From Kosmotoga olearia TBF 19.5.1 (GTDB lineage Bacteria; Thermotogota; Thermotogae; Petrotogales; Kosmotogaceae): a stretch of DNA of 64,000 nt. The first letter of the stretch is position 1; each line of letters opens with the position of its first letter. The stretch lies in assembly GCF_000023325.1 (NCBI RefSeq), contig NC_012785.1, forward strand, positions 2,046,001-2,110,000. The letters are read 5' to 3'. Below the pieces are notes generated by a model that saw only the letters and a program-made list of their open reading frames with translations, made no database searches and was not told where the DNA came from. A program made the translations under genes and the position numbers. This document shows positions 1 to 64,000 of this stretch, piece by piece.

Positions 1-333
1 AGCTTTGTCGATCTGACTTTCGAAACCTAATCCCACAACAACCGCCGGAAGTGTGGCAAACAACAGCAATGCGATCATTTTCCAGGCAGTACGTTGTTCA
101 TTTTTCTTGAATACACCACTGATTATTTTCCAGACATCTTTGTATGTGAAAAACAAAACAGCAAAAAAAGTGGCGAGATGTAGTAGTGCAAAAAAAGCTT
201 TGAGAGTTTCCGTTTCTAAATTAAGATTCATCAGTTTTGAAATGACTGTAAGATGACCAGAAGAAGAAACGGGCAAAAACTCGGTGAGCCCTTGAACGAT
301 ACCGAGGAATGTATATTTCCATAACTCAAGCAC
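1..333 (-). CDS. uppP: Undecaprenyl-diphosphatase UppP (BacA), C-terminus beyond window
   Basis: Integral membrane phosphatase that recycles undecaprenyl pyrophosphate to the monophosphate lipid carrier used for peptidoglycan export. The 111 visible codons contain the family signature near the N-terminus ([18 protein letters not shown], residues about 11-28), which carries the catalytic glutamate and serines, followed by hydrophobic helices. I place the start at a GTG (331-333) because GAGGAGGG lies at correct spacing upstream; the reading frame overlaps the end of the CBS-ACT gene by 8 bases, so the two are probably translated together. The C-terminal half lies left of the window. Family call is secure; the rest of the protein cannot be judged. 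Confidence 0.93.
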
Positions 334-937
334 AGAATCCCTCCTCTTCTGTTACCGTTTCGAAGCTTATATTGTTGCTTTGAAGAACTTCAACTATCTC
401 TTTCAAATTTGTTTCATCGGTTCGAATTATGACTCTTTTCTTAGATTCGCCTTCTGGAGAGGTAACTATGGACAAGATGTTGATCTCTTTTTCAGCCAGA
501 ACATCAACAACTTTTTTCAAAACCCCTGGTTTGTCGTCAAGGAGGAGGGAGATTCTTGATCCTTTTTGATCCATTGCAGTGAACTCCATTAAGGCTTCAA
601 GAATATCGAAAACAGTGAGGACCCCCTTCAGTTTCATATCATGTGAAACAACTGGAATCACGAAATCGTGGCTCTCAATTAGCAGCAAGATAGCATCTTC
701 GATGTAGTCTTCAGCGTAACAGTAATAAGCTGGTTCTTCAAGAAGTTCCTTTATTGGTTTTCCAGGGTCTTCATTCATTAGTTTACTGGCCCTGGTCATT
801 CCCGCGAGTTTTCCTTCGTCATCGTGAGCAACAACGACGGCAACCTCGTAAGTTTCGCATTCTTCAAGAACTTTACCGACAGTATCCTTCTTGTTAAAGG
901 TTGGGTATGCACGATTTATCCATTTCTTCACAAACAT
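326..937 (-). CDS. CBS-pair and ACT domain protein (AcuB-like)
   Basis: A 203-residue soluble protein with two CBS motifs (about residues 8-60 and 65-120) followed by an ACT domain (about 130-190, with the typical [19 protein letters not shown] stretch). CBS pairs bind adenine nucleotides and ACT domains bind amino acids, so this is a ligand-sensing regulator; no catalytic domain is attached. It resembles AcuB-type proteins but the true partner is unknown. ATG start with GAGG seven bases upstream. It lies directly before uppP and overlaps its start, suggesting co-expression without proving a shared function. Confidence 0.8.
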
Positions 938-1028
938 ATTCTCGCCTCTTTTCCTTTATATTTCTTTGATATGATACAATAATCCAGTAGCGGGGTTCAA
1001 GGAAAAAACGGAAGGAAGGGTTAAAAAC

Positions 1029-2159
1029 ATGTATCAGTGGATAGTAAAACTATTAGAACTTTCGACCAACTTATTTACAATGTATCGCTGGAACAATCTA
1101 CCAACGATAATGAGAACCAACGAGGCCCAGAATGCCTTCATTTCTGCTCAGTTCTCCCTTCTGATGTCAGAACTCGCCAACCTTGGCGGTGAAAAAATCA
1201 ACGAACAAAACCTTTTAAAAAGGATTCTTTTAAAAGAACTTCCTAAATGTGTGCTCTCGGATATTTCTGTGGATACGAAAGTTCTTATAAAGGAATTTGC
1301 TCCAGAAAAATGGGACGCTGTTTTCAGCACCGCTGTTGAAGAGGTCGTTTCTATTTTACCAGAAAAAACAAAAAAAGATTTTTCAGAGACAATTCTGAAC
1401 GCCAGGGACGAATCTCCTGAAGGCAGGATAATCACCGTGGCAGATTTGTTATCTGCAAAGCTCGAAGCGGAGATTCACTCGCGTTTCTTCCCTGAATTTT
1501 ATGAAGAACCTTTGAGAAGGCTAAAAGAAACACTGAAAGAATTCAATGATTTCCAGCCGTATAAGGCATTGGTAAACAGTGACTGGTTCGAGAATTATAG
1601 ACGTGCGTTGATTGTGTTACTGAGTGCTGTTAGGTGGAACAGGCTCAACAGAAACGTGAAAACAACCGTTGCGGGACATTCTTTCTATGTGGCAATTTCA
1701 GGTTTTCTGCTTGCTTACACGGAGAACCAGAACGGAAATTCGGTGGACCTGGTTGAGGTGGTTAAAAGGACGTTGTTTCATGATATTCCTGAAAGTGTTA
1801 CCGGCGACATCATAACTCCAACGAAGAAAAAAGTTCCAGGATTTGAGGAAGTTATATCCAGGGTTGAGGAACATATGGTTAATCAAAGGATCTTTGATTC
1901 AATGGATTCTGAACTTGTGAAAAAACTAAAGCCCAGAATATTAGATCCTTTTGCTGGAAAAGAGGGAGAAATGGTAAGATCAGCGGATCTGCTGGCAGCC
2001 ATTGTGGAATGCCTTATGGAAATTGAAACCGGAAACAACCAGCCTGCTTTCAGAAGTGCACTGAACTCCATGTTGGATCAATTGGCTAAATCAGAGTTCT
2101 CCAGCGTCAGATTTGTTTCTGAAGATTTTAAATGGGGCCTCAGATGGATGGGAAGATGA
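1029..2159 (+). CDS. Tandem HD-domain phosphohydrolase (YfbR-like), first copy degenerate
   Basis: A 376-residue protein built from two related halves. The C-terminal half has an HD metal site of the YfbR/HDDC2 nucleotidase type: RW near 202, histidine in AGHSFY (about 217), HD in LFHDIPE (about 251-252) and a later aspartate in SADLLAA. The N-terminal half repeats the outline (YRW, then VADLLSAKLEAEI matching SADLLAAIVECLMEI) but the HD pair is replaced by KELPKCVLSD, so it is probably a non-catalytic copy. Likely a 5'-nucleotidase or related phosphohydrolase; the substrate cannot be read from sequence. ATG start with GGAAGGAAGGG upstream; transcribed alone, convergent with the aminotransferase. 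Confidence 0.75.
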   Translation: MYQWIVKLLELSTNLFTMYRWNNLPTIMRTNEAQNAFISAQFSLLMSELANLGGEKINEQNLLKRILLKELPKCVLSDISVDTKVLIKEFAPEKWDAVFSTAVEEVVSILPEKTKKDFSETILNARDESPEGRIITVADLLSAKLEAEIHSRFFPEFYEEPLRRLKETLKEFNDFQPYKALVNSDWFENYRRALIVLLSAVRWNRLNRNVKTTVAGHSFYVAISGFLLAYTENQNGNSVDLVEVVKRTLFHDIPESVTGDIITPTKKKVPGFEEVISRVEEHMVNQRIFDSMDSELVKKLKPRILDPFAGKEGEMVRSADLLAAIVECLMEIETGNNQPAFRSALNSMLDQLAKSEFSSVRFVSEDFKWGLRWMGR

Positions 2160-2176
2160 ACAAATAGGTTTAATAT

Positions 2177-3340
2177 TTATCTATCAGATTTTTTCAAAAA
2201 ACCTTCGAACCTATCCAGCCCTTTTTTCAGTGTTTCAATTGAGCTCGCATAAGAAAGCCTTATAAATCCTTCGGCGTTGAAAGCGCTACCGGGGATCATT
2301 CCCACTTTGGCTTTCTCAAGAAGGGCAATAGCGAAGCTCAGGGAGTCCGGGTACGTTTCAGTCAAATAATCTCTTATGTCAATAAAAAAGTAAAATGCTC
2401 CTTTAGGATGAGAGAAGGGCACGCCTATTTTTTTCAACCGAGTTTCTACGTATTCCCTTCTCTTTATGAATTCTTCAAGCATTTCACTTATGTCGACCCC
2501 GAAAGCTTTTACAGCGGCATATTGAGTCATGGTATTCACATTGGAAGAAAGATGGCTCTGAATCTTAGCTATCTGTTTTGCGAGGGAGTGTGGAGCAGCC
2601 ACATAACCAATCCTCCACCCAGTCATAGCATAGGCTTTTGAAAAAGCATTTATCACTGCTGCACGGTCTTTCATTCCTTCGATAGAAGCGATACTGAAGT
2701 GCTTTTCATCGAAGGAAAGTTTTTCGTATACTTCATCTGAAATGACGAATATATCCTGGGATTTTGCAAGATTCGCCAGTTCTGTAAGAAGACTCTCTGG
2801 ATACATTGTTCCGGTCGGGTTGTTTGGAGAATTTATAATCATAGCCCTGGTGCGAGGCGAAATCGCTTTTTCTATGTCTTTGATTTTCGGCAAGAAATCA
2901 TCTTCCATTTTTGTCCCTACAAAGATAGGAATTCCTCCGCACATTTTAACCTGTGCACCATAACTAACCCAGGCAGGAGCAAAGAGAATCACTTCGTCTC
3001 CCGGGTTCAGTATTGCTGAAAGTGTGTTGTAAAGAGCCTGTTTTCCACCGTTGGTTACAATAATTTCGTCTGGAGAATAATTCAGATGGTTTTCCACACG
3101 CAGTTTTTCAGAGATTTTTTCTCTCAAAAGAGGTATTCCAGAAGCGTTGGTGTATTTGGTTTTACCTTCTCGCATGGCTTCAACGGCAGCTTCTATTATA
3201 GGTTTAGGGGTTGGAAAATCTGGCTCGCCAGCCGTGAGCTTTACCACATCTTCACCCTTTGAAAGCATTTCGAGGGCTTTCTGATTGAATTCGAGGGTAA
3301 CGGATGGTGAAACAGAGGTAATGGAGTTTGAAAATTTCAA
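2177..3340 (-). CDS. PLP-dependent class I aminotransferase (AspB-like)
   Basis: Cytosolic fold-type I aminotransferase of the aspartate/aromatic group, about 387 residues. The Schiff-base lysine sits in SKAYAMTGWRIGY (near residue 235), with NSPNNPTG upstream and a phosphate-binding GGKQALY segment near 100. A GTG three codons upstream abuts the ribosome site, so I prefer the TTG start at 3340, eight bases after GGAGG; it gives the usual N-terminus of the family. Substrate (aspartate, aromatic or other) is not decidable. It is followed leftward by nothing on the same strand and ends 17 bases from the convergent HD gene. Confidence 0.9.
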   Translation of the reverse strand: MKFSNSITSVSPSVTLEFNQKALEMLSKGEDVVKLTAGEPDFPTPKPIIEAAVEAMREGKTKYTNASGIPLLREKISEKLRVENHLNYSPDEIIVTNGGKQALYNTLSAILNPGDEVILFAPAWVSYGAQVKMCGGIPIFVGTKMEDDFLPKIKDIEKAISPRTRAMIINSPNNPTGTMYPESLLTELANLAKSQDIFVISDEVYEKLSFDEKHFSIASIEGMKDRAAVINAFSKAYAMTGWRIGYVAAPHSLAKQIAKIQSHLSSNVNTMTQYAAVKAFGVDISEMLEEFIKRREYVETRLKKIGVPFSHPKGAFYFFIDIRDYLTETYPDSLSFAIALLEKAKVGMIPGSAFNAEGFIRLSYASSIETLKKGLDRFEGFLKKSDR

Positions 3341-3363
3341 TCTTGGCACCTCCAGGTTTTGAG

Positions 3364-3996
3364 CTACATTCTATTCAATGTATCCAATATAACAAGGACA
3401 ACGTCATTGAAGCTATCCTTCCTGAAGAGCCTTGCTCCTGCTTCTTTTCTGCGTCTGCCTTTGATTATCGCGGAGCAGACAACAAGAAGAATGTCGTTGA
3501 GACCATATTGAATGCGTTCGATAACCTCAACCCTGAAGCTGGGAATTGACTCTCTTATCGCTGCCACGGTGGCTTCCACCGCTGCTATGTACTTTTCATC
3601 GTCATCTATATCTACAATAGAACTTCCAGTTAGTACCTTTCCATCATCATCCACAGTCACGGTTATCGTAAGTTTTCTTCGATTTGTCTCTATTCTTACT
3701 GAAATCAAATTGAACCTTGCGGAAGGAATTACATCGGTACTCTCATAATGGGAGGCAAGACCCTCATCCTCATCTGCTGCTATTTGTGCAACACTAACTA
3801 TCTTTCTGTCAATTCTAATTCCAGAAGCAGCATAAATAGCCGTTTCAACATCTCTAACGAGCTGTTTTGCAGGCTTCTTAATATCCGCCAGAATGTGAAT
3901 TTCTTTTGGTTCTCCGTCGCTGTCTATAAGCACCTTTGCTCCTCTGACACCTGGAAGCTTTGATACGATTTCCTCCAACGCGATCTTTCTTTCCAT
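3364..3996 (-). CDS. Conserved-looking protein of unknown function
   Basis: A 210-residue soluble protein I do not recognise. It is clearly coding: ATG start, GGGGGTTAG ribosome site, and an alternating beta/alpha character with two similar-looking segments (an N-terminal part with GVRGAKVLIDSDGEPKEIH and a central part with ETNRRKLTITVTVDDDGKV). The short secretion-like or membrane signals are absent. It lies immediately upstream of the aminotransferase on the same strand with a 23-base gap, so the two probably share a transcript. A BON- or Asp23-like fold is a guess only. Confidence 0.6.
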   Translation of the reverse strand: MERKIALEEIVSKLPGVRGAKVLIDSDGEPKEIHILADIKKPAKQLVRDVETAIYAASGIRIDRKIVSVAQIAADEDEGLASHYESTDVIPSARFNLISVRIETNRRKLTITVTVDDDGKVLTGSSIVDIDDDEKYIAAVEATVAAIRESIPSFRVEVIERIQYGLNDILLVVCSAIIKGRRRKEAGARLFRKDSFNDVVLVILDTLNRM

Positions 3997-4016
3997 AGTC
4001 TAACCCCCTTAGACCG

Positions 4017-4211
4017 TCATAATATAAATGCTATCAGAAAAGAAATACCAGCAAATATACCAGCGATTGCCAAAAATCTAAATCCTTTTTTGTCATAGCT
4101 CTTCGGCTTTTTGCCTTTTCTCATACTTCGCGTTCCTAGCTCAAAATATATAAGGCTGATCAGGAAGGCAACAATAGCCGCAATAAAAAAAGCAGCGGAA
4201 ACTGCGCGCAA
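4017..4211 (-). CDS. Small two-helix membrane protein
   Basis: A 64-residue protein with two hydrophobic segments (residues about 4-24 and 45-64) separated by a strongly basic loop (RSMRKGKKPKSYDKKG), predicting an inner-membrane hairpin with the loop in the cytoplasm. TTG start with AAAGGAGA nine bases upstream. It sits three bases after the comB stop codon in the same direction, hence in the same operon. No family recognised. Confidence 0.55.
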   Translation of the reverse strand: MRAVSAAFFIAAIVAFLISLIYFELGTRSMRKGKKPKSYDKKGFRFLAIAGIFAGISFLIAFIL

Positions 4212-4214
4212 TTT

Positions 4215-4910
4215 CTATTCTCCTTTCGTTAGTGCCCCATCAACCAGAGTTGGTAAAACATTAAACACATTAATTTTAGCACAAAAGGCAACGTCTTTTT
4301 CAAATCCAATAGAAACCAATCTGGTACCATGGGAAGAATCCTGAGACAGTACTTGTTCTATTCTTTCAGAGTTCCTAAGGTAAAGGTTTAATGCGATTTT
4401 AGCGGCATCTGTGAGTTCCGAAACATGAGAGACCTCGTTGACAATGTATCCTGCACAAAGAGTGTCTTCGAGTGAAGGATGACCATCGGATCCTGCGCAG
4501 ATAAGTTGCGTGTCTTCACCTAGTTCCAGTATTTTATTTACCACTATTCCTGCATTTAGAAATGAGGCTGTAAAGAGTCTTTCTGATTGCATACTTTTTT
4601 TGATAGCAGTTGTACCGTTTGAGGTAGTCAGTATTAACTCGCTACCCTTCTTTAGTTTTAGAAACTCCAGCGGTGAATTCCCAAAGTCAAAGCCCTTTAT
4701 TTTAACGCTGTTTCTTTCGCCAGCCAGGTAAGCCTTTGGATGAAGTTTCTTAAATACCGCAGCTTCTGAAAGATCGCCAGCGATGTATATTTTTTCAACT
4801 CCTGACGCTAGAGCAACAGCAATACTGCTGGTTGCCCTTAAAACGTCGATGACTACCGCAACAGGCGCGGTGATTTCTTCGTATGGTATAAAATGAACGT
4901 GAAGCTTCAT
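4215..4910 (-). CDS. comB: 2-phosphosulfolactate phosphatase family protein (ComB)
   Basis: Mg-dependent phosphatase family first known from coenzyme M synthesis, acting on 2-phosphosulfolactate. The hallmark VVIDVLRATSSI lies near the N-terminus, followed by LAGERNSVKIKGFDFGNSP, LTTSNGTTAI and the C-terminal GSDGHPSLEDTLCAG. Length (about 231 residues) fits the family. I start at ATG 4910, two bases after the stop of the upstream phosphatase gene, rather than at an earlier in-frame codon buried in that gene. ComB homologues are widespread in bacteria that do not make coenzyme M, so the physiological substrate here may differ. Confidence 0.85.
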   Translation of the reverse strand: MKLHVHFIPYEEITAPVAVVIDVLRATSSIAVALASGVEKIYIAGDLSEAAVFKKLHPKAYLAGERNSVKIKGFDFGNSPLEFLKLKKGSELILTTSNGTTAIKKSMQSERLFTASFLNAGIVVNKILELGEDTQLICAGSDGHPSLEDTLCAGYIVNEVSHVSELTDAAKIALNLYLRNSERIEQVLSQDSSHGTRLVSIGFEKDVAFCAKINVFNVLPTLVDGALTKGE

Positions 4911-4911
4911 G

Positions 4912-5553
4912 TTACCTGTTTTCGATGGCTTTTTTAGTATCCACTTCGAGGTGGAAATAGTAGTTGAGGGTATCAACTACCCAGCCAAAGCGCGAATCGT
5001 AATCTAATATGGTAACAGAACAATTCCAGAGATTGAATTTTCTGTGTTGTTGGATAGGTATGTTAAGAACCCTGCAGAGAAGCAGCCTTATCCACAATGC
5101 ATGAGAAACGATGATTATATTGCTTTCGTCAGACAAAGAAGAAGTAATTGTCTTGAAAGCCCGAACAGCTCTTTTCTGTACCTGATTTAGCGATTCTGTG
5201 TCCGGGATCTCAGCATCAGGATTTGTTCGCCATTCCTGAAATTCTTTACCATATTTTTCAAGTATCTCTTCAATCTTCAGTCCGCTCCAGAGATCCATTC
5301 TACATTCTCTCAGTTCCTTCATTTTTATAGGGGGTTTTCCGAAGCGTTCACCAATTATCTCCGCGGTTTCTGCTGCTCTGGAAAGATCGCTGGAATATAT
5401 GGCTTCTATCGATTCAACCTTGTCTGCCAGAAAATTTGCTGTCAGGGTGGCGTCTCTTATACCGATAGCGCTTAGAGGAACGTCAGAGCTTCCCTGCCAT
5501 TTCCCGGTAAGATTCCATTCTGTTGAGCCATGTCTGACTATGTAAACTCTCAT
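4912..5553 (-). CDS. Histidine phosphatase family protein (phosphoglycerate mutase-like)
   Basis: A 213-residue branch-1 histidine phosphatase. The catalytic RHG motif is at residues 7-9 (VRHGSTEWN), with a second conserved histidine in VSHALWIRLL and an arginine in YSSDLSRAAETA. Members dephosphorylate small phosphometabolites such as phosphoglycerates, alpha-ribazole phosphate or fructose 2,6-bisphosphate; the exact substrate is not readable. Its ATG overlaps the dnaE stop in an ATGA, so it is translationally coupled to dnaE, and comB follows after one base. Confidence 0.85.
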   Translation of the reverse strand: MRVYIVRHGSTEWNLTGKWQGSSDVPLSAIGIRDATLTANFLADKVESIEAIYSSDLSRAAETAEIIGERFGKPPIKMKELRECRMDLWSGLKIEEILEKYGKEFQEWRTNPDAEIPDTESLNQVQKRAVRAFKTITSSLSDESNIIIVSHALWIRLLLCRVLNIPIQQHRKFNLWNCSVTILDYDSRFGWVVDTLNYYFHLEVDTKKAIENR

Positions 5554-8294
5554 GATTCACCTCCAATGACTATTTCATCAACTTCAAAATCTCTGGTTTT
5601 CATACCATGTAGTTTTATTTTTTTGCCTGTGTCAATGATGAGTGTGTTTTTTTCGGATGCTTTTTCAAGATGGTCTATAGGTACCGGTCCGTTTATTATC
5701 CTCGTTACTGTATGTATTTCACTAAAAATCGATTTTTCTCCAAAATGTCCCTTTTTGAAAACCACGAAGCCTTTTTCTGGAACGCGAAATTTTACTGGAA
5801 GAAGGGTTCGCCCATCGGTTATGAATTTTTTTCCGCTAGCATTTATCGCAACGAAAGCAGCAATTCCTGTGCAAGAGCCAGCAACCAAGGAAGTCAATGT
5901 TCCGTCAACGAAATCTTTGTTTTTTTCATCAAGTTCTACCTCAAATTCCGTAAGGTTGAATCCGAAGGTTTCAAATTCCATGGCAGCTTTTTCAACCAGT
6001 GACTCCATTTCTTCAGTTATTTCTTCCTCCTTGTACCCAAAGACTTTCAGAACGGATTTCAGGTCAGGATCAACGCCGGAAAGGGCATTGTTTATGTCTT
6101 TGAGCAGCTTGATCCTGCTTCCGTATTGATCAAAGAATCCTGTTTTTATTAAGAATTCGAGATCAGCGGCAGTGAGATAATTACGATTTTTTCGTACGTA
6201 AGCAAAGAAGTTTTCCTCCTTGGGTGGTTTGGAGGTATCTATCTTTGTTAGAGATGGTCTGAAATCACCCGGTACAAGGATTATGTTGTTTCTATTTCCA
6301 GGGTTAAAAATTGAGAACTTGAGTCCCAATTCCCGGGCCTCTGCCGCCGCACGTAGTCGAGAACCACTATCCATCAACGGGATCAGAAGTTTGTAGAAGA
6401 GTACGGGATTATTTGCCTTATGATAAGCGATCCAATAGGATAACAATGAATAAGCGATGCTATGGGACTTGTTGAAGCTGTATCCAGAGAAATCCCTCAG
6501 AAACTCAAGATATTTGCTTATTTTTTCAGAATTTTCCGGACTTCTTTCTTGAACAACTTCAGCGAGCTTTTCAATGGTTTCGGTATCTTTTTTAGATAAC
6601 GCTCTACGAAGAAGTTCACCTTCTTCTGGTTTGAGCTTCAGTTCAGAAATGGCCAGTCTTATTACCTGCTCCTGGAATATGAGCAATCCCAATGTATCTT
6701 CCAGAGAAGCAATGTGCTCTCCGGCTGTGTAATTTCCAATTGCCTTCAAGAAACGTCTTCGTCTTATGTATTCTCTTGTTATCCCGGAGGATATAGGGCC
6801 GGGTCTGTTCAGGGCAATTCCAATTGCGAGGTCCTCGAGGTTTTCAGGAGAAATCTTTTTTATTATTGCTGTTGCTTCATTACCTTCAATCTGGAAGATT
6901 CCCGTGGTGTAACCCCGGGAAAGAATGGCGAAACTTTTTCTGTTATCGGGATTTTTGTTCCATGGTTCTTTTCCTTCGCATAATTTTCTTAAGAGGGAAA
7001 GATTTCTCAATCCCAGTAAATCAACCTTTTGAAATCCCAGATATTCGAGGGATTTCATGTCCCATTGCGATATGTATATTTCATCGCTTTTCCTGAGGGG
7101 AATGATGGTTCTCAGATCTTCTTCTGAAAGTATTATCCCGGCTGCATGTACCGAAAGAGTGCTATAAAGTCCTGATAGCTGGTTTGCGAATTTGAAGATT
7201 GAAGTCATGCGTTTATCTTTTGACAGAGAAGATGGCAGAAATTTTCCATTTCTGCTCCAGGAGATAAGGTTGCGAATTTCCGATTCGGAGACTTTCATCT
7301 TTCTTGCGAGGGCTCTTGCGGCGGACCTGAAAGAAAAGGTCCCCATGGTTTGTATAAGGCAGACCTTTTCACTGGAGAAATGTTCAGTGATTTTATGAAT
7401 CAACTCTGGCCTTTTTTCATCTTCAACATCGAGGTCTATATCGGGGAAATCTTCCCTTGCTGGATTCAAGAACCTTTCAAAGTAAAGATCGTATTTCAGA
7501 GGATCTACAGCCGTGATTCCAAGGGCTCTAACGAGTAATGAACCAACGGCAGAACCTCTTCCGGGCCCTACCCAGCACCCGATACTTTTTGCCAGCTTGA
7601 CTATTTCAGCAATAAGAAGAAAATAATCCTGAAATCCTTTGTCCTGAACTATTTTGAGTTCCTTATCAAGTCTTTCGAGATATTTCTTATCTGTTATTCC
7701 AGCCTCTTTAAGGCCTTCAATGGCAAGTGCCCTTAGTTCTTCTATTGTGGTGTGAACTGGAATTTTATGTTTGAATCTGGGTAATTCAAAAGGTTCTTTT
7801 AGTGCCGATTCTAGAACGCCGATATTCGGTTGGATGATTTTTTTGTATTCTTCTTCGGTTAGAAGATGGTAATCCGCTTCGGGGATATTTTTTTCTCCAA
7901 GTGAAATATATATTTTAAAGAGGTTTTTTTGCCTGGGATCCACATACCTGCTTTCCCATACAGGAATCTCCGAAGTCTCATCCAGATTCTTGGGTACTCC
8001 CTCGATGACCACCACATCTTCTGGAGAATCTGTCAGTTCATTTTCCAGAGCTATTAGTTGTAAGAAACCTTGAGACGACGTCGGGATGTAATACCTGGTT
8101 TCCTTTTTTAGTCCAGGAATAACATTAATCCCCTGTTCTTTGAGCATTCTGAACCAGAGAATCGATGAGGATAGGGAGGAATCTATGAGTATACAAGTAT
8201 CGTATCCTTCTTTTTTGAGAGCAAATGCCGTTTCTTTAGGATTCAGAATAGAAGCGTAAAGCTCATGAGAGGTGACAACAAAAGCGACCCTCAT
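5550..8294 (-). CDS. dnaE: DNA polymerase III alpha subunit, short DnaE type
   Basis: C-family replicative polymerase catalytic subunit, 914 residues against about 1,160 in E. coli. The polymerase core is intact: GPGRGS at 243-248, the catalytic pair in PDIDLD at 284-289, and the finger/palm region with FSFRSAARALARK. The N-terminal PHP domain is not recognisable as an active metal site: the usual HxH start motif is absent and residues 1-180 look degenerate. The C-terminus ends soon after the tandem HhH region, with little OB/tau-binding tail. Thermotoga species are known to carry a short DnaE besides PolC, so this matches the lineage. ATGA overlaps with rluD and the histidine phosphatase gene. 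Confidence 0.9.
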   Translation of the reverse strand: MRVAFVVTSHELYASILNPKETAFALKKEGYDTCILIDSSLSSSILWFRMLKEQGINVIPGLKKETRYYIPTSSQGFLQLIALENELTDSPEDVVVIEGVPKNLDETSEIPVWESRYVDPRQKNLFKIYISLGEKNIPEADYHLLTEEEYKKIIQPNIGVLESALKEPFELPRFKHKIPVHTTIEELRALAIEGLKEAGITDKKYLERLDKELKIVQDKGFQDYFLLIAEIVKLAKSIGCWVGPGRGSAVGSLLVRALGITAVDPLKYDLYFERFLNPAREDFPDIDLDVEDEKRPELIHKITEHFSSEKVCLIQTMGTFSFRSAARALARKMKVSESEIRNLISWSRNGKFLPSSLSKDKRMTSIFKFANQLSGLYSTLSVHAAGIILSEEDLRTIIPLRKSDEIYISQWDMKSLEYLGFQKVDLLGLRNLSLLRKLCEGKEPWNKNPDNRKSFAILSRGYTTGIFQIEGNEATAIIKKISPENLEDLAIGIALNRPGPISSGITREYIRRRRFLKAIGNYTAGEHIASLEDTLGLLIFQEQVIRLAISELKLKPEEGELLRRALSKKDTETIEKLAEVVQERSPENSEKISKYLEFLRDFSGYSFNKSHSIAYSLLSYWIAYHKANNPVLFYKLLIPLMDSGSRLRAAAEARELGLKFSIFNPGNRNNIILVPGDFRPSLTKIDTSKPPKEENFFAYVRKNRNYLTAADLEFLIKTGFFDQYGSRIKLLKDINNALSGVDPDLKSVLKVFGYKEEEITEEMESLVEKAAMEFETFGFNLTEFEVELDEKNKDFVDGTLTSLVAGSCTGIAAFVAINASGKKFITDGRTLLPVKFRVPEKGFVVFKKGHFGEKSIFSEIHTVTRIINGPVPIDHLEKASEKNTLIIDTGKKIKLHGMKTRDFEVDEIVIGGES

Positions 8295-9226
8295 AATTGT
8301 TTTCTCCTTAACTCAAAAAGGTTTCTGATGACCTTTAGCATATCTTCTGGAACGCGTGCGACAAAGGTCATTTTTTCCCCTGTCCGGGGATGGTGGATAG
8401 ATATCTGCAAGGCATGGAGCATGTGCCTTTCTGCCCCAAGTATAATATCGTCTTTGTGTCTTCCATACAATTTATCACCGAGTAAAGGATGGCCTATTTC
8501 TTTAAAATGCACCCTGATCTGATGTGTTCTTCCTGTTTTGGGCTTTGCAAGAACCAGAGAGGCTATATTTCCGAAATAGGTGATCGTTTTGAAGAGCGTG
8601 TGAGATTCCTTGCCTGTGGCTGAAACAGTCATTTTTAATCGGTTAACTGGATGACGTGCTAGAGAGAAGTTTATTTCTCCCTGAAGGGGTGTTTTTCCTC
8701 TGGCTATTGCGAGGTAATATTTTTCTGTCGTTCGTGCTTTGAACTGTTGTACAAGAGAATTATGTGCTCGGTCGTTTTTTGCAACAACTATAACCCCGCT
8801 CGTTTCCTTATCCAATCTGTGAACAATACCTGGTCTCATAATTCCGCCAATACCCTGTAAATCATTACAATAATTCAAAAGAGCGTTGACGAGTGTTCCA
8901 GAGGTTTTATTGTGAACGGGGTGCACTATCATATCCGGAGGTTTGTTTACGACAATGATGTCGTGATCTTCGTAGATTATATTTAGAGGGATGTTTTCGG
9001 GTTCCACAGTACCGGGTTCAACTTTTTCTGGAAATGTATAAGTCACGATGTCGCCGCTTTTCACACGATAACTGGCCTTTTTTTTCTCCCCGTTTACTAG
9101 AACTCCTCCATCTTTTATATGTCGTTGAATTGCGGTACGTGAAACCCATTGAGGAGCCTTTTCAGAGAGAAATTTATCCAGTCGCCATCCGTCTTCACGA
9201 TTGGTTACAATCTGTTCTTCTGGCAC
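8291..9226 (-). CDS. rluD: 23S rRNA pseudouridine synthase, RluD family
   Basis: RsuA/RluA-family enzyme that isomerises uridines in large-subunit rRNA. An S4 RNA-binding domain (about residues 12-75, GWRLDKFLSEKAP...) precedes the catalytic domain, whose aspartate is in HRLDKETSG. The C-terminal GRTHQIRVHF motif is present. The start is a GTG at 9226 with GGAGGGAA seven bases upstream; longer frames run into lspA. It overlaps lspA by 32 bases and shares ATGA with dnaE. The lspA-rluD order is common in bacteria. RluD versus RluC specificity cannot be fixed from sequence alone. Confidence 0.9.
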   Translation of the reverse strand: MPEEQIVTNREDGWRLDKFLSEKAPQWVSRTAIQRHIKDGGVLVNGEKKKASYRVKSGDIVTYTFPEKVEPGTVEPENIPLNIIYEDHDIIVVNKPPDMIVHPVHNKTSGTLVNALLNYCNDLQGIGGIMRPGIVHRLDKETSGVIVVAKNDRAHNSLVQQFKARTTEKYYLAIARGKTPLQGEINFSLARHPVNRLKMTVSATGKESHTLFKTITYFGNIASLVLAKPKTGRTHQIRVHFKEIGHPLLGDKLYGRHKDDIILGAERHMLHALQISIHHPRTGEKMTFVARVPEDMLKVIRNLFELRRKQL

Positions 9227-9674
9227 TGTGTTCCCTCCGATAGTATAGGAACAAAAGAAGAATTGTTCCAAGAACGATAGACGTATCGGCCACATTAAAA
9301 ACAGGCCAGTACGGGAGTTCTATAAAATCAACAACATAACCAAGTCTCAGGCGATCTATCAGGTTTCCAAGAGCACCACCAATGATCATCCCGAAGAAAA
9401 ATTGCTCTATTTTCGAAAGTCTGTTTTTGAAAATAACCCCGAATATGAGAAGACCAATGATAATTGTGGTAGAAATTGAGGCAATAAGGATCCCCTCTAC
9501 TCCGCTGAACATTCCAAAAGCGACACCCCTGTTGTGAACGTAACGGAATCCGAGAATTTTTCCCAGAATGTCTATACGCTGGAAATAATTCATGCTGTTT
9601 TCCACAATACGTTTTGATAGCTGGTCCAATATGACCACCAGAACGATTCCAAAAGAAGAAAGCAACTGTATCAC
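9195..9674 (-). CDS. lspA: Lipoprotein signal peptidase II
   Basis: Inner-membrane aspartic protease that cleaves the signal peptide of diacylated prolipoproteins. The 159-residue sequence has four hydrophobic helices and both catalytic regions: GNLIDRLRLGYVVDF (first aspartate) and FNVADTSI (second). It acts after Lgt, which is encoded about 4 kb away, showing that the organism makes lipoproteins. The 3' end overlaps rluD. It starts 27 bases after a hairpin terminator that follows yebC, so it probably heads a new transcript lspA-rluD-dnaE-phosphatase-comB. Confidence 0.92.
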   Translation of the reverse strand: MIQLLSSFGIVLVVILDQLSKRIVENSMNYFQRIDILGKILGFRYVHNRGVAFGMFSGVEGILIASISTTIIIGLLIFGVIFKNRLSKIEQFFFGMIIGGALGNLIDRLRLGYVVDFIELPYWPVFNVADTSIVLGTILLLFLYYRREHSARRTDCNQS

Positions 9675-9700
9675 CTCGGGAAAGTCATTTGAAGACTCAA

Positions 9701-9723
9701 AGCCGCCTCTTTAAGAGGCGGCT
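9701..9723 (-). terminator. Hairpin terminator after yebC
   Basis: Perfect 10-bp stem (AGCCGCCTCT with AGAGGCGGCT) around a three-base loop, starting six bases after the yebC stop codon and followed on the minus strand by TTTG and T-rich DNA. The run of T is short, so termination may be partial. Confidence 0.7.
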
Positions 9724-9728
9724 GAATG

Positions 9729-10487
9729 TTACTGCATTTTCTCCATCAAAGCTTCCATTTCGGAGTCATCCATCTCGAAGTTTGCGTAAACTTCCTGTAC
9801 ATCATCGTTATCTTCGAGGACATTTAGAAGCTTCAAAAGTTTTTCAGCGTCGTTACCACTGACAGATACGGTGTTCTTCGGGATATAGGTCAGTTCGTAA
9901 GAAGCCGTATAACCGTTTTCTTCCAGTGCGTTTTTAACATTAGATGCTTCCTCAGGAGCAGTTATTATTCTAACAGGATCCTCTTCATCCTGAATGTCTT
10001 CGGCGCCGGCGTCAATTGCAAGAAGCTGAAATTCATCCATGTCAGAAATCTCGGATCTTGGGACGGTTATAACACCTTTTCTTTCGAACATCCAGGCAAC
10101 ACTACCGCTTTCAGCCATGTTCCCACCGTGTTTGGAAAGCAGATGCCTGATTTCCTGGGCCGTCCTGTTTTTGTTGTCTGTGAGAGCTCTTATAAGCATG
10201 GCAACTCCACCGGGAGCGTAAACTTCATATAAAGCTTCTACGAAGGACTGTCCTTCAAGTTCTCCAGCACCCTTTTTGATAGCCTTTTCCATGGTGTCTT
10301 TCGGCATGTTGGCAGCCTTTGCTCTTTCTATGGCGGCTCTAAGAGCATTATTCGTGTTTGGGTCTGTTCCGCCTTCACGTGCGGCTACCATTAGCTCCCT
10401 TATTATTTTGGTGAAGATCTTGGACTTCTTTGCGTCCTGGGCCATCTTTCTGTGTTTAATATTCGCCCACTTATTGTGACCTGACAT
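9729..10487 (-). CDS. yebC: YebC/PmpR (TACO1) family protein
   Basis: A 252-residue cytosolic protein of the YebC family, recognisable from the N-terminal [13 protein letters not shown] and the central [22 protein letters not shown]. Family members have been described as transcription regulators and as ribosome-associated factors that relieve stalling at difficult peptide stretches; which applies here is unknown. The start overlaps the 3' end of the DUF2344 gene by 17 bases, so the two are coupled, and a terminator hairpin follows. Confidence 0.93.
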
Positions 10488-11142
10488 GCTTTTTCCCTCC
10501 TATATAATCCAGAATATTAGACGTGGGTACACCATCTTTATAAGCTTCAAGCACAAAAACATAAATTCCTTTTTCAGAAAGGCTCTTTTCTTTGCTCATT
10601 ATTTTTATAAGATGCTGATATGACAATGATTTATCCATCGGCTGGAAATATTTTACCATAAAGTAGTTCCTCAGCGCTGAGACGGAAAGATGTTGATACG
10701 TTTCTTTAGCTAAAAAGATTTTCCGAGATTTCTTCGTTTGTTTGGTTATCTCTGTAGCTTCGGAAAAACGAGATGGATCGAAGCAGTTTTTTGGCAAGAA
10801 CAAGAAATATTGGTAGGAATCAGCTACGGAACGCAAATCAAATTTTTCATCAACCTCCCAGACTTTGAGTAATGATATCCCAAAAGGTGCCGCTTTCGAA
10901 ATCCTTTCTGTTATATCAGTAACAGGGCTTTCTGTTTCTATGGTCATATAGATAGCTGCAGTAGCTACCCCGGTTAGAACAGCGGGTAAATAACTCAACT
11001 TTATGTGCGGGTGGTATCCTTTTGTAAAAGACAACGGAAGCTTTGCGCGTCGAAGGGTTCTTTCAATGGCCGTACTTGTCTCCTGGTGGGAAAGATACCT
11101 TATAATACCTCCCTTAACCATTCGCAATACATATTTAGGCAA
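10471..11142 (-). CDS. DUF2344/TIGR03936 radical-SAM-associated protein
   Basis: A protein of about 223 residues of the family usually found fused to or next to a radical SAM enzyme. The hallmark is the N-terminal stretch with RYLSHQET, a conserved [10 protein letters not shown], and [12 protein letters not shown]. Here there is no adjacent radical SAM gene; the only one nearby, rlmN, is 5 kb away. I choose a TTG start at 11142 with GGAG nine bases upstream, because it gives the family's usual N-terminus ([12 protein letters not shown]); the frame is open further upstream without a ribosome site. Function in the family is poorly defined. Confidence 0.75.
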
Positions 11143-11248
11143 AGATCCCATCTCCAATTCAAAATTTAGTAAAAACAATTCTCTAAAGGCACTTCACTGC
11201 AGTATAATTGTATGCGAAATGTCCAAATTTTACAATGGTGGTGAAAGT

Positions 11249-11716
11249 ATGTGGTTGGTGATGGCAGATTCTCATGATAATCTCGAGAACCTGGAAAAAG
11301 CTGTTCGGATCGCTGAAGAACGGAGAGCGAGTGTTATATTTCATTGTGGTGATATAGTTTCTCCTTTTGCCGCTAGAATCCTGGCAGGATTTAGCGGAGA
11401 ACTGTATGTGGTTTTTGGAAATAACGATGGTGAAGTCTTAGGGCTAAAGAGTATACTGGGAGATGCCATAAGAAAAGGACCATATGAAGTTGTGGTGAGC
11501 GGAAAAAAGGTTATGCTAATGCACGAGCCCATATCCTTCAATAGATTAAAAGATCTCGACTATGTATTTTATGGGCATACCCACGAATTTGATATTTTTG
11601 AGGAAGAAAAGCCTTTTATACTCAATCCGGGCGAGAGTTGTGGTTATCTCAGTGATAATGCAACGTGTGTTTTGCTTGATGAAGAGACAGGTGAATTTGA
11701 ACTCGTGGAATTATAA
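11249..11716 (+). CDS. Metallophosphoesterase, YfcE/MJ0936 family
   Basis: A 155-residue calcineurin-like phosphodiesterase. All metal-ligand motifs are present: ADSHDN (residues 5-10), HCGD (about 32-35), GNND (about 56-59), MHE and the C-terminal GHTHEF. Small single-domain enzymes of this kind hydrolyse phosphodiester model substrates and some cyclic nucleotides. The start is the ATG before WLVMADSHDN; upstream in-frame codons have no support. It is divergent from the DUF2344 gene and lies upstream of tig on the same strand with an 81-base gap. Confidence 0.85.
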   Translation: MWLVMADSHDNLENLEKAVRIAEERRASVIFHCGDIVSPFAARILAGFSGELYVVFGNNDGEVLGLKSILGDAIRKGPYEVVVSGKKVMLMHEPISFNRLKDLDYVFYGHTHEFDIFEEEKPFILNPGESCGYLSDNATCVLLDEETGEFELVEL

Positions 11717-11797
11717 CCTTCGTTTAACCGATAGAATAGAATTGAAACGTATAATCGACAGGCAAGAAAGCTGAAAAAAAGATAGGAGGGTTTCTTT

Positions 11798-13117
11798 GTG
11801 GAGAAAAATGTTGTTAAGGCAGAAAAGAACGTGGAAATAGTTGAATTTACCTTTGGACCGGATGAGATCGCTGAAGCGGAAAATGAGATAGTCAGGTATG
11901 TAAACAAGAACTACACGATACCAGGATTCAGAAAGGGTAAAGCTCCGAAGAGAATAATTGAGACCTTTTTCGGTGAAAATTTCAGAGATATGGTTCTGGA
12001 AGAACTTTCCAGGAAGATTGAGGATACTCTCAAAGATGAAGAACTTTTTATTCCTGCTGTCATTGCTGACCGAAAGATCGAAGGTGATGTTGCTGTCTTC
12101 GTAGTTGAACTTCACCGCGAGCCAAAGGTTGAACTCAAGGATTACACTGGCCTGGAGTTGTCCGTTCCCAAGCAGGAAGAGGTTCTCGCCAATTACGTGG
12201 ATAACAAACTCGAGGAGCTTAGAAACGAAGCGGCTATAGTTGAACCAAAGGACGGGCCAGCTGAAATTGGTGATGTTATTAACATTGAGTACACGATAGA
12301 AAAGGATGGCAAGATAATTGCCGATCATAAAACACAGGAAATACTGATCGTTGAAGATGATGACAGACCCATTGTTACGAACGTAATTGGAAAGAAAAAG
12401 GGAGATATCGTTGAATTTGACAGAACCTTTGAAAACTCAAACAACAAATACCATTACAAGATAGAAATTAAGGAAGTCCTCAAGAGAACGCTTATGGAAC
12501 TTAATGATGAATTTGCCAAAAGTGTTGCCTCTGAAGTGAACACCCTGGAGGAACTGAAGAAGAAACTGGAAGAGGAAGGGCTCGAGGCTTTCGAAAGCTG
12601 GAAGAAAGATTTCCTGCGCCAGCAGGTACAGGATAAATTAGCAGAGCTTGTTGAACTTGAGATTTCTGAAAAAACACTGGACTATTTTGTCAATAGGGCA
12701 ATAGAAAACGCAAAGAAAGAGAACACTTATGATTCTTATCTGAAGCAGGCTGGCAGTGAAGAAAAGCTTTATGAAGAATTCAAAACGGGTATTCTCAACG
12801 AATTGAAAAAGAACACAGCCATTGAGAAGATAGCAGAAAAAGAACAAATCGAAGTAACCGATGAAGAGGTTATGAAGACCGCAGAAGAACTTTCGACCTA
12901 TTGGGGAATTTCACCGGAACGTGCAAAAGAGATTGTCAAAACCAGAGAAGATATTAGAAACGATATTGTAGAGAACATACGTCGAACGAAAGTACAGGAC
13001 CTTATCGTGGAAAAAGCCACAATAAAAGAGATTAGTGCTGATGAACCCGTTGAAGAACAGAAAGAGGAAGAAGAAAAGGAAGAAGCAGGTTCGGAGAATT
13101 CAGAAAACAAAGAGTAA
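11798..13117 (+). CDS. tig: Trigger factor
   Basis: Ribosome-associated chaperone and peptidyl-prolyl isomerase. The ribosome-docking loop GFRKGKAP is at residues 43-50. The PPIase part is in the middle (about 150-240) and a long helical C-terminal domain follows, ending in a very acidic tail rich in Glu. Length 439 is normal. GTG start with AGGAGGG eight bases upstream. A strong hairpin terminator follows 15 bases downstream. Confidence 0.95.
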   Translation: MEKNVVKAEKNVEIVEFTFGPDEIAEAENEIVRYVNKNYTIPGFRKGKAPKRIIETFFGENFRDMVLEELSRKIEDTLKDEELFIPAVIADRKIEGDVAVFVVELHREPKVELKDYTGLELSVPKQEEVLANYVDNKLEELRNEAAIVEPKDGPAEIGDVINIEYTIEKDGKIIADHKTQEILIVEDDDRPIVTNVIGKKKGDIVEFDRTFENSNNKYHYKIEIKEVLKRTLMELNDEFAKSVASEVNTLEELKKKLEEEGLEAFESWKKDFLRQQVQDKLAELVELEISEKTLDYFVNRAIENAKKENTYDSYLKQAGSEEKLYEEFKTGILNELKKNTAIEKIAEKEQIEVTDEEVMKTAEELSTYWGISPERAKEIVKTREDIRNDIVENIRRTKVQDLIVEKATIKEISADEPVEEQKEEEEKEEAGSENSENKE

Positions 13118-13132
13118 GAGATAAAGAATATA

Positions 13133-13162
13133 AACTGCGTGCGGAAAACCGCACGCAGTTTT
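13133..13162 (+). terminator. Intrinsic terminator after tig
   Basis: Perfect 12-bp stem (AACTGCGTGCGG with its complement) with an AAAA loop, followed by TTTT before lgt. The stem is symmetrical but no minus-strand gene ends here, so it most likely serves tig. Confidence 0.8.
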
Positions 13163-13177
13163 AATGGGGGGATTTTT

Positions 13178-14059
13178 TTGAAAAAGAGGAGAATTATTCT
13201 TGGCGTATTTTGTGCGGTTGCAGCTGTTGCACTTTTTTTCTTCCTTAAAGTAACTTTTTCCGGTGAACTCATCGTTGATCCGATAATAGTAACCATAGGT
13301 CCTTTCAGTGTGAGATGGTATGGTGTGCTTATCGCCACCGGGATTGTTCTCGCCTATATCCTTGGAAGGAATTTCGCTTTGAAGGAAGGTATTAAAGAAG
13401 ATTATCTGGTGGAAATGGTATTTTGGGGAATAATCGCGGGAATAATCGGTGCCAGATTGTATTATGTTGCTTTTAATTTCGATTACTACCGTGACAATCC
13501 CATAGAGATTTTCAAAATATGGAACGGTGGTCTTGCAATCCATGGGGCTTTCTTCGGAGGGTTGTTCGCGGGATTTCTTTACACCCGTTTGAAAAAATCG
13601 GCGGGGATCCGGTTCTTTCAGGCTTCGGATATTTTTACGGCTGTTTTGCCTCTCGCCCAGGCGATAGGCAGGTGGGGAAATTTCATGAATCACGAAGCTT
13701 ACGGTGCCCCAACAGATCTACCGTGGAAGATGTTTGTTCCCCGGGGATACAGAGTGCCGGGATACACGCAGTATAAGTACTTTCACCCAACCTTCTTATA
13801 CGAAAGTCTCTGGGATATATTTGTATTTATCGTTCTGTTCAATTACATGAAGAAGCGAAAGCGGTACGGTGAGGTAACGGGATTGTACATGATACTCTAT
13901 TCCATGGGTAGATTCGTCATAGAAGGATTGAGGCTTGACAGCCTCTATGTCGGTGAGCTGAGAACCGCAAAGCTGGTTTCTGTGATTCTGATGATCGTGG
14001 GGTTGATCATATTCTTTCATGCAAGATATAGAGGTGAAGAAGTTCGAAGAGTCTCTTGA
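13178..14059 (+). CDS. lgt: Prolipoprotein diacylglyceryl transferase
   Basis: Inner-membrane enzyme that moves diacylglycerol from phosphatidylglycerol to the lipobox cysteine of prolipoproteins, the step before LspA. About 293 residues with seven hydrophobic helices. Family motifs: VRWYG near the start, GARLYYVAFNFDYY, WNGGLAIHGAFFGG and the signature GRWGNFMNHEAYG. I start at TTG 13178, seven bases behind GGGGGG; an upstream in-frame codon lies inside the tig terminator. The last 53 bases overlap the 3' end of rdgB on the opposite strand. Confidence 0.93.
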   Translation: MKKRRIILGVFCAVAAVALFFFLKVTFSGELIVDPIIVTIGPFSVRWYGVLIATGIVLAYILGRNFALKEGIKEDYLVEMVFWGIIAGIIGARLYYVAFNFDYYRDNPIEIFKIWNGGLAIHGAFFGGLFAGFLYTRLKKSAGIRFFQASDIFTAVLPLAQAIGRWGNFMNHEAYGAPTDLPWKMFVPRGYRVPGYTQYKYFHPTFLYESLWDIFVFIVLFNYMKKRKRYGEVTGLYMILYSMGRFVIEGLRLDSLYVGELRTAKLVSVILMIVGLIIFFHARYRGEEVRRVS

Positions 14060-14600
14060 AAGCCCTCGAACGATGGCTTATTCGATTTTTTATTTCTTCC
14101 CCTAATTCGCCGAAGGTTTTCTTATAACCTTCGGGAATGAATATAGGATCGTATCCAAAACCTTTGTTGCCTCTTATTTCTAAGGCTATTGTGCCCTCTA
14201 CCGTTCCTTCGGCTGCGAGGAGGATGAAATTTTTCGGATCAAAAAAGGTTGCGGCGCATCGGAAACGTGCGGTTCTGTTTTCGACGTTCGCAAGTTTTTC
14301 GAGGATTGCTTGCATTTTCTCTTCGTAAGAATGCTCTTCCATGAAACGCGCAGAATGCACGCCAGGGAAACCGTCAAGCGCATCGATTTCGAGGCCGGAA
14401 TCATCTGCTATAAGGGGAACACCCAAATTTCGAAAGGCTTCAACTTTTTTTATTGAGTTTTGAATGAAGGTGTCTCCGTTTTCATCGATGTTTAAGGACA
14501 CATCAAGAGATGTTATACTCTCTATCTCAACGCCTTCTGGGGCTATTTTTTGTATTTCCAGCAATTTATGGGTATTCCCGGAAACAAGATAAACTTTCAT
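14007..14600 (-). CDS. rdgB: XTP/dITP diphosphatase (RdgB/HAM1)
   Basis: House-cleaning pyrophosphatase that removes XTP, dITP and ITP from the nucleotide pool. 197 residues, with VSGNTHKLLEI at the N-terminus, DDSGLEIDALDG(F)PGVHSAR in the middle, and GFGYDPIFIP plus ISHRSRAF near the C-terminus. Its ATG overlaps the rpe stop as ATGA. The 3' end runs convergently into lgt by 53 bases. Confidence 0.93.
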   Translation of the reverse strand: MKVYLVSGNTHKLLEIQKIAPEGVEIESITSLDVSLNIDENGDTFIQNSIKKVEAFRNLGVPLIADDSGLEIDALDGFPGVHSARFMEEHSYEEKMQAILEKLANVENRTARFRCAATFFDPKNFILLAAEGTVEGTIALEIRGNKGFGYDPIFIPEGYKKTFGELGEEIKNRISHRSRAFKRLFELLHLYILHERI

Positions 14601-15244
14601 TTTTTCAACTCCTTGACTTTTTGTATAACCTCTGCAGGATTTTCGGATCTGAAGATAGCGGCTCCCATGATGAGTATATCTGCCCCGTAATCGACGACTG
14701 TCTGTGCATTTTTCAGGTTTATTCCACCGTCAACAGCGATCCTGAAATTCAGACCTTTTTCCTTCCTTAAGTGATCAAGCTTGGCAATTTTTTGAGCTGT
14801 TTCGGGAATGAAGCTTTGGCCCGTGAAGCCAGGGTTAACTGTCATGATAAGAACACCATCGACAAATTGTATGATCTCTTCAAGCGCAGATACGGGTGTA
14901 TGGGGATTAACTGCGACAAAAGCTTCAACGTCGAGGCTTTTAATTCGATCGACAAGTCTGTGAAGATGCCTTTCAGCTTCTATATGAACCGCGAGTATTG
15001 AGGCACCGAGATTGGCGAATTTCTCTATGTACTGTGATGGATTGTCAATCATGAGATGAACATCCAATGGTGGTGTGTCCAGCTTATTAAGGGCTTCCAT
15101 TATAGGTGTCCCAAAGGTTATGTTGGGGACGAAAACCCCGTCCATGACGTCCACGTGAATGAAATCGGCATCTTTGATCTTGTCTATTTCAGCAGAAAGG
15201 TTGGCGAAATCCGCCGCCAGTATGGAAGGTGAAACCAGAGCCAT
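14597..15244 (-). CDS. rpe: Ribulose-phosphate 3-epimerase
   Basis: TIM-barrel enzyme of the pentose phosphate pathway converting ribulose 5-phosphate to xylulose 5-phosphate. 215 residues with SPSILAADFANL at the start, HVDVMDGVFVPNITFG (catalytic aspartate and metal histidine), DVHLMID, VNPGFTGQSFIP and the C-terminal AVDGGI. The ATG follows the rsgA stop without a gap. The rsgA-rpe order is widely conserved. Confidence 0.95.
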   Translation of the reverse strand: MALVSPSILAADFANLSAEIDKIKDADFIHVDVMDGVFVPNITFGTPIMEALNKLDTPPLDVHLMIDNPSQYIEKFANLGASILAVHIEAERHLHRLVDRIKSLDVEAFVAVNPHTPVSALEEIIQFVDGVLIMTVNPGFTGQSFIPETAQKIAKLDHLRKEKGLNFRIAVDGGINLKNAQTVVDYGADILIMGAAIFRSENPAEVIQKVKELKK

Positions 15245-16156
15245 TTATCTCCTGCCTCCTTTGCGTCCTTTTTTTCTTTCGGAAAGCTCATTATACATCT
15301 TAAGGTAACTTTCATAACGACTCATGGGAATATCACCGGTCTCAACAAGCTCCTTTATGTAACATCCCGGTTCTTCAACGTGTACACAATTTGAAAAAGC
15401 ACACATACCTTTATGTGCCGAGATGTCTCTGAAGAAATTCTGAAGTTCTTGGGGTTCCATATCGTACGGAAGTTCAAGAGAAGCGAACCCGGGAGTATCG
15501 GCTACGTATCCTCCAAAGTCGAACTCGAGGAGTTCTGAATAGGTTGTGGTGTGCTTGCCTCTGTCTAATCTTGTGGATATTTCCGAGGTTTTTAAGCTCA
15601 GACCGGGGTTTATAGCGTTCAACAGGCTACTTTTTCCTACTCCGGACATTCCAGCCATGGCAGAAACCTTACCCTTGAAGATTTCTTTGAGGAGGTCTAT
15701 ATTCGTTCCTTCCTTTGCGGAAACCTCAAGAATGTTGTAGTACTCACCGTAGATATGATAAAACTTCTTCAACGGATCACGGGACGTGAGGAGATCCGTT
15801 TTGTTTACTACTATTACCGTTGGCAAACCGCTGTGTTCAGCGAGAACGAGGAACCTATCCACGATATACAGAGGAACAGTAGGCTCTTTCAAACAGGTTA
15901 CGAGTATTATCTGGTCGATATTGGCTATCCTCGGTCTTAAAAGCTCGTTTCTTCTGGGAAGAATATTTTCCACTCTTCCCATCGATTCTGTTGTCTCAAT
16001 GAACTCAATAATGTCGCCTACTATCGGTCGAATTCCCTGTAGCTTAAAACGTCCTGGCATGTTGCAGATGTACCTCTTTTTGGTATGCAAGTCAGCCACA
16101 ACCATTGTTCTACTACCAAATCTGATAACTACACCCTTTTTCCTTTTTTCAGTCAA
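15245..16156 (-). CDS. rsgA: Ribosome small-subunit GTPase RsgA (YjeQ)
   Basis: Circularly permuted GTPase that helps mature the 30S subunit. An N-terminal OB fold (about residues 1-75) is followed by the permuted GTPase with NKTD, GMSGVGKSSL (P-loop) and DTPGF, and a C-terminal zinc site with CAFSNCVHVEEPGC. I start at TTG 16156 with AGGAGG eight bases upstream, which creates a 4-base overlap with the rlmN stop; a longer frame lies wholly in rlmN. Confidence 0.94.
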   Translation of the reverse strand: MTEKRKKGVVIRFGSRTMVVADLHTKKRYICNMPGRFKLQGIRPIVGDIIEFIETTESMGRVENILPRRNELLRPRIANIDQIILVTCLKEPTVPLYIVDRFLVLAEHSGLPTVIVVNKTDLLTSRDPLKKFYHIYGEYYNILEVSAKEGTNIDLLKEIFKGKVSAMAGMSGVGKSSLLNAINPGLSLKTSEISTRLDRGKHTTTYSELLEFDFGGYVADTPGFASLELPYDMEPQELQNFFRDISAHKGMCAFSNCVHVEEPGCYIKELVETGDIPMSRYESYLKMYNELSERKKGRKGGRR

Positions 16157-17184
16157 GCTCTCTCCTCCTGAAGATTTTTTCTTCTTAATTGACCACATGC
16201 TGCATCTATGTCACTTCCTTTTTCTGTCCTGATTGCAGCTTCGATTCCGTGCTTTTTCAGTTCTATCGCAAAACGTTCCACTTTTTCTCTGGAAGGTCTT
16301 TTTAGGGTTGGAACAACGGGATTAATCGCGATGATGTTCACGAATATCTTGAGGTGCTTAAATAATTTTGCCAGCTGTTTCGCGTCTTCTATTGAATCAT
16401 TTATACCATCGATGAGGATATATTCAATGGTGATCCTCCGATTTGTTTTCCTCTGATAATATTCAAGAGACGCCATGAGCTGCTGAATGTTGTATCGTTT
16501 GTTTATCGGCATCAACATGCTTCTCTTTTCATCTGTGGCTGCATGCAGTGAAAGTGATAATCTTACGTCCATTCCTGAATCAGCGAGTCTTATGATTCCT
16601 TCCGGGATGCCAGCAGTTGAGATGGTGAAGTGCCGTATTCCAAGGTTTCTTCCCGCGGGCTCATGCAGGATTTCAATGGATTTAAAAACGTTGTCAGTAT
16701 TTAAGAAAGGTTCTCCCATCCCCATGAATACGATGTTGGTAACATTTTTTCCCATGGATTTTTCCATAAAGATGACCTGCCCCACTATTTCTGAGACGCT
16801 GAGATTACGTTTAAAGCCACTCATTCCTGTGGCACAAAAGATGCAGCCGAGCTGACAACCAACCTGTGTGGAAATACAAAAGGTTGTATGATCAGGATGT
16901 CTCAGTATTACCGATTCTATAAACTCACCGTCATGCAACTTCCAAAGGAATTTTTCAGTGCCGTCTATTTTTGAAAGACTTCTTCGAACTATTGTCATTT
17001 CAGGATATCGAAAGGTTCCAGACAGAAATTTCCTGAAATCTTTCGGAAGGTTCGTCATATTAGAGAAATTGAGAACCTTCTTTTTATAGATCCAATCGAA
17101 TATCTGAGAAGCTCTATATTTTTCATAACCTTCATCCACAAGAACTTTTCTTAGTTCATCCAGTGTCATCTCCAGCAACTGCAT
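16153..17184 (-). CDS. rlmN: 23S rRNA (A2503-C2) methyltransferase RlmN
   Basis: Radical SAM methyltransferase that modifies adenosine 2503 of 23S rRNA (and often A37 of some tRNAs). 343 residues; the 4Fe-4S motif is CQLGCIFC, followed by GMGEPF, and a conserved cysteine near the C-terminus (DIDAACGQL) is the second catalytic cysteine. In many Firmicutes the next genes are a PP2C phosphatase and a PASTA kinase; here rsgA follows directly. Confidence 0.94.
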   Translation of the reverse strand: MQLLEMTLDELRKVLVDEGYEKYRASQIFDWIYKKKVLNFSNMTNLPKDFRKFLSGTFRYPEMTIVRRSLSKIDGTEKFLWKLHDGEFIESVILRHPDHTTFCISTQVGCQLGCIFCATGMSGFKRNLSVSEIVGQVIFMEKSMGKNVTNIVFMGMGEPFLNTDNVFKSIEILHEPAGRNLGIRHFTISTAGIPEGIIRLADSGMDVRLSLSLHAATDEKRSMLMPINKRYNIQQLMASLEYYQRKTNRRITIEYILIDGINDSIEDAKQLAKLFKHLKIFVNIIAINPVVPTLKRPSREKVERFAIELKKHGIEAAIRTEKGSDIDAACGQLRRKNLQEERA

Positions 17185-17188
17185 CCCT

Positions 17189-18199
17189 TTATTTCCTCCT
17201 CATTCTAGCGATGTATCCAGGTCTTGGGCTATTGGGAGGCAAAAGCCAGTAACCGTATCCATCCCACGTACCCCGCAGGTTATACCTTATCATAAAATCG
17301 TCCAGGGGAACAGGGACAAATTCTTTGAGAGGTGCGAGCAGTTGAGTGTTTTCTTCCAGTGTCAGGGTATTACTTAAATAAACAAATTCTTCTATGTTCG
17401 CTATTCTATTGGAAAGTTCCTTTTTCAGCTCATTTGCACTTTTTAATAACTCTTCTTTACTGATTGTATGAAAGAGCCATGGTTTTTCAGAAAGCAAAGC
17501 AAGCGAAGAATTTTCGGGTTTAATTACAGGGCACCGGAAATATTCGTTTACTATATATTCAAGTTCGTCAATACGTTTCAAAGAAGAGATTGGTTCACCC
17601 TTTTCGAGAACGATAATGCAATCTGAAAAATCGCTTTTATCGTAGATGTATCCTTTTTCATCCAGCAGATGGTATTCTCCTTTTGGGATGCTGTAAACCT
17701 GAAGAGGCGGTTGCTGGTTGTAACTCAAGAGTTCTTCGAGCGGGTTGATCCACTCTATTTCTTCCCAGTAATCAACCAGCCATTTTGGGTGGGAATACTT
17801 GAGCCAGATGGGCTGTTCCGGCAGAGGGGTTTCAAGTTTGCTTATCTTTCGTAGGACCGCATTGACCAGTTTTTTAAAACTCTTTGCTTTCAAAAGTTCA
17901 ACACTGGAGTGTATCGCGGCAAACTCTGGAACACTATCCATGTAAAAAAGCTGAGTTACCCCCAATCGAAGAGCATTCATTACCGGTGCCGGCAGTTTTT
18001 CCGGTTTTTTGAGAAACTGATTCAGTATGTAATCTATCTGAATGCGTTTTCTGAGGGTTTCCATTACCAAATTCATATAGAATCTTCTACCAATAGATGA
18101 AAGGGTGGAGATGGCTATCTCCACCTTCCTGAATGGTATATAACCGTTTTGATCAAAAAAAGCCAATGTTTCCAGAGCTTTCTGGCGTGGATCGTTCAT
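17189..18199 (-). CDS. RsmB/Sun-like protein with NusB domain but no visible methyltransferase site
   Basis: A 336-residue protein. Residues 1-130 fit the NusB-like RNA-binding domain of RsmB (ALETLAFF, RRFYMNLVMETLRKRIQIDYILNQF, NALRLGVTQLFYMD, VNAVLRKIS), and YSHPKWLVDYW matches the linker of 16S rRNA m5C967 methyltransferases. After that the SAM motif (normally a D-AAPGGK loop) and the PC catalytic motif cannot be found; the C-terminal half is divergent. It occupies the usual rsmB place between rlmN and the zinc protease, and its ATG overlaps the protease stop. Probably a decayed or repurposed RsmB that can still bind RNA. Confidence 0.65.
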   Translation of the reverse strand: MNDPRQKALETLAFFDQNGYIPFRKVEIAISTLSSIGRRFYMNLVMETLRKRIQIDYILNQFLKKPEKLPAPVMNALRLGVTQLFYMDSVPEFAAIHSSVELLKAKSFKKLVNAVLRKISKLETPLPEQPIWLKYSHPKWLVDYWEEIEWINPLEELLSYNQQPPLQVYSIPKGEYHLLDEKGYIYDKSDFSDCIIVLEKGEPISSLKRIDELEYIVNEYFRCPVIKPENSSLALLSEKPWLFHTISKEELLKSANELKKELSNRIANIEEFVYLSNTLTLEENTQLLAPLKEFVPVPLDDFMIRYNLRGTWDGYGYWLLPPNSPRPGYIARMRRK

Positions 18200-18885
18200 C
18201 AGTCTCTGCGTCCAAACAACCCGGCAATGAAAATCATTCTCAACAGCTGAAGCATGGCCATCGCCATAGAAGCGATATAGGTCATTGCTGCCGCAGAAAG
18301 AACCTTATTGACGGCAATTACTTCGGATTCTGGCATTCCCATTTCCGCGAGTAAGCGCTTTGCTCTTTTGCTTGCGTCAAATTCAACAGGCAACGTAATC
18401 AGAGTGAAGAGGACAACTAGTGAAAAGAGAACGATTCCAAACCGTATCATAGTTGGTGACCAGAACAGGATTCCCATGAAAAAGATAACCCAGCTGAAAT
18501 ATGAGCCAAAGCTCGCGACTGGTGCAAAGGCATTTCTTACAACCAGCGGAGCGTAATTCTTTGCATGTTGTAATGCGTGGCCGATTTCATGAGCTACAAC
18601 CCCTAATGCCGCGATGGAACTGTTGTTGTAAGTTGCCTGGGATAATCTGACGACCTTTGCTCTTGGATCGTAATGATCGGTTAGTTGACCGGGTATTGTT
18701 TCGATTTTTATATCATACAGTCCTGAATTGTCCAGTAGACGTCTTGCGAGTTCTGCGCCGGTTATACCAAAGGTGGAACGAACCTTAGAATAATAAGTAA
18801 ATCTCTGACTCACGAGAGCTTGAGCCCATATTGCTAATATTATTGCCGGGATCAAAAATATGAATGTTGGATCAAAGAAAAGCAC
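18199..18885 (-). CDS. Membrane zinc metallopeptidase (YugP family)
   Basis: A 228-residue membrane protein with the zinc-protease motif HEIGHALQH (about residues 108-116) and hydrophobic segments at both ends and around 130-175. The family is present next to rsmB/fmt genes in many bacteria; its substrates are unknown. GTG start with GGAGGTGA upstream. A TGGTATAAT extended -10 box lies about 20 bases upstream of the coding start on the minus strand. Confidence 0.85.
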   Translation of the reverse strand: MLFFDPTFIFLIPAIILAIWAQALVSQRFTYYSKVRSTFGITGAELARRLLDNSGLYDIKIETIPGQLTDHYDPRAKVVRLSQATYNNSSIAALGVVAHEIGHALQHAKNYAPLVVRNAFAPVASFGSYFSWVIFFMGILFWSPTMIRFGIVLFSLVVLFTLITLPVEFDASKRAKRLLAEMGMPESEVIAVNKVLSAAAMTYIASMAMAMLQLLRMIFIAGLFGRRD

Positions 18886-18984
18886 ACGATCACCTCCTCA
18901 ATAGATTATACCATCATATATTTGACGTTTTTCTTATCGCTTTGTTCGATGAGTTTTTCGATAAAAAAATAACATGAATCTGAA

Positions 18985-19014
18985 TTGTCATCAGAGTATA
19001 AAGAACGATATAAT
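18985..19014 (+). promoter_or_regulatory. Promoter of queD-ecfT
   Basis: TTGTCA (18985-18990), an 18-base spacer, and TATAAT (19009-19014), followed by GGGAGGG and the queD ATG. It lies in the divergent gap with the zinc protease gene. Confidence 0.65.
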
Positions 19015-19031
19015 AATGTGGGAGGGATAAA

Positions 19032-19391
19032 ATGTTTTATATAACAAAAGAGGTTACTTTTGATGCTGCGCATAACCTGACAAGCTATCATGGGAAGTGC
19101 GAAAAGCTTCACGGGCATACCTACCGTCTTCAGGTAACGATTAAAGGGGAACCGGATGAGGAAGGGATGGTTATAGACTTTGCTGAGTTGAAAAAAGTCA
19201 TTAAAGAAAAGATACTGGACAAGCTCGACCATTCTTACATAAACGATTTAATACCCCAACCTACTGCCGAATATATTGCACGATGGATTTTTGATGAACT
19301 CGAACCCCTTGTAAAGACGGATAAGAGGAAACTTTTTGAGATCGTTCTCTGGGAAACCCCAACGAGTTTCGTGAGATACAGGAAGGAATGA
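19032..19391 (+). CDS. queD: 6-carboxytetrahydropterin synthase QueD family
   Basis: PTPS-family enzyme converting dihydroneopterin triphosphate to 6-carboxytetrahydropterin in the queuosine/preQ0 pathway. 119 residues; zinc ligands are His in FDAAHNL (about 14) and the pair in KLHGHTY (about 27-29), with the catalytic cysteine in GKCEKLH and the C-terminal glutamate in LWETPTS. It heads a two-gene unit with ecfT. No queC, queE or queF is visible in the window. Confidence 0.92.
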   Translation: MFYITKEVTFDAAHNLTSYHGKCEKLHGHTYRLQVTIKGEPDEEGMVIDFAELKKVIKEKILDKLDHSYINDLIPQPTAEYIARWIFDELEPLVKTDKRKLFEIVLWETPTSFVRYRKE

Positions 19392-19398
19392 CCGAGCG

Positions 19399-20184
19399 TT
19401 GAATTTCCCCATTGGAAGATACGTTCCAATTAATTCTCCCATTCACGAAATAGATCCGCGCGCGAAGCTCATAGTTTACATCAGTCTGGCGATTCTCTCT
19501 TTTTTTTGCCAGAGCCCAGCTGATTTTATGTTTATATACCTGTTATTCTTTTTGCAGGCGTATTTGAGTAACGTCCCGATAAAATTCTATTTGAGAAACT
19601 TAAAGAGTGTATATCTCATAGCATTGTTCATTGTGTTTTTCCAGATTTTTTTCACTCCCGGGAAGGTCATATTCCAGATTGGTTCGCTGATTGCTACCAT
19701 AGAGGGTATGAAAAATGCGGTTGTTCTGGTTTTGCGGTTGTTTGGGGCTGTCCTGTTCAGTACCTTGTTGTCTTTCACAACAGCTCCATTGAGGATGGCA
19801 CACTCCATAGAAGATCTTATGCTCAGACTGAAGTTTTCACAGAGAATTGCCAGAAGCGTAGGGCTTATTTTCTCAATATCAATGAGGTTCATTCCCATTC
19901 TTTCTAAAGAGGCCGAACAAATAGTACTAGCTCAACGAGCCCGGGGCGCGAAGTTTAAGAAAAACGGGCTGTTTCCAGAACTTCGAACCTTTATAGCCAT
20001 AATCGTTCCACTTATTGTTCTTTCAATAAAAAAAGCCGACGAACTTGCAATCGCAATGCAGGTTCGCGGCTTTGACAGAGCTCATAAAACATCGGTGAGA
20101 CAGGATTATTTCCAATGGAATATAAAAAGCTCCCTTTTGTGTTTTATGGGGGTTTTATCCTTCTTGTTTGTTATTCTCAACTGA
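19399..20184 (+). CDS. ecfT: Energy-coupling factor transporter transmembrane protein EcfT
   Basis: Membrane scaffold of an ECF-type vitamin importer, joining the two ATPases to a substrate-binding S component. 261 residues, several hydrophobic helices, and the two coupling-helix signatures AQRARGA (about 174-180) and AMQVRGF (about 216-222). TTG start seven bases after queD. The ATPase and S-component genes are not in this window, so the module is of the solitary, shared type or its partners lie elsewhere. Pairing with queD raises the possibility of a pterin or queuosine precursor as cargo, but that is inference. Confidence 0.88.
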   Translation: MNFPIGRYVPINSPIHEIDPRAKLIVYISLAILSFFCQSPADFMFIYLLFFLQAYLSNVPIKFYLRNLKSVYLIALFIVFFQIFFTPGKVIFQIGSLIATIEGMKNAVVLVLRLFGAVLFSTLLSFTTAPLRMAHSIEDLMLRLKFSQRIARSVGLIFSISMRFIPILSKEAEQIVLAQRARGAKFKKNGLFPELRTFIAIIVPLIVLSIKKADELAIAMQVRGFDRAHKTSVRQDYFQWNIKSSLLCFMGVLSFLFVILN

Positions 20185-20186
20185 TC

Positions 20187-21464
20187 TCAGCCCATATTAA
20201 AGAGCTCCAGCAATCTCTGAGGAGCTATTCTCGCCATGGCTTTTGCTGCTGATAATCTCAACTTCCCGTCGTTTGTGGTGGTGTTTATAATCTTTTCGAG
20301 TTCAACAAGGGCATCAGTGATCTTCAAAAAACCAGCCACTCCCACTGCGAGTATCCTAACAGAACGTTCTTCTTTTTTATTCGCAATTATCCGGACAACA
20401 TGATCACCAAGAGTAAGTAATTTCAGCCTTTTCGTAGCCCGCAACCCGGATTTTTTGAGTCGTGTTGAGGTTGAAAGAAGGGCGATCTTCACATCTTCTT
20501 CGATAGAATAGTCAAGCATCGAGGCCAGGGCATCTATGACTGTGGCTCTGACTTTATCGGATGGGTCGTTTAAGGCATTCCTCAAAATGCCTACCATAGC
20601 GGGTTCAGAGAGCTTTTTGAGAATACGGGCACCCATAAGTCTCAATTCTTCATCCACGGAATCAATAAATTTTTCGGCAATTCCGAGAAGGCTCTCGTCG
20701 TAACCGAGTTCTTTTCCGTAAACCCTGGTTGCTGCCACGGCTATTTTTGGATCTTCGGAGTCCATTAGTTTCCTTAGCTTGTCTGATACCATTTCTGGTG
20801 GAAACTTTCCCAGTATTTCTATACAGGCTGTTTTAAGTTCCGGATGAGAAAATTCGTTGATCTTCTCCCAGAGTAATTCTGATTCTTTTTCACCGATTTT
20901 TTGTACCTTCAAAGCTATAGCGACTTTCCTGAGTTTTTTGGGTAATTTTAACATCGCCTGTTCTTCAAGGGGAATATGACCCTTATAAACCTCAAGCATA
21001 GTCTTAATTTCGTTGCTGGGGTCGTTTTCAAAAGTTTTCAATTCTTCAAATGAAGCGTCAGTCTTGATCATTGTTTCAACAAAGGCTTTTCGCACTCTTT
21101 GGGAAGGTTCCTTTGCTATCTTTTCTTTTAGCTCATCATCAAGGAGTCCAAGCTCGACAATATATTTAACAGCGGTCGTTCTAACTGTTTCACTTGGATC
21201 TTCGAGAGCGCGCACGATTGCCATATCATCCGTGCCGGTTTTTGCAAGGTATTCAATAGCGGCTTTCCTAACCGCCGGGGACTCATCTTCGAGGTATTTT
21301 TCAACATCTTCTAACACTACTTCTGAGGTTGCAGATTCCCGAATTGCTTTGGCACGAATGAATGCCGATGGTGATTTGAGCATCTCTGAGAGATGGAGTT
21401 CCCTGCGTCCTTGAATTTCATCTTCAAGGGCATTCAGAATCATTCTTAGTTCCTTTGAAGCCAT
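20187..21464 (-). CDS. HEAT-repeat protein
   Basis: A 425-residue soluble protein made almost entirely of HEAT-like helical repeats, each with the pattern D-x-VR-x-A-A-x-x-L (for example ESPAVRKAAIEYLAK, DPSETVRTTAVKYI, DPSDKVRATVIDALAS). Such solenoids mediate protein contacts; no catalytic domain is present. It ends two bases from the convergent ecfT and lies just downstream of a prepilin-like gene, so a role in a pilus or envelope assembly is possible but unproven. Confidence 0.8.
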   Translation of the reverse strand: MASKELRMILNALEDEIQGRRELHLSEMLKSPSAFIRAKAIRESATSEVVLEDVEKYLEDESPAVRKAAIEYLAKTGTDDMAIVRALEDPSETVRTTAVKYIVELGLLDDELKEKIAKEPSQRVRKAFVETMIKTDASFEELKTFENDPSNEIKTMLEVYKGHIPLEEQAMLKLPKKLRKVAIALKVQKIGEKESELLWEKINEFSHPELKTACIEILGKFPPEMVSDKLRKLMDSEDPKIAVAATRVYGKELGYDESLLGIAEKFIDSVDEELRLMGARILKKLSEPAMVGILRNALNDPSDKVRATVIDALASMLDYSIEEDVKIALLSTSTRLKKSGLRATKRLKLLTLGDHVVRIIANKKEERSVRILAVGVAGFLKITDALVELEKIINTTTNDGKLRLSAAKAMARIAPQRLLELFNMG

Positions 21465-21470
21465 ATTTTT

Positions 21471-23331
<1,861 letters not shown>

Positions 23332-23832
23332 TTAGATGTGTAGCATCAATTCTTCTATTGAGGATATTTGAAGGATCTTTGTCAGGCGGCGATTATCCAG
23401 ATAATACCCGTCTATTAGGGTAGGAGCTATCCTATCGGTCCAGCCACCTGTACCACGGAATAGTATAACAGGTTTTTGATAAGCGTAAGAGGTAACAATT
23501 TCGAAGAGGGTACCGACTTCTCCACCTATGGAAATAACCATATCTGCTGCATGTATCAGTACCAGAGAACGGACAAGATAATCCTGACCTGTGTCCAGAT
23601 TAATTGTGTTGTATGGATTTCCCCTTGCGCCCTTTGGTAAAACGCCTATGATAGTACCTGAGGCCTCTTTTGCACCTCTGGCAACCAATTCCATCACACC
23701 GTCTCTCCCGCCAGTAATGATAGTGTGGTCTTTTTGTGCCAGAACCCTGCCGGTTTGAACACAGATCTCTTCCAGAGATTTCACAGGATCTTTATCAATG
23801 GGACCCGAATAACCGATTACCGCTATTCTCAA
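23332..23832 (-). CDS. LOG-family / TIGR00725 nucleotide-binding protein
   Basis: A 166-residue Rossmann-like protein. GGRDGVMELVARGA and GGEVGTLFEI match the PGGxGTxxE signature of the LOG/lysine-decarboxylase-like family, whose members cleave ribose phosphate from nucleotide monophosphates. This belongs to the shorter TIGR00725-type branch, for which activity is not established. TTG start overlapping the lptB stop. Confidence 0.8.
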   Translation of the reverse strand: MRIAVIGYSGPIDKDPVKSLEEICVQTGRVLAQKDHTIITGGRDGVMELVARGAKEASGTIIGVLPKGARGNPYNTINLDTGQDYLVRSLVLIHAADMVISIGGEVGTLFEIVTSYAYQKPVILFRGTGGWTDRIAPTLIDGYYLDNRRLTKILQISSIEELMLHI

Positions 23833-24557
23833 ACTATCTCTTCCCTTCCAAGATAATTCTCTATGACCTTGCTATCTGATAGAACTGTATCTGGATCACC
23901 GCTGGCTATGACCTCTCCTTTGTGAAGCACATAAAGACTGTCGACAACCTGGTGGATGCTATTTACATCGTGGTCTGTAACGATTACCCCTATTCCCTTT
24001 TCACGAAGTTTCCTGATCATCTTCTGAATGTCTTTTACGGTGATTGGATCGATTCCTACAAAAGGTTCATCCAGAAGAATAAAGGATGGAGAGAGAACCA
24101 GTGTTCTTGCGAATTCGAGTCTCCTTTTCTCACCGCCAGATATGAGGTCAGCGGATTGATGTCTCAGGTGAAAGATCCCGAATTCTTTCAACAATTCCTC
24201 GGCCCTTTTCTGGGCGGTTTCTTTCTGGCCTGTTAACTTGAGAATCATTAAAATATTGTCGAGCACAGAAAGGCCACGAAATATAGAGGTTTCCTGTGGA
24301 AGATAGGCAATACCTTTTCTCGCTCTTTCGTGTACGGGGAGGTGAGTAATCTTTTTCTTGTTTAAATATATTTCACCGCTATCAGGGATTACAATACCAA
24401 GGATTGACTTAAAAGCAGTGGTTTTCCCGGCCCCGTTGGGGCCGAGAATACCAACCACTTCTCCAGAATGAGCGATTATATTAACGCCCTTCAATACCTG
24501 TCTCTTTCCGAAACGTTTATAAATATCCTTACAAAGCAATATCGAACGGGTTATCAC
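23829..24557 (-). CDS. lptB: LPS-export-type ABC transporter ATPase LptB
   Basis: A 242-residue ATPase with Walker A GPNGAGKTT, signature LISGGEKRRLEFAR, Walker B ILLDEPFVGIDP and H-loop TDHDV. The close match to the LptB subtype (FVGIDPITVKDIQ, GLSVLDNI) points to the envelope-spanning LPS-export machine. Thermotogota have an outer sheath, and the neighbouring ompH supports an outer-membrane biogenesis role. LptF/G/A/C are not seen here. GTGA overlap with the ompH stop. Confidence 0.85.
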   Translation of the reverse strand: MITRSILLCKDIYKRFGKRQVLKGVNIIAHSGEVVGILGPNGAGKTTAFKSILGIVIPDSGEIYLNKKKITHLPVHERARKGIAYLPQETSIFRGLSVLDNILMILKLTGQKETAQKRAEELLKEFGIFHLRHQSADLISGGEKRRLEFARTLVLSPSFILLDEPFVGIDPITVKDIQKMIRKLREKGIGVIVTDHDVNSIHQVVDSLYVLHKGEVIASGDPDTVLSDSKVIENYLGREEIV

Positions 24558-25051
24558 TTATTTTCGAATCCCCTCAAATATTCGATAACCTGATCTGTTA
24601 TATCGAATACCTCTTTACTGTATATGACAGCCTCTTTTGTGAGTATTAGATCGTAACCCATGAAGTCAGCATAGCTGTTTATTCTTTTGCGAATCTGGTC
24701 AACGATAACCTGTGTCTTTGCGTTGTAGGTGCTTTGAAGCGTTTGTTCGTACTGGGCTTTTTTAGCGAGTATTTCCTGCTGTTTTGCAAAGAGTTCCTCG
24801 TTGCTGGCACCTTCATCCTTCATTTTTTTGTATTCTGCTACGAGAGCGTCAAGTTGCCTCTGGTAAAACTGTTGATCTTCTTGATAACTCTGATTCAGCT
24901 CTTTCCAATCCTTTGTGGATTCAAGTACCTTCTGGATGTCCACAACCGCCACGTTAGAGAGAGGGGTGGATTCGTTGGTTTTTCCGGATATGGCGACAAT
25001 AGCCGTCAAAAGGACAACGATCAATGAAAGAATGAGTATTGACTTTTTCAT
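24554..25051 (-). CDS. OmpH/Skp-family periplasmic chaperone
   Basis: A 165-residue protein with an N-terminal signal peptide (MKKSILILSLIVVLLTAIVA) and a long coiled coil (about residues 50-125) typical of Skp/OmpH, which holds unfolded outer-membrane proteins. VVDIQKVLESTKDWKEL at the start of the mature part and the C-terminal VIYSKEVFDITDQVI fit the family. Coupled to lptB. Confidence 0.85.
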   Translation of the reverse strand: MKKSILILSLIVVLLTAIVAISGKTNESTPLSNVAVVDIQKVLESTKDWKELNQSYQEDQQFYQRQLDALVAEYKKMKDEGASNEELFAKQQEILAKKAQYEQTLQSTYNAKTQVIVDQIRKRINSYADFMGYDLILTKEAVIYSKEVFDITDQVIEYLRGFENK

Positions 25052-25081
25052 TGGAGCACCTCCTATATAAAATTTATGAGA

Positions 25082-25528
25082 TTAAAATTGTTTACGAGAA
25101 TCGAGAAGAATGGTAACAGGTCCATCGTTGGTCAAACTTACCAGCATATGAGCCTGGAAAACGCCTGTTTCAACATGCACTCTCTCGGAAGCTTTTTTTA
25201 CAAAACGGTCGAAAATTTCTTTAGCTTTATCTGGCGGCGCGGCTTCGGTAAAAGAAGGTCTCCTGCCTTTGCGCGCATCTCCCAGGAGAGTGAACTGTGA
25301 AACGAGCATAAGTTGCCCGCCTTTTTCAAGAAGGGAGAGATTCATCTTACCAGTTTCATCTTCGAATATCCTGAGGTTGAGTATTTTCTCGAGCATCCAA
25401 TCCAGATCCTTTTCAGTGTCATCTTTTTGAACGCCGAGAAGTACCATCAAACCATCGGATATTTTACCAACAATCTTTCCGTCTACCTTTACTTCGGCTT
25501 CACTTACCCTTTGTACGACTGCTCTCAT
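25082..25528 (-). CDS. dtd: D-aminoacyl-tRNA deacylase Dtd
   Basis: Quality-control enzyme hydrolysing D-aminoacyl-tRNA. 148 residues with MRAVVQRV at the N-terminus, the active-site loop [10 protein letters not shown] (about 78-87) and the cross-subunit NDGPVTILL motif near the C-terminus. ATGA overlap with the relA stop; relA-dtd adjacency is common in bacteria. Confidence 0.95.
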
Positions 25529-27705
25529 GGCAACCCTCCTGTTCTGGCAACTGCTTGCACTCCTCTAATGCCTCTAATGCTTTCCATTACGGATGTTAAA
25601 TGACCTATATCTTTGACCAGCAGATTCGCCGCAAGGATACTTTGTCCCCAGTCTCCGGAACTCACATAATACTTTTTCACCTTGGCGTTTTTATTTTCAA
25701 TCTTTTCCAGGATTCTTCCAACGACGTTTTTCTCTGTTGTATCAAAAACCGCTTTTATCCAGGCATCATAACGACCGTCTAAGGTAAAAGTCCAGCTGGC
25801 TTCCAGTAACTTGTCTGCCGCAATGTTTATAAGATTCTTGCAATTTCTCACGTGTATAGATATTCCACGGCTGCTGATAACTGCAACGATTTTATCACCG
25901 GGTAAAGGATTGCAACACTTAGCGAAGTGAACGTCTATTCCACTCTGTCCGGCGATTAATACCTCTTTACCGAGGGCCTGCTTTGGTTTGACTGGTTTTA
26001 ACAATTTCTTGGGGATCTCGATATCTATCGGTTGGGGTTCAAGACATTTCAGCATCTCTGCCATGGTTATTGTCCCGTCTCCGAGCTTCATAAAAAACTC
26101 GTTTTCTGTATTGACACCAGAACGTTTCATCAATTCTTTGACGCTCTCGCTGTTCAAAAGTTCTTCCATTGGTTTTGCGAGTTTTTTGCTGATCTTACGG
26201 AAGGTTTCTTTACCCCGTTCCACAAGCTCATTTTTGTATTTGGTTTTGAAGAAACGTCTTATTTTGGCTTTTGTACTGTTCGAGCGCACGTAGTTCAGCC
26301 AATCCAGGCTTGGGCCTTCACTATTCTTGTTTACTATGATTTCAACCCTGTCACCCAGTTGAAGCTGATAATTTATCGGAACCATCTTACCGTTAACCTT
26401 TGCACCTGCCAAATGATGACCTATTTCCGTGTGAATGGCATACGCAAAATCGATGGGAGTCGCACCTTTTGGAAGATGGATAACCTCACCCTTTGGGGTA
26501 AACACGAAGACCTCGTCTGTTTCCAGTTCTTTAGAAACGCTTTCTATATCTTTGAAACTTTCGATGAAATCCTTGTGCCAGTTCGATAACTGGTGGAACC
26601 AGCTTCGTTCTTTCAGGTCTATCCCCTCTTTATATATCCAGTGAGCTGCAAGCCCGAATTCAGCCTCTTTGTGCATCTTCTCGCTTCGGATCTGGATCTC
26701 AAGAGGTTCACCTTTGTGGGTGATTAAAGTGGTATGAAGTGATTTATACCCATTTGATTTAGGGGCAGCGATGTAATCTTTAAACCTGCCGGGAACGGGT
26801 GGCCATAGAGAATGGACGATTCCAAGTATTTTATAGCAGCTAACTTCGTCTTCCGTTATGATTCTTAGGGCTATTAAGTCATAGATCTCATCGAAGGATT
26901 TGTTCTTTCGAATCATTTTTTGCCAGATGCTATAAAGGTGTTTTACCCTTCCTTCAATCAGAAAGTTTACCCTGTGCTTTCTCAATTCATTGGCAACTAT
27001 ATTTCTGTATTCGTCCATTGTTGCCTGACGTTCATGAAGTTTCTTCTTCACTCTCAGTTTCAACTCATTGTAGTCATTTGGGTACAGATACTTGAAGGAA
27101 AGATCCTCGAGTTCCCACTTTATTCTGTGAATACCGATTCTATGAGCGATGGGAGCGTAAATATTAAGCGTTTCCAGCGCTTTGTCCTTTCGTTTTTTGT
27201 CGTTTTTAACGAAATAAAGGGTTCTCATATTATGCAGACGGTCAGCGAGTTTAACAATGATAATACGTGGGTCGCTGGAAAGGGCGAGAAGCATTTTGCG
27301 AATTGTTTCTATCTTTATTCTGGATTTTATTTCAGCTTTATCCAGTGTTTCAGATAACTTGAGGTTATTTATTTTGGTTACACCATCTACAATTTTGGCA
27401 ACTATCGGGCCAAACCGATTTTCTACATCTTCGAGTGGAACATTGCAATCCTCAACCACGTCATGCAAAAGCCCGGATACCAATGTATCCGTATCGGCCT
27501 GAAGCTCGGCAAGGATTTTTGTTACTGCAACGGGATGTGAAATAAAAGGCTCACCTGATTCTCTGTACTGTCCTTCGTGGTTTTCTCTGGCAAGCTCATA
27601 TGCGGAAATAATTCTCTCCCGTTCTCTGCGTTTTAGCTTTTTTTGTAAGATCTTTTCTATTTCGGAAACTAATTTTGATCCTTCACCATTATATAGTAAG
27701 GGCAT
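25525..27705 (-). CDS. relA: Bifunctional (p)ppGpp synthetase/hydrolase (RelA/SpoT family)
   Basis: Stringent-response enzyme of about 726 residues. An HD hydrolase domain ([29 protein letters not shown]) is intact, followed by the synthetase domain ([27 protein letters not shown]), a TGS domain ([17 protein letters not shown]), a zinc-finger-like segment ([12 protein letters not shown]) and a C-terminal ACT. Both activities should be present. I choose ATG 27705, six bases behind AGAGGTGG, over a GTG that overlaps that ribosome site. Confidence 0.94.
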
Positions 27706-27776
27706 ATTTTCCACCTCTTTAGCCCTTTTAACTATTTTATCATGAAAATCCGTTTTGATTCAGAGTTATTGAGCTT

Positions 27777-28511
27777 TTAGAGCATAAAAGCTTTTACAGC
27801 ATTTATGATTACGACAACGATAAGAACAATCCTTAAAAATTTCTCTCCCTTTTTTATGGCAAACCTTACGGCGAGATAGGCACCACTCATATTTCCCAGT
27901 GCAAGCAACAATCCGACCGGTACATTCACCATACCTTTTGACAGAAAGACAACCAGCGAAGTTGTGGTGTAAATGAGGATAATCCCCACCTTGATTGCAT
28001 TAGTTCTCACAAGGTTTGTCCCTATAAAGAAGGTTATCGCAGCGATCATCAGAAAGCCAATCCCTGCTTGAATGAATCCGCCGTATATACCAAGTCCGAA
28101 GAACACCAATACCCTGAGGATAGAGTTTGTTGAAGAGTTACTCTTTTTGAGTTTGGGTTTTCTTATTACAAAATAGGTCATGATCAACAGTGTGATGCCA
28201 ATTACTTTTTGCAATAGATTTTTGTCTAAATCAAGAGCGATAAAGGATCCCAGAATTGCACCTGCTGCCGCCACTGTCCCGAGGGGCAAGGAAATTCTGA
28301 AAGCTTTTACTCCTTTTTTCTCGAAGCTTGTAACTGCAACAAGATTTTGAAAGAATATGGCTATTCTGTTTGTGGCGTTTGCGATGTTTGCGTCGAGTCC
28401 AAGGAACATCAGCATTGGAAGTGTAAGCATCGAGCCTCCGCCTGCGAGGGTATTCATTATTCCCGCGAGGAGACCAACGAAATATGTCGAAATGTAAAAA
28501 ACCACCTGCAA
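27777..28511 (-). CDS. TSUP-family membrane permease (TauE/SafE)
   Basis: A 244-residue membrane protein with seven or eight hydrophobic helices and two internal repeats. The motif AGIMNTLAGGGSMLTLP near the N-terminus and GGFIQAGIGF in the second half are typical of the TauE/SafE family, linked to sulfite, sulfonate or organic acid export. TTG start with AGGAGTGA upstream. Substrate unknown. Last gene of the long housekeeping minus-strand run. Confidence 0.85.
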   Translation of the reverse strand: MQVVFYISTYFVGLLAGIMNTLAGGGSMLTLPMLMFLGLDANIANATNRIAIFFQNLVAVTSFEKKGVKAFRISLPLGTVAAAGAILGSFIALDLDKNLLQKVIGITLLIMTYFVIRKPKLKKSNSSTNSILRVLVFFGLGIYGGFIQAGIGFLMIAAITFFIGTNLVRTNAIKVGIILIYTTTSLVVFLSKGMVNVPVGLLLALGNMSGAYLAVRFAIKKGEKFLRIVLIVVVIINAVKAFML

Positions 28512-28842
28512 GGGAAATCACTCCTGAGACCTAATCTTCTGGATTACAAGGTAGGTATATGAGCATCATACCATTTTGTTGGATAACTTTTTGTACAACT
28601 TGTACACGTGTATATAGAATCAGAACAAAATATACAATAATACCAGCTGCTGTATTGTGCAACTATTTTATGGTTATTGTAGGGCGAGTATATAATAGCA
28701 TAGTCTGTAAAGATGGTTGTATAGGTTGTACGTTGTGGTGGGTACAATAACATATGAATTTGTGAGAACCTATGTAGCACATATAAGAAATGGTATAATA
28801 TGTACAAATATAAACAGCATAATGTGCGATGGAGGTGTAAAA
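28512..28842. other. AT-rich gap with repeated TTGTACAA-like motifs
   Basis: No gene. TTGTACAA occurs at 28591-28598, TTGTACAC at 28600-28607, TTGTAT at 28717, TTGTAC at 28726, GTACAA at 28742 and TGTACAAA at 28801-28808. Similar motifs occur on the far side of the recombinase gene (30,936-31,085). They may be operators or protein-loading sites for the module between them. Confidence 0.5.
28791..28799 (+). promoter_or_regulatory. Extended -10 promoter element
   Basis: TGGTATAAT is a perfect extended -10 box, 44 bases before the ATG of the following gene. No convincing -35 hexamer is seen at 16-18 bases, which is normal for extended -10 promoters. A TGTACAAA motif overlaps the expected start of transcription. 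Confidence 0.55.
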
Positions 28843-29760
28843 ATGGCTCGTTCCATAACAATAGTAGATATACTGAATATTTTGGGAACATTGGAAGACG
28901 AAAGCGGGACACAATCTTCCAGAAATAAGTTCCTTAACGGTTATCTGCAAAAGCTTTCGAGCATCGAAGAAGTCACTGGCGACGCTACGATGTTACTCGA
29001 TTCTCTAGATACCAGTGATGAAAAACAGGTGCTGTTGTATGAAAGAGCTTACGCGGATCTTACAAACAGACTTGCTGAAATCGCAGGATTCAAGGTTAAT
29101 TATGTAAAATACTCCAATCGTGAAAGAATAACCGGCATCTGGGAAGCTGGAAACGACTTTAAATTGAAGGTTGCGGCTTTCATTCCATTTGAGGCGTCTC
29201 AAGGGCGGGGAATTTCCAGGCATGCGCTTCTCGTGCTACCGGAACCCGTTGATTTTCAGAGACCCTTTGTGACGTTTATGAAACTTGCTGAATTTTTGAA
29301 TATGGTGGTACAGATAAACCTTCCGCTTTCCACCATTGCAGGAGTGCTGTCCATAGACGATAACTATGATAAAAAGCTAGCTCCTGTAATGGAATTGAGT
29401 ATATTAGCCTTCAAAAGTAAATTAGCGCCTTTCAAACGTACAGCAACGCTTCAAAGCGAATGGGATAAAGAGGAGATCCAGACACTTCTGAATAAACTAA
29501 AACCAGCTACAAGGGTATTTCTCACTATACTGCTGGATAAAGAATCCAACGCTTCCGAAATTTATGCTAAAATGAATCCCATTTTGACAGAAATGGGAGA
29601 ACCAGAAGTGAAAAGTCCCATGGCGGTGGGTGCAATCATGGGTGCCCTCTCAAAACATTATGCAGGCATAAAAGAACCCCTTGTTTTTAGAAAGAATCGC
29701 CGCTATTTTATCAATGAAAAGTACCGTGAGCTACTATCGGAATTGCTAAGCAGCTTGTGA
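28843..29760 (+). CDS. Unrecognised protein, possible nuclease-like N-domain plus winged helix
   Basis: A 305-residue protein not assigned to a family. ATG with GGAGG seven bases upstream. Residues about 60-125 (LYERAYADLTNRLAEIAGF, then NRERITGIWEAGNDFKLKVAAF) resemble in outline the start of restriction-like PD-(D/E)XK domains, but the acidic/lysine triad is not intact, so catalysis is doubtful. The C-terminal 90 residues (KPATRVFLTILLD ... ASEIYAKMNPIL ... MGALSKHYAGIKEPLVF) look like a winged-helix DNA-binding domain. Position next to a Xer recombinase, a dif-like site and repeated palindromes suggests a DNA-binding role. These domain readings are inference. Confidence 0.6.
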   Translation: MARSITIVDILNILGTLEDESGTQSSRNKFLNGYLQKLSSIEEVTGDATMLLDSLDTSDEKQVLLYERAYADLTNRLAEIAGFKVNYVKYSNRERITGIWEAGNDFKLKVAAFIPFEASQGRGISRHALLVLPEPVDFQRPFVTFMKLAEFLNMVVQINLPLSTIAGVLSIDDNYDKKLAPVMELSILAFKSKLAPFKRTATLQSEWDKEEIQTLLNKLKPATRVFLTILLDKESNASEIYAKMNPILTEMGEPEVKSPMAVGAIMGALSKHYAGIKEPLVFRKNRRYFINEKYRELLSELLSSL

Positions 29761-29789
29761 AGCTGTGTTTGGAGTGAAAGGTGTTAGAA

Positions 29790-29863
29790 TCGATTTTGAG
29801 GCCATTGTTTCTTAGTTGAAGAGAAATTATACGTGAATCCGAAAATAATGGCCTTAAAATCGA
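29790..29863. repeat. Inverted repeat, 17-bp arms
   Basis: Arms 29790-29806 (TCGATTTTGAGGCCATT) and 29847-29863 are complementary at 16 of 17 positions, separated by 40 bases. It lies between the end of the unknown gene and the recombinase promoter. It could fold as an mRNA hairpin or be a second recombination or protein-binding site; it has no T-tract. Confidence 0.6.
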
Positions 29864-29914
29864 ATATAAAAGGCGCCGTCTGTAAGCTTTAATACAAGCC
29901 GTGTTTAGAAACCG

Positions 29915-29942
29915 TTGTTTTGGTGATGAAATATGATACAAT
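29915..29942 (+). promoter_or_regulatory. Candidate promoter of the Xer gene
   Basis: TTGTTT (29915-29920), 16-base spacer, TACAAT (29937-29942). Transcription would start near 29949, inside the dif-like palindrome, so recombinase bound there could repress its own gene. Confidence 0.5.
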
Positions 29943-29946
29943 AAAG

Positions 29947-29974
29947 TGGAGACATAATGTATATTACGTCTCCA
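29947..29974. other. dif-like Xer recombination site
   Basis: A 28-bp site with the layout of bacterial dif: left 11-bp arm TGGAGACATAA, central TGTATA, right arm TTACGTCTCCA. The arms are inverted repeats with one mismatch. Compared with E. coli dif from memory, 17 of 28 positions agree, including an unbroken 14-base core CATAATGTATATTA. It ends 28 bases before the ATG of a tyrosine recombinase. The palindrome extends a few bases outward (AAAGTGG/CCACTTTT), so it could also act as a hairpin terminator; the exact dif core argues for the recombination site. Confidence 0.7.
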
Positions 29975-30002
29975 CTTTTGACTATTTTCAGGGGGGAACG
30001 TC

Positions 30003-30920
30003 ATGGATTTTGAAGATGCTGTGGAAAGGTTCGCAGAATATCTGGAGTTCGTGAGAAACCTGTCGAAAAATACCGTCGAGTCATATACCCGGGATCTCAA
30101 ACATTTCGGCCAGTACCTGGAAGAATACTCCCTGGATTACCGGCAGGTTAAGAGGCGTGATATCGAAAAGTTCATGAAAGAGCTGTCCCAGGGCAATTTC
30201 TCTGATTCAAGGCTCTCACCCTCTTCAGTGGCCAGACATCTCTCCACCCTCAAAACCTTCTACATGTTCCTCTACGTAAGCGGTACAGTGAATAAAATAC
30301 CAACAGATCTTGTAAAAGCCCCGAAAACGCGTCGGCGCATACCTGAATACATAAGCTACGAAGAGGTCCAGAAAATACTGGAAGCCTTCCCAGAAACCCA
30401 TCTTGGAAAGCGTAACAGAGCCATCGTTGCCCTGATGTATTACTGCGGGCTGCGGGTCAGCGAGGTTTGCTCCCTCACGCTCAGGGATATCTCTTTGGAG
30501 AGCGATCCCCTTGTCCGCGTCAAAAGTGGTAAAGGAGACAAAGACAGGATCGTCCCACTCACGCCCGACGCGGTTCGGATAATCTCAGATTATCTGAAAC
30601 ACAGGGATAGATTTCCCGACGCAAACAGGCATATTAAGCTCTTTGTAGGAATTCGTGGTGAGCCCATTACCAGAAAATCCGTGAACAAAATGCTCCAGAA
30701 CCACGTGAAAAAAATATTTCCGGATAAGCACTTGCATCCGCACATCTTCCGCCACAGCTGCGCTACACACTTGCTACAACGCGGTGCAAGCATAAAAATT
30801 GTGCAGGAAATCCTTGGCCACGCCAATATATCCACCACAAGCATCTATCTCCATATCACCGACAGAGAAAAGCGCGAAGCGGTGAGGTTGCTCTCAAACG
30901 GGGAAAAGGCAGGCAAATGA
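30003..30920 (+). CDS. Tyrosine recombinase, XerC/XerD family
   Basis: A 305-residue site-specific recombinase with the SAM-like core-binding N-domain (residues 1-95) and a complete catalytic domain: Arg151 (GLRVSE), Lys177 (SGKGDKD), HIFRH with His247 and Arg250, His273 in LGHANISTTS and nucleophile Tyr282. Length is typical of XerC/D. The dif-like site just upstream suggests that it resolves chromosome dimers, possibly as a single recombinase like XerH or XerS, which are also encoded next to their dif sites. No second xer gene is in the window. ATG with GGGGGGAA upstream. Confidence 0.92.
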   Translation: MDFEDAVERFAEYLEFVRNLSKNTVESYTRDLKHFGQYLEEYSLDYRQVKRRDIEKFMKELSQGNFSDSRLSPSSVARHLSTLKTFYMFLYVSGTVNKIPTDLVKAPKTRRRIPEYISYEEVQKILEAFPETHLGKRNRAIVALMYYCGLRVSEVCSLTLRDISLESDPLVRVKSGKGDKDRIVPLTPDAVRIISDYLKHRDRFPDANRHIKLFVGIRGEPITRKSVNKMLQNHVKKIFPDKHLHPHIFRHSCATHLLQRGASIKIVQEILGHANISTTSIYLHITDREKREAVRLLSNGEKAGK

Positions 30921-31127
30921 TCGCCGAAGAAAATATTGTACAAAATATGCAATCGATAAAACAGAACATACAGAATGTACAAGGATATAAAAGCACTATT
31001 AGTATGAGTCAAGTATTGTAGTTGATATACTAATTAGTATTATATAACGAGTACATACGAGTATAAACACAGTATACAATGTACCAAGAGAGTAAACGTG
31101 TATATTCAGCGTAGAGATAGCACGTTT
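30921..31127. other. AT-rich flank with TTGTACAA-like motifs
   Basis: No gene. TTGTACAA at 30936-30943, ATGTACAA at 30975-30982 and an ATGTACC at 31079-31085, plus several GTATA/TATAC palindromes. This mirrors the gap left of the module at 28.6-28.8 kb. Confidence 0.45.
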
Positions 31128-31880
31128 TCATTTCTTCTGAACAGTGTTGAGCGCTTCGAGCTTTTTCCTGGTATCTTTGTAAAGCTTCGGTACGAAGCTG
31201 TCAGGATTTGAATTTGTTGAGGTGAATTCAATAACGTACCTGGCTTTTTCTTTGCGGTAGCGGACGATTTCACCTGTCCTCGCGATCGTTGAGAGCATCA
31301 TATAGTCAAGGGCGTTTCTTGGAACAGCGTTCTGGGGCATATTGAGCAAAAAGAGAATGTCTCCTTCGGGAACTCCATAAACATTCGCACCGGAAACATG
31401 GTCTTTGTAAGCTCCAAACTGGATCGGGAAGGCAAGCGTCATCTTCATCGCTTCTCTCAGACTACCGCTGATCATTTCATCGTCATAGGTTTTAATATTA
31501 AAAGCGTGGATCTTCAGACGCGGGACCTTGTCGGTGGTTATGTCTGGAAAGTATTTATCGACAAAATCTTCCAGAGTCTTTATGGGTATTACACCATGCA
31601 TCGATTTACCGAGCCTGTAAAGCGTTTTTACAAGCTCAACCGTTTTAACAAGTTTATTCCCGTCCGGATGGTGGAATGTTTTATCAATATCCTTCCAGAT
31701 ATGTCTCATGACACTGAACGCTCTATCTGCTGATTTGTAATATTCCGAGAAAAACAAAGGGATACAGGAAAATCCTACGCAGTGAATTTCATCTATATCA
31801 ATCGTGCTTTCATTCAATGCTTTTATTGCTCCAGGTAAAGAAAGGTAAAGAATCGAATCACCGCCGAAAGCTAATCTCAT
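31128..31880 (-). CDS. Degenerate patatin-like protein
   Basis: About 250 residues. The N-terminus MRLAFGGDSILYLSLPGAIKALNE follows the patatin outline (glycine-rich oxyanion loop, then a helix), but the nucleophile motif GxSxG reads GFSCI and the DG[GA] dyad is replaced by SGA in DHVSGANVYG. It is therefore probably inactive or altered. I start at ATG 31880, eight bases behind AAAGGAGGA, not at an earlier codon inside the upstream gene. It follows the intact patatin gene and overlaps it by 23 bases, which suggests duplication and joint function. Confidence 0.6.
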   Translation of the reverse strand: MRLAFGGDSILYLSLPGAIKALNESTIDIDEIHCVGFSCIPLFFSEYYKSADRAFSVMRHIWKDIDKTFHHPDGNKLVKTVELVKTLYRLGKSMHGVIPIKTLEDFVDKYFPDITTDKVPRLKIHAFNIKTYDDEMISGSLREAMKMTLAFPIQFGAYKDHVSGANVYGVPEGDILFLLNMPQNAVPRNALDYMMLSTIARTGEIVRYRKEKARYVIEFTSTNSNPDSFVPKLYKDTRKKLEALNTVQKK

Positions 31881-32649
31881 TTGCCTTCCTCCTTTTGCAA
31901 AGTGCCTGCCACGCTTCTTTGTAGATTTCTCTGTAATTTTCAAAGGCGTGCCACGGGTAATTCACCCTGTGGCTGAACACAAGATCGGCATTTTCAAGCT
32001 CCTTTGATTTTATGTATTTCTCTTTCCAGCTATCCAGAAACAGAAGCAGTTCCATCTGGTCCTGAGGTTCCTTCGGCTCCTCTTTCTCAAAATTGCTGGC
32101 TACAACATAGTCTGCACCGAGCGATCGGGCCTCATCTACCGGCACCGGCCTCAACACACCACCATCAACAGTCTGGGTTCCTCCCAGCCATACCGGAGAA
32201 AAAACACCCGGAACGGAAGAACTTGCCATAACCGCTTCAACAAGATATCCCTCCGTTACCAGCATAGATTCGAGCGATACGGCATCAAAAGCCACCACCC
32301 CGAGCGGGATTTTACAGTCTGAAAAGGTCTTCTTACCGAATAAAGCTCTGAAGAAAGGGTAGTAATCTTCAAGGGTAACAAGGGACCTATGTATTATGCT
32401 CCATATGTTTGGACCTTCTATCTTCTTTAAGTATTTCTTCATCGCGGGCAATTGCTCATCTACGGCGCTGGAAAATTCCTTTAGCACCTTTTCCCAGTCC
32501 TCATAGAGCGCATATAATGCCGCGACAATTGCCCCGGCGGATGACCCGGTAACAACATCGATCTTGAAGTCGTTCTCCTGAAGCAGTCTTAATACAGCTA
32601 CGTGTGCAAACCCCTTTACCCCTCCAGCAGCTAAAGCCAAACCATTCAT
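31858..32649 (-). CDS. Patatin-like phospholipase / RssA-type hydrolase
   Basis: Serine acyl hydrolase of about 263 residues. The oxyanion loop LAAGGVKGFAHVAVL is at the N-terminus, the nucleophile is in GSSAG (about residues 36-40) and the catalytic aspartate in VDGGVLRPVP (about 160). ASSSVPGVF precedes the last motif as in bacterial RssA-type proteins. Likely acts on membrane lipids from the cytosol. ATG 32649 preferred because AGAGGTGA precedes it. Followed by the degenerate copy. Confidence 0.85.
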   Translation of the reverse strand: MNGLALAAGGVKGFAHVAVLRLLQENDFKIDVVTGSSAGAIVAALYALYEDWEKVLKEFSSAVDEQLPAMKKYLKKIEGPNIWSIIHRSLVTLEDYYPFFRALFGKKTFSDCKIPLGVVAFDAVSLESMLVTEGYLVEAVMASSSVPGVFSPVWLGGTQTVDGGVLRPVPVDEARSLGADYVVASNFEKEEPKEPQDQMELLLFLDSWKEKYIKSKELENADLVFSHRVNYPWHAFENYREIYKEAWQALCKRRKANEISFRR

Positions 32650-32846
32650 CCAATCACCTCTTGTCAACTTTACCATTTTTGCCCTTTTTTGTCCTAAGAC
32701 GTTTGATGATAATAGTAGGGGCGGGTCAATTTTCTATGGTTCACATGGGGCGAAATATATAAGAGGGTGAAAAATATGGTAGGAACTAAAAAAGACTTAT
32801 TTTAAAAGCGGGAGAGTTATCGGTCTAATTCCAACTTTTGTGAGTA

Positions 32847-33308
32847 CTAAATTATAATTTCTTCTTGACTGATTTTTTTATGCCTATGTTCCCAATTGTT
32901 CAGGCTTTCAGATATCAACAAATTCAAGAATTCCTTCGGTGTCAGACCTTCTTTATTAGCAAGCTCGTCAACTCTTTCCCTAAGTTCAGTCGGTACAACA
33001 ACAGCATAATCTCCGTTTAGCGTTATCATTAATTTACCGCCAAGTGCTTCAGAAATCCTTTTAATGAACTCATATCCGGGTTTCCTTCCCATATTCTCAA
33101 AGCGCGAAATTACTGACTGGGTGGTCCCCAGTATCTTGGCGAGTTTTTTCTGACTGATTTTAAGCTCCGCTCTGCGCTCTATTACTTCGAGAATAAACTC
33201 CTCAAGAGCGTCTTCTTCAGCGGAAGGAACATATTCTTCAAGTTCAGGTTTTTCAGAAAGCTTTTCGAGCTTTTGTTTCATTTTCTTAAGTTCATTGAGT
33301 TTTTTCAT
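32847..33308 (-). CDS. HigA-like antitoxin with XRE helix-turn-helix
   Basis: A 153-residue protein. A lysine/glutamate-rich coiled region (1-35) leads into an XRE-type HTH (about 50-105) with SQKKLAKILGTTQSVISRFEN as DNA-reading helices (residues within that span). A ribbon-helix-helix-like tail with PTELRERVDELANKEGL follows (about 110-140), giving two possible DNA-binding parts. It overlaps the toxin gene by four bases and comes second in the operon, as in higBA loci. It probably represses the promoter at 33716-33745. Confidence 0.8.
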   Translation of the reverse strand: MKKLNELKKMKQKLEKLSEKPELEEYVPSAEEDALEEFILEVIERRAELKISQKKLAKILGTTQSVISRFENMGRKPGYEFIKRISEALGGKLMITLNGDYAVVVPTELRERVDELANKEGLTPKEFLNLLISESLNNWEHRHKKISQEEIII

Positions 33309-33703
33309 TTCTGTTGCCTCCTTAATGATTTCAGAACATCTTTCTGACGGGTCAATGCCGTTTTAGTCGAAGCGGAATCCTGCTTCTTCAACTCTGCATC
33401 AAGTAAAATAAGCGCCTCTTCTTCCCATGGGCTAAACATAAAATATAGCCTTACAACACCACCCTTAGCTCTTTTGGGAACTCTCAGCTCATACAGCCCA
33501 TCTCCAAGGGGGTAAATATTCTTATTCTTAATCATTTCATTAAAGATAAAGATATTTGCACGCATTAGCTTTTTGATCTGAAGATCCACCTTTTTATGAA
33601 GAGCTGGTCGCTTCTTTTTAAGATCATTCAAAAAGAATTTAACTGGTTTTCTCCTTCTATCTAAAAGTGGTTCTGGGTAGTAATAAATCTTCAGCCCCCT
33701 CAC
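33305..33703 (-). CDS. HigB/RelE-like toxin
   Basis: A 132-residue basic protein of the RelE/ParE fold, recognisable from LYELRVPKRAKGGVVRLYFMF followed by LLDAELKKQD. In active HigB/RelE toxins this C-terminal region carries the arginines and lysines that cut ribosome-bound mRNA. Gene order toxin then antitoxin is typical of higBA. The GTG start lies only about seven bases from the expected transcription start, so the mRNA is nearly leaderless. Confidence 0.75.
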   Translation of the reverse strand: MRGLKIYYYPEPLLDRRRKPVKFFLNDLKKKRPALHKKVDLQIKKLMRANIFIFNEMIKNKNIYPLGDGLYELRVPKRAKGGVVRLYFMFSPWEEEALILLDAELKKQDSASTKTALTRQKDVLKSLRRQQK

Positions 33704-33715
33704 CCTTTCTCACCT

Positions 33716-33745
33716 AGTATATAGCCACGCGGCTATATTTGTCAA
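33716..33745 (-). promoter_or_regulatory. higBA promoter with operator palindrome in the spacer
   Basis: Read on minus: TTGACA (33740-33745), 18-base spacer, TATACT (33716-33721). The spacer is filled by the palindrome ATATAGCC-ACGC-GGCTATAT (33719-33738). A protein bound there would block polymerase, giving classic toxin-antitoxin autoregulation. Confidence 0.8.
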
Positions 33746-33785
33746 GTTAAAATTTTTCACAAGAGCTGGCACACATATTACCTAG

Positions 33786-34688
33786 TTAATTAATAGTGAT
33801 TCCACCCTTATTTGCTTTGACTATCAGGTAATTAACAAATGCTGAACAGGAAACGAGCATAAATCTTGCATCTTCTTGATCGAGCTCTGAATCTTTATCA
33901 AGCAAAGAATGCCTTATCCCATGTTCATCGCTTGTATAACCGTATATCTTTTCGAATCCAGCTTTTAATGAGCCATGAATCTTGCATTTGCCACTTTCTT
34001 CTATGATTTTTAATGCCTTTCCTAAAGTAGCTTTGTCATCTTTAGATATCAAACGACAAAGAGCTTCAATAGCACTTATAGACTCCTTTATAGAATTTCT
34101 GTAATCGGGATTCTTTTTGTCTGAAAACAATTTAAGGGCACTTTTTAAATGAGTATTTACGCCTTCCAAGTGGCTGGTTGATTCTAAAGCGTGTTCAATC
34201 TCAGAAATTTCTATTTCGTTAGTTATCGGGGTAATAACTCCATCTACAAAGCGATATGCGGATAATTCTTCTTTCAATACCTCATTGCATAAGTCGATAA
34301 ATCCTTCGTTTTGTTTTCCTTTGGGACCTTTGTCGCCAAAATTATCTACTATAAATTCTATGAAATCATATACTTCGTACCAGGGAAAACTGAAATATAT
34401 TTTCCTAATTTCGCTGTATAGTTTTGGCCAATAGGTCGGCATTTCATCTATCGGTTTTTTTAGGAAATAGAACCACATTTTCCTGAAGAGGATAAATAAA
34501 GCATATTCATTTTCATATCCTCGCAATTTTTCTTTTATTAAATAACTTCTTTTCTCTGGCTCTTCCATAATTCCCCAATAAAATGAGTAAAGTAAACTCC
34601 ATATTCTGTTTCTAAGATCGTCATCCATTGATTCGTATTGAATTTCTGTTTTTGGTTTTTTATATCCCATTCTTTCTGAAAATCTCAT
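33786..34688 (-). CDS. AbiJ-like abortive-infection protein (HEPN type)
   Basis: A 300-residue protein that matches the AbiJ N-terminal domain 4 outline: MRFSERMGY, then SMDDDLRNRIWSLLYSFYW and SYLIKEKL. The C-terminal half (about 190-295; DYRNSIKESISAIEALCRLI, then YGYTSDEHGIRHSLLD, ARFMLVSCSAFVNYL) is the helical HEPN-like domain found in such proteins. The canonical RX4H is not complete (RHSLLD), so RNase activity is uncertain. Likely phage defence by abortive infection. Clearly AT-rich DNA with rare-looking codons. Confidence 0.7.
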   Translation of the reverse strand: MRFSERMGYKKPKTEIQYESMDDDLRNRIWSLLYSFYWGIMEEPEKRSYLIKEKLRGYENEYALFILFRKMWFYFLKKPIDEMPTYWPKLYSEIRKIYFSFPWYEVYDFIEFIVDNFGDKGPKGKQNEGFIDLCNEVLKEELSAYRFVDGVITPITNEIEISEIEHALESTSHLEGVNTHLKSALKLFSDKKNPDYRNSIKESISAIEALCRLISKDDKATLGKALKIIEESGKCKIHGSLKAGFEKIYGYTSDEHGIRHSLLDKDSELDQEDARFMLVSCSAFVNYLIVKANKGGITIN

Positions 34689-34726
34689 TGAAATCCCCCC
34701 TGTTTTTATTTGAGGTGTGCGTCACT

Positions 34727-35464
34727 TCAATTTTGGTATTTAATGATCGATCGCATCTTGCCAGTAACGACGACGACAAGAATACAAAGGAGTATTCCGA
34801 TCGAAAGCGAATTTATCTGTTGACCAACTATTTCCGGCAATACTCTTAAACGATATATAATAGCGCTCACATTTCCTGCTGCATGAAGTAAAATAGCAAT
34901 CATCAATCCCATAACTCCTGGTCTCTTTATACTTTTCCCAAAGCCTGTAAGCGCTACCACTGTTAATCCAGCATGTATAAAACTCACTATGAATCGTTCT
35001 CCCATGAACCCGCCAAAATAATAAAAAGGAGTACTCTGCATTCCAGGATCCTTTGCAACATTATAGGCAATATACCATATCTCGCCAAGTCCGAATCCAA
35101 AGCCAAGCATGTATGCTACCCTGAATAATGTTTTGTTGTCCATCTCCCGGATTTTCATGAATAGCGCCGGCACTATCTTCACGATTTCTTCCGTGACAGG
35201 CGGTATGAAAAGAAAGATCAAAAGAAAACTCAACGGAGTACCAAGGTCAATAGCACCCTGAATATTGAAGAGGTCTTTCAAAACTTTCAACAAAGGCATT
35301 TTAACGAAAAGATTCACTATCGGACATGACATAGCTCCTAAGGGTAAAAGAAATAAATACCTATCTAGTTTGAGGTTGAGTTCAAGAAAGTAATAATACA
35401 GTCCACCCCAAACTACTATGGAAGAAAGGGTTGTTATGATAGCCGCGATATAAATGGAGTGCAT
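34727..35464 (-). CDS. PrsW-like intramembrane metalloprotease
   Basis: A 245-residue polytopic membrane protein. The motifs PVTEEIVK (about 88-95), GFGFGLGE (about 122-129), SFIHAGLT and LLHAAGN match the EE, GxxE and two histidine elements of the PrsW/CAAX-protease superfamily. PrsW cleaves anti-sigma factors in Bacillus; the target here is unknown. It ends four bases before the PH-domain gene starts in the transcript order, so the two are a pair. Confidence 0.65.
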   Translation of the reverse strand: MHSIYIAAIITTLSSIVVWGGLYYYFLELNLKLDRYLFLLPLGAMSCPIVNLFVKMPLLKVLKDLFNIQGAIDLGTPLSFLLIFLFIPPVTEEIVKIVPALFMKIREMDNKTLFRVAYMLGFGFGLGEIWYIAYNVAKDPGMQSTPFYYFGGFMGERFIVSFIHAGLTVVALTGFGKSIKRPGVMGLMIAILLHAAGNVSAIIYRLRVLPEIVGQQINSLSIGILLCILVVVVTGKMRSIIKYQN

Positions 35465-35468
35465 TTTC

Positions 35469-36008
35469 TCACTCCTTTTCGGTCAATCCCGCTTTTTGCA
35501 TTAAGAACTCTTTAAATCCTTCCATATCTTTGGGCGTAATCCCAACCTTTTCTCCATTTTTCAAATACAGCAACAAGATCCTCCTATTCACTCTTCTTGC
35601 ACACATGTAAACTTTTCCTTTATCCAGATATTGCACACGGCCTAAAGCGTAACCAGGAAACTTTATGAAACCCTCAGTGGAAGCCAGGGGATAAACTCTC
35701 ATATTTTCAATTGCAATTTTTTCAATTTCACTGTATGGAATATCCTTTTTGTACCACCCGCATCTCAAAAGAAGATGAGTATCCGTACAAATATATTTCA
35801 TTTTAAAGTAGACGATCACATATAACAAAAAGAAGATACCAAATCCACAGCCACTCAATATCGCTGGAAGAAGTGCCAGAAACAAGCGCATTGAAGGTTG
35901 AAAAAATAGAAGTATCCAAAGTGGCGTTAAGCAAATTATTGCTAATCCCAAAACAATGATCCATCCCAGAGAGGGAGGGGGTTTCACAACAAGAGTCTGT
36001 TCTTTCAC
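35469..36008 (-). CDS. Membrane protein with bacterial PH domain
   Basis: A 179-residue protein with two hydrophobic helices (about 15-38 and 42-65) and a C-terminal bacterial PH-like domain (about 75-165), recognised by YSEIEKIAIEN, FPGYALGRVQYLDKG and YLKNGEKVGITPKDMEGF. GTG start with GGAGGTG upstream. It is transcribed ahead of the PrsW-like gene. Function unknown; PH-domain membrane proteins are often partners in envelope stress modules. Confidence 0.65.
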   Translation of the reverse strand: MKEQTLVVKPPPSLGWIIVLGLAIICLTPLWILLFFQPSMRLFLALLPAILSGCGFGIFFLLYVIVYFKMKYICTDTHLLLRCGWYKKDIPYSEIEKIAIENMRVYPLASTEGFIKFPGYALGRVQYLDKGKVYMCARRVNRRILLLYLKNGEKVGITPKDMEGFKEFLMQKAGLTEKE

Positions 36009-36098
36009 AGATACACCTCCTCAAAAACGCTGAGATTCTCACGTTAAAAAGTTTTTTACACAAGGGAGTGTAATACTCTCCGAAAAACTGGACAAAAA

Positions 36099-36299
36099 TC
36101 AAACAGATACTGAATAATATACTTGCCTTTTCTGAATGCAGGGATCTACCTCCATTTTTTTCTGTAATTCATCAATGTACCCACAGTCACTATCCCATCT
36201 CAGATCTACGTATCCTATTGCACGACAACAAGCTTTATGGTAGAGAAGCAATTTACTAATTCCTCTTTTGATTTTTGGTTCGTAAATCAGGGTTCCCCA
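36099..36299 (-). pseudogene. Short open frame, probable gene remnant, in a 500-base gap
   Basis: The gap between the PH-domain gene and the next gene (36,009-36,507) has no convincing gene. One minus frame is open for 66 codons with a protein-like composition (SKLLLYHKACCRAIGY, LRWDSDCGYIDELQ) and no start codon before its middle. The rest of the gap has an 8-bp inverted repeat AAAGAACC/GGTTCTTT near 36,351 and 36,391 and nothing else I can name. Confidence 0.25.
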
Positions 36300-36507
36300 T
36301 TATCTGATGTTTGCTTCTTACATAAAATGTCGCTTTGTATCATCTATAACAAAGAACCTAAAAGACTATTTTAGTTCAGCTGTTTCGTCGCGGTTCTTTA
36401 ATTACGAGGACTTTTGGTCGAATGAATAACATTTCGTTCATCTGATTAAGTAAAAAAATATCTCTGGTTGTGAAATGTCTGCAACGAAGAATAATCACAA
36501 CAAACAT

Positions 36508-37047
36508 CTATTTCGATCTGGTTCGCGTCTGTGCTACGTTTAGTTCATCAATATCTTTTATCATACTCTTAAGCATATCAAATTCATTTAGCTTAGTTCT
36601 TTTGTTGACCAAATCTTTCCTAATTTCCAATAAGAGTTTTCCCCATAAATTGAGCAATTTAACATCGTCTTTTTCTTCTTTACTTGATTCAATGTTGTAA
36701 ATATACTGCATTAATGAATTCAAAGAGCGTATTACATCGTCAGAACCAACAAAGTTAAATTCAAAAGAAATCTTTCTGTAGTTTACAGATTTTATTTCCT
36801 TTATTGCTTGATTTACGTTATTAGGATTCGAAAAAGTTTTTATATATGGAGAAAGTATTTCCATATATAGCTTTCTTCGTTCTTCCCTTAGCTTTTCTTG
36901 AATGTTTTTGATCTCTTCGATTCTTGCTTTTATAAACCATACAACGGCACCGCCTAATATTGGAGGTACAAGCACCTTAACAAGTTCCAAAAATATTTCC
37001 AAAGAGTTCACCCCCATTTTTTTAAAGATTACCAAGACATTCTTCAA
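36508..37047 (-). CDS. N-terminally anchored protein of unknown function
   Basis: A 179-residue protein with one N-terminal hydrophobic helix (about residues 17-40, VKVLVPPILGGAVVWFI) followed by a basic coiled coil (IEEIKNIQEKLREERRKLYMEIL) and a helical C-domain with LLLEIRKDLVNKRTKLNEFDML. Proteins of this outline (membrane anchor, REERRKLY, then MRKDL-like motif) are often seen beside restriction and abortive-infection genes. The start could also be an internal ATG at 37014. Last gene of the helicase-methylase array. Confidence 0.55.
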   Translation of the reverse strand: MKNVLVIFKKMGVNSLEIFLELVKVLVPPILGGAVVWFIKARIEEIKNIQEKLREERRKLYMEILSPYIKTFSNPNNVNQAIKEIKSVNYRKISFEFNFVGSDDVIRSLNSLMQYIYNIESSKEEKDDVKLLNLWGKLLLEIRKDLVNKRTKLNEFDMLKSMIKDIDELNVAQTRTRSK

Positions 37048-37168
37048 CCAAAAGTTTATATAACGGAAGTCTTTCGAAATTAGAAAGAATACCTAAAGGA
37101 AATCCCACATTGTCGTCATCCTTTTTCAACGGGGCTAGAATCTACTTGCACGAACAGTTTCTTGCTTT

Positions 37169-37825
37169 TTAAGAATCATTTTTGTGTTTTTCGGCTATGT
37201 ATAATAATCGAGTAGAAAATTCGGAAAGCATGTTTATTAAATTTTCTATTTCAAGTTTTCTAAGAGGGTATTTTTTGTTCAGCATGTGGGACTTTTCAGG
37301 TACCCTTTTTATGAATTCTTCATCAATTACCCCTAAGTTATGCTGAATGATGTGTCTCACTTGAAACATTTTGATTAGTTCAGTTCTATCTGAATAGGAT
37401 ATAATCTCAGCAACTGGGAAACAAAGCTTATTTTCAATGTGGCCAAAAAGGACTTCTAAATTTTGGAAAAGGTTTTTTGGTTTTTCTGGGAAAACACCTG
37501 GATACTTCTTCTTAAGTGATTTTCCAAATCCATCAAAAGCTGAAATAATACTGCATAAAGTGTCCTTTAGTATTGCTTCTTTCAAGTCCTCATCTTCAAT
37601 TAGTTCAACGAGTTTAAGACGTTTCGAAGACACCTCTAACGATTTTTGAAATACGCTCAGGGAGTTTATCCTGCCACAATCGGGACAAGTAGCAAAAACT
37701 CCGTAGATGGCAAATTCTAATCCACAATTATCACATACTAAGTACGTCTCAACTTCCTTTCCACTGTAGTGGGATATTTCATAGTTAAGCTCATCAATAT
37801 TTGAGGATACTTTCAATCTAATCAA
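37169..37825 (-). CDS. Zinc-ribbon protein with HEPN-like RX4H motif
   Basis: A 218-residue protein. An N-terminal zinc ribbon (CDNCG ... CPDCG, about residues 31-52) precedes a helical domain containing RHIIQH (about 165-170), the RX4H pattern with a polar second residue seen in HEPN RNases. The mid-part (LCSIISAFDGFGKSLKKKYP) resembles other ORFs in abortive-infection loci. TTG start one base after the stop of the upstream 98-residue zinc-ribbon gene, so they are coupled. Assignment to HEPN is by motif only. Confidence 0.55.
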   Translation of the reverse strand: MIRLKVSSNIDELNYEISHYSGKEVETYLVCDNCGLEFAIYGVFATCPDCGRINSLSVFQKSLEVSSKRLKLVELIEDEDLKEAILKDTLCSIISAFDGFGKSLKKKYPGVFPEKPKNLFQNLEVLFGHIENKLCFPVAEIISYSDRTELIKMFQVRHIIQHNLGVIDEEFIKRVPEKSHMLNKKYPLRKLEIENLINMLSEFSTRLLYIAEKHKNDS

Positions 37826-37826
37826 A

Positions 37827-38123
37827 CTATTCTTTGTTTTTTTTTTCCAAAGATTTGAGATATTCTTCTATCTTTTTCAGGCCAGGTTTTATAATTTTTT
37901 CAAAAGCCTCTTTACGGACAATAGACTCGAAATAATCTAATTGTTCTTTTGTTATAAAAGATCCTATTTCTGATTCATATTCACAGTAAGGACATTTGCA
38001 ATTTCTATTTTCTTTCAAGCCCGTACCAGGTTTTATCTTGAAGTACATTCCACATTCTGGACATTGTCTATCTATATAACCATTCTCATCTTGTGGAACT
38101 GAGAGTTGGATACTAAAAGTCAT
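37827..38123 (-). CDS. Small double-CxxC zinc-ribbon protein
   Basis: A 98-residue protein with two CxxC knuckles, CPEC and CPYC, about 20 residues apart, followed by a lysine-rich helix (KKIEEYLKSLEKKNKE). Likely binds nucleic acid or a partner protein. It lies between two HEPN-like genes with gaps of 22 and one base. Confidence 0.6.
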   Translation of the reverse strand: MTFSIQLSVPQDENGYIDRQCPECGMYFKIKPGTGLKENRNCKCPYCEYESEIGSFITKEQLDYFESIVRKEAFEKIIKPGLKKIEEYLKSLEKKNKE

Positions 38124-38145
38124 GTTTTACCACCCCTTATATGTT

Positions 38146-38901
38146 TCAAAAAATTGTTTTTATTACTTTACTAACTCCATCGATAAGCTCTCTTACTTCA
38201 TCTTTTGTTGGCTCTCGGCCTTTTGAGTGAACGCATAGATTCCTGATATCTCCAAGTCTTTGGATAAGTCTCCAATCTGGTACATCATAAATTCCGCTGT
38301 TCTTCAAAGCATCATTATAGTCAGAAATAGAAGGCTTTTTCTTGCTAAGCTTCAAATTATGTTTGTCTGAAACATGTGCCAAATGACGTTCAAGAGTAAC
38401 ACCAGCAAGAACACCAGGTGCTCTTACGTGTCCTTTTTCAAGTAGTTCCTTAGCAGCTTCAAGTTCGTTATCAAACAAATCAGCCTGCAGAACACCAGAA
38501 ATATCTTTTAGTTTTAAATCGAGGACGGGCATTATAGATTCTAAGATCCCAATTTGGTTATTAAATTTAGTTATAAATACGGCAAACGAGTCGAAAGCTT
38601 CTTTTCCCGAAGGGTATTTTTTTGTTATACCTAAAATAAAATCGCTAATCGTGTATGAAAGAACATTAAGTTCTTTTCTTTTGCTACTTGGTTCAAAATA
38701 GCTGACAAATTCATTGTGTCTAAATGGCAAAGTTTGTTCAACCACAAGTGCTGCTTTCGAGTACCAGATATGATAGCGACTATGCAAATTCATTTTGTGT
38801 GCATCTCCTTTTTTATGGTTTTTGATGTAATCATCGAGTAGCGTTTTCCCTTCTAATATCAATTCTTCAAGTTCATCTTTTATGTCCTTTATTAGTCCCA
38901 T
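38146..38901 (-). CDS. HEPN-like protein of unknown function
   Basis: A 251-residue, mostly helical protein. Near the C-terminus it carries RLGDIRNLCVHSKG, in which RNLCVH is the classic HEPN Rx4H (RNxxxH) ribonuclease motif, followed by a conserved-looking EVRELIDGVSKVI helix. The N-terminal half (about 1-120) is a separate helical bundle. ATG with GGAGGACA upstream. Position in the methylase-helicase array suggests an RNase effector. Confidence 0.6.
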   Translation of the reverse strand: MGLIKDIKDELEELILEGKTLLDDYIKNHKKGDAHKMNLHSRYHIWYSKAALVVEQTLPFRHNEFVSYFEPSSKRKELNVLSYTISDFILGITKKYPSGKEAFDSFAVFITKFNNQIGILESIMPVLDLKLKDISGVLQADLFDNELEAAKELLEKGHVRAPGVLAGVTLERHLAHVSDKHNLKLSKKKPSISDYNDALKNSGIYDVPDWRLIQRLGDIRNLCVHSKGREPTKDEVRELIDGVSKVIKTIF

Positions 38902-39063
38902 AATGTCCTCCTTGAGTTGATGTGTTATCTTTTTTACATACCACTAGTCATTAACTGACTTAATTTGATGATTTTTCCATAGAGCCATTCCCAAAAGAAA
39001 TATAGCCAACCATCTTGCTTTTGTTCCTTCTTGAAACCTACTTAAACTTTTAATCAGGTACTT

Positions 39064-39738
39064 TTAATCAGGTATTAGTTTTGCTCTTTCGCCGTAACTA
39101 CTTTTGATTTTCTCAAAGTCAGTTCTCAATTTTGATATTATTTTTGCAGTTTGTTTTATATTGTTAATAGCTGCAGCAGTAATGTGATCTTGTTTGTAGT
39201 ATCTTTCGTGAGATTTGTCAGTATTCAAGAAAACAAAAACAAGCATATGATCGGGTTCCAATGATTTCAAAATAAAGGATTCGACAATGTATTGATTCCT
39301 ATATGTTTTAAAATTCCGTTTTCTTAGGCCGTAAATAAAATGATAATAAATCTTAGCACTTTCATCTAAAGCTGAAGGAGAAAAACGAACTCGTATATTA
39401 TTATCAAATTCATAATCGAAATATTTATTTGTCTTATGAATCCTATCCCCGTAAAGTTTAGAATTCTTATTAACCACCAAGCCACTGAAGGTGTCAAAAA
39501 CCCTTTGATTTCTAGCTATTTGCTTGTCTGAATAATTACCTACTGAGATTATCTGTTGCATCTTACTAATAGCATCAGCAAGTTTTTTTGTTTTTAAGTA
39601 TGTACTGATAGCTTCTCTGGATGGATAGTATTCATTCGATCTAACAACAGTGCCACTAATAATCTTCTCGAATTCATTAACAAATGTGCCTGGAGTTGAA
39701 TGCATTAGATAACCAAATTCATACGTATGAATGTCCAT
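39064..39738 (-). CDS. Unrecognised protein coupled to the methyltransferase
   Basis: A 224-residue soluble protein with no recognised motif. Its ATG directly follows the stop codon of the methyltransferase (TGA-ATG), so it must be translated from the same mRNA. Composition is rich in Lys, Tyr and Asn, fitting the AT-rich DNA. Two 14-bp direct copies (39046-39059 and 39060-39073) run across its stop codon. A role in the restriction-like system is inferred from position only. Confidence 0.55.
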   Translation of the reverse strand: MDIHTYEFGYLMHSTPGTFVNEFEKIISGTVVRSNEYYPSREAISTYLKTKKLADAISKMQQIISVGNYSDKQIARNQRVFDTFSGLVVNKNSKLYGDRIHKTNKYFDYEFDNNIRVRFSPSALDESAKIYYHFIYGLRKRNFKTYRNQYIVESFILKSLEPDHMLVFVFLNTDKSHERYYKQDHITAAAINNIKQTAKIISKLRTDFEKIKSSYGERAKLIPD

Positions 39739-42700
39739 TCAAATCTCTCCCTCACACATGTTTTCTATCGCATTTATCTCTTTTGTTGATAAGCCGAATA
39801 GTTTGTATATAGTGTATTTCTCTACATCAGTCAGAATCTTTTTTTTATCAGAAAGTCTTTCTTCAGCAATTTTTCTTAGTTCTTTTTTCTTTGAATCCGA
39901 GATGACGGGTACCGGAATTTTGGACACATAAATTGGCTTTTGTTCCACAAATCCTCCTCGCCTTTCGATAGCAAGTTTGCGCAGAAAAAAGTCAATAACC
40001 TTTGAGTTAAGCAAGGTTAAAAGCCAGATTTCGGAGGTTGGCATTATGCATGCAGGTGCATTAACATATTTTCCGAAATTGTCGTATGCGAATGAAGCTG
40101 TTTTAGCTAGATTTCCCCATACAATCTTCGGTTTTTCGAATTCGCTGTAGTACGCGCATGGGCGAAGATTGTACCAATATTTTCCTTTGTCCCAGCGCTT
40201 TTCAAGGGCTTCTTTATATTGGCTTAAATGTTCATAAATTGCAGGATAATCATGAGGAATATCAATGCCGTCTTTTGCAAGAATTATGTACTTTCCTTTC
40301 CATTCAATTGAGTACCTCTTGATTTCTTTCCCTGTGAGGTAAGGCTTTATAATCTCTGCTGATTTGGGATCTTTCTGGATCAGCTCCTGACGTTTTGCTT
40401 CATCGATTATGAAGGCTTTGTTGTAACCAGTAACAATACCTCTGAAAATTTTTCCATTCACATATTCTCCCAGAGGGATTCCAGCAGCCTGGATTTTTTC
40501 AAGAAGTTTCAGAGAAGCCTTATCTTCCAGAACCCAACGGTCGGAATCTTTTCGAATCACAACGTTGATGCTCTTTCTTTCGATTTCTTCTCTAAGGCTT
40601 TTGTAATTAAGATCTTCGACTTTCAAATAGCGCAGGTGATTCTCTTCGCCGGGCTTGACCTTTTTCACAGTCAATATGCATGGGTAGGTTGTGGCGTCAA
40701 ATACCGGGAGATCTCCGAAATCGATGATTTTCGAGATAGTGTAGTTTTTCTGAAGGAATTTGGTAAGGGCTTTTCCATATTTTGCTCTAAGAAACTTGTT
40801 TGAAGATATGTAAACAAGAATTCCACCTTCTCTGGTGAGTTCAATACCTCTTTCATAGAAGGCAACGTAGATATCTGAGGTTCCAGTCATAGTCTTGTAG
40901 TTTTTCCTGAGATATTCTTTCAGATCGGAATCAAGCGCTTCCTGCCTTATGTAGGGCGGATTGGCGATTACTATATCAAAGCCATTCTTTATACCAAACA
41001 TCCATTCCGGGTCAAACCAATCGGAAGGTTTATCAGCGAATGGATCCCATTGAGAGAGTTCATGACCAAGGCTTTTTATCATCTTGGTGTTTCCCTTTTC
41101 AAAGATTTCTTTATCTATTGCTTGGGCAATTTTTTTCTGTAACTTCCTAAATTCGTCCTTCAGTCTCTCTTTTTCATCACCGTAAGAGTTAAAGAAACGT
41201 TCCATGATAGCCTTTAGTTTGAGTATGTCTTTGTCGCTGGATGTATCACCAAGTCTCTGTTGTTTATTATCTTTGCTTTCGTGTAATTTTCCGAGAGTAT
41301 TCGCGCAGACGAATTTGAACTCGAGGTTGGGTAAGGGTTTTACCCCCCGGTTTTCATGAATGTTGTCGTTGACGTTGGCATCAACAATAAGGGAAAGAAA
41401 GACTCTGAGCTTTGATAGCTCGACAGCGATCTCCTGAATATCCACACCGTAGATTGAATGCTCTATTATTCCCAGTTTTCTAATGTAACTTGCGCTTTCA
41501 TTCCTGAATTTTTCTTCTATAAAATTTCTGAAAACGGGATTCACAGCCCTTAGCTGGCGTTCTTTCCATTCTGTGGCATTTGGATCTAACTTATCCAGTG
41601 TGTACGCAATTTTCTGAAGTAAGCCCATCGGGAATGCGCCTGAACCGCAGGCCGGGTCGATTATTTTCAGCTCGCTTAGTGCATCAAGGATCTTTTCTTT
41701 TTCATCTTCGTTTAGGTTTAGTTCTTCATCAGCGTACGACAGCAATTTTTCGGCTTGCTTTTCTGTGATCCCGGTGCTGGAAACCAAATAATGTTTTAGA
41801 CTTTCATCGACCATGTATTCAACTATTTGCCTTGGGGTATAGTAACTTCCTGTAGCTTTTCGAGCACTTTCTCCGGTTTCTGGGTTGATTTCGGCAAGAA
41901 GGTTCTCAAAGATTCTACCCAGCATTTCGGGATCAACGGAGAGCTCAACGTCAACTGGGGTGTTTTCATCTATCGTAAAGTTGAACGTTTCAAGAAGTTC
42001 AAAGAATTCTTTCAACCATTCATTAGGTACTTTGAGAGTGTTGTAGTATTGAGCATGTCTGGGATCGTCCGGTGGAACATAATAATCAAAAGTATGAGGT
42101 GAAAAAAGGCCACCATTGAGGAAGGGTATCATATCGAAAATTTTTGTTCTGAATTTAGGTTTTCTTTTATCTAATTCCGTGTTCAGCACTTCAAAAAACA
42201 GTGGTTCTATGGTGTCATGATAATAGTGTTCATTTTTCTCAATAGCTTTTTCAATAGCTACTGAAGAAAGCATTTCTTCCGGAACCAGTGGAATGCCACT
42301 TTGTGATTTTTTCTTTTTTAAAAACCAAACGAAGATAATGCGACCAATTAGCCTTACGGCAAATTCCTGGAGAATTTTGTGATCATTATGGGGATCGGTC
42401 GAAGGCAGTGTGAGGATTGGTTCGAACAGTCTATCTTTGTTGCCGATTTTCCTTTTTCCGCCAACCAGTTTGGTGAACAGCAGGGCAATCTTTTCGTAGA
42501 ATTCCTTGTTCACAACCTCTACTGAGAATCTCTTTCTGAGGTCTTCAAGGTCTATTACTCTTTTTGATAGGAATTTTTCTGGAGTGTGGATCTTTGCGTC
42601 TGGACCCAGATAGAAGGAGTATCGTCTCGGATTTGAGTATTTGTTTTTGATCTTTCCATTTTCTTTGGTTAGTTCAATGGACATGTAAGAGAAACGATAA

Positions 42701-43005
42701 TTCTCGCTGTTCGATGATTTAAATATCGCCAAAGCGTCTCGTATCCCATAGTCAGCCATTATCCTGAAGGCTTCCCTACTCAAAGAAACCCTTGGATCTT
42801 TTTCGCTATCATGTTCAAATTCGAAAACGGTTATTCCCAACGCAGGGTCTTCACCGAGTTCAAAAGCGTTCTTAATTCTGCCGTTGTTCTTTAATGCGAT
42901 CTCTTCAATATTTGATACAAAGCTATCCGTAAGAAACTCTCTGCTCAGAAATTCAAGAAATTTGCTTCTGTCATATGGCTCGCTGAATTTTACATATTTC
43001 GGCAT
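39739..43005 (-). CDS. Large adenine-specific DNA methyltransferase (Eco57I/PglX-like)
   Basis: A 1,088-residue protein. Residues about 440-860 hold an N6-adenine methyltransferase: YYTPRQIVEYM, then DPACGSGAF (motif I, near 450) and IANPPYIRQ (motif IV NPPY, near 681). The C-terminal 250 residues (KIFRGIVTGYNKAFII, YNLRPCAYYSEF, ICRKLAIERRGGF-like) fit a TaqI/Eco57I target-recognition domain. The N-terminal 350 residues are of a type seen in such large enzymes; I see no clear PD-(D/E)XK triad. Thirteen bases separate it from the upstream PLD-helicase gene. Together they look like the modification and restriction arms of one defence system. Confidence 0.88.
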   Translation of the reverse strand: MPKYVKFSEPYDRSKFLEFLSREFLTDSFVSNIEEIALKNNGRIKNAFELGEDPALGITVFEFEHDSEKDPRVSLSREAFRIMADYGIRDALAIFKSSNSENYRFSYMSIELTKENGKIKNKYSNPRRYSFYLGPDAKIHTPEKFLSKRVIDLEDLRKRFSVEVVNKEFYEKIALLFTKLVGGKRKIGNKDRLFEPILTLPSTDPHNDHKILQEFAVRLIGRIIFVWFLKKKKSQSGIPLVPEEMLSSVAIEKAIEKNEHYYHDTIEPLFFEVLNTELDKRKPKFRTKIFDMIPFLNGGLFSPHTFDYYVPPDDPRHAQYYNTLKVPNEWLKEFFELLETFNFTIDENTPVDVELSVDPEMLGRIFENLLAEINPETGESARKATGSYYTPRQIVEYMVDESLKHYLVSSTGITEKQAEKLLSYADEELNLNEDEKEKILDALSELKIIDPACGSGAFPMGLLQKIAYTLDKLDPNATEWKERQLRAVNPVFRNFIEEKFRNESASYIRKLGIIEHSIYGVDIQEIAVELSKLRVFLSLIVDANVNDNIHENRGVKPLPNLEFKFVCANTLGKLHESKDNKQQRLGDTSSDKDILKLKAIMERFFNSYGDEKERLKDEFRKLQKKIAQAIDKEIFEKGNTKMIKSLGHELSQWDPFADKPSDWFDPEWMFGIKNGFDIVIANPPYIRQEALDSDLKEYLRKNYKTMTGTSDIYVAFYERGIELTREGGILVYISSNKFLRAKYGKALTKFLQKNYTISKIIDFGDLPVFDATTYPCILTVKKVKPGEENHLRYLKVEDLNYKSLREEIERKSINVVIRKDSDRWVLEDKASLKLLEKIQAAGIPLGEYVNGKIFRGIVTGYNKAFIIDEAKRQELIQKDPKSAEIIKPYLTGKEIKRYSIEWKGKYIILAKDGIDIPHDYPAIYEHLSQYKEALEKRWDKGKYWYNLRPCAYYSEFEKPKIVWGNLAKTASFAYDNFGKYVNAPACIMPTSEIWLLTLLNSKVIDFFLRKLAIERRGGFVEQKPIYVSKIPVPVISDSKKKELRKIAEERLSDKKKILTDVEKYTIYKLFGLSTKEINAIENMCEGEI

Positions 43006-43018
43006 ATGCTTCCCCCTA

Positions 43019-46000
43019 CTATATGAGTTCTTCGGAAATTATAATTGTTTCGGATTGCTCACTTATTGAGTTCGCTCTGGAGATAATACTTTCCAGGTAT
43101 TCATGAGGAATTTCTTTTTTGAGGAATTCTATGGATTTTCTAATTTTGTTGTCATCAGTATCCAGATTTCTGATTAGTTTTTCGTAGGCTTCGGGTAATG
43201 CACGGTAGTCAGCTATTACTTTCCTAAGGTCTTCGAGGTAATCTTTATGCGCTGGACAGTTTTCTTTAAGATAATCGATTACTTTAACAGCTTTCTGCTC
43301 GCCTTTGTTCATAGGAACTCTGTTTTTTCTCAAGAACAAGCTTTCCTTTATGCTCTGATAGATACTCTCGAAAATCTCTGAAACAGGCTCGGGTTCTTCA
43401 AACGGCTGAGCTTTAAACAATTCCAGTGCCTCTTCGCCACTTAGTACAACAGAGTTTTCAGGTGAATCTGCAAATTTGAAGATATGGTTATTGCCTTTCT
43501 TTCCAAAAACTATTACGCCCTTTTTGTCTTTTGAAACTGTTCGGCGTATTCTGGCGCGTTTGGGTATTTCTCTGGCTTTTTCAAGCAGCTCAGGTCTGGT
43601 AGCTTTAATTCTTTCAAGAAGGTCACGGTATTCGGTGTCCCAGGATTTTTCTTCGCTTTCTTTGAAAGCCTCTTTGTATTTTTCGACAAAATAGGACTTG
43701 AGTTTTTCATCTGAGGTGAGAATCTTCGTATCTTCACCGAGAACAGCATTTATCATAGCGAATTTCAGGGTGGAAATCCGCTTTATTCCTGTTTCAGCTT
43801 CTCCGGTTTCTGTGGGGAAGAAGTTATAGATATAAAGTTCGTCGAATACCTTCTTATTTATACGATTGATTCGGCCAACTCTTTGAATGACCCTTGTTGG
43901 GTTGTATGGTATGTCGTAGTTGAATATTGTTCCAGCCCTGTTGAGGTTAAACCCTTCGGAAAGAGCATCGGTGGCTATAAGGATATCGTAGTTGTTTGTT
44001 TTCTTTTTTGAGGAAGCGTCGAATTCTTCGCGTATGATTCTCTTATTTTCTTTTGTTGCGTCAGCAGCGGAATACTTGAACACTCTAAGGCGATCTTTAA
44101 GCTCTTCGTAGAGATAGTTTGCGGTGTCTGCAAACTCAGAGAAGACAACGATTTTTCTTTTCGGATCTTTTTGCAATAGTTCTTTTACGATCTTCTCGAA
44201 ATGCTTTAATTTTGGATCCTCGGGGAATCCATTTTCAAACCATTTATTCTTTATCTCTTGCAGCAGTTCTATGTCTTTTATGAGATCTTTTCTGAAGTTT
44301 ACACTGATTTCTTTTGCAGGGATAAAGACGTAGCCTTTTTGTCTGAGTTCATCGAGTCGGGCTTCATTGTATTCCCTGACTTCATCAGATAGCAAGGAAC
44401 CATTTTCCAGTATCTGATCCACATCCGGAATGTTTCCTTTTTTGAAAATTGGGACCAATCCGGCATTATCGAACCACCCGAGTATTATTTCAGATGATTT
44501 AATCATTGTGTCCAGGGATATTTGAAAAGCTTTAATGGAACTTTCGAAACGTCTAACGAGATGCCTGCGCATGAAACTGGCCATGTTTAACTGCGATTGT
44601 CTGAAGAGTCTTTCCTCTCCGAATTGTTCCGTGATGAATTTTTTGTATTTGTCAATGTTTTTGAGATAGGCAACGGGTTTATATCTGGCACCTATGAATC
44701 CCTTTTTCTCGTCTTCAGGTGCAATTTTTTCGAGAGTCCATTTGTAGAGTTCAGTAAGGTCATCGAGTTCGTATTCAAGGAGCTCGGGATCTTTGACTTC
44801 CGGAAAGACTATTCCCTGTGCTTCGAGATCTTTCCTGTATGCTTCTATGCTCTGGAGATCAATTCGCGATCTTCTAATCATGAAGGGGGATATCAAATTT
44901 CTGATTTTGGTTGCAACGGCTTTGATTTCCCGATCTAAGGTTTCCTGATCTTTTTCGCCTTTCTTTCGACCTTTTTCGATCTCTTTATATTCTTTGATCA
45001 GCTCTTCAAATCTCAAAGAAAGGTTATCAACAGTCTGGAGCGTTGATCTTGTAGGAATCTGGAAGAGTTTTATGAGAGCAAATACATCTTGGGGCTTGTT
45101 GTTGTAGGGTGTTGCCGTTAGGAGTATGACTTTGTTTCCCTGACATAGTTTGTGTAAATTCGCATAATCTTGAGTTAGTTCGTTGCGGTATCTGTGGGCT
45201 TCATCGATTATAATTAATTTTTCTTCAGAACCAGAATGATTTTCCAGGGCGTCAGCGATCTTACCGGAGCTGTATACTCTGGCATTGAAATCGAATTCTA
45301 ATCTATAATCTTCCCATTGATCTATAAGATGTGGTGGCGCTATAATCACCGTTTTCAATCTCAAAGCATGCGCAACCGAGGAAGCAACAATACTTTTTCC
45401 AAGACCGACAACATCCGATATGATTACACCGTTGTGTCTTTCGATTATTGATAGAGCCTGTGAGATTGCATCGATCTGGTATTTTAGGTTGTAGTACCTG
45501 TTGTTTGTTATTTCCGCTGGAAAGAAATAGCCATCCTGTCTTTGAACCGAGAAATACTCATCCAATACCCTCAGGTAAATAAGATAGGGCGAAGGAAGCT
45601 TGTCAAGCCAGATTTTTTGAACGACCTTTTTCTCAAAAAGATCCTTGCTTTCAATAGAAGCTATGTCAATTGATTTATCCCAGAGTTCATCAAATATGGC
45701 TTTTGCCTTTTCGTAGTTGGCATCGTCTCTCAGAATAACATCGAATTCATGGCGTCCTTTAAGGCCAGAGAATGTGAGGTTACTGGAGCCGGTTATGAGG
45801 GTCCCGGGAAAGGTGCCAGCCTGGTCATCTCTATGTTCGAAAAGATAAACTTTTGCGTGATTTGGCTTTTCAGTTTTTCTTATTTGAAGGGTTCCGTTTC
45901 TTATCTTTTCAAGGTAAATCCTGAAGGCTTCTTGTTTACGGGCGGTATCGAAGTAATCTGTTTCATTGAAGAATTCAACGAGGGTTTTGTAATAATTCTC

Positions 46001-46249
46001 GCGTTTTGTTTCTCTGGAACCTTCAATATCGGTTAGGAGTTCATACTCTTTAATTCTGTTCATGAAATCTCTTTCAATGTCCATTCCGACCAGTATCTTG
46101 ATGTTCTTTTCTTTTATACCTTCAAAGATCTCCTCAAAGCCTGAAAAGAAGAAATACCCTACCAAGAAATAAACATTGTCACAGTAGGGAAGAACTGAAT
46201 CCATAACCTCGGAAAGCAATTTTTCTTTGTTGGTTATCAGCGTTGCCAA
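43019..46249 (-). CDS. PLD-nuclease/SNF2-like helicase fusion (antiphage type)
   Basis: A 1,076-residue protein. Residues 1-210 form a phospholipase D-like nuclease with one HxK motif (NHAKVYLFE, near 130) and GSSNLTFSGL. A superfamily 2 helicase follows: VGLGKS (motif I, near 285), IIDEAHRY (motif II, near 348), LLTATPYNN (motif III) and a second RecA domain with VVFSEFADTA, GFNLNRAGTI and RVGRINR (motif VI). A long C-terminal extension ends the protein. TTG start behind GGGGGG. Such PLD-helicases occur with large methylases in antiphage loci and recall the DrmD/DrmMI pair of class 1 DISARM, although drmA, drmB and drmC are missing here. Confidence 0.88.
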   Translation of the reverse strand: MATLITNKEKLLSEVMDSVLPYCDNVYFLVGYFFFSGFEEIFEGIKEKNIKILVGMDIERDFMNRIKEYELLTDIEGSRETKRENYYKTLVEFFNETDYFDTARKQEAFRIYLEKIRNGTLQIRKTEKPNHAKVYLFEHRDDQAGTFPGTLITGSSNLTFSGLKGRHEFDVILRDDANYEKAKAIFDELWDKSIDIASIESKDLFEKKVVQKIWLDKLPSPYLIYLRVLDEYFSVQRQDGYFFPAEITNNRYYNLKYQIDAISQALSIIERHNGVIISDVVGLGKSIVASSVAHALRLKTVIIAPPHLIDQWEDYRLEFDFNARVYSSGKIADALENHSGSEEKLIIIDEAHRYRNELTQDYANLHKLCQGNKVILLTATPYNNKPQDVFALIKLFQIPTRSTLQTVDNLSLRFEELIKEYKEIEKGRKKGEKDQETLDREIKAVATKIRNLISPFMIRRSRIDLQSIEAYRKDLEAQGIVFPEVKDPELLEYELDDLTELYKWTLEKIAPEDEKKGFIGARYKPVAYLKNIDKYKKFITEQFGEERLFRQSQLNMASFMRRHLVRRFESSIKAFQISLDTMIKSSEIILGWFDNAGLVPIFKKGNIPDVDQILENGSLLSDEVREYNEARLDELRQKGYVFIPAKEISVNFRKDLIKDIELLQEIKNKWFENGFPEDPKLKHFEKIVKELLQKDPKRKIVVFSEFADTANYLYEELKDRLRVFKYSAADATKENKRIIREEFDASSKKKTNNYDILIATDALSEGFNLNRAGTIFNYDIPYNPTRVIQRVGRINRINKKVFDELYIYNFFPTETGEAETGIKRISTLKFAMINAVLGEDTKILTSDEKLKSYFVEKYKEAFKESEEKSWDTEYRDLLERIKATRPELLEKAREIPKRARIRRTVSKDKKGVIVFGKKGNNHIFKFADSPENSVVLSGEEALELFKAQPFEEPEPVSEIFESIYQSIKESLFLRKNRVPMNKGEQKAVKVIDYLKENCPAHKDYLEDLRKVIADYRALPEAYEKLIRNLDTDDNKIRKSIEFLKKEIPHEYLESIISRANSISEQSETIIISEELI

Positions 46250-46772
46250 CTGTTGCCCCCCAATCCCAAAGAAATCTCACTGGTTCATTCAACAGTCTAT
46301 TGTTCAATCTAATACTAACATATTCACAATTGCGCAGCAAAATTTTCAAATTAGTTTCTTTTTGTGTAAAATAAAGACAGACATGTGTGTCCAGAAGAGG
46401 CAAGCGCATTCAGTGGGAGACAACCCCACCAAGGCAAAAGCCAGAACCTTGTAGCTTGGTCAGCAAGGGGGGAGGAAAACTACTATCACGCTCTTGGGGT
46501 TGAAACAAACGATTATCTATCGAGACGAGGCGTGAGCCGGACTGTTATCTTTATTTAATCTCCAAAAGCACACTGCAGCAACTGGATGCTTAACTCCATA
46601 AAAGAAATTTCCCTTTCAATGAAAAACCTGAATTTTCTAGATAAAAGAAGAACAACGAAAAAGCAAGAAGACTAATCATAACCGTTCATATCTAGTCTTA
46701 ACTGACAATATTTCCAATCCAGTGAGTTTTGGTATATGCAATTTGAGTTTTATAATGTAGATAGTTTATTCA
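46250..46772. other. Non-coding gap, possible structured RNA in its middle
   Basis: No gene. Between about 46,380 and 46,555 there are several short hairpins in series: GTGGG/CCCAC, GGC-AAAA-GCC and CTTG/CAAG, and the stretch is more GC-rich than its flanks. It might be the leader or remnant of a structured RNA; I cannot match it to a known riboswitch, tmRNA or transposon guide RNA. Confidence 0.3.
46729..46756 (+). promoter_or_regulatory. Promoter of the alpha-glucoside operon
   Basis: TTGGTA (46729-46734), 16-base spacer, TATAAT (46751-46756), 17 bases before the GTG of the ROK regulator. The leader is short, and the ROK protein is the obvious candidate repressor. Confidence 0.6.
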
Positions 46773-47999
46773 GTGAAGAAAGAAAGTGATGGCGTGAAGA
46801 GAAGAGGTTCGAAGCATTTAATTAAGGAAATTAACGAAAAATTGATACTGAAGACTATTTATGAAAACAAAAAGATTGATAGAGCCTCCATAGCAAAATT
46901 TACCGGGCTCAGTCCCGCAGCAGTAACCAAGATAACAGCAGAACTAATAAACAGAGGTATGGTACTTGAAGCAGGTTCTGCAGAATCTTCCGGTGGGAGA
47001 AAACCTATATTGCTTTCTCTTAATCCCAAATTTGGCCAGTTTCTTGGTGTGAAAATCGGGGTCGGATATGTTGAATTGGTCATAACCGACTTTACTTGCA
47101 CGATTGTTGAAAGCGCCAGATGTGACACAGAGAGTTCAGATCCTGGGACAATAGTTAACGTAATTAAAAATTGCTGGGAAAAGTGCAGACAAGAAAAACA
47201 GTCAATATTACTTGGCATAGGTATCGCTGTGTCCGGTGTTGTTGATTCAAAAGAAGGAATAGTACGGGATTCATTTTTGTTAGGCTGGAGAGATGTACCG
47301 ATTGCTTCTTTATTGAAGGAAGTATTTAAATGTGAAGTTCTTGTGATGAACGATGTGGATTCATTCGCGATGAGTCATTTGTGGTTGGGAAAAGCGAAAG
47401 ACCACTCTAACACCGTTGTGATTACGCTTGGTGTTGGAATCGGTGGTGCCCTGATTATAGACGGGAAAATTCACAATGCAAAGGGCGGTGTCGGGGAGAT
47501 TGGCCATATGACTGTCGTCAAAGACGGTGCAAAATGTACGTGCGGAAGCAATGGCTGCCTTGAAGCTGAGGCTTCGTTCGGGGCATTGGCAAAAAAAATA
47601 AGCTCCATTACCGAAAGCAAAAAACTTAAAGAGCTATACAAGTCAGTTAAACAGTCAGAAAGCTCCGAGATAGAGTATTTAAGGGAGGCGTTGAAAAGGG
47701 ATAGAAAGGCGTTTAACCATGTTTTTGAAGAATATGCTGTGCTTGTTGGTATAGCCCTGAAGAACATTATAAATATGTTGGCTCCAGATTATCTGCTTAT
47801 TGGTGGCGAAGCCCTCGAATTTCAGGAAAAATTTCTCAACAAAGCTATCCAATATGCCCAAAAAAATGCATTTGGGAAATTGGGGGAAAAGGTTATGTTT
47901 AATGTTGACGACCTGGGAGAAGTAGCATGGAACCTTGGGGTAATTTTTGTACTTATGGATAATCTTTTTCTCACTACTTCTCACAATGAAAGTCGGTGA
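46773..47999 (+). CDS. ROK-family transcriptional repressor (NagC/XylR/Mlc type)
   Basis: A 408-residue regulator: N-terminal winged helix (about 20-80, ASIAKFTGLSPAAVTKITAELI) and a ROK sugar-binding domain with GVGIGGALI and the zinc motif CTCGSNGCLE (about 249-258). ROK repressors release DNA on binding a sugar. It is the first gene of an operon for permeases, binding protein and glycosidases, so an alpha-glucoside or its breakdown product is the likely inducer. GTG start; a second GTG seven codons later is possible. Its stop overlaps the next start as GTGA. Confidence 0.9.
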   Translation: MKKESDGVKRRGSKHLIKEINEKLILKTIYENKKIDRASIAKFTGLSPAAVTKITAELINRGMVLEAGSAESSGGRKPILLSLNPKFGQFLGVKIGVGYVELVITDFTCTIVESARCDTESSDPGTIVNVIKNCWEKCRQEKQSILLGIGIAVSGVVDSKEGIVRDSFLLGWRDVPIASLLKEVFKCEVLVMNDVDSFAMSHLWLGKAKDHSNTVVITLGVGIGGALIIDGKIHNAKGGVGEIGHMTVVKDGAKCTCGSNGCLEAEASFGALAKKISSITESKKLKELYKSVKQSESSEIEYLREALKRDRKAFNHVFEEYAVLVGIALKNIINMLAPDYLLIGGEALEFQEKFLNKAIQYAQKNAFGKLGEKVMFNVDDLGEVAWNLGVIFVLMDNLFLTTSHNESR

Positions 48000-48877
48000 A
48001 CTCAGTGAAAAGAAAAGGAGATTTAAAATACCTTATCTTCTTTTTAACTCCAAGCTTGATATTCCTATTTCTTTTCCAGATTCTTCCTATAACCTATTCA
48101 TTAATGCTGAGCTTTATGCGATGGAACATAAGAACTCCTGCCGTGTGGATAGGGCTGGGTAACTATACAAATCTGTTTCATGACAAAGAGTTTTGGTTAT
48201 CTGTGTGGCATACATTCCAGTATATTTTGATGTATGTTCCATTAGTTATCATCGGCGGAATGATTTTAGCTTTGTTGGTTAATAAAAAGATTAAGTTTCA
48301 AAATTTCTTTAAAGTATCTTTCTTCATTCCGGTTATTTCTTCCTGGGTCGCAGTATCACTCATTTGGAAAGGCTTACTAAATCCGAAGTACGGTTTTATA
48401 AATCAAATTCTCTCATGGTTTGGTATTAAGGGCCCTGCATGGCTCTTTGATCCTGGATGGGCTATGACCGCCATTGTTTTTGCCAGTGTGTGGAAAGATG
48501 TTGGATTTATCATGGTAATCCTTCTTGGGGGTCTTAGCAACATACCAAAGCATTTATACGAAGCCTCAGTAATAGATGGAGCTACACCCTGGAAACAGTT
48601 CTGGAGAATCACTTTACCATTGCTTACCCCAACATTATTTTTTGCTTTGATGATCACGCTTATCAATTCGTTCCAGATTTTTGATCAGGTATGGATAATG
48701 ACAAATGGAGGACCTGCGGGGGCTACTTCCGTTATTGTTGAGCGAATCTATAGAAATGCTTTCAGTTACTCAAAAATGGGATATGCTGCGGCGATGTCCT
48801 GGTTTCTTTTTGCGTTAATCTTTGGCATATCTTTTCTACAAAACAGATATCAAAAGAAATGGGTGTTTTATTCATGA
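47996..48877 (+). CDS. Sugar ABC transporter permease (MalF/UgpA type)
   Basis: A 293-residue inner-membrane permease of the CUT1 family with six hydrophobic helices. The EAA loop that contacts the ATPase reads EASVIDGATPWKQFWRITLP (around residues 180-200). GTG start overlapping the ROK stop by four bases. No ATPase gene is in the operon; a shared MsiK-like ATPase elsewhere is likely, as is usual for CUT1 systems in Thermotogota. Confidence 0.92.
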   Translation: MNSVKRKGDLKYLIFFLTPSLIFLFLFQILPITYSLMLSFMRWNIRTPAVWIGLGNYTNLFHDKEFWLSVWHTFQYILMYVPLVIIGGMILALLVNKKIKFQNFFKVSFFIPVISSWVAVSLIWKGLLNPKYGFINQILSWFGIKGPAWLFDPGWAMTAIVFASVWKDVGFIMVILLGGLSNIPKHLYEASVIDGATPWKQFWRITLPLLTPTLFFALMITLINSFQIFDQVWIMTNGGPAGATSVIVERIYRNAFSYSKMGYAAAMSWFLFALIFGISFLQNRYQKKWVFYS

Positions 48878-49689
48878 AAGCAAAAAAGATTGTTCTGTAT
48901 GTTTTGCTATTTGCTTTTGCGATAACCACATTACTCCCTTTAGTATGGACAATATCTACATCACTAAAGACCAGATATGCTACGCTTAAATATCCTCCCG
49001 AATTTCTACCAGATGAGGTATCTTTTTCAAACTACACAACGATTTTTAACAAATATCCCTTTGGGAGATTTCTGTTTAACAGTTTTCTCGTTACCCTTTC
49101 AACTGTATTTCTTCAGGTTGTTGTTGCGGCCATGGCAGCCTATGCTTTTGCGAGATTTGACTTTAAATATAAAGAATTACTGTTTATGTTCTATATAGCC
49201 ACGTTGATGTTTCCTTTTCAGGTTAAAGCTATTCCCTTATACCTTATAGTTAGAAGTTTTGGTTGGATCAATACATATCAAGGTTTAATTCTTCCCAAGG
49301 TTTTTAGTGCTTTTGGAGTTTTTCTGCTTCGACAATCTATTTTATCCACTCCAAAAGATTATGATGAATCAGCAGCGATGGATGGCGCAAATCGCATCAC
49401 GATTTTTTTGAAAATTATTCTTCCACTTAATAAAGGGGCATTAGCGACATTGACTATTTTTGCATTTATGGATTCCTGGAATGATTATCTCTGGCCACTG
49501 ATTGTGACTACTACTCAAGAAATGATGACAATCCCACTTGGGTTAGCGAGCTTGCAAGGAAGATGGACAACACAATGGAATTTAGTCAGTGCCGGTACTG
49601 TTGTAAGCATTATTCCTATTTTGATTGTTTATATCGTTGCTCAGAAGTGGTTTATTGAGGGCATTTCAGCAACAGGATTAAAGGGTTAA
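48874..49689 (+). CDS. Sugar ABC transporter permease (MalG/UgpE type)
   Basis: A 271-residue CUT1 permease, partner of the preceding gene. The EAA loop is DESAAMDGANRITIFLKII in the middle of the protein, and the C-terminal GISATGLKG is typical of MalG-type subunits. I start at ATG 48874, which overlaps the preceding stop as ATGA; an ATG five codons earlier is possible but has no ribosome site. Confidence 0.92.
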   Translation: MKAKKIVLYVLLFAFAITTLLPLVWTISTSLKTRYATLKYPPEFLPDEVSFSNYTTIFNKYPFGRFLFNSFLVTLSTVFLQVVVAAMAAYAFARFDFKYKELLFMFYIATLMFPFQVKAIPLYLIVRSFGWINTYQGLILPKVFSAFGVFLLRQSILSTPKDYDESAAMDGANRITIFLKIILPLNKGALATLTIFAFMDSWNDYLWPLIVTTTQEMMTIPLGLASLQGRWTTQWNLVSAGTVVSIIPILIVYIVAQKWFIEGISATGLKG

Positions 49690-49709
49690 TCAAACAGGAG
49701 GTGTGAGGT

Positions 49710-50936
49710 ATGAGAAAAGTTCTTCTTTTGGCGCTTGTAATGTCATTATTGGTTGTAGCTCTTGGGGCAATAAAGATTAGTTACATGACATTCTCAGCTG
49801 TCCCAAATCATGAAGAAACTTTGAGAGAAATCGCCAAGGCTTTCGAGGCTCAGAATCAAGGGATACGGGTGAATCTGATATTTGTACCATGGAGCGACTA
49901 TTTTTTGAAGTTGTCCACGATGTTTGCAGGAGGAACCCCCCCTGATGCGTTCGAGATCAACTATGAGAATTTTGTAGAATATGCAGCAGATGGACTTTTA
50001 TTGCCCCTGGACGGACTAAACGAAAGCAACCAGTTCAAAGCAGTCGAAGTGTTTTCCGAAAAGGCTTATAACGCTTTTTCTTATCGAGGTAGACAGTACG
50101 GATTCCCTGAAAGTTTTTCCACAGTGGTTCTTTTCTACAACAAGGAACTCTTCGACAAAAAGGGTGTTGAGTATCCTTCACCTGATTGGAGTTGGATTGA
50201 TGAATTCAATGCTGCTGTGAAATTAACGGACAAAGAAAAGGGAATATGGGGAGTCTATCAGCCAATACAATTCTGGGAATATTACAAAGTTATCGCTCAG
50301 AATGGAGGAGCAATATTCAACAGCGAAAATGAGGTCACAGTAAATAACATCGCTGGAGTAAACGCACTGAAATGGCTTATAGACAAACCAAAATACGGAA
50401 TCATGCCGTCGGAAGAAGAAGCTGCCGGCCTGAGCTCAGAGGATCTTTTTGTCATGGGAAAGCTCGCAATGGTCCATACGGGAATATGGATGTTCAACAA
50501 ATTTAGAGAAGAGACACGATTTGAATGGGATATAGAAGTTGAACCCGGAATGTCCACAAAGGCGACTCATTATTTCGCGAATGCAGTTGTTGCTTCTGCG
50601 AGTACTCCACACAAAGAAGCAGTGTGGAAATGGTTGAAATTCCTTACCACTGATGAATACAGCGTAAAAACAAGAATTGAAAAAGGCTGGGAATTGCCGG
50701 CAGTCAAGGATCCTGATCTCATAAGTGAGTTCCTTAAGAGTGATGTCGCACCGAGAAACAAAAAAGCCATTTTTGATTCTCTTGAATGGGCTATCGTACC
50801 ACCTGTCGTTAAAGGTTGGAGTGCCCTCGCAGATGTTGTGAATAAAGAAATCGATGCAGCAAAATTCGGGATGAAGAGTCCTGAAGAAGCTTTAAATGAC
50901 TTAGTAGTGTTGTTAAAGAACAAGATATCCGAATAA
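49710..50936 (+). CDS. Extracellular sugar-binding protein (SBP family 1)
   Basis: A 408-residue periplasmic binding protein of the MalE/UgpB kind. Signal peptide MRKVLLLALVMSLLVVALG without a lipobox cysteine, so it is secreted soluble or held by other means. Typical elements: SYMTFSAVPNHEETLREIAKAFEA at the start (shown in part), FAGGTPPDAFEI, YGFPESFSTVVLFYNKELFD (in part) and the C-terminal SVKTRIEKGWELPAV. It follows the two permeases, so it belongs to the same importer, probably for an alpha-linked oligosaccharide. Confidence 0.9.
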   Translation: MRKVLLLALVMSLLVVALGAIKISYMTFSAVPNHEETLREIAKAFEAQNQGIRVNLIFVPWSDYFLKLSTMFAGGTPPDAFEINYENFVEYAADGLLLPLDGLNESNQFKAVEVFSEKAYNAFSYRGRQYGFPESFSTVVLFYNKELFDKKGVEYPSPDWSWIDEFNAAVKLTDKEKGIWGVYQPIQFWEYYKVIAQNGGAIFNSENEVTVNNIAGVNALKWLIDKPKYGIMPSEEEAAGLSSEDLFVMGKLAMVHTGIWMFNKFREETRFEWDIEVEPGMSTKATHYFANAVVASASTPHKEAVWKWLKFLTTDEYSVKTRIEKGWELPAVKDPDLISEFLKSDVAPRNKKAIFDSLEWAIVPPVVKGWSALADVVNKEIDAAKFGMKSPEEALNDLVVLLKNKISE

Positions 50937-50953
50937 AGGGAGTTGAAGTTTTC

Positions 50954-53329
50954 ATGCGGAAGATCCAGCACTTACCATTTGGAATAGATGATCCATATAT
51001 AAATGCAGCATACACTGCCCAAAGGATTCCCAACGACCCTACTGATGGAGAAGATGTAATTATAAACTTCAAGACCATGCCTATGGAAGCTGGTCAGCGA
51101 GCTTGGCTTGAAGTTGTACGAAATGGCATGACTCATAGAATCAGGGCACAATATCAGTACAATGAGGGTAAATGGGCTTTGTGGAAAGCACGATTAATGC
51201 CATCATGTGCAGCATTCGAGAAAATTAAGTACAGAATCGCTTTTGGTCAGGGAAACGATTCAATGATCTTCTCCGAATGGTATTCGTTCACTGTAAAAAA
51301 ATGGGTAGAAGATACATGCCTTGGATTTGATGGAAGGAACCTGTTTATCAGCCGCGAGAATGATCAAACCGAGATACCCAGGCTCATAATGTCAAGGTTT
51401 CTAACCGATGGTGAAAACATCTATGACATTGAACTTATTTTTGAAAGAAAAGAGGGCGAGAACTTGTATGGGCTTGGGGAACATTATGACTCATTGGGTC
51501 TTAGTGCTGGATCTCCGTATTATATTCATGTATTTGACCAATATAAAGTGCAGCAAAAAAGAGGATACGCGCCTATTCCATTTGTTTTCTCAAACATGGG
51601 ATTTGGTTTGTTCTTAAATACCGGTTTCAGAACGAAGGTTCTCTTGAATAAAGGTGCAATAAACGTCGTTACAGAAACTCTTGGGACACCAATAAGTCCT
51701 GACAATTTCAGCGCTAAGTTATGGATTGATACAAAGCCTCTTGAGATTATTTCCGACATCTATAAAATAACATCCCCTCAGCTGCCACCAATTTGGGCGT
51801 TTGGTCCATGGGCTTCTGCAAACGAGTGGAACTCTCAAAATAAGGTAGAACAAACTCTCGAGAAGTTGAAAAAGTTCAACCTGCCAACAAGCGTGATTGT
51901 CATTGAAGCGTGGTCAGATGAACAGACATTTTATATTTTTAATGGAGCGAAATATAATCCGAAAAAAGGTAGCGATTCCTTTAGTTTTGAAGATTTTGTT
52001 TTTAAATTCCCATGGCCAGATCCAAAGGGAATGATTGATAAATTACATATGCAAGGAATTAAGTTAGTACTCTGGCAAATACCGGTTCTTAAAGATATTC
52101 CTAATCCTATTGCGCAATACAGGAATGATATCAAGTTTGCTGTCGATAATGGGTATGTCGTTTCAAAGAATGATCAACCATATAGAATTCCTGAGGGAAG
52201 ATGGTTTGAAAATAGCTTTGTTGTTGATTTCTTCAATAAGGAAGCCAGAGACTGGTGGAAAAAGAAGAGAGAATACTTAGTTAATGAGCTTGGAATAGAC
52301 GGATTTAAAACTGACGGCGGTGAACATCTTTGGGGGAGAAATACCTACGTATATCCAAATAAGTCCGCTGCAGAAGCCAGGAATATATATCCAGAGAAAT
52401 ACTTCGAATCCGCAAAGGAGATAGTGGGAGAGGATGGAGTTCTTTTCAGTCGTTCCGGGTATATAGATTCCCCGAAATTCACTCTATTCTGGGTAGGGGA
52501 TGAAGATTCAGATTTTGAAGCGATGAAATCTAATCTAATTGCGGGACTTAATGTGTCTCTGTCAGGAAATCCTTTTTGGGGATGGGATATAGCAGGATTT
52601 AGTGGAGAACTCCCAGAACCGGAACTTTATAGAAGAGCGGTACAGTTGGCTACGTTTACGCCAATTTTTCAATTTCACTCAGAGGCACCTGGAGATCCTA
52701 TACCAAGTGCTGAAAGATCTCCTTGGAATGTTTCCGAATATTGGGGAGCTCTAGAAATACTCAATGAGTATAGAGAACTTGTTTCTCTCAGGATGTGCCT
52801 TGTTCCATACATCTATATGGAAGCTAAGAATTCAGTGCTTAAAGGAGTTCCTTTGACGACACCGATTCAATTTAAATTCCTGGATTTAGAAATTTCTGAA
52901 GAGTCTCTTGCTTTCATGTTTGGGCAGGCATTTCTTGTAATCCCTGTGCTCGAAGCAGGGGTTAAAAACATGAAGGTTTTTTTACCAAAAGGCAGATGGG
53001 TAGATTTCTGGACAGGCAGGTGGTACGAAGGGAATACCACAATCGATATTGATGTTTCTGCTAATCGCATACCTGCCTTTGTAAAAGAAAATGCAATAAT
53101 ACCTTTGAGCCTTCCTGAATCTAAAAATATACTGGAACCGCATTGGGATTTCAACGTTAACGCTGTTTTGTGCATAACTGATGACATTCTCAAAGTAAGG
53201 AACAAGATTCTGAAGTTTTTGCATGAATTTTATGAAGTAAAGTGGTTTGGAATACCTGAAAGAGAGGATTCAAAAAACAAGAAGATCTTAAGTATAAAAT
53301 GGCTGGATATTGAAGAAGTGCAGGGTTGA
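50954..53329 (+). CDS. Glycoside hydrolase family 31 (alpha-glucosidase/alpha-xylosidase)
   Basis: A 791-residue retaining glycosidase without a signal peptide, so intracellular. The nucleophile Asp is in GFKTDGGEH (about 452), and the acid/base Asp in GDEDSDF (about 516-520). An N-terminal beta-sandwich (about 120-280, ENLYGLGEHYDS) precedes the barrel, in which WASANEWNSQ, WQIPVLKD and WDIAGFSG line the site. The missing tryptophan variants of the usual WxDMNE motif suggest a non-starch substrate class. It would hydrolyse the imported alpha-glycoside. Confidence 0.9.
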   Translation: MRKIQHLPFGIDDPYINAAYTAQRIPNDPTDGEDVIINFKTMPMEAGQRAWLEVVRNGMTHRIRAQYQYNEGKWALWKARLMPSCAAFEKIKYRIAFGQGNDSMIFSEWYSFTVKKWVEDTCLGFDGRNLFISRENDQTEIPRLIMSRFLTDGENIYDIELIFERKEGENLYGLGEHYDSLGLSAGSPYYIHVFDQYKVQQKRGYAPIPFVFSNMGFGLFLNTGFRTKVLLNKGAINVVTETLGTPISPDNFSAKLWIDTKPLEIISDIYKITSPQLPPIWAFGPWASANEWNSQNKVEQTLEKLKKFNLPTSVIVIEAWSDEQTFYIFNGAKYNPKKGSDSFSFEDFVFKFPWPDPKGMIDKLHMQGIKLVLWQIPVLKDIPNPIAQYRNDIKFAVDNGYVVSKNDQPYRIPEGRWFENSFVVDFFNKEARDWWKKKREYLVNELGIDGFKTDGGEHLWGRNTYVYPNKSAAEARNIYPEKYFESAKEIVGEDGVLFSRSGYIDSPKFTLFWVGDEDSDFEAMKSNLIAGLNVSLSGNPFWGWDIAGFSGELPEPELYRRAVQLATFTPIFQFHSEAPGDPIPSAERSPWNVSEYWGALEILNEYRELVSLRMCLVPYIYMEAKNSVLKGVPLTTPIQFKFLDLEISEESLAFMFGQAFLVIPVLEAGVKNMKVFLPKGRWVDFWTGRWYEGNTTIDIDVSANRIPAFVKENAIIPLSLPESKNILEPHWDFNVNAVLCITDDILKVRNKILKFLHEFYEVKWFGIPEREDSKNKKILSIKWLDIEEVQG

Positions 53330-53333
53330 GATA

Positions 53334-54374
53334 ATGAATAAGCTTAGCAGATCAATCAAGATTATTGAGAAGCATCAGTCTCCACAAGGAGCTTACATCG
53401 CATCACCCAATTTTTCCCAATATGGATATTGCTGGTTCCGTGATGGGTCTTTCGTTGCTGCCACAATGGCTAGAGCGGGGAAAGTAGAGTCGGCGGAAAA
53501 ATTTTTTCGATGGGGATTTCAGGTAATCGCAGACCAAAAGCCGAGAATTGAAAAGCTCCTCACTACCCCAGGCGAACTAATTACCCACAAGGACTTACTA
53601 CCAACTCGCTACAACCTCAACGGAACCTTGACCCAGGACGATTGGCCCAATGGACAAAGCGATGGATATGGCACATTTCTCTGGGCGCTTGGAAAATACG
53701 CGCCAAGTGAATTCATTAAAGAAAATCTAGAATTGATAGAGTTAGTCGTACGGTATCTCGAAAAGGTTTGGAAGATTCCCTGCTATGATGTCTGGGAAGA
53801 AAATCCCGATGGAATTCATACCTCCACTCTCCTTTCGATAGCAGCTGGCTTAAAGGCAGCTGAAAGGATTCTTCATAAGGAAACAGGATGGGTAGAAATC
53901 GTGAACTTCATTGAAAGAAAGCTCGTAAAGGATGGAAGGCTAAGAAAATCAACGCTCAGTGATGATGTTGACGCAAGCCTTATATGGGGTGCTGTTCCCT
54001 TCGAACTGTTTTCAATTGATGATCAGCTTGTAGTCAATACAGTAAAAGCAATTGATGAAAAGCTTTATATAAATGGTGGAGTTAAACGCTATTCTGCCGA
54101 TACATATTTTGGTGGAGGCAGCTGGATTCTACTCGCGTCAAATCTTGGGCAATATTATGCTAAGACGGGTGAAAGGGAAAAAGCGGAATTTATAAAAGAG
54201 TGGGTGGAATTTCACTTCGATGCTGAAGGATTACCAGAGCAAGTGCCAGAGTTTCTCATAGACGAAAGGAAATACTCTGAATGGGTGAATCAGTGGGGAG
54301 AAATCGCTAAACCATTGTTGTGGTCGCATGCTAACTATATGGAATTGTTGCTTGACCTGAAGGGCAAAGCATGA
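53334..54374 (+). CDS. Glycoside hydrolase family 15-like glucoamylase/glucodextranase
   Basis: A 346-residue protein, shorter than classic glucoamylases and lacking a signal or starch-binding domain. GH15-type elements: YCWFRDGSF (about 32-40), DVWEE with the general acid Glu (about 154), and LLWSHANYM near the C-terminus (about 329-337), where GH15 has its general base nearby (the WGEIAKPLLWSH region). It probably trims alpha-glucosides in the cytosol together with the GH31 enzyme. ATG 53334 follows the GH31 stop by four bases. Confidence 0.82.
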   Translation: MNKLSRSIKIIEKHQSPQGAYIASPNFSQYGYCWFRDGSFVAATMARAGKVESAEKFFRWGFQVIADQKPRIEKLLTTPGELITHKDLLPTRYNLNGTLTQDDWPNGQSDGYGTFLWALGKYAPSEFIKENLELIELVVRYLEKVWKIPCYDVWEENPDGIHTSTLLSIAAGLKAAERILHKETGWVEIVNFIERKLVKDGRLRKSTLSDDVDASLIWGAVPFELFSIDDQLVVNTVKAIDEKLYINGGVKRYSADTYFGGGSWILLASNLGQYYAKTGEREKAEFIKEWVEFHFDAEGLPEQVPEFLIDERKYSEWVNQWGEIAKPLLWSHANYMELLLDLKGKA

Positions 54375-54460
54375 AGAGCAGACAAGTTTTCAGCTTGATG
54401 TTTGTCGTATTACTCTCCTATTTCATACTATTTATTGAAGGGAACACATCCCTTGGGTGA
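54371..54460 (+). pseudogene. Truncated start of the next operon gene (29 codons)
   Basis: ATGA overlap with the GH15 stop, then 29 codons encoding MKSRQVFSLMFVVLLSYFIL and a short polar tail before a TGA. The sequence is a clean signal peptide or membrane anchor, so the operon once continued with an exported or membrane protein. Immediately after the stop the repeat-rich region begins. Confidence 0.5.
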
Positions 54461-54488
54461 AAATAGGGACATGGGTGAAAATAGGGAC
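54455..54488. repeat. Tandem GGGTGAAAATAGGGACA repeats
   Basis: Two copies of a 17-base unit in direct orientation. Further GGGACA-type motifs follow at about 54,597 and 54,615-54,630 and again at about 54,953. Motifs of this kind often surround REP-associated Y1 transposase genes. Confidence 0.5.
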
Positions 54489-54681
54489 AGACTCTTTTTT
54501 TAACGCTCTTTTGAAAGAACGAGTAAATGACGTAGATTTGAGTAGTGGTCATATTTGAGATTTCAGGAAGTGAAAAAATATTGAGAGAGGGGTAAAAAGG
54601 GACATAATGGAGCAATAATGGGGACAACGGGGCATTAGTTGGTGTTTAATACGGAGATTAACAGAATGTAGGGGTTGGACT

Positions 54682-54711
54682 ATGCCAAGAAAAGATAGGT
54701 GCATTCATTAA
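54682..54711 (+). pseudogene. Remnant of a Y1/RAYT transposase N-terminus
   Basis: ATG followed by codons for MPRKDRCIH and then a TAA. MPRK-R plus a histidine is the usual beginning of REP-associated Y1 transposases (TnpA-REP), and GGGGTTGG lies before the ATG. Only nine codons are left. The identification is tentative but agrees with the GGGACA repeats around it. Confidence 0.35.
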
Positions 54712-55100
54712 TTCGAGAGCCGGTTACCGAGATTCGTAAAACCGCTTCGCGGGCGAGGCTCACGGGATTGTCAGCTGATGGAGAAATGAAATAAAACACG
54801 ATACGAACCATTGCATGGTTGTTGCGAACTCTTTCAGAGTTGTCTCGAACTCCTTCTGAGTTGGAGCGAATTGCTTCGCAGTTGGCACGCGCTTTCGGTG
54901 GATAAAACTCGGAAATCGAGATCCGATGTAGGAGTAAGATAAAGGAGGCATAATGGGGACAAATGTTAGTTTATGCTGCGTTGATATGCATGCAGTTTTG
55001 TCAAAGGAAAAACGGATGCTAAAAATCATAGGTAAAACCTAGGTAATCGCACTTTAGTTGCACATCTATTGCACAGACGAATAATAGAAACAAACATGTT
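54712..55100. other. Non-coding repeat region
   Basis: No gene. Contains a mini-hairpin AAACCGC-TTC-GCGGG near 54,739, the 16-mer TTGTCAGCTGATGGAG (54768-54783) that recurs at 55,769-55,784, and the 21-nt hairpin array at 54,801-54,884. Beyond that, only a GGGGACA motif near 54,953 can be named. Confidence 0.5.
54801..54884. repeat. Tandem 21-nt mini-hairpin array A (four units)
   Basis: Four exact 21-base units ending in TTG at 54821, 54842, 54863 and 54884. Each has the frame CGAA-nnnn-TnC-nnnn-TTG. Stem pairs are AACCAT/ATGGTT, AACTCT/AGAGTT, AACTCC/TGAGTT (one mismatch) and AATTGC/GCAGTT (one G-U). The stems differ between units but remain self-complementary, as in array B at 57 kb. Confidence 0.8.
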
Positions 55101-55535
55101 TCAATACATCATCCCGATCAAATACAGTGGAATAACCTGTGAATAACCACTTTCTACGCCGTCTTTCAATACAAAAGCATTCTCCTCATTTTTTATTTGC
55201 TGAAGCGTTTTTCCGGGACCACCTATTTCGAATACAATCCGTTTTCCATTAAACCTTATGGAAAAATCGCCAATGTCCGGCACAGCAATTGAATAGGAAG
55301 AAAACTGGCTGACAAAAAATGCTTCCCGTATTGTGCCAACGTTTGTTTCAAGACTCCAGATTGGCCTGCAATAAATATTTGGATTACTCAAGAACACTTT
55401 TGCTCCGCTTCTCAGGAATTTGTGCCCTATTTTCTCCGGTGGAACACGGGTGATGAGCCGAACACGCTCCATCAAATCGAGGTAGTTGTACAGAGTAGGT
55501 TTTGTTATACCTACTAAACTCCGTTGAAACCGCTT
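55101..55535 (-). pseudogene. C-terminal remnant of a DUF4143 AAA-type ATPase
   Basis: An open frame resembling the C-terminal domain of archaeal/bacterial AAA ATPases with DUF4143: GITKPTLYNYLDLMER, then RSGAKVFLSNPNIY, ETNVGTIREAFFV and FEIGGPGKTLQQI. The frame opens after a TAG (55536-55538) and there is no ATPase domain or Walker motif. An alternative frame starting at ATG 55581 with MISLDVYFEIQD leads into it and would need a frameshift. The gene is dead, reduced to its 3' third. Confidence 0.6.
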
Positions 55536-55598
55536 CTAACAAACGATCCTGAATCTCAAAATACACATCCAAGGAAATCATTCGATCAACTCCTAAAG

Positions 55599-55679
55599 TA
55601 TAATACGTTTTACTACATTCCCGTTTATGGTATGCCAGACTTTACTATAATTTTGGTTATAGTATGTCATACTTTACTA
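55599..55679. repeat. Three 17-bp iterons at exact 32-bp spacing
   Basis: TATAATACGTTTTACTA at 55599, TATGCCAGACTTTACTA at 55631 and TATGTCATACTTTACTA at 55663. The 32-bp period is close to three helical turns, so a protein would see them on one face. They lie just before the first codon of the dead ATPase gene on minus, as an operator would. Confidence 0.65.
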
Positions 55680-55964
55680 CTGTTATTATGATGTCTATAA
55701 AAAACAGTGAGAAACACCCTTTTTAAGTGCGAGATTTGTAGACCGTTTTGCGTATGAACCTTACGACGTTGTCAGCTGATGGAGCGATGCATGCGTGGCT
55801 GAATAAGCCCAAAAAGGTGGCGCGACCTGCTACGTTAGTGGGGAGCCAACAAAGCCGGCAAAAAATGTGGATCTTACCGATTTTATACTACACCCTTTGA
55901 TTTCCGAACATCTGATTATTGGCTTTTTAGAGAGCGTATAAACCGCCTTCGTTTTCCAATTTTA

Positions 55965-55973
55965 TGATATAAT
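55965..55973 (+). promoter_or_regulatory. Extended -10 promoter of the toxin-antitoxin pair
   Basis: TGATATAAT, an extended -10 box, sits 17 bases before the antitoxin ATG. The expected transcript begins about ten bases before that ATG, so the leader only holds the GGTGAT ribosome site. Confidence 0.55.
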
Positions 55974-55989
55974 ATGCTTGGTGATAAAA

Positions 55990-56274
55990 ATGAAGAAAAA
56001 TCTATCAAAAAGATGTTTTTGGGACGTTGATATCGAGAGTCTTGATATTAGAAAAAACAAAAGTTTTATTATATCAAGAATTCTGGAACATGGAACGATG
56101 GAGGATATTATTGCCCTGAAATCCATGTTTCCTATCGAAGAAATATCCGAAGTTGTTAAAAACTCGAGAAATATCTCGAGAAGTACAGCTATTTTCTGGG
56201 CAAATATTCTAGATATACCTCTTAAGGAGGTACGAGCTTGCTCAAAACTTCCACGCTTTCGCCAGATACTCTGA
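55990..56274 (+). CDS. Candidate antitoxin of the AbiEii pair
   Basis: A 94-residue helical protein with a basic start (MKKNLSKRCFWDVD) and LKSMFPIEEISEVVKNSRNISRSTAIFWANIL, resembling short antitoxins that precede AbiEii-type nucleotidyltransferases. ATG 55990 is preferred because GGTGAT precedes it. The 3' end overlaps the toxin start by 37 bases, which supports translational coupling. Confidence 0.6.
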   Translation: MKKNLSKRCFWDVDIESLDIRKNKSFIISRILEHGTMEDIIALKSMFPIEEISEVVKNSRNISRSTAIFWANILDIPLKEVRACSKLPRFRQIL

Positions 56275-56876
56275 ACCTTCTGAAAAGCCTCTCAAACGAG
56301 TTAGATAGTTTCTATTTAGCGGGTGGTACAGCTCTTGCTATGTACTATCAGCATAGAACCAGTGTCGACCTTGATTTCTTCTCAGAAGACAACTTTGATA
56401 GTTTTCAGCTTTCACACCAATTAGAAGCAAAAGGATTCCCATTAGAAGACATCCGACTTTTTCGAGGTACTCTCGAATGCCAAATAAATAATGTTAAAGT
56501 AAGTTTTTTCGAGTATCCATATAGGATTATAGGTAACTTCAGTTACTTTAACTCTTTGAAAATTGCCTCTGTGCTTGATATAGCTGCAATGAAACTTTCT
56601 GCTATAGCAGGAAGAGCAGAAAAAAAAGACTACTACGATATTGTTGAAATATTGAAAAGGAACGACTTTATTGTGATTATCGATGCTTTCCAGAAAAAAT
56701 ACGGAAAAGAGGTAGATCTCTACCACGTAATCAAGGCACTTTGCTATTTTGAAGATGTTGAAAATTCACCTGAACCGCTTAACGCAAAACTGACGTGGAA
56801 CCAGGTAAAAGCTTATTTAATTAAAAACTGTAAAACCTTTTTCAAACTTCTCGAAGATTATTTCAAAGGCGAGTAA
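56238..56876 (+). CDS. Nucleotidyltransferase toxin, AbiEii/AbiGii family
   Basis: A 212-residue protein with the nucleotidyltransferase signature FYLAGGTALAMYY and RTSVDLDFFSED (residues about 24-52), where the two aspartates bind metal. AIAGRAEKKDYYDIVEIL is a further family element. Such toxins transfer nucleotides to RNA targets and mediate phage defence. TTG start behind AAGGAGG with a seven-base gap. The pair is likely intact and is the only complete gene unit between 54.4 and 57.4 kb. Confidence 0.82.
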   Translation: MLKTSTLSPDTLNLLKSLSNELDSFYLAGGTALAMYYQHRTSVDLDFFSEDNFDSFQLSHQLEAKGFPLEDIRLFRGTLECQINNVKVSFFEYPYRIIGNFSYFNSLKIASVLDIAAMKLSAIAGRAEKKDYYDIVEILKRNDFIVIIDAFQKKYGKEVDLYHVIKALCYFEDVENSPEPLNAKLTWNQVKAYLIKNCKTFFKLLEDYFKGE

Positions 56877-56950
56877 AGAGTCGTTGTTGCTGGGAGTTGC
56901 TTATTGCCAACATGAAAGGTACAGATTCGTGAGTCCAGAAAGGGTAGTGG

Positions 56951-57243
56951 GTAAGCTTGGCTTCACCAAAGGTAAGCCCAACTACGCTGGAGGTAGGTCT
57001 GACTATGTCAGGGGTGAGCACTACTTCGGGTAGTGAAGCGACTAGAACCGCTGCGCGGTTGTTACGAACTCCTGGTAAGAATCGAGAGTCCGAGAACCGA
57101 GAGGGCCGCTGTGCGGCTGGTGAGCACACTGCGCGTGGGTAAGCCCTGCTACGCTTTAGGTACGAATCCCTTCGGGATTGTAACGAACTCCTTCGGAGTT
57201 GTTCGGAACCACTACGTGGTTGCCTCGAACTGCTTTGCAGTTG
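56951..57243. repeat. Tandem 21-nt mini-hairpin array B (two unit families)
   Basis: From 56951 four 21-base units begin GTRAG or GTAGG, each with its own short stem (TTGG/CCAA, CCAAC/GCTGG with one mismatch, CTGAC/GTCAG, ACTAC/GTAGT). Another unit is at 57041-57061 (AACCGC/GCGGTT). At 57160, 57181, 57202 and 57223 four further 21-base units follow exactly in phase with stems AATCCC/GGGATT, AACTCC/GGAGTT, AACCAC/GTGGTT and AACTGC/GCAGTT and loops TTC, TTC, TAC and TTT. Stem bases vary between units but pairing is kept. Confidence 0.85.
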
Positions 57244-57248
57244 AAAAA

Positions 57249-57323
57249 ACTGTCATTCTGGAAATCTCTTATCCAGAATCTTTTTTGAAGAATGAGATCC
57301 TGAATCAAGTTCAGGATGACAGT
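57249..57323. repeat. MITE-like palindromic element, 75 bp
   Basis: Ends ACTGTCAT (57249) and ATGACAGT (57323) are inverted repeats, and near-complementary to each other over 14 bases with two mismatches. Inside are two hairpins: TTCTGGA/TCCAGAA and ATCCTGAA/TTCAGGAT. The second hairpin (GATCCTGAA...TTCAGGATGACA) resembles an intergenic palindrome common in many bacterial genomes. Directly abuts array B. Confidence 0.65.
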
Positions 57324-57447
57324 CAAGCTCAGGATCAGGGACCCCGAGAATGCGAGAGCCGGTAGTTATGTTGTACGGTACGAAATAAAAGGAATTGACA
57401 GCTTTTTTCGAAAGTCCTGATGATCTTTTTTTACTTCAACAGTATTT
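57324..57447. other. Non-coding stretch
   Basis: Holds a CGAGAGCCGGT motif near 57,350 that also occurs near 54,713, linking the two repeat areas. No gene or promoter that I can support. Confidence 0.4.
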
Positions 57448-57687
57448 TTATACTACATCGTTAACCTGTTGAACAACGTCCTCATATTTTGGAGAAAACC
57501 GACCAAACAGCAGTTCTCTCCAGTCCCAAGCAGCATATGAATACTTTTATGGATCCTTGTCGCCCGGGCTTTTGCAACTCCCGGATGATTTGAATTCTAT
57601 CTTTGTAACGACTTGCAACAAGCATTTTAGATCATCTTTTTCAGAATTACCATTGATTGTACAATTAGTTGGCGTTCCATCAATCAT
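57448..57687 (-). pseudogene. Open frame after the ABC ATPase with one in-frame stop
   Basis: ATG at 57687 overlaps the ATPase stop by eight bases. The frame runs 79 codons to a TAA but is broken by another TAA at 57547-57549. The part after it (YAAWDWRELLFGRFSPKYED, VVQQVNDVV) looks strongly protein-like. Best read as the remnant of a fourth gene of the transport operon. I do not recognise the protein. Confidence 0.35.
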
Positions 57688-58759
57688 CCGGAATGAGTTT
57701 CGCGAGTTCCTCTTTTATGACTACTGATACTGCTGCTCCCTCTTCAAAACCTCCGGAAGTTCCTGCCTCCGTTTTAACCATTATCTCGCCAAACTCCGTT
57801 TCTACATAAGATTCTACATAATTACCCAGATACACATTTGTAAGCACTCTTCCTTCGATATGTCCTTTTTTTGGAGCTGTTAGATAAAGGCCTTCGGGGC
57901 GGCATCCCAAAACGTATTTTACGTTCTCAGATATCTTTATTCCCTTTTTCAAGATCAGTTCTTTTCCTTTTATTGTTACCTTTATACTCCCCGGTTCAAC
58001 AGCATTGATTTCCACAGGGAAAAACGCTATTTTTCCCATGAAACTGGCAACAAATTTGGAATTTGGTTTTTCATACACTTCATTAGGGGAACCAATCTGC
58101 ATTATCTTGCCGTTATTCATAACAATAATCCGGTCAGAAAGAGTCATGGCTTCTGTTCTATCGTGAGTAACATATAAGGTGGTTATTCCAACCTTCTTCT
58201 GGATTCTTCTAATTTCGACTCTCATTTGTTCCCTAAGCAACACATCAAGATTGGAGAGAGGCTCATCGAAGAGAAGCACTGAGGGCTCTACTACAAGCGC
58301 CCTTGCCAGAGCCACACTTTGTTGTTGACCGCCGGAAAGGCTTGAGGGTGGTCTGTGTTCAAAGCCTTTTAATCCTACCAATTCAAGAATAGAGCTAACC
58401 TGTTCCTTTATCTTATTTTTATCCACTTTTCTCATTTTCAGACCGTAAGCGACATTGTTTCCAACGCTCATGTGAGGGAAAAGCCCGTAACTTTGAAAAA
58501 CCATGGCTATGTCACGTTTCCATGGTGGAATAAAAGTGACGTCTTTTTCACCAATTAGTATTTTCCCCTTAGTGGGGGTCTCAAATCCGGCAATCATTCT
58601 TAAAGTAGTGGTTTTTCCACAGCCCGAAGGCCCTAAAAGGGTAACAAACTCGCCAGGGTTAACATTAAAGGATACATCGTCCACAGCCCTTATATCGTTC
58701 CCTTCAAAACCTTTAAAAACCTTTGAAATATTCTTTAACGTAACCGAAACCGACTTCAT
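57680..58759 (-). CDS. ABC transporter ATPase, FbpC/AfuC/PotA group
   Basis: A 359-residue ATPase: Walker A GPSGCGKTT (about 41-49), Q-loop FQSYGLFPH, signature LSGGQQQSVALARAL (about 138), Walker B LLFDEPLSNLD, H-loop THDRTEA, then a TOBE domain in the last 110 residues. The subgroup serves iron, 2-aminoethylphosphonate, hexose phosphate or spermidine importers. Five bases lie between it and the permease gene upstream. Confidence 0.9.
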   Translation of the reverse strand: MKSVSVTLKNISKVFKGFEGNDIRAVDDVSFNVNPGEFVTLLGPSGCGKTTTLRMIAGFETPTKGKILIGEKDVTFIPPWKRDIAMVFQSYGLFPHMSVGNNVAYGLKMRKVDKNKIKEQVSSILELVGLKGFEHRPPSSLSGGQQQSVALARALVVEPSVLLFDEPLSNLDVLLREQMRVEIRRIQKKVGITTLYVTHDRTEAMTLSDRIIVMNNGKIMQIGSPNEVYEKPNSKFVASFMGKIAFFPVEINAVEPGSIKVTIKGKELILKKGIKISENVKYVLGCRPEGLYLTAPKKGHIEGRVLTNVYLGNYVESYVETEFGEIMVKTEAGTSGGFEEGAAVSVVIKEELAKLIPDD

Positions 58760-58764
58760 TCATA

Positions 58765-60960
58765 TCACCCCGAAATTATGGTTTTTTCCATGTAAGAACT
58801 CTTTTTGACCAGCAATCTCATCAATCCAAACACCGCAAGGATAATTATGATAAGAGTCGTTGCAAGCACACTTGCAAGACCAAATCGCAAATTCTCTGAG
58901 AAGTTGTATATGAGAATGGTGATGTGATACCATTTTGCAGAAATAAGGAAAATCACAGCGCTCACGGCGGTCATGGATCTGACAAAAGTATATGAAAGGC
59001 TTGAGATAAATGCAGGTCTTATCAAAGGTAGCACAATTGTCCTGAAAACCGTTGGCGAATCCGCGCCCAGACTTTGAGCAGCTTCTTCGATAGCCGGATC
59101 GATCTGTTTCAAGGTTGCCACTCCGCTTTCCACCCCCACTGGCAGCTCCCTTATAACGTAATTTATTACTATTATCGCTCCGGTTCCGACCAGCAGCAGT
59201 GGTGGCCTGTTAAAAGCAATGATATAACTGATACCCACCAGTGTTCCCGGAATAGCAAAGGGCATCAAAACAAACATTTGTAAAAGCTTTTTCCCAGGGA
59301 ATTTTTTCCTGACAATTATCATTGCTACTATCATGGCTAGAATTCCAGCAATAGGTGTGGCAATTGCTGCCAGCGTGGTGGTATCTATAAGGGCATCTCT
59401 GGCCCTGGACAAGGCTTCTGTGATATTCTCCAGGGTGAAGGAATAATCTATTCCCCAGTTTTTGACAAAGCATCCCGCCACTATTGTGGAGTACAGACCA
59501 ATTAGAAAAGCTGAGATAAGACCCATCATGGTTGTCAGGAAGATCTTCACCGGCCTGTTGACTATTTCAATAATCCTGGCACTCGGCTTACCGGTGACTG
59601 TTACATAGGTCTTTCTGTTTACCCAGTACCTCTGAATCAAAAAGGCTGTAAGAGTTGGTATGAGCAGAAGAATGGAAAGGGCGGCACCATTTTGTAATCT
59701 GTGCATACCCGTAACTTCAAGATATGCCTCAACGGATAACACTTTGTACTTTCCAGAAAGGATTAAAGGATTTGCAAAATCCGCCATGGAGTTTGAAAAA
59801 ACCAGCAACCAGGAACTGGCAATTCCCGGGATAGAAAGGGGTAAAGTTACAGTGGTAAATACCTTCCACCGATTCGCCCTCATGTTCATCGCTGCCTCTT
59901 CAAGCGTGGAGTCAATGGCTTCCAAAACTCCACTTAAAACAAGAAAAGCTATCGGAAACATACCCATTGTTTGAACAATCACTAGACCATCGAGTCCGTA
60001 TATGTCAAAGGATGTCAACCCCAGCAGTCTCCGCGTGATTAGGCCGTTGTTTCCGAAAAGCAAAATGATAGACAACGTAAGCGAGAAAGGTGGGGAGATC
60101 ACTGGAAGAGTGGCCATGGTTGCGAAGAATTTCTTTCCCTTTAACTTCATTCTCGTGAGGGAGAAGGCAAAGAGAAAGCCTACCAACGTTGATGTTGTGG
60201 CGGTAAGCATCCCCAACTTTATGCTTCCCCAGAGTGCCCGGGAATAATTCCTTGTGGTTAGAACTTTTTTCCAGACGTCTAGACTGAATTCTCCGTTTTG
60301 GAAAATCGTCAGCTTAAAGGCTTCATAGAGCGGATAAGCTATGAAGGTTCCTACAATAATGAATACAATGAGTATGGTAAAACCCAGCGTGGGGTCTCTC
60401 ATGAAGCTTGTGATGAAAGATACCGCAAAGACGACTCCTATCAAGAGCAAGGCAAAACCCCAAATAGTTCGTATTGTGCCAAGGATTTTCGAAGCGTTGT
60501 GTAACAGAACCAACGAACCTGTCACCATGCCATATTCCGGCTCGAGAACCGGAACAAAAGTAACAAAATACTGATTGTTACCGAGTTTAAGTATGTTTTC
60601 ATGGAAATAAATTTCCTCGTAAACGGTACTTTCTATGCCATAATCAAAAAAATCCATCGTTTTCAATTTTGCGAACAAATCAGCGCTTTCAGGATTCTGG
60701 TAAAAATATTCGGGTATTTCACCATATTCTTCAAGCCCTTTAATATAAATCGCTTGTATATCGGGATAATTAGCGTCTATTTCTTCCAGCCAACTCTGTA
60801 TATCGTCTTCTGGAATCGAAGAGGAAATGAGGTTGGATATTTCTAGAATTCTTTCCTTTGCTGCATCAACAAACTCTCTTTCTATGCTATTGAATACCCA
60901 AAAAATCAAAACCGCAAAAAGCCCAACTGTGACTATCAGTTTTAGAATTTTGGCCTTCAT
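58765..60960 (-). CDS. ABC permease (FbpB/AfuB type, double) with extra N-terminal extracytoplasmic domain
   Basis: A 731-residue membrane protein. Residues about 190-731 form a fused double permease of the iron/hexose-phosphate type, with EAA-like loops LEEAAMNMRANRWKVFTTVT (shown in part at about 365) and IEEAAQSLGADSPTVFRTI (about 615). In front lies an unusual part: a helix (5-24), a polar domain of about 140 residues (26-165) and a second helix (about 165-185), which places a sensor-like domain outside the membrane. Ordinary FbpB proteins are about 500-560 residues. ATG start; a hairpin separates the gene from the binding-protein gene. Confidence 0.85.
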   Translation of the reverse strand: MKAKILKLIVTVGLFAVLIFWVFNSIEREFVDAAKERILEISNLISSSIPEDDIQSWLEEIDANYPDIQAIYIKGLEEYGEIPEYFYQNPESADLFAKLKTMDFFDYGIESTVYEEIYFHENILKLGNNQYFVTFVPVLEPEYGMVTGSLVLLHNASKILGTIRTIWGFALLLIGVVFAVSFITSFMRDPTLGFTILIVFIIVGTFIAYPLYEAFKLTIFQNGEFSLDVWKKVLTTRNYSRALWGSIKLGMLTATTSTLVGFLFAFSLTRMKLKGKKFFATMATLPVISPPFSLTLSIILLFGNNGLITRRLLGLTSFDIYGLDGLVIVQTMGMFPIAFLVLSGVLEAIDSTLEEAAMNMRANRWKVFTTVTLPLSIPGIASSWLLVFSNSMADFANPLILSGKYKVLSVEAYLEVTGMHRLQNGAALSILLLIPTLTAFLIQRYWVNRKTYVTVTGKPSARIIEIVNRPVKIFLTTMMGLISAFLIGLYSTIVAGCFVKNWGIDYSFTLENITEALSRARDALIDTTTLAAIATPIAGILAMIVAMIIVRKKFPGKKLLQMFVLMPFAIPGTLVGISYIIAFNRPPLLLVGTGAIIVINYVIRELPVGVESGVATLKQIDPAIEEAAQSLGADSPTVFRTIVLPLIRPAFISSLSYTFVRSMTAVSAVIFLISAKWYHITILIYNFSENLRFGLASVLATTLIIIILAVFGLMRLLVKKSSYMEKTIISG

Positions 60961-61011
60961 AACTGATTACACCTCCGGAGATTGGCCGGTAAGTAAGCTA
61001 ATAATACAAAT

Positions 61012-61036
61012 CCCTGCACCGCTTTGCGGTGCAGGG
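61012..61036 (-). terminator. Hairpin between binding-protein and permease genes
   Basis: Perfect 11-bp stem (CCCTGCACCGC with its complement) around TTT, 23 bases after the binding-protein stop on minus, followed by ATTTGTATTATT. It would cut transcription so that more binding protein than permease is made. Confidence 0.7.
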
Positions 61037-61058
61037 GAGGTTTATAACCTAAAGGAAA

Positions 61059-62042
61059 TCATCTACCTATTTCGGTGTTCCACCTATCAGTTAGCCTTTC
61101 TCTGTTTGCAGCGTCCCATACAAAGTCCTGATCAACGGTTCTAATTGCTTCAATAGGTACTTCCACTTTGTCTTTGGGAGCTTCAGGTGAAAGAGGTATT
61201 ACATACCACTTTGCAATAATTTCCTGAGCTTCTTTTCCCAAAATCCAGTTGTAAAGCTTCTTTGCTTCCACGGGTTCCTTACCACCCTTAATGAGAGACA
61301 TGGAAGCAATTTCAAATCCTGTTCCTTCCTCAGGAATGGTAATTGTTATAGGTGCGCCGTTCTTCTGAAGTCTTATTAAGTCGTGGAGATAACCAATAGC
61401 GATTGGAGTTTCACCAATTGCACAGTCTTTACCACCAGCAGACCCCGATTTAGTGTACATATTGACGTTCTTGTCCAAATGTTTGAGGTACATAAAAGTC
61501 AAATCTTCATTATCACCGAAAAGATGGTATATAGTGGTGATTACGTTGTACGCAGTACCTGAAGTATTAGGATTGGCCACCCTTATCATATTTCTGTACT
61601 GAGAGTCAATGATATCAAACCAACCCTTTGGTGGCTCTATTCCAAGTTCTTTAGCTCTGTTATTGTTGGTCGCAAAGGCTAGAGGGCCGATATAAAGACC
61701 AACCCAATAAAATTCAGGATCACGGTAACCGTCAGGAATTTTGAGCGCAAACGGCGATTTATAAGGAGTTGTAAGGCCTTTCAATTTTGCTTCAATATGT
61801 CCCAGACCCACTCCACCGACCCAAATGGACGCCTGCGGATTTTCCCTTTCTGCTTCAAGCCTAGCAACCGTTTCACCTGTTGAAAGTCTTACCCATTCGA
61901 CCTTTATACCGGTCCGTGCTTCAAAAAGATCGAAGAGTTCCTTTGCTAAAGGTTCCTCAAGAGTTGTGTAGGCTTTGACAACATTTCCCGACAGAGCAAG
62001 AACTGAGATCACGAGTACGAGAATTAGAGCAATCTTTCTCAC
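61059..62042 (-). CDS. Fbp/Afu-type periplasmic binding protein
   Basis: A 327-residue binding protein. GTG start behind GGGGGG. Signal peptide MRKIALILVLVISVLALSG, no lipobox. The mature part starts VVKAYTTLEEPLAKELFDLF and has FEARTGIKVEWVRLSTGE, typical of the PotD/FbpA/AfuA group. AfuA-type members bind hexose phosphates, FbpA iron; the tyrosine pair of FbpA is not evident. Adjacent regulator/kinase genes make a sugar-type ligand plausible. Confidence 0.85.
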   Translation of the reverse strand: MRKIALILVLVISVLALSGNVVKAYTTLEEPLAKELFDLFEARTGIKVEWVRLSTGETVARLEAERENPQASIWVGGVGLGHIEAKLKGLTTPYKSPFALKIPDGYRDPEFYWVGLYIGPLAFATNNNRAKELGIEPPKGWFDIIDSQYRNMIRVANPNTSGTAYNVITTIYHLFGDNEDLTFMYLKHLDKNVNMYTKSGSAGGKDCAIGETPIAIGYLHDLIRLQKNGAPITITIPEEGTGFEIASMSLIKGGKEPVEAKKLYNWILGKEAQEIIAKWYVIPLSPEAPKDKVEVPIEAIRTVDQDFVWDAANRERLTDRWNTEIGR

Positions 62043-62501
62043 AAAAATCCCCCCTTATTATTGAAGTGGAAACTCATTTGGAAAGCATGTAAATAATCTA
62101 TATTATATACTTAAATATGGGCAAATTTAAAGGAAATCGAAGAGTTTGTCTTCAACATCGGTAGTCTTTGCGTCAAGTCTTATATTAACTGTTCCAGGTG
62201 AAAGCTCTTCTGCTATCAGAGTAGGCTTTTATCCTGGAAAAGAAACACCCTGGAGATATGATTCGATAATAGCGTTCTTCAACGATTTCTCTACTCTTGA
62301 ATATTTTTCGGTATTCAAGTTTCTTTTTCTACATAGTCGCTTTTGTTGTTCTTCCATACCGTTAGCTTGTTTATAAAACTTCGGAATTACGTGGATTCAC
62401 GCTCCTCAAATTTCCGGAATTTTGTGGAGTACAACCCCTTATGTAGTTTCACAATGCAGATGTTTTAATCCAGAACCAAGTTGGCTGGAAATAGAAAGGA
62501 G
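62043..62501. other. Non-coding gap with possible gene fragment
   Basis: No intact gene. On minus a TATAAT (62104-62109) with TTTAAA 18 bases upstream may drive the binding-protein gene. On plus, 62146-62300 reads as VFASSLILTVPGES then IRVGFYPGKETPWRYDSI, which looks coding, like the start of an exported protein, but loses sense soon after. Two similar TTCGGAATTACGTGGA / TCCGGAATTTTGTGGA motifs lie at about 62,380-62,430. Confidence 0.35.
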
Positions 62502-63359
62502 TCACTGTTGTTCAAACTGTTTTTTTGCACGATACGCCATGGCAGTATCTATGTTTTCGACTTTATTTATCTCGATATTTTCAGGGAGATGTTTTTTGAA
62601 CTGCTCAAGATACTGCGGCACATTGAACATTCCTCCATGCACAAATAAGCGATTTGAACCAACTGTTTTTAATACCAGGGTACATCTTTTTCCAAGAATG
62701 CTAACGCCCTCTTCTATTATGCTGCTGACAAGTGGGGAAGGAGTATTGAAAATTTCACGCGTGAAAGCAGAGATGTGTTCTTTGAAATCCGATCTGCTTT
62801 GAAGGTTTGTTAGATCCTCGAACCTCTGCACTTCATAAAAGTTCAGAATCCTGCTGAAGATAGGGTCATAATCCCTCAGGTTGTCATTGTATTTGAAGAA
62901 CTCTTGCAAAATTCTCAAGGAAATCCAGAAAGCACTTCCTTCATCATCAAAAAGGTGGCCCCAGCCTCCGGAACGTTTTGTGTTCCCCTTTGCGTCTATT
63001 CCCAGAACCACAGAACCAGTACCAGCGATTACTACAACTGTGGGTTCCCCGTTATAACAGGTTAGAAGTGTCGCTTTTATATCAGTTAGAATTTCCAGGT
63101 TTTCGCAGCGGTACACTTCTTCCACAACAGATTTGAGAATGAAACGCCTTTCTTGCGTTTCTGCACCGGAGAACGAGAGTATCATCCCGTTCACTGGTCC
63201 GGTAAGTTTAAAAAGTTGTGAAAAGACATTCTTTATTTGTTCTTTTGGTTTGCTGGTTAGGTTCACGCCTTCTTTTATTAGAAATTTCTTTTCGGTATGG
63301 TTTTCAAGAAGAGTTGCTCGCAAATGCGTTCCACCACCGTCAACACCAAGAAATTTCAC
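62502..63359 (-). CDS. BadF/BadG-type ATPase, N-acetylglucosamine kinase-like
   Basis: About 285 residues of the ASKHA fold: phosphate-1 loop [11 protein letters not shown] at the N-terminus, phosphate-2 [12 protein letters not shown], and [15 protein letters not shown], all typical of the GlcNAc kinase/BadF family. It would phosphorylate an amino sugar or similar. GTG start at 63359 behind AAGGTGG and overlapping the GntR stop as GTGA; the longer frame runs through that gene. Co-transcribed with the regulator. Confidence 0.85.
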
Positions 63360-64000
63360 GTTCGGCGTACCACCTTGAATTTGTATTTGTCTCCTCTGTA
63401 TATTGACAGAACATACTCGATACATTTACCGTCTGAGGTGTAGGTGTATCTTCTTCGTAATATAGCGCATTCTCCATCATCCTGGTTTAGATATCTTGCG
63501 TTTTCTCCATCGATTTTGATAAGTTCCATGATTTCTTCAGCATGCGAAAGGGAGATACCAAATTCATCTTTCAGAATTCCATACAGGGATTCTTTTTCCA
63601 TGTTGTGTTCCAGAATGTTTAGCACCCTGATATCCGCATTTGGATTGAGGTAAGCCCATTCAATAGCATATGGTTCGTTATCTAGAAATCTGATTCTTTT
63701 TAACAGAACCACCATTCCTTCGCCCGGCATATCGAATACTTCTTTTGCTTCAAGAGGGATTCGAGTTAGTTTATTCGTGATTACTTTGGAGTGAGCTTTC
63801 ATCCCCATTAGCTTTGCTTCTTCTGAAAAACCGGTAAGATTGCTAAGCTGTTCTTCCTTTTTGTCGAGAGTTATAAACGTTCCTTTGCCTTTGATCCTCT
63901 CGATAATTCCTTCCCTCTTGAGTTCCTCAAGCGCGCGTCTAACGGTTGTTCGACTTACATTGAACATTTCACAGATTTCTTTCTCTGTGGGGAGTTGATC
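63356..64000 (-). CDS. GntR-family regulator (HutC/UTRA type), N-terminus beyond window
   Basis: Partial. The frame runs off the right edge; the visible part starts [26 protein letters not shown] (given in part: [20 protein letters not shown]), the second half of a GntR winged helix, followed by a UTRA effector-binding domain (about 150 residues) with [13 protein letters not shown]-like strands and [20 protein letters not shown] (in part). Regulators of this kind sense sugar phosphates, which fits the downstream kinase and the Fbp/Afu-type importer nearby. Confidence 0.9.

Follow-up and report, generated by a model that had tools for sequence, protein, structure and literature searches.

A dif-like palindrome in front of the sole tyrosine recombinase gene of Kosmotoga olearia TBF 19.5.1: a probable single-recombinase Xer/dif unit

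The stretch of DNA analysed here (the window, 64,000 nucleotides) comprises bases 2,046,001-2,110,000 of the single 2,302,126-bp contig of Kosmotoga olearia TBF 19.5.1. Direct reading of the window gives a 28-mer, TGGAGACATAATGTATATTACGTCTCCA, on the plus strand at 29947-29974, which is followed after 28 bases by the ATG (30003) of xer, a gene for a tyrosine recombinase of 305 amino acids; the 11-6-11 palindrome and its distance from the recombinase gene, both put forward in a preliminary description of this DNA, were confirmed. Between the arms of the 28-mer, 10 of 11 positions agree, and outward extension of the palindrome gives 16-nt arms (29943-29958 and 29963-29978) with 94% complementarity. 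The features of the locus are collected in Table 1. Further upstream, an open reading frame for 347 amino acids (28717-29760; no Pfam match) and a 27-nt inverted repeat (29784-29869; 85% complementary, 32-nt loop) were observed, the latter in the interval that separates the upstream gene from the xer promoter.

Table 1. Features of the xer locus in window positions, with the basis of each assignment.
Feature	Position	Strand	Basis
Possible weak -35 element (TTGTTT), 16 nt before the -10 element	29915..29920	+	sequence only; missed by consensus scan
Extended -10 element TGATACAAT; predicted transcription start in left arm	29934..29942	+	TGnTATAAT-like motif in 16 aligned loci; start inferred
Extended inverted repeat, 16-nt arms, 4-nt centre	29943..29978	.	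outer four pairs covary, 89% of cells paired
dif-like site, 11-6-11 (TGGAGACATAA TGTATA TTACGTCTCCA)	29947..29974	+	direct reading; unique; covarying arms in 16 family loci
Left recombinase arm TGGAGACATAA	29947..29957	+	inverted-repeat and covariation analysis
Central hexamer TGTATA, presumed strand-exchange region	29958..29963	+	dif analogy; Mesotoga G022 crossover at corresponding hexamer TTGTTA
Right recombinase arm TTACGTCTCCA	29964..29974	+	inverted-repeat and covariation analysis
Ribosome-binding site GGGGGG	29991..29996	+	sequence; G-rich box kept in alignment
xer, 305-aa tyrosine recombinase, sole one in genome	30003..30920	+	profile searches

A search of the K. olearia genome with PF00589 returned one gene, the xer next to the site. 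The predicted protein matches models of the XerC/XerD type (E 1e-81 to 1e-83); the XerD and XerC models themselves score 278 and 272 bits, under their equivalog cut-offs, and the NCBIfam XerA cut-off is passed. The match to the XerS model is weak (114.6 bits; cut-off 267), and XerH from the PDB aligns over the catalytic domain only. The catalytic residues R151, K177, H247, R250, H273 and Y282 are invariant in 18 of 18 aligned Thermotogota proteins. In the protein tree, the Kosmotogaceae Xer groups with the other Thermotogota Xer (100/98 support), and the Thermotogota sequences are tentatively placed beside two archaeal XerA sequences, through a join that involves long branches.

The 28-mer and E. 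coli dif have an identical, unbroken core of 14 bases, CATAATGTATATTA; this had been stated in the preliminary description and was checked here against the E. coli sequence given in PMC3025954. Over its full length the 28-mer is identical to E. coli dif at 17 of 28 positions, a comparison that was dropped as evidence because such scores are not rare (at least 17 identities are reached at 226 positions in 1.22 Mb). For the scans and the skew analysis, K. olearia was sampled as 60 stretches of 20 kb, and each of two relatives as 40 stretches. Among 73 near-perfect 11-6-11 palindromes (at least 10 of 11 positions) in 1.22 Mb, the dif core was found in one, the 28-mer at the xer locus. The site thus has the 11-bp inverted arms, the 6-bp centre and the conserved inner core of dif, and it is non-coding and present once per chromosome in K. 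olearia; the search for further xer genes and dif copies proposed earlier gave the one PF00589 gene and, with up to three mismatches allowed over the whole genome, a single match to the 28-mer. A second exact copy of the core at 882,480 was considered as another dif and rejected, the full site there being beyond three mismatches.

In 16/16 readable Kosmotogaceae loci, which represent five genera, the same 11-6-11 palindrome precedes the orthologous xer by 25-52 bases. The dif core (ATAA-N6-TTA) is kept in these sites, and the outer arms vary by clade (TGGAGAC, ATGAGTC, TGGCGAC, TGGACGT) yet stay symmetric. Standard pairs make up 92.9% of the pair cells, and nine of the 15 pairs have changed on both sides; covariation was counted in 34 cells against a mean of 12.9 after shuffling, with none of 500 shuffles reaching the observed level, and it was lost when the partner was slid. 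Canonical dif sites, which are bound by two different proteins, have less symmetric outer arms. Symmetric, covarying arms are what should be expected if one protein binds the site in two copies.

Outside Kosmotogaceae, no adjacent site was found within 300 bases at 80 xer loci, and the orthologous xer genes examined in other Thermotogota families are without such a site in front; the linkage of site and xer is therefore, as far as sampled, a trait of Kosmotogaceae. When 18 other Thermotogota genomes were searched for the core, most of the matches were weakly symmetric, and these were judged to be chance. One sequence from another family of the same order, CCCTAACATAATAAAAATTATGTTAAGG (locus L253, G036:C1:471030, positions ~1495-1522), is symmetric at 10 of 11 positions and is a possible dif. 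Dif-like palindromes were also seen about 1.5 kb downstream of xer in a Tenericutes MAG (L179:4474) and in a Clostridium MAG (L220:4309), and may be chance or true dif.

In the genome of one Mesotoga (G022), the dif next to xer lies at 271 kb, and two further sites of this kind were found at 850,558 and 853,684, 3,126 bp apart; extra copies were seen only in this genome. Both extra sites are preceded on the left by the same DNA (150 bases in a base-by-base comparison, and the same open reading frames at the same positions across 1.5 kb), and the copies diverge inside the site. The region G022:C1:847432-853711 (L262, L263, L265 and L266) holds a plasmid-like element of 3,126 bp twice in tandem, with the left junction at 847 kb. 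The host-element junction reads GGTAGTTCTATTTGTTATTATGAATCAT, the element-element junction ATGAGTCATAATTGTTATTATGAATCAT and the element-host junction ATGAGTCATAATTGTTATTATGAAAGCT; the central hexamer TTGTTA and the TTATGAA of one arm are common to all three, the crossover lies in or adjoins TTGTTA, and an open host reading frame is restored when the flanks are joined. One arm of the element site is exactly that of the Mesotoga dif and the other is one base off. The open reading frames of the element specify an HTH/excisionase-like protein and an AAA_25 RepA-like protein; an integrase was not recognisable in the sequence read (all but about 0.1 kb in the middle), and the element was not found in 16 other family genomes searched. 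We regard it as a candidate Xer-exploiting integrative element; G022 also has two further small tyrosine recombinases, which could have moved it. That these palindromes serve as recombination sites is supported most strongly by this crossover, from one Mesotoga genome. The K. olearia locus, in which the gene of a single Xer adjoins a symmetric site, has the layout of the single-recombinase Xer/dif class, and the earlier proposal of such a unit is supported by the sole PF00589 gene, by the family-wide linkage and by the recombined, near-identical site of Mesotoga.

A TGnTATAAT-like extended -10 box lies 4-7 bases upstream of the site in 16/16 Kosmotogaceae loci, and since the box ends so close to the site, transcription would be expected to begin near the outer end of the left arm. 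The usual sigma-70 scan calls no promoter at xer, so that the suggestion of a promoter that starts transcription inside the site drew nothing from the scan and is supported by the box conserved in all loci; the xer promoter, which rests on this comparison, is a less firm assignment. With the predicted start inside the site, Xer bound there should repress xer, and from this anatomy the Kosmotogaceae Xer/dif unit probably limits its own expression.

Raw cumulative GC skew was rejected as a measure of chromosomal position, because a run of minus-strand genes to the left of the site confounds it; the skew at fourfold-degenerate sites was used instead, corrected for gene strand, and an origin-terminus axis was fitted. 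In K. olearia the best fit gave an axis of 1.03 / 2.28 Mb. From the site (2.076 Mb) the skew switch is about 0.2 Mb away (8.6% of the chromosome; bootstrap 5.4-15.3%, or 0.12-0.35 Mb, 95%), and the position facing the fitted origin about 0.1 Mb; the offset from the switch exceeds the threshold of 5% used for dif-to-skew agreement in PMC3025954. For the relatives, weak fits (R2 0.03) gave site-to-switch distances of 8% of the chromosome in K. pacifica and 3.5% in Mesotoga G022. Polar words switch at 2.19-2.26 Mb in K. olearia and add no support for 2.076 Mb. In 3/3 complete chromosomes sampled, the site is in the terminus half. Skew thus assigns the site to the terminus region without marking it out there; the skew check proposed earlier, in which the site was expected at the extremum, puts it near the terminus and away from the switch. 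The preliminary description had named as grounds against the site an extremum elsewhere with a better dif there; the extremum is indeed elsewhere, and a better dif was found neither in the scanned 53% of the K. olearia genome nor when the whole genome was searched with the core pattern. Several genomic copies of the site, another of the grounds named, were not seen either. Between 1.957 and 2.092 Mb of the genome, which includes the left half of the window, only 5-19% of the genes are on the plus strand, opposite to the expected leading strand, with the sign of the gene-corrected skew unchanged; this is perhaps a recent inversion next to dif.

Most bacteria separate fused chromosome copies with the FtsK motor. 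Searches with PF01580, the controls of which included FtsK-bearing genomes, gave no match in the K. olearia genome and nothing convincing for FtsK/SpoIIIE in 103 Thermotogota genomes (weak partial matches, two of them marginally above cut-off). The Xer system therefore works without FtsK or uses a partner that this model misses.

We conclude with high confidence that the 28-mer is the chromosomal dif of a single-recombinase, FtsK-independent Xer system, for which we infer Xer binding, dimer resolution and autoregulation. Two Xer protomers would bind the two nearly identical arms; two dif sites on a dimeric chromosome would pair, and strands would be cut and exchanged in the central hexamer to give two monomers. 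As FtsK was not found, pairing and timing must be driven otherwise, and may be driven by the recombinase alone, as for archaeal XerA in vitro, or by some other translocase. The recombinase bound at dif would also block its own promoter. A wider proposal, which we consider possible and rather doubtful, is that dimer resolution in this bacterium is FtsK-free and that the symmetric dif on which the one recombinase acts is also the operator of the recombinase gene, with dif occupancy setting the supply of recombinase and perhaps replacing the FtsK brake.

The overlap of the site with the predicted transcription start in 16/16 loci would also suit a palindrome that controls only xer, as an operator or as a hairpin of the 5' RNA, with recombination at another site; the predicted RNA fold (-17.4 kcal/mol, z = -6.2) and an outer pairing that exceeds the 11-bp dif arm point in the same direction. 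We consider this improbable, as the dif core and the 11-6-11 spacing are kept, no second dif-core palindrome was found in the 1.22 Mb scanned, and a mobile element has recombined within a near-identical site in Mesotoga G022. Moreover, the mismatched arm cells are mostly not G-U, so that a DNA site fits better than an RNA stem. Chance resemblance to dif of an intrinsic terminator has hardly any probability in our view: Kosmotoga sites do have a GC-containing stem followed by TTTT, but the U-tract is missing in Mesotoga (ATTTACAAT), the closest upstream gene ends 186 bases away, the -10 box lies upstream of the site in all loci, and the terminator scan made no call. The terminator and RNA-hairpin readings were accordingly rejected, on the dif core, the -10 box, the missing U-tract of Mesotoga and the mostly non-G-U mismatches.

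Many integrases, too, are encoded by a gene that adjoins its site, and xer might thus encode a mobile-element integrase, with the palindrome as its attachment site and no role in chromosome dimers. This is very unlikely, given that no mobile-element genes were recognised beside xer, that xer is the sole recombinase gene in K. olearia, and that each readable family member has one ortholog beside the site, in a tree that follows the Thermotogota lineage with 100/98 support.

A Xer/dif pair of Thermotogota appears not to have been described previously: Thermotogae are not among the 16 phyla of a broad dif prediction of 2011, and the open-access literature searched yielded neither Xer/dif work nor a predicted dif for Thermotogota. 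A compact unit of one protein and one site, with no FtsK, offers a test bed for the control of dimer resolution without a septal motor, and it allows a test of whether the archaeal XerA mode also operates in bacteria; small mobile elements may, in addition, use the site as a docking point, and it could serve as a tool for site-specific recombination in thermophiles.

According to PMC2958812, the archaeal XerA/dif system (Pyrococcus abyssi) likewise has one recombinase, active without FtsK in vitro, a nearly symmetric 11-6-11 site with positions in common with bacterial dif, no FtsK, and a site in the terminus region that is not exactly opposite the origin; the host here, however, is a bacterium. 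In that source, the dif of Thermococcales is not beside xerA and that of Sulfolobales is reported to be close, whereas the Kosmotogaceae site is linked to xer, and an overlap with the promoter, predicted for Kosmotogaceae, is not described in the text consulted.

Among bacteria, XerS/difSL of streptococci and lactococci (PMC5357621) also has a single recombinase, with site and gene as one module, but its site is of 31 bp with an 11-bp centre and FtsK is needed; the Kosmotogaceae unit has 28 bp, a 6-bp centre and no FtsK found, and includes neither a site of the difSL type nor an XerS protein. XerH/difH of epsilon-proteobacteria (PMC2731167) shares the single recombinase and a site that is often gene-linked, but the difH sequence differs (TTGAAAACTATAATTTTCAA), and the unit has neither a difH-type sequence nor an XerH protein. 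The likeness to XerS and XerH suggested earlier consequently holds for the linked single-recombinase layout and breaks down, for XerS, at FtsK. XerL/dif of Legionellales and LME-1 (PMC9765430) is similar in its single recombinase, in the long uninterrupted symmetric arms and in having been exposed by a mobile element with a mimic site; XerL is, unlike the protein here, a divergent recombinase, and that paper does not describe the Legionella site as lying at the xerL promoter. With XerC/XerD-dif of E. coli and most bacteria, the unit has in common the 28-bp 11-6-11 site, the 14-base core and an XerC/XerD-type protein; it differs in having one recombinase and not two, symmetric arms and a gene-linked site, and in that FtsK was not found, so that neither the recombinase pair nor the translocase of that system is represented in K. 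olearia. The Kosmotogaceae unit combines gene linkage, a single recombinase and the absence of FtsK with a canonical dif core.
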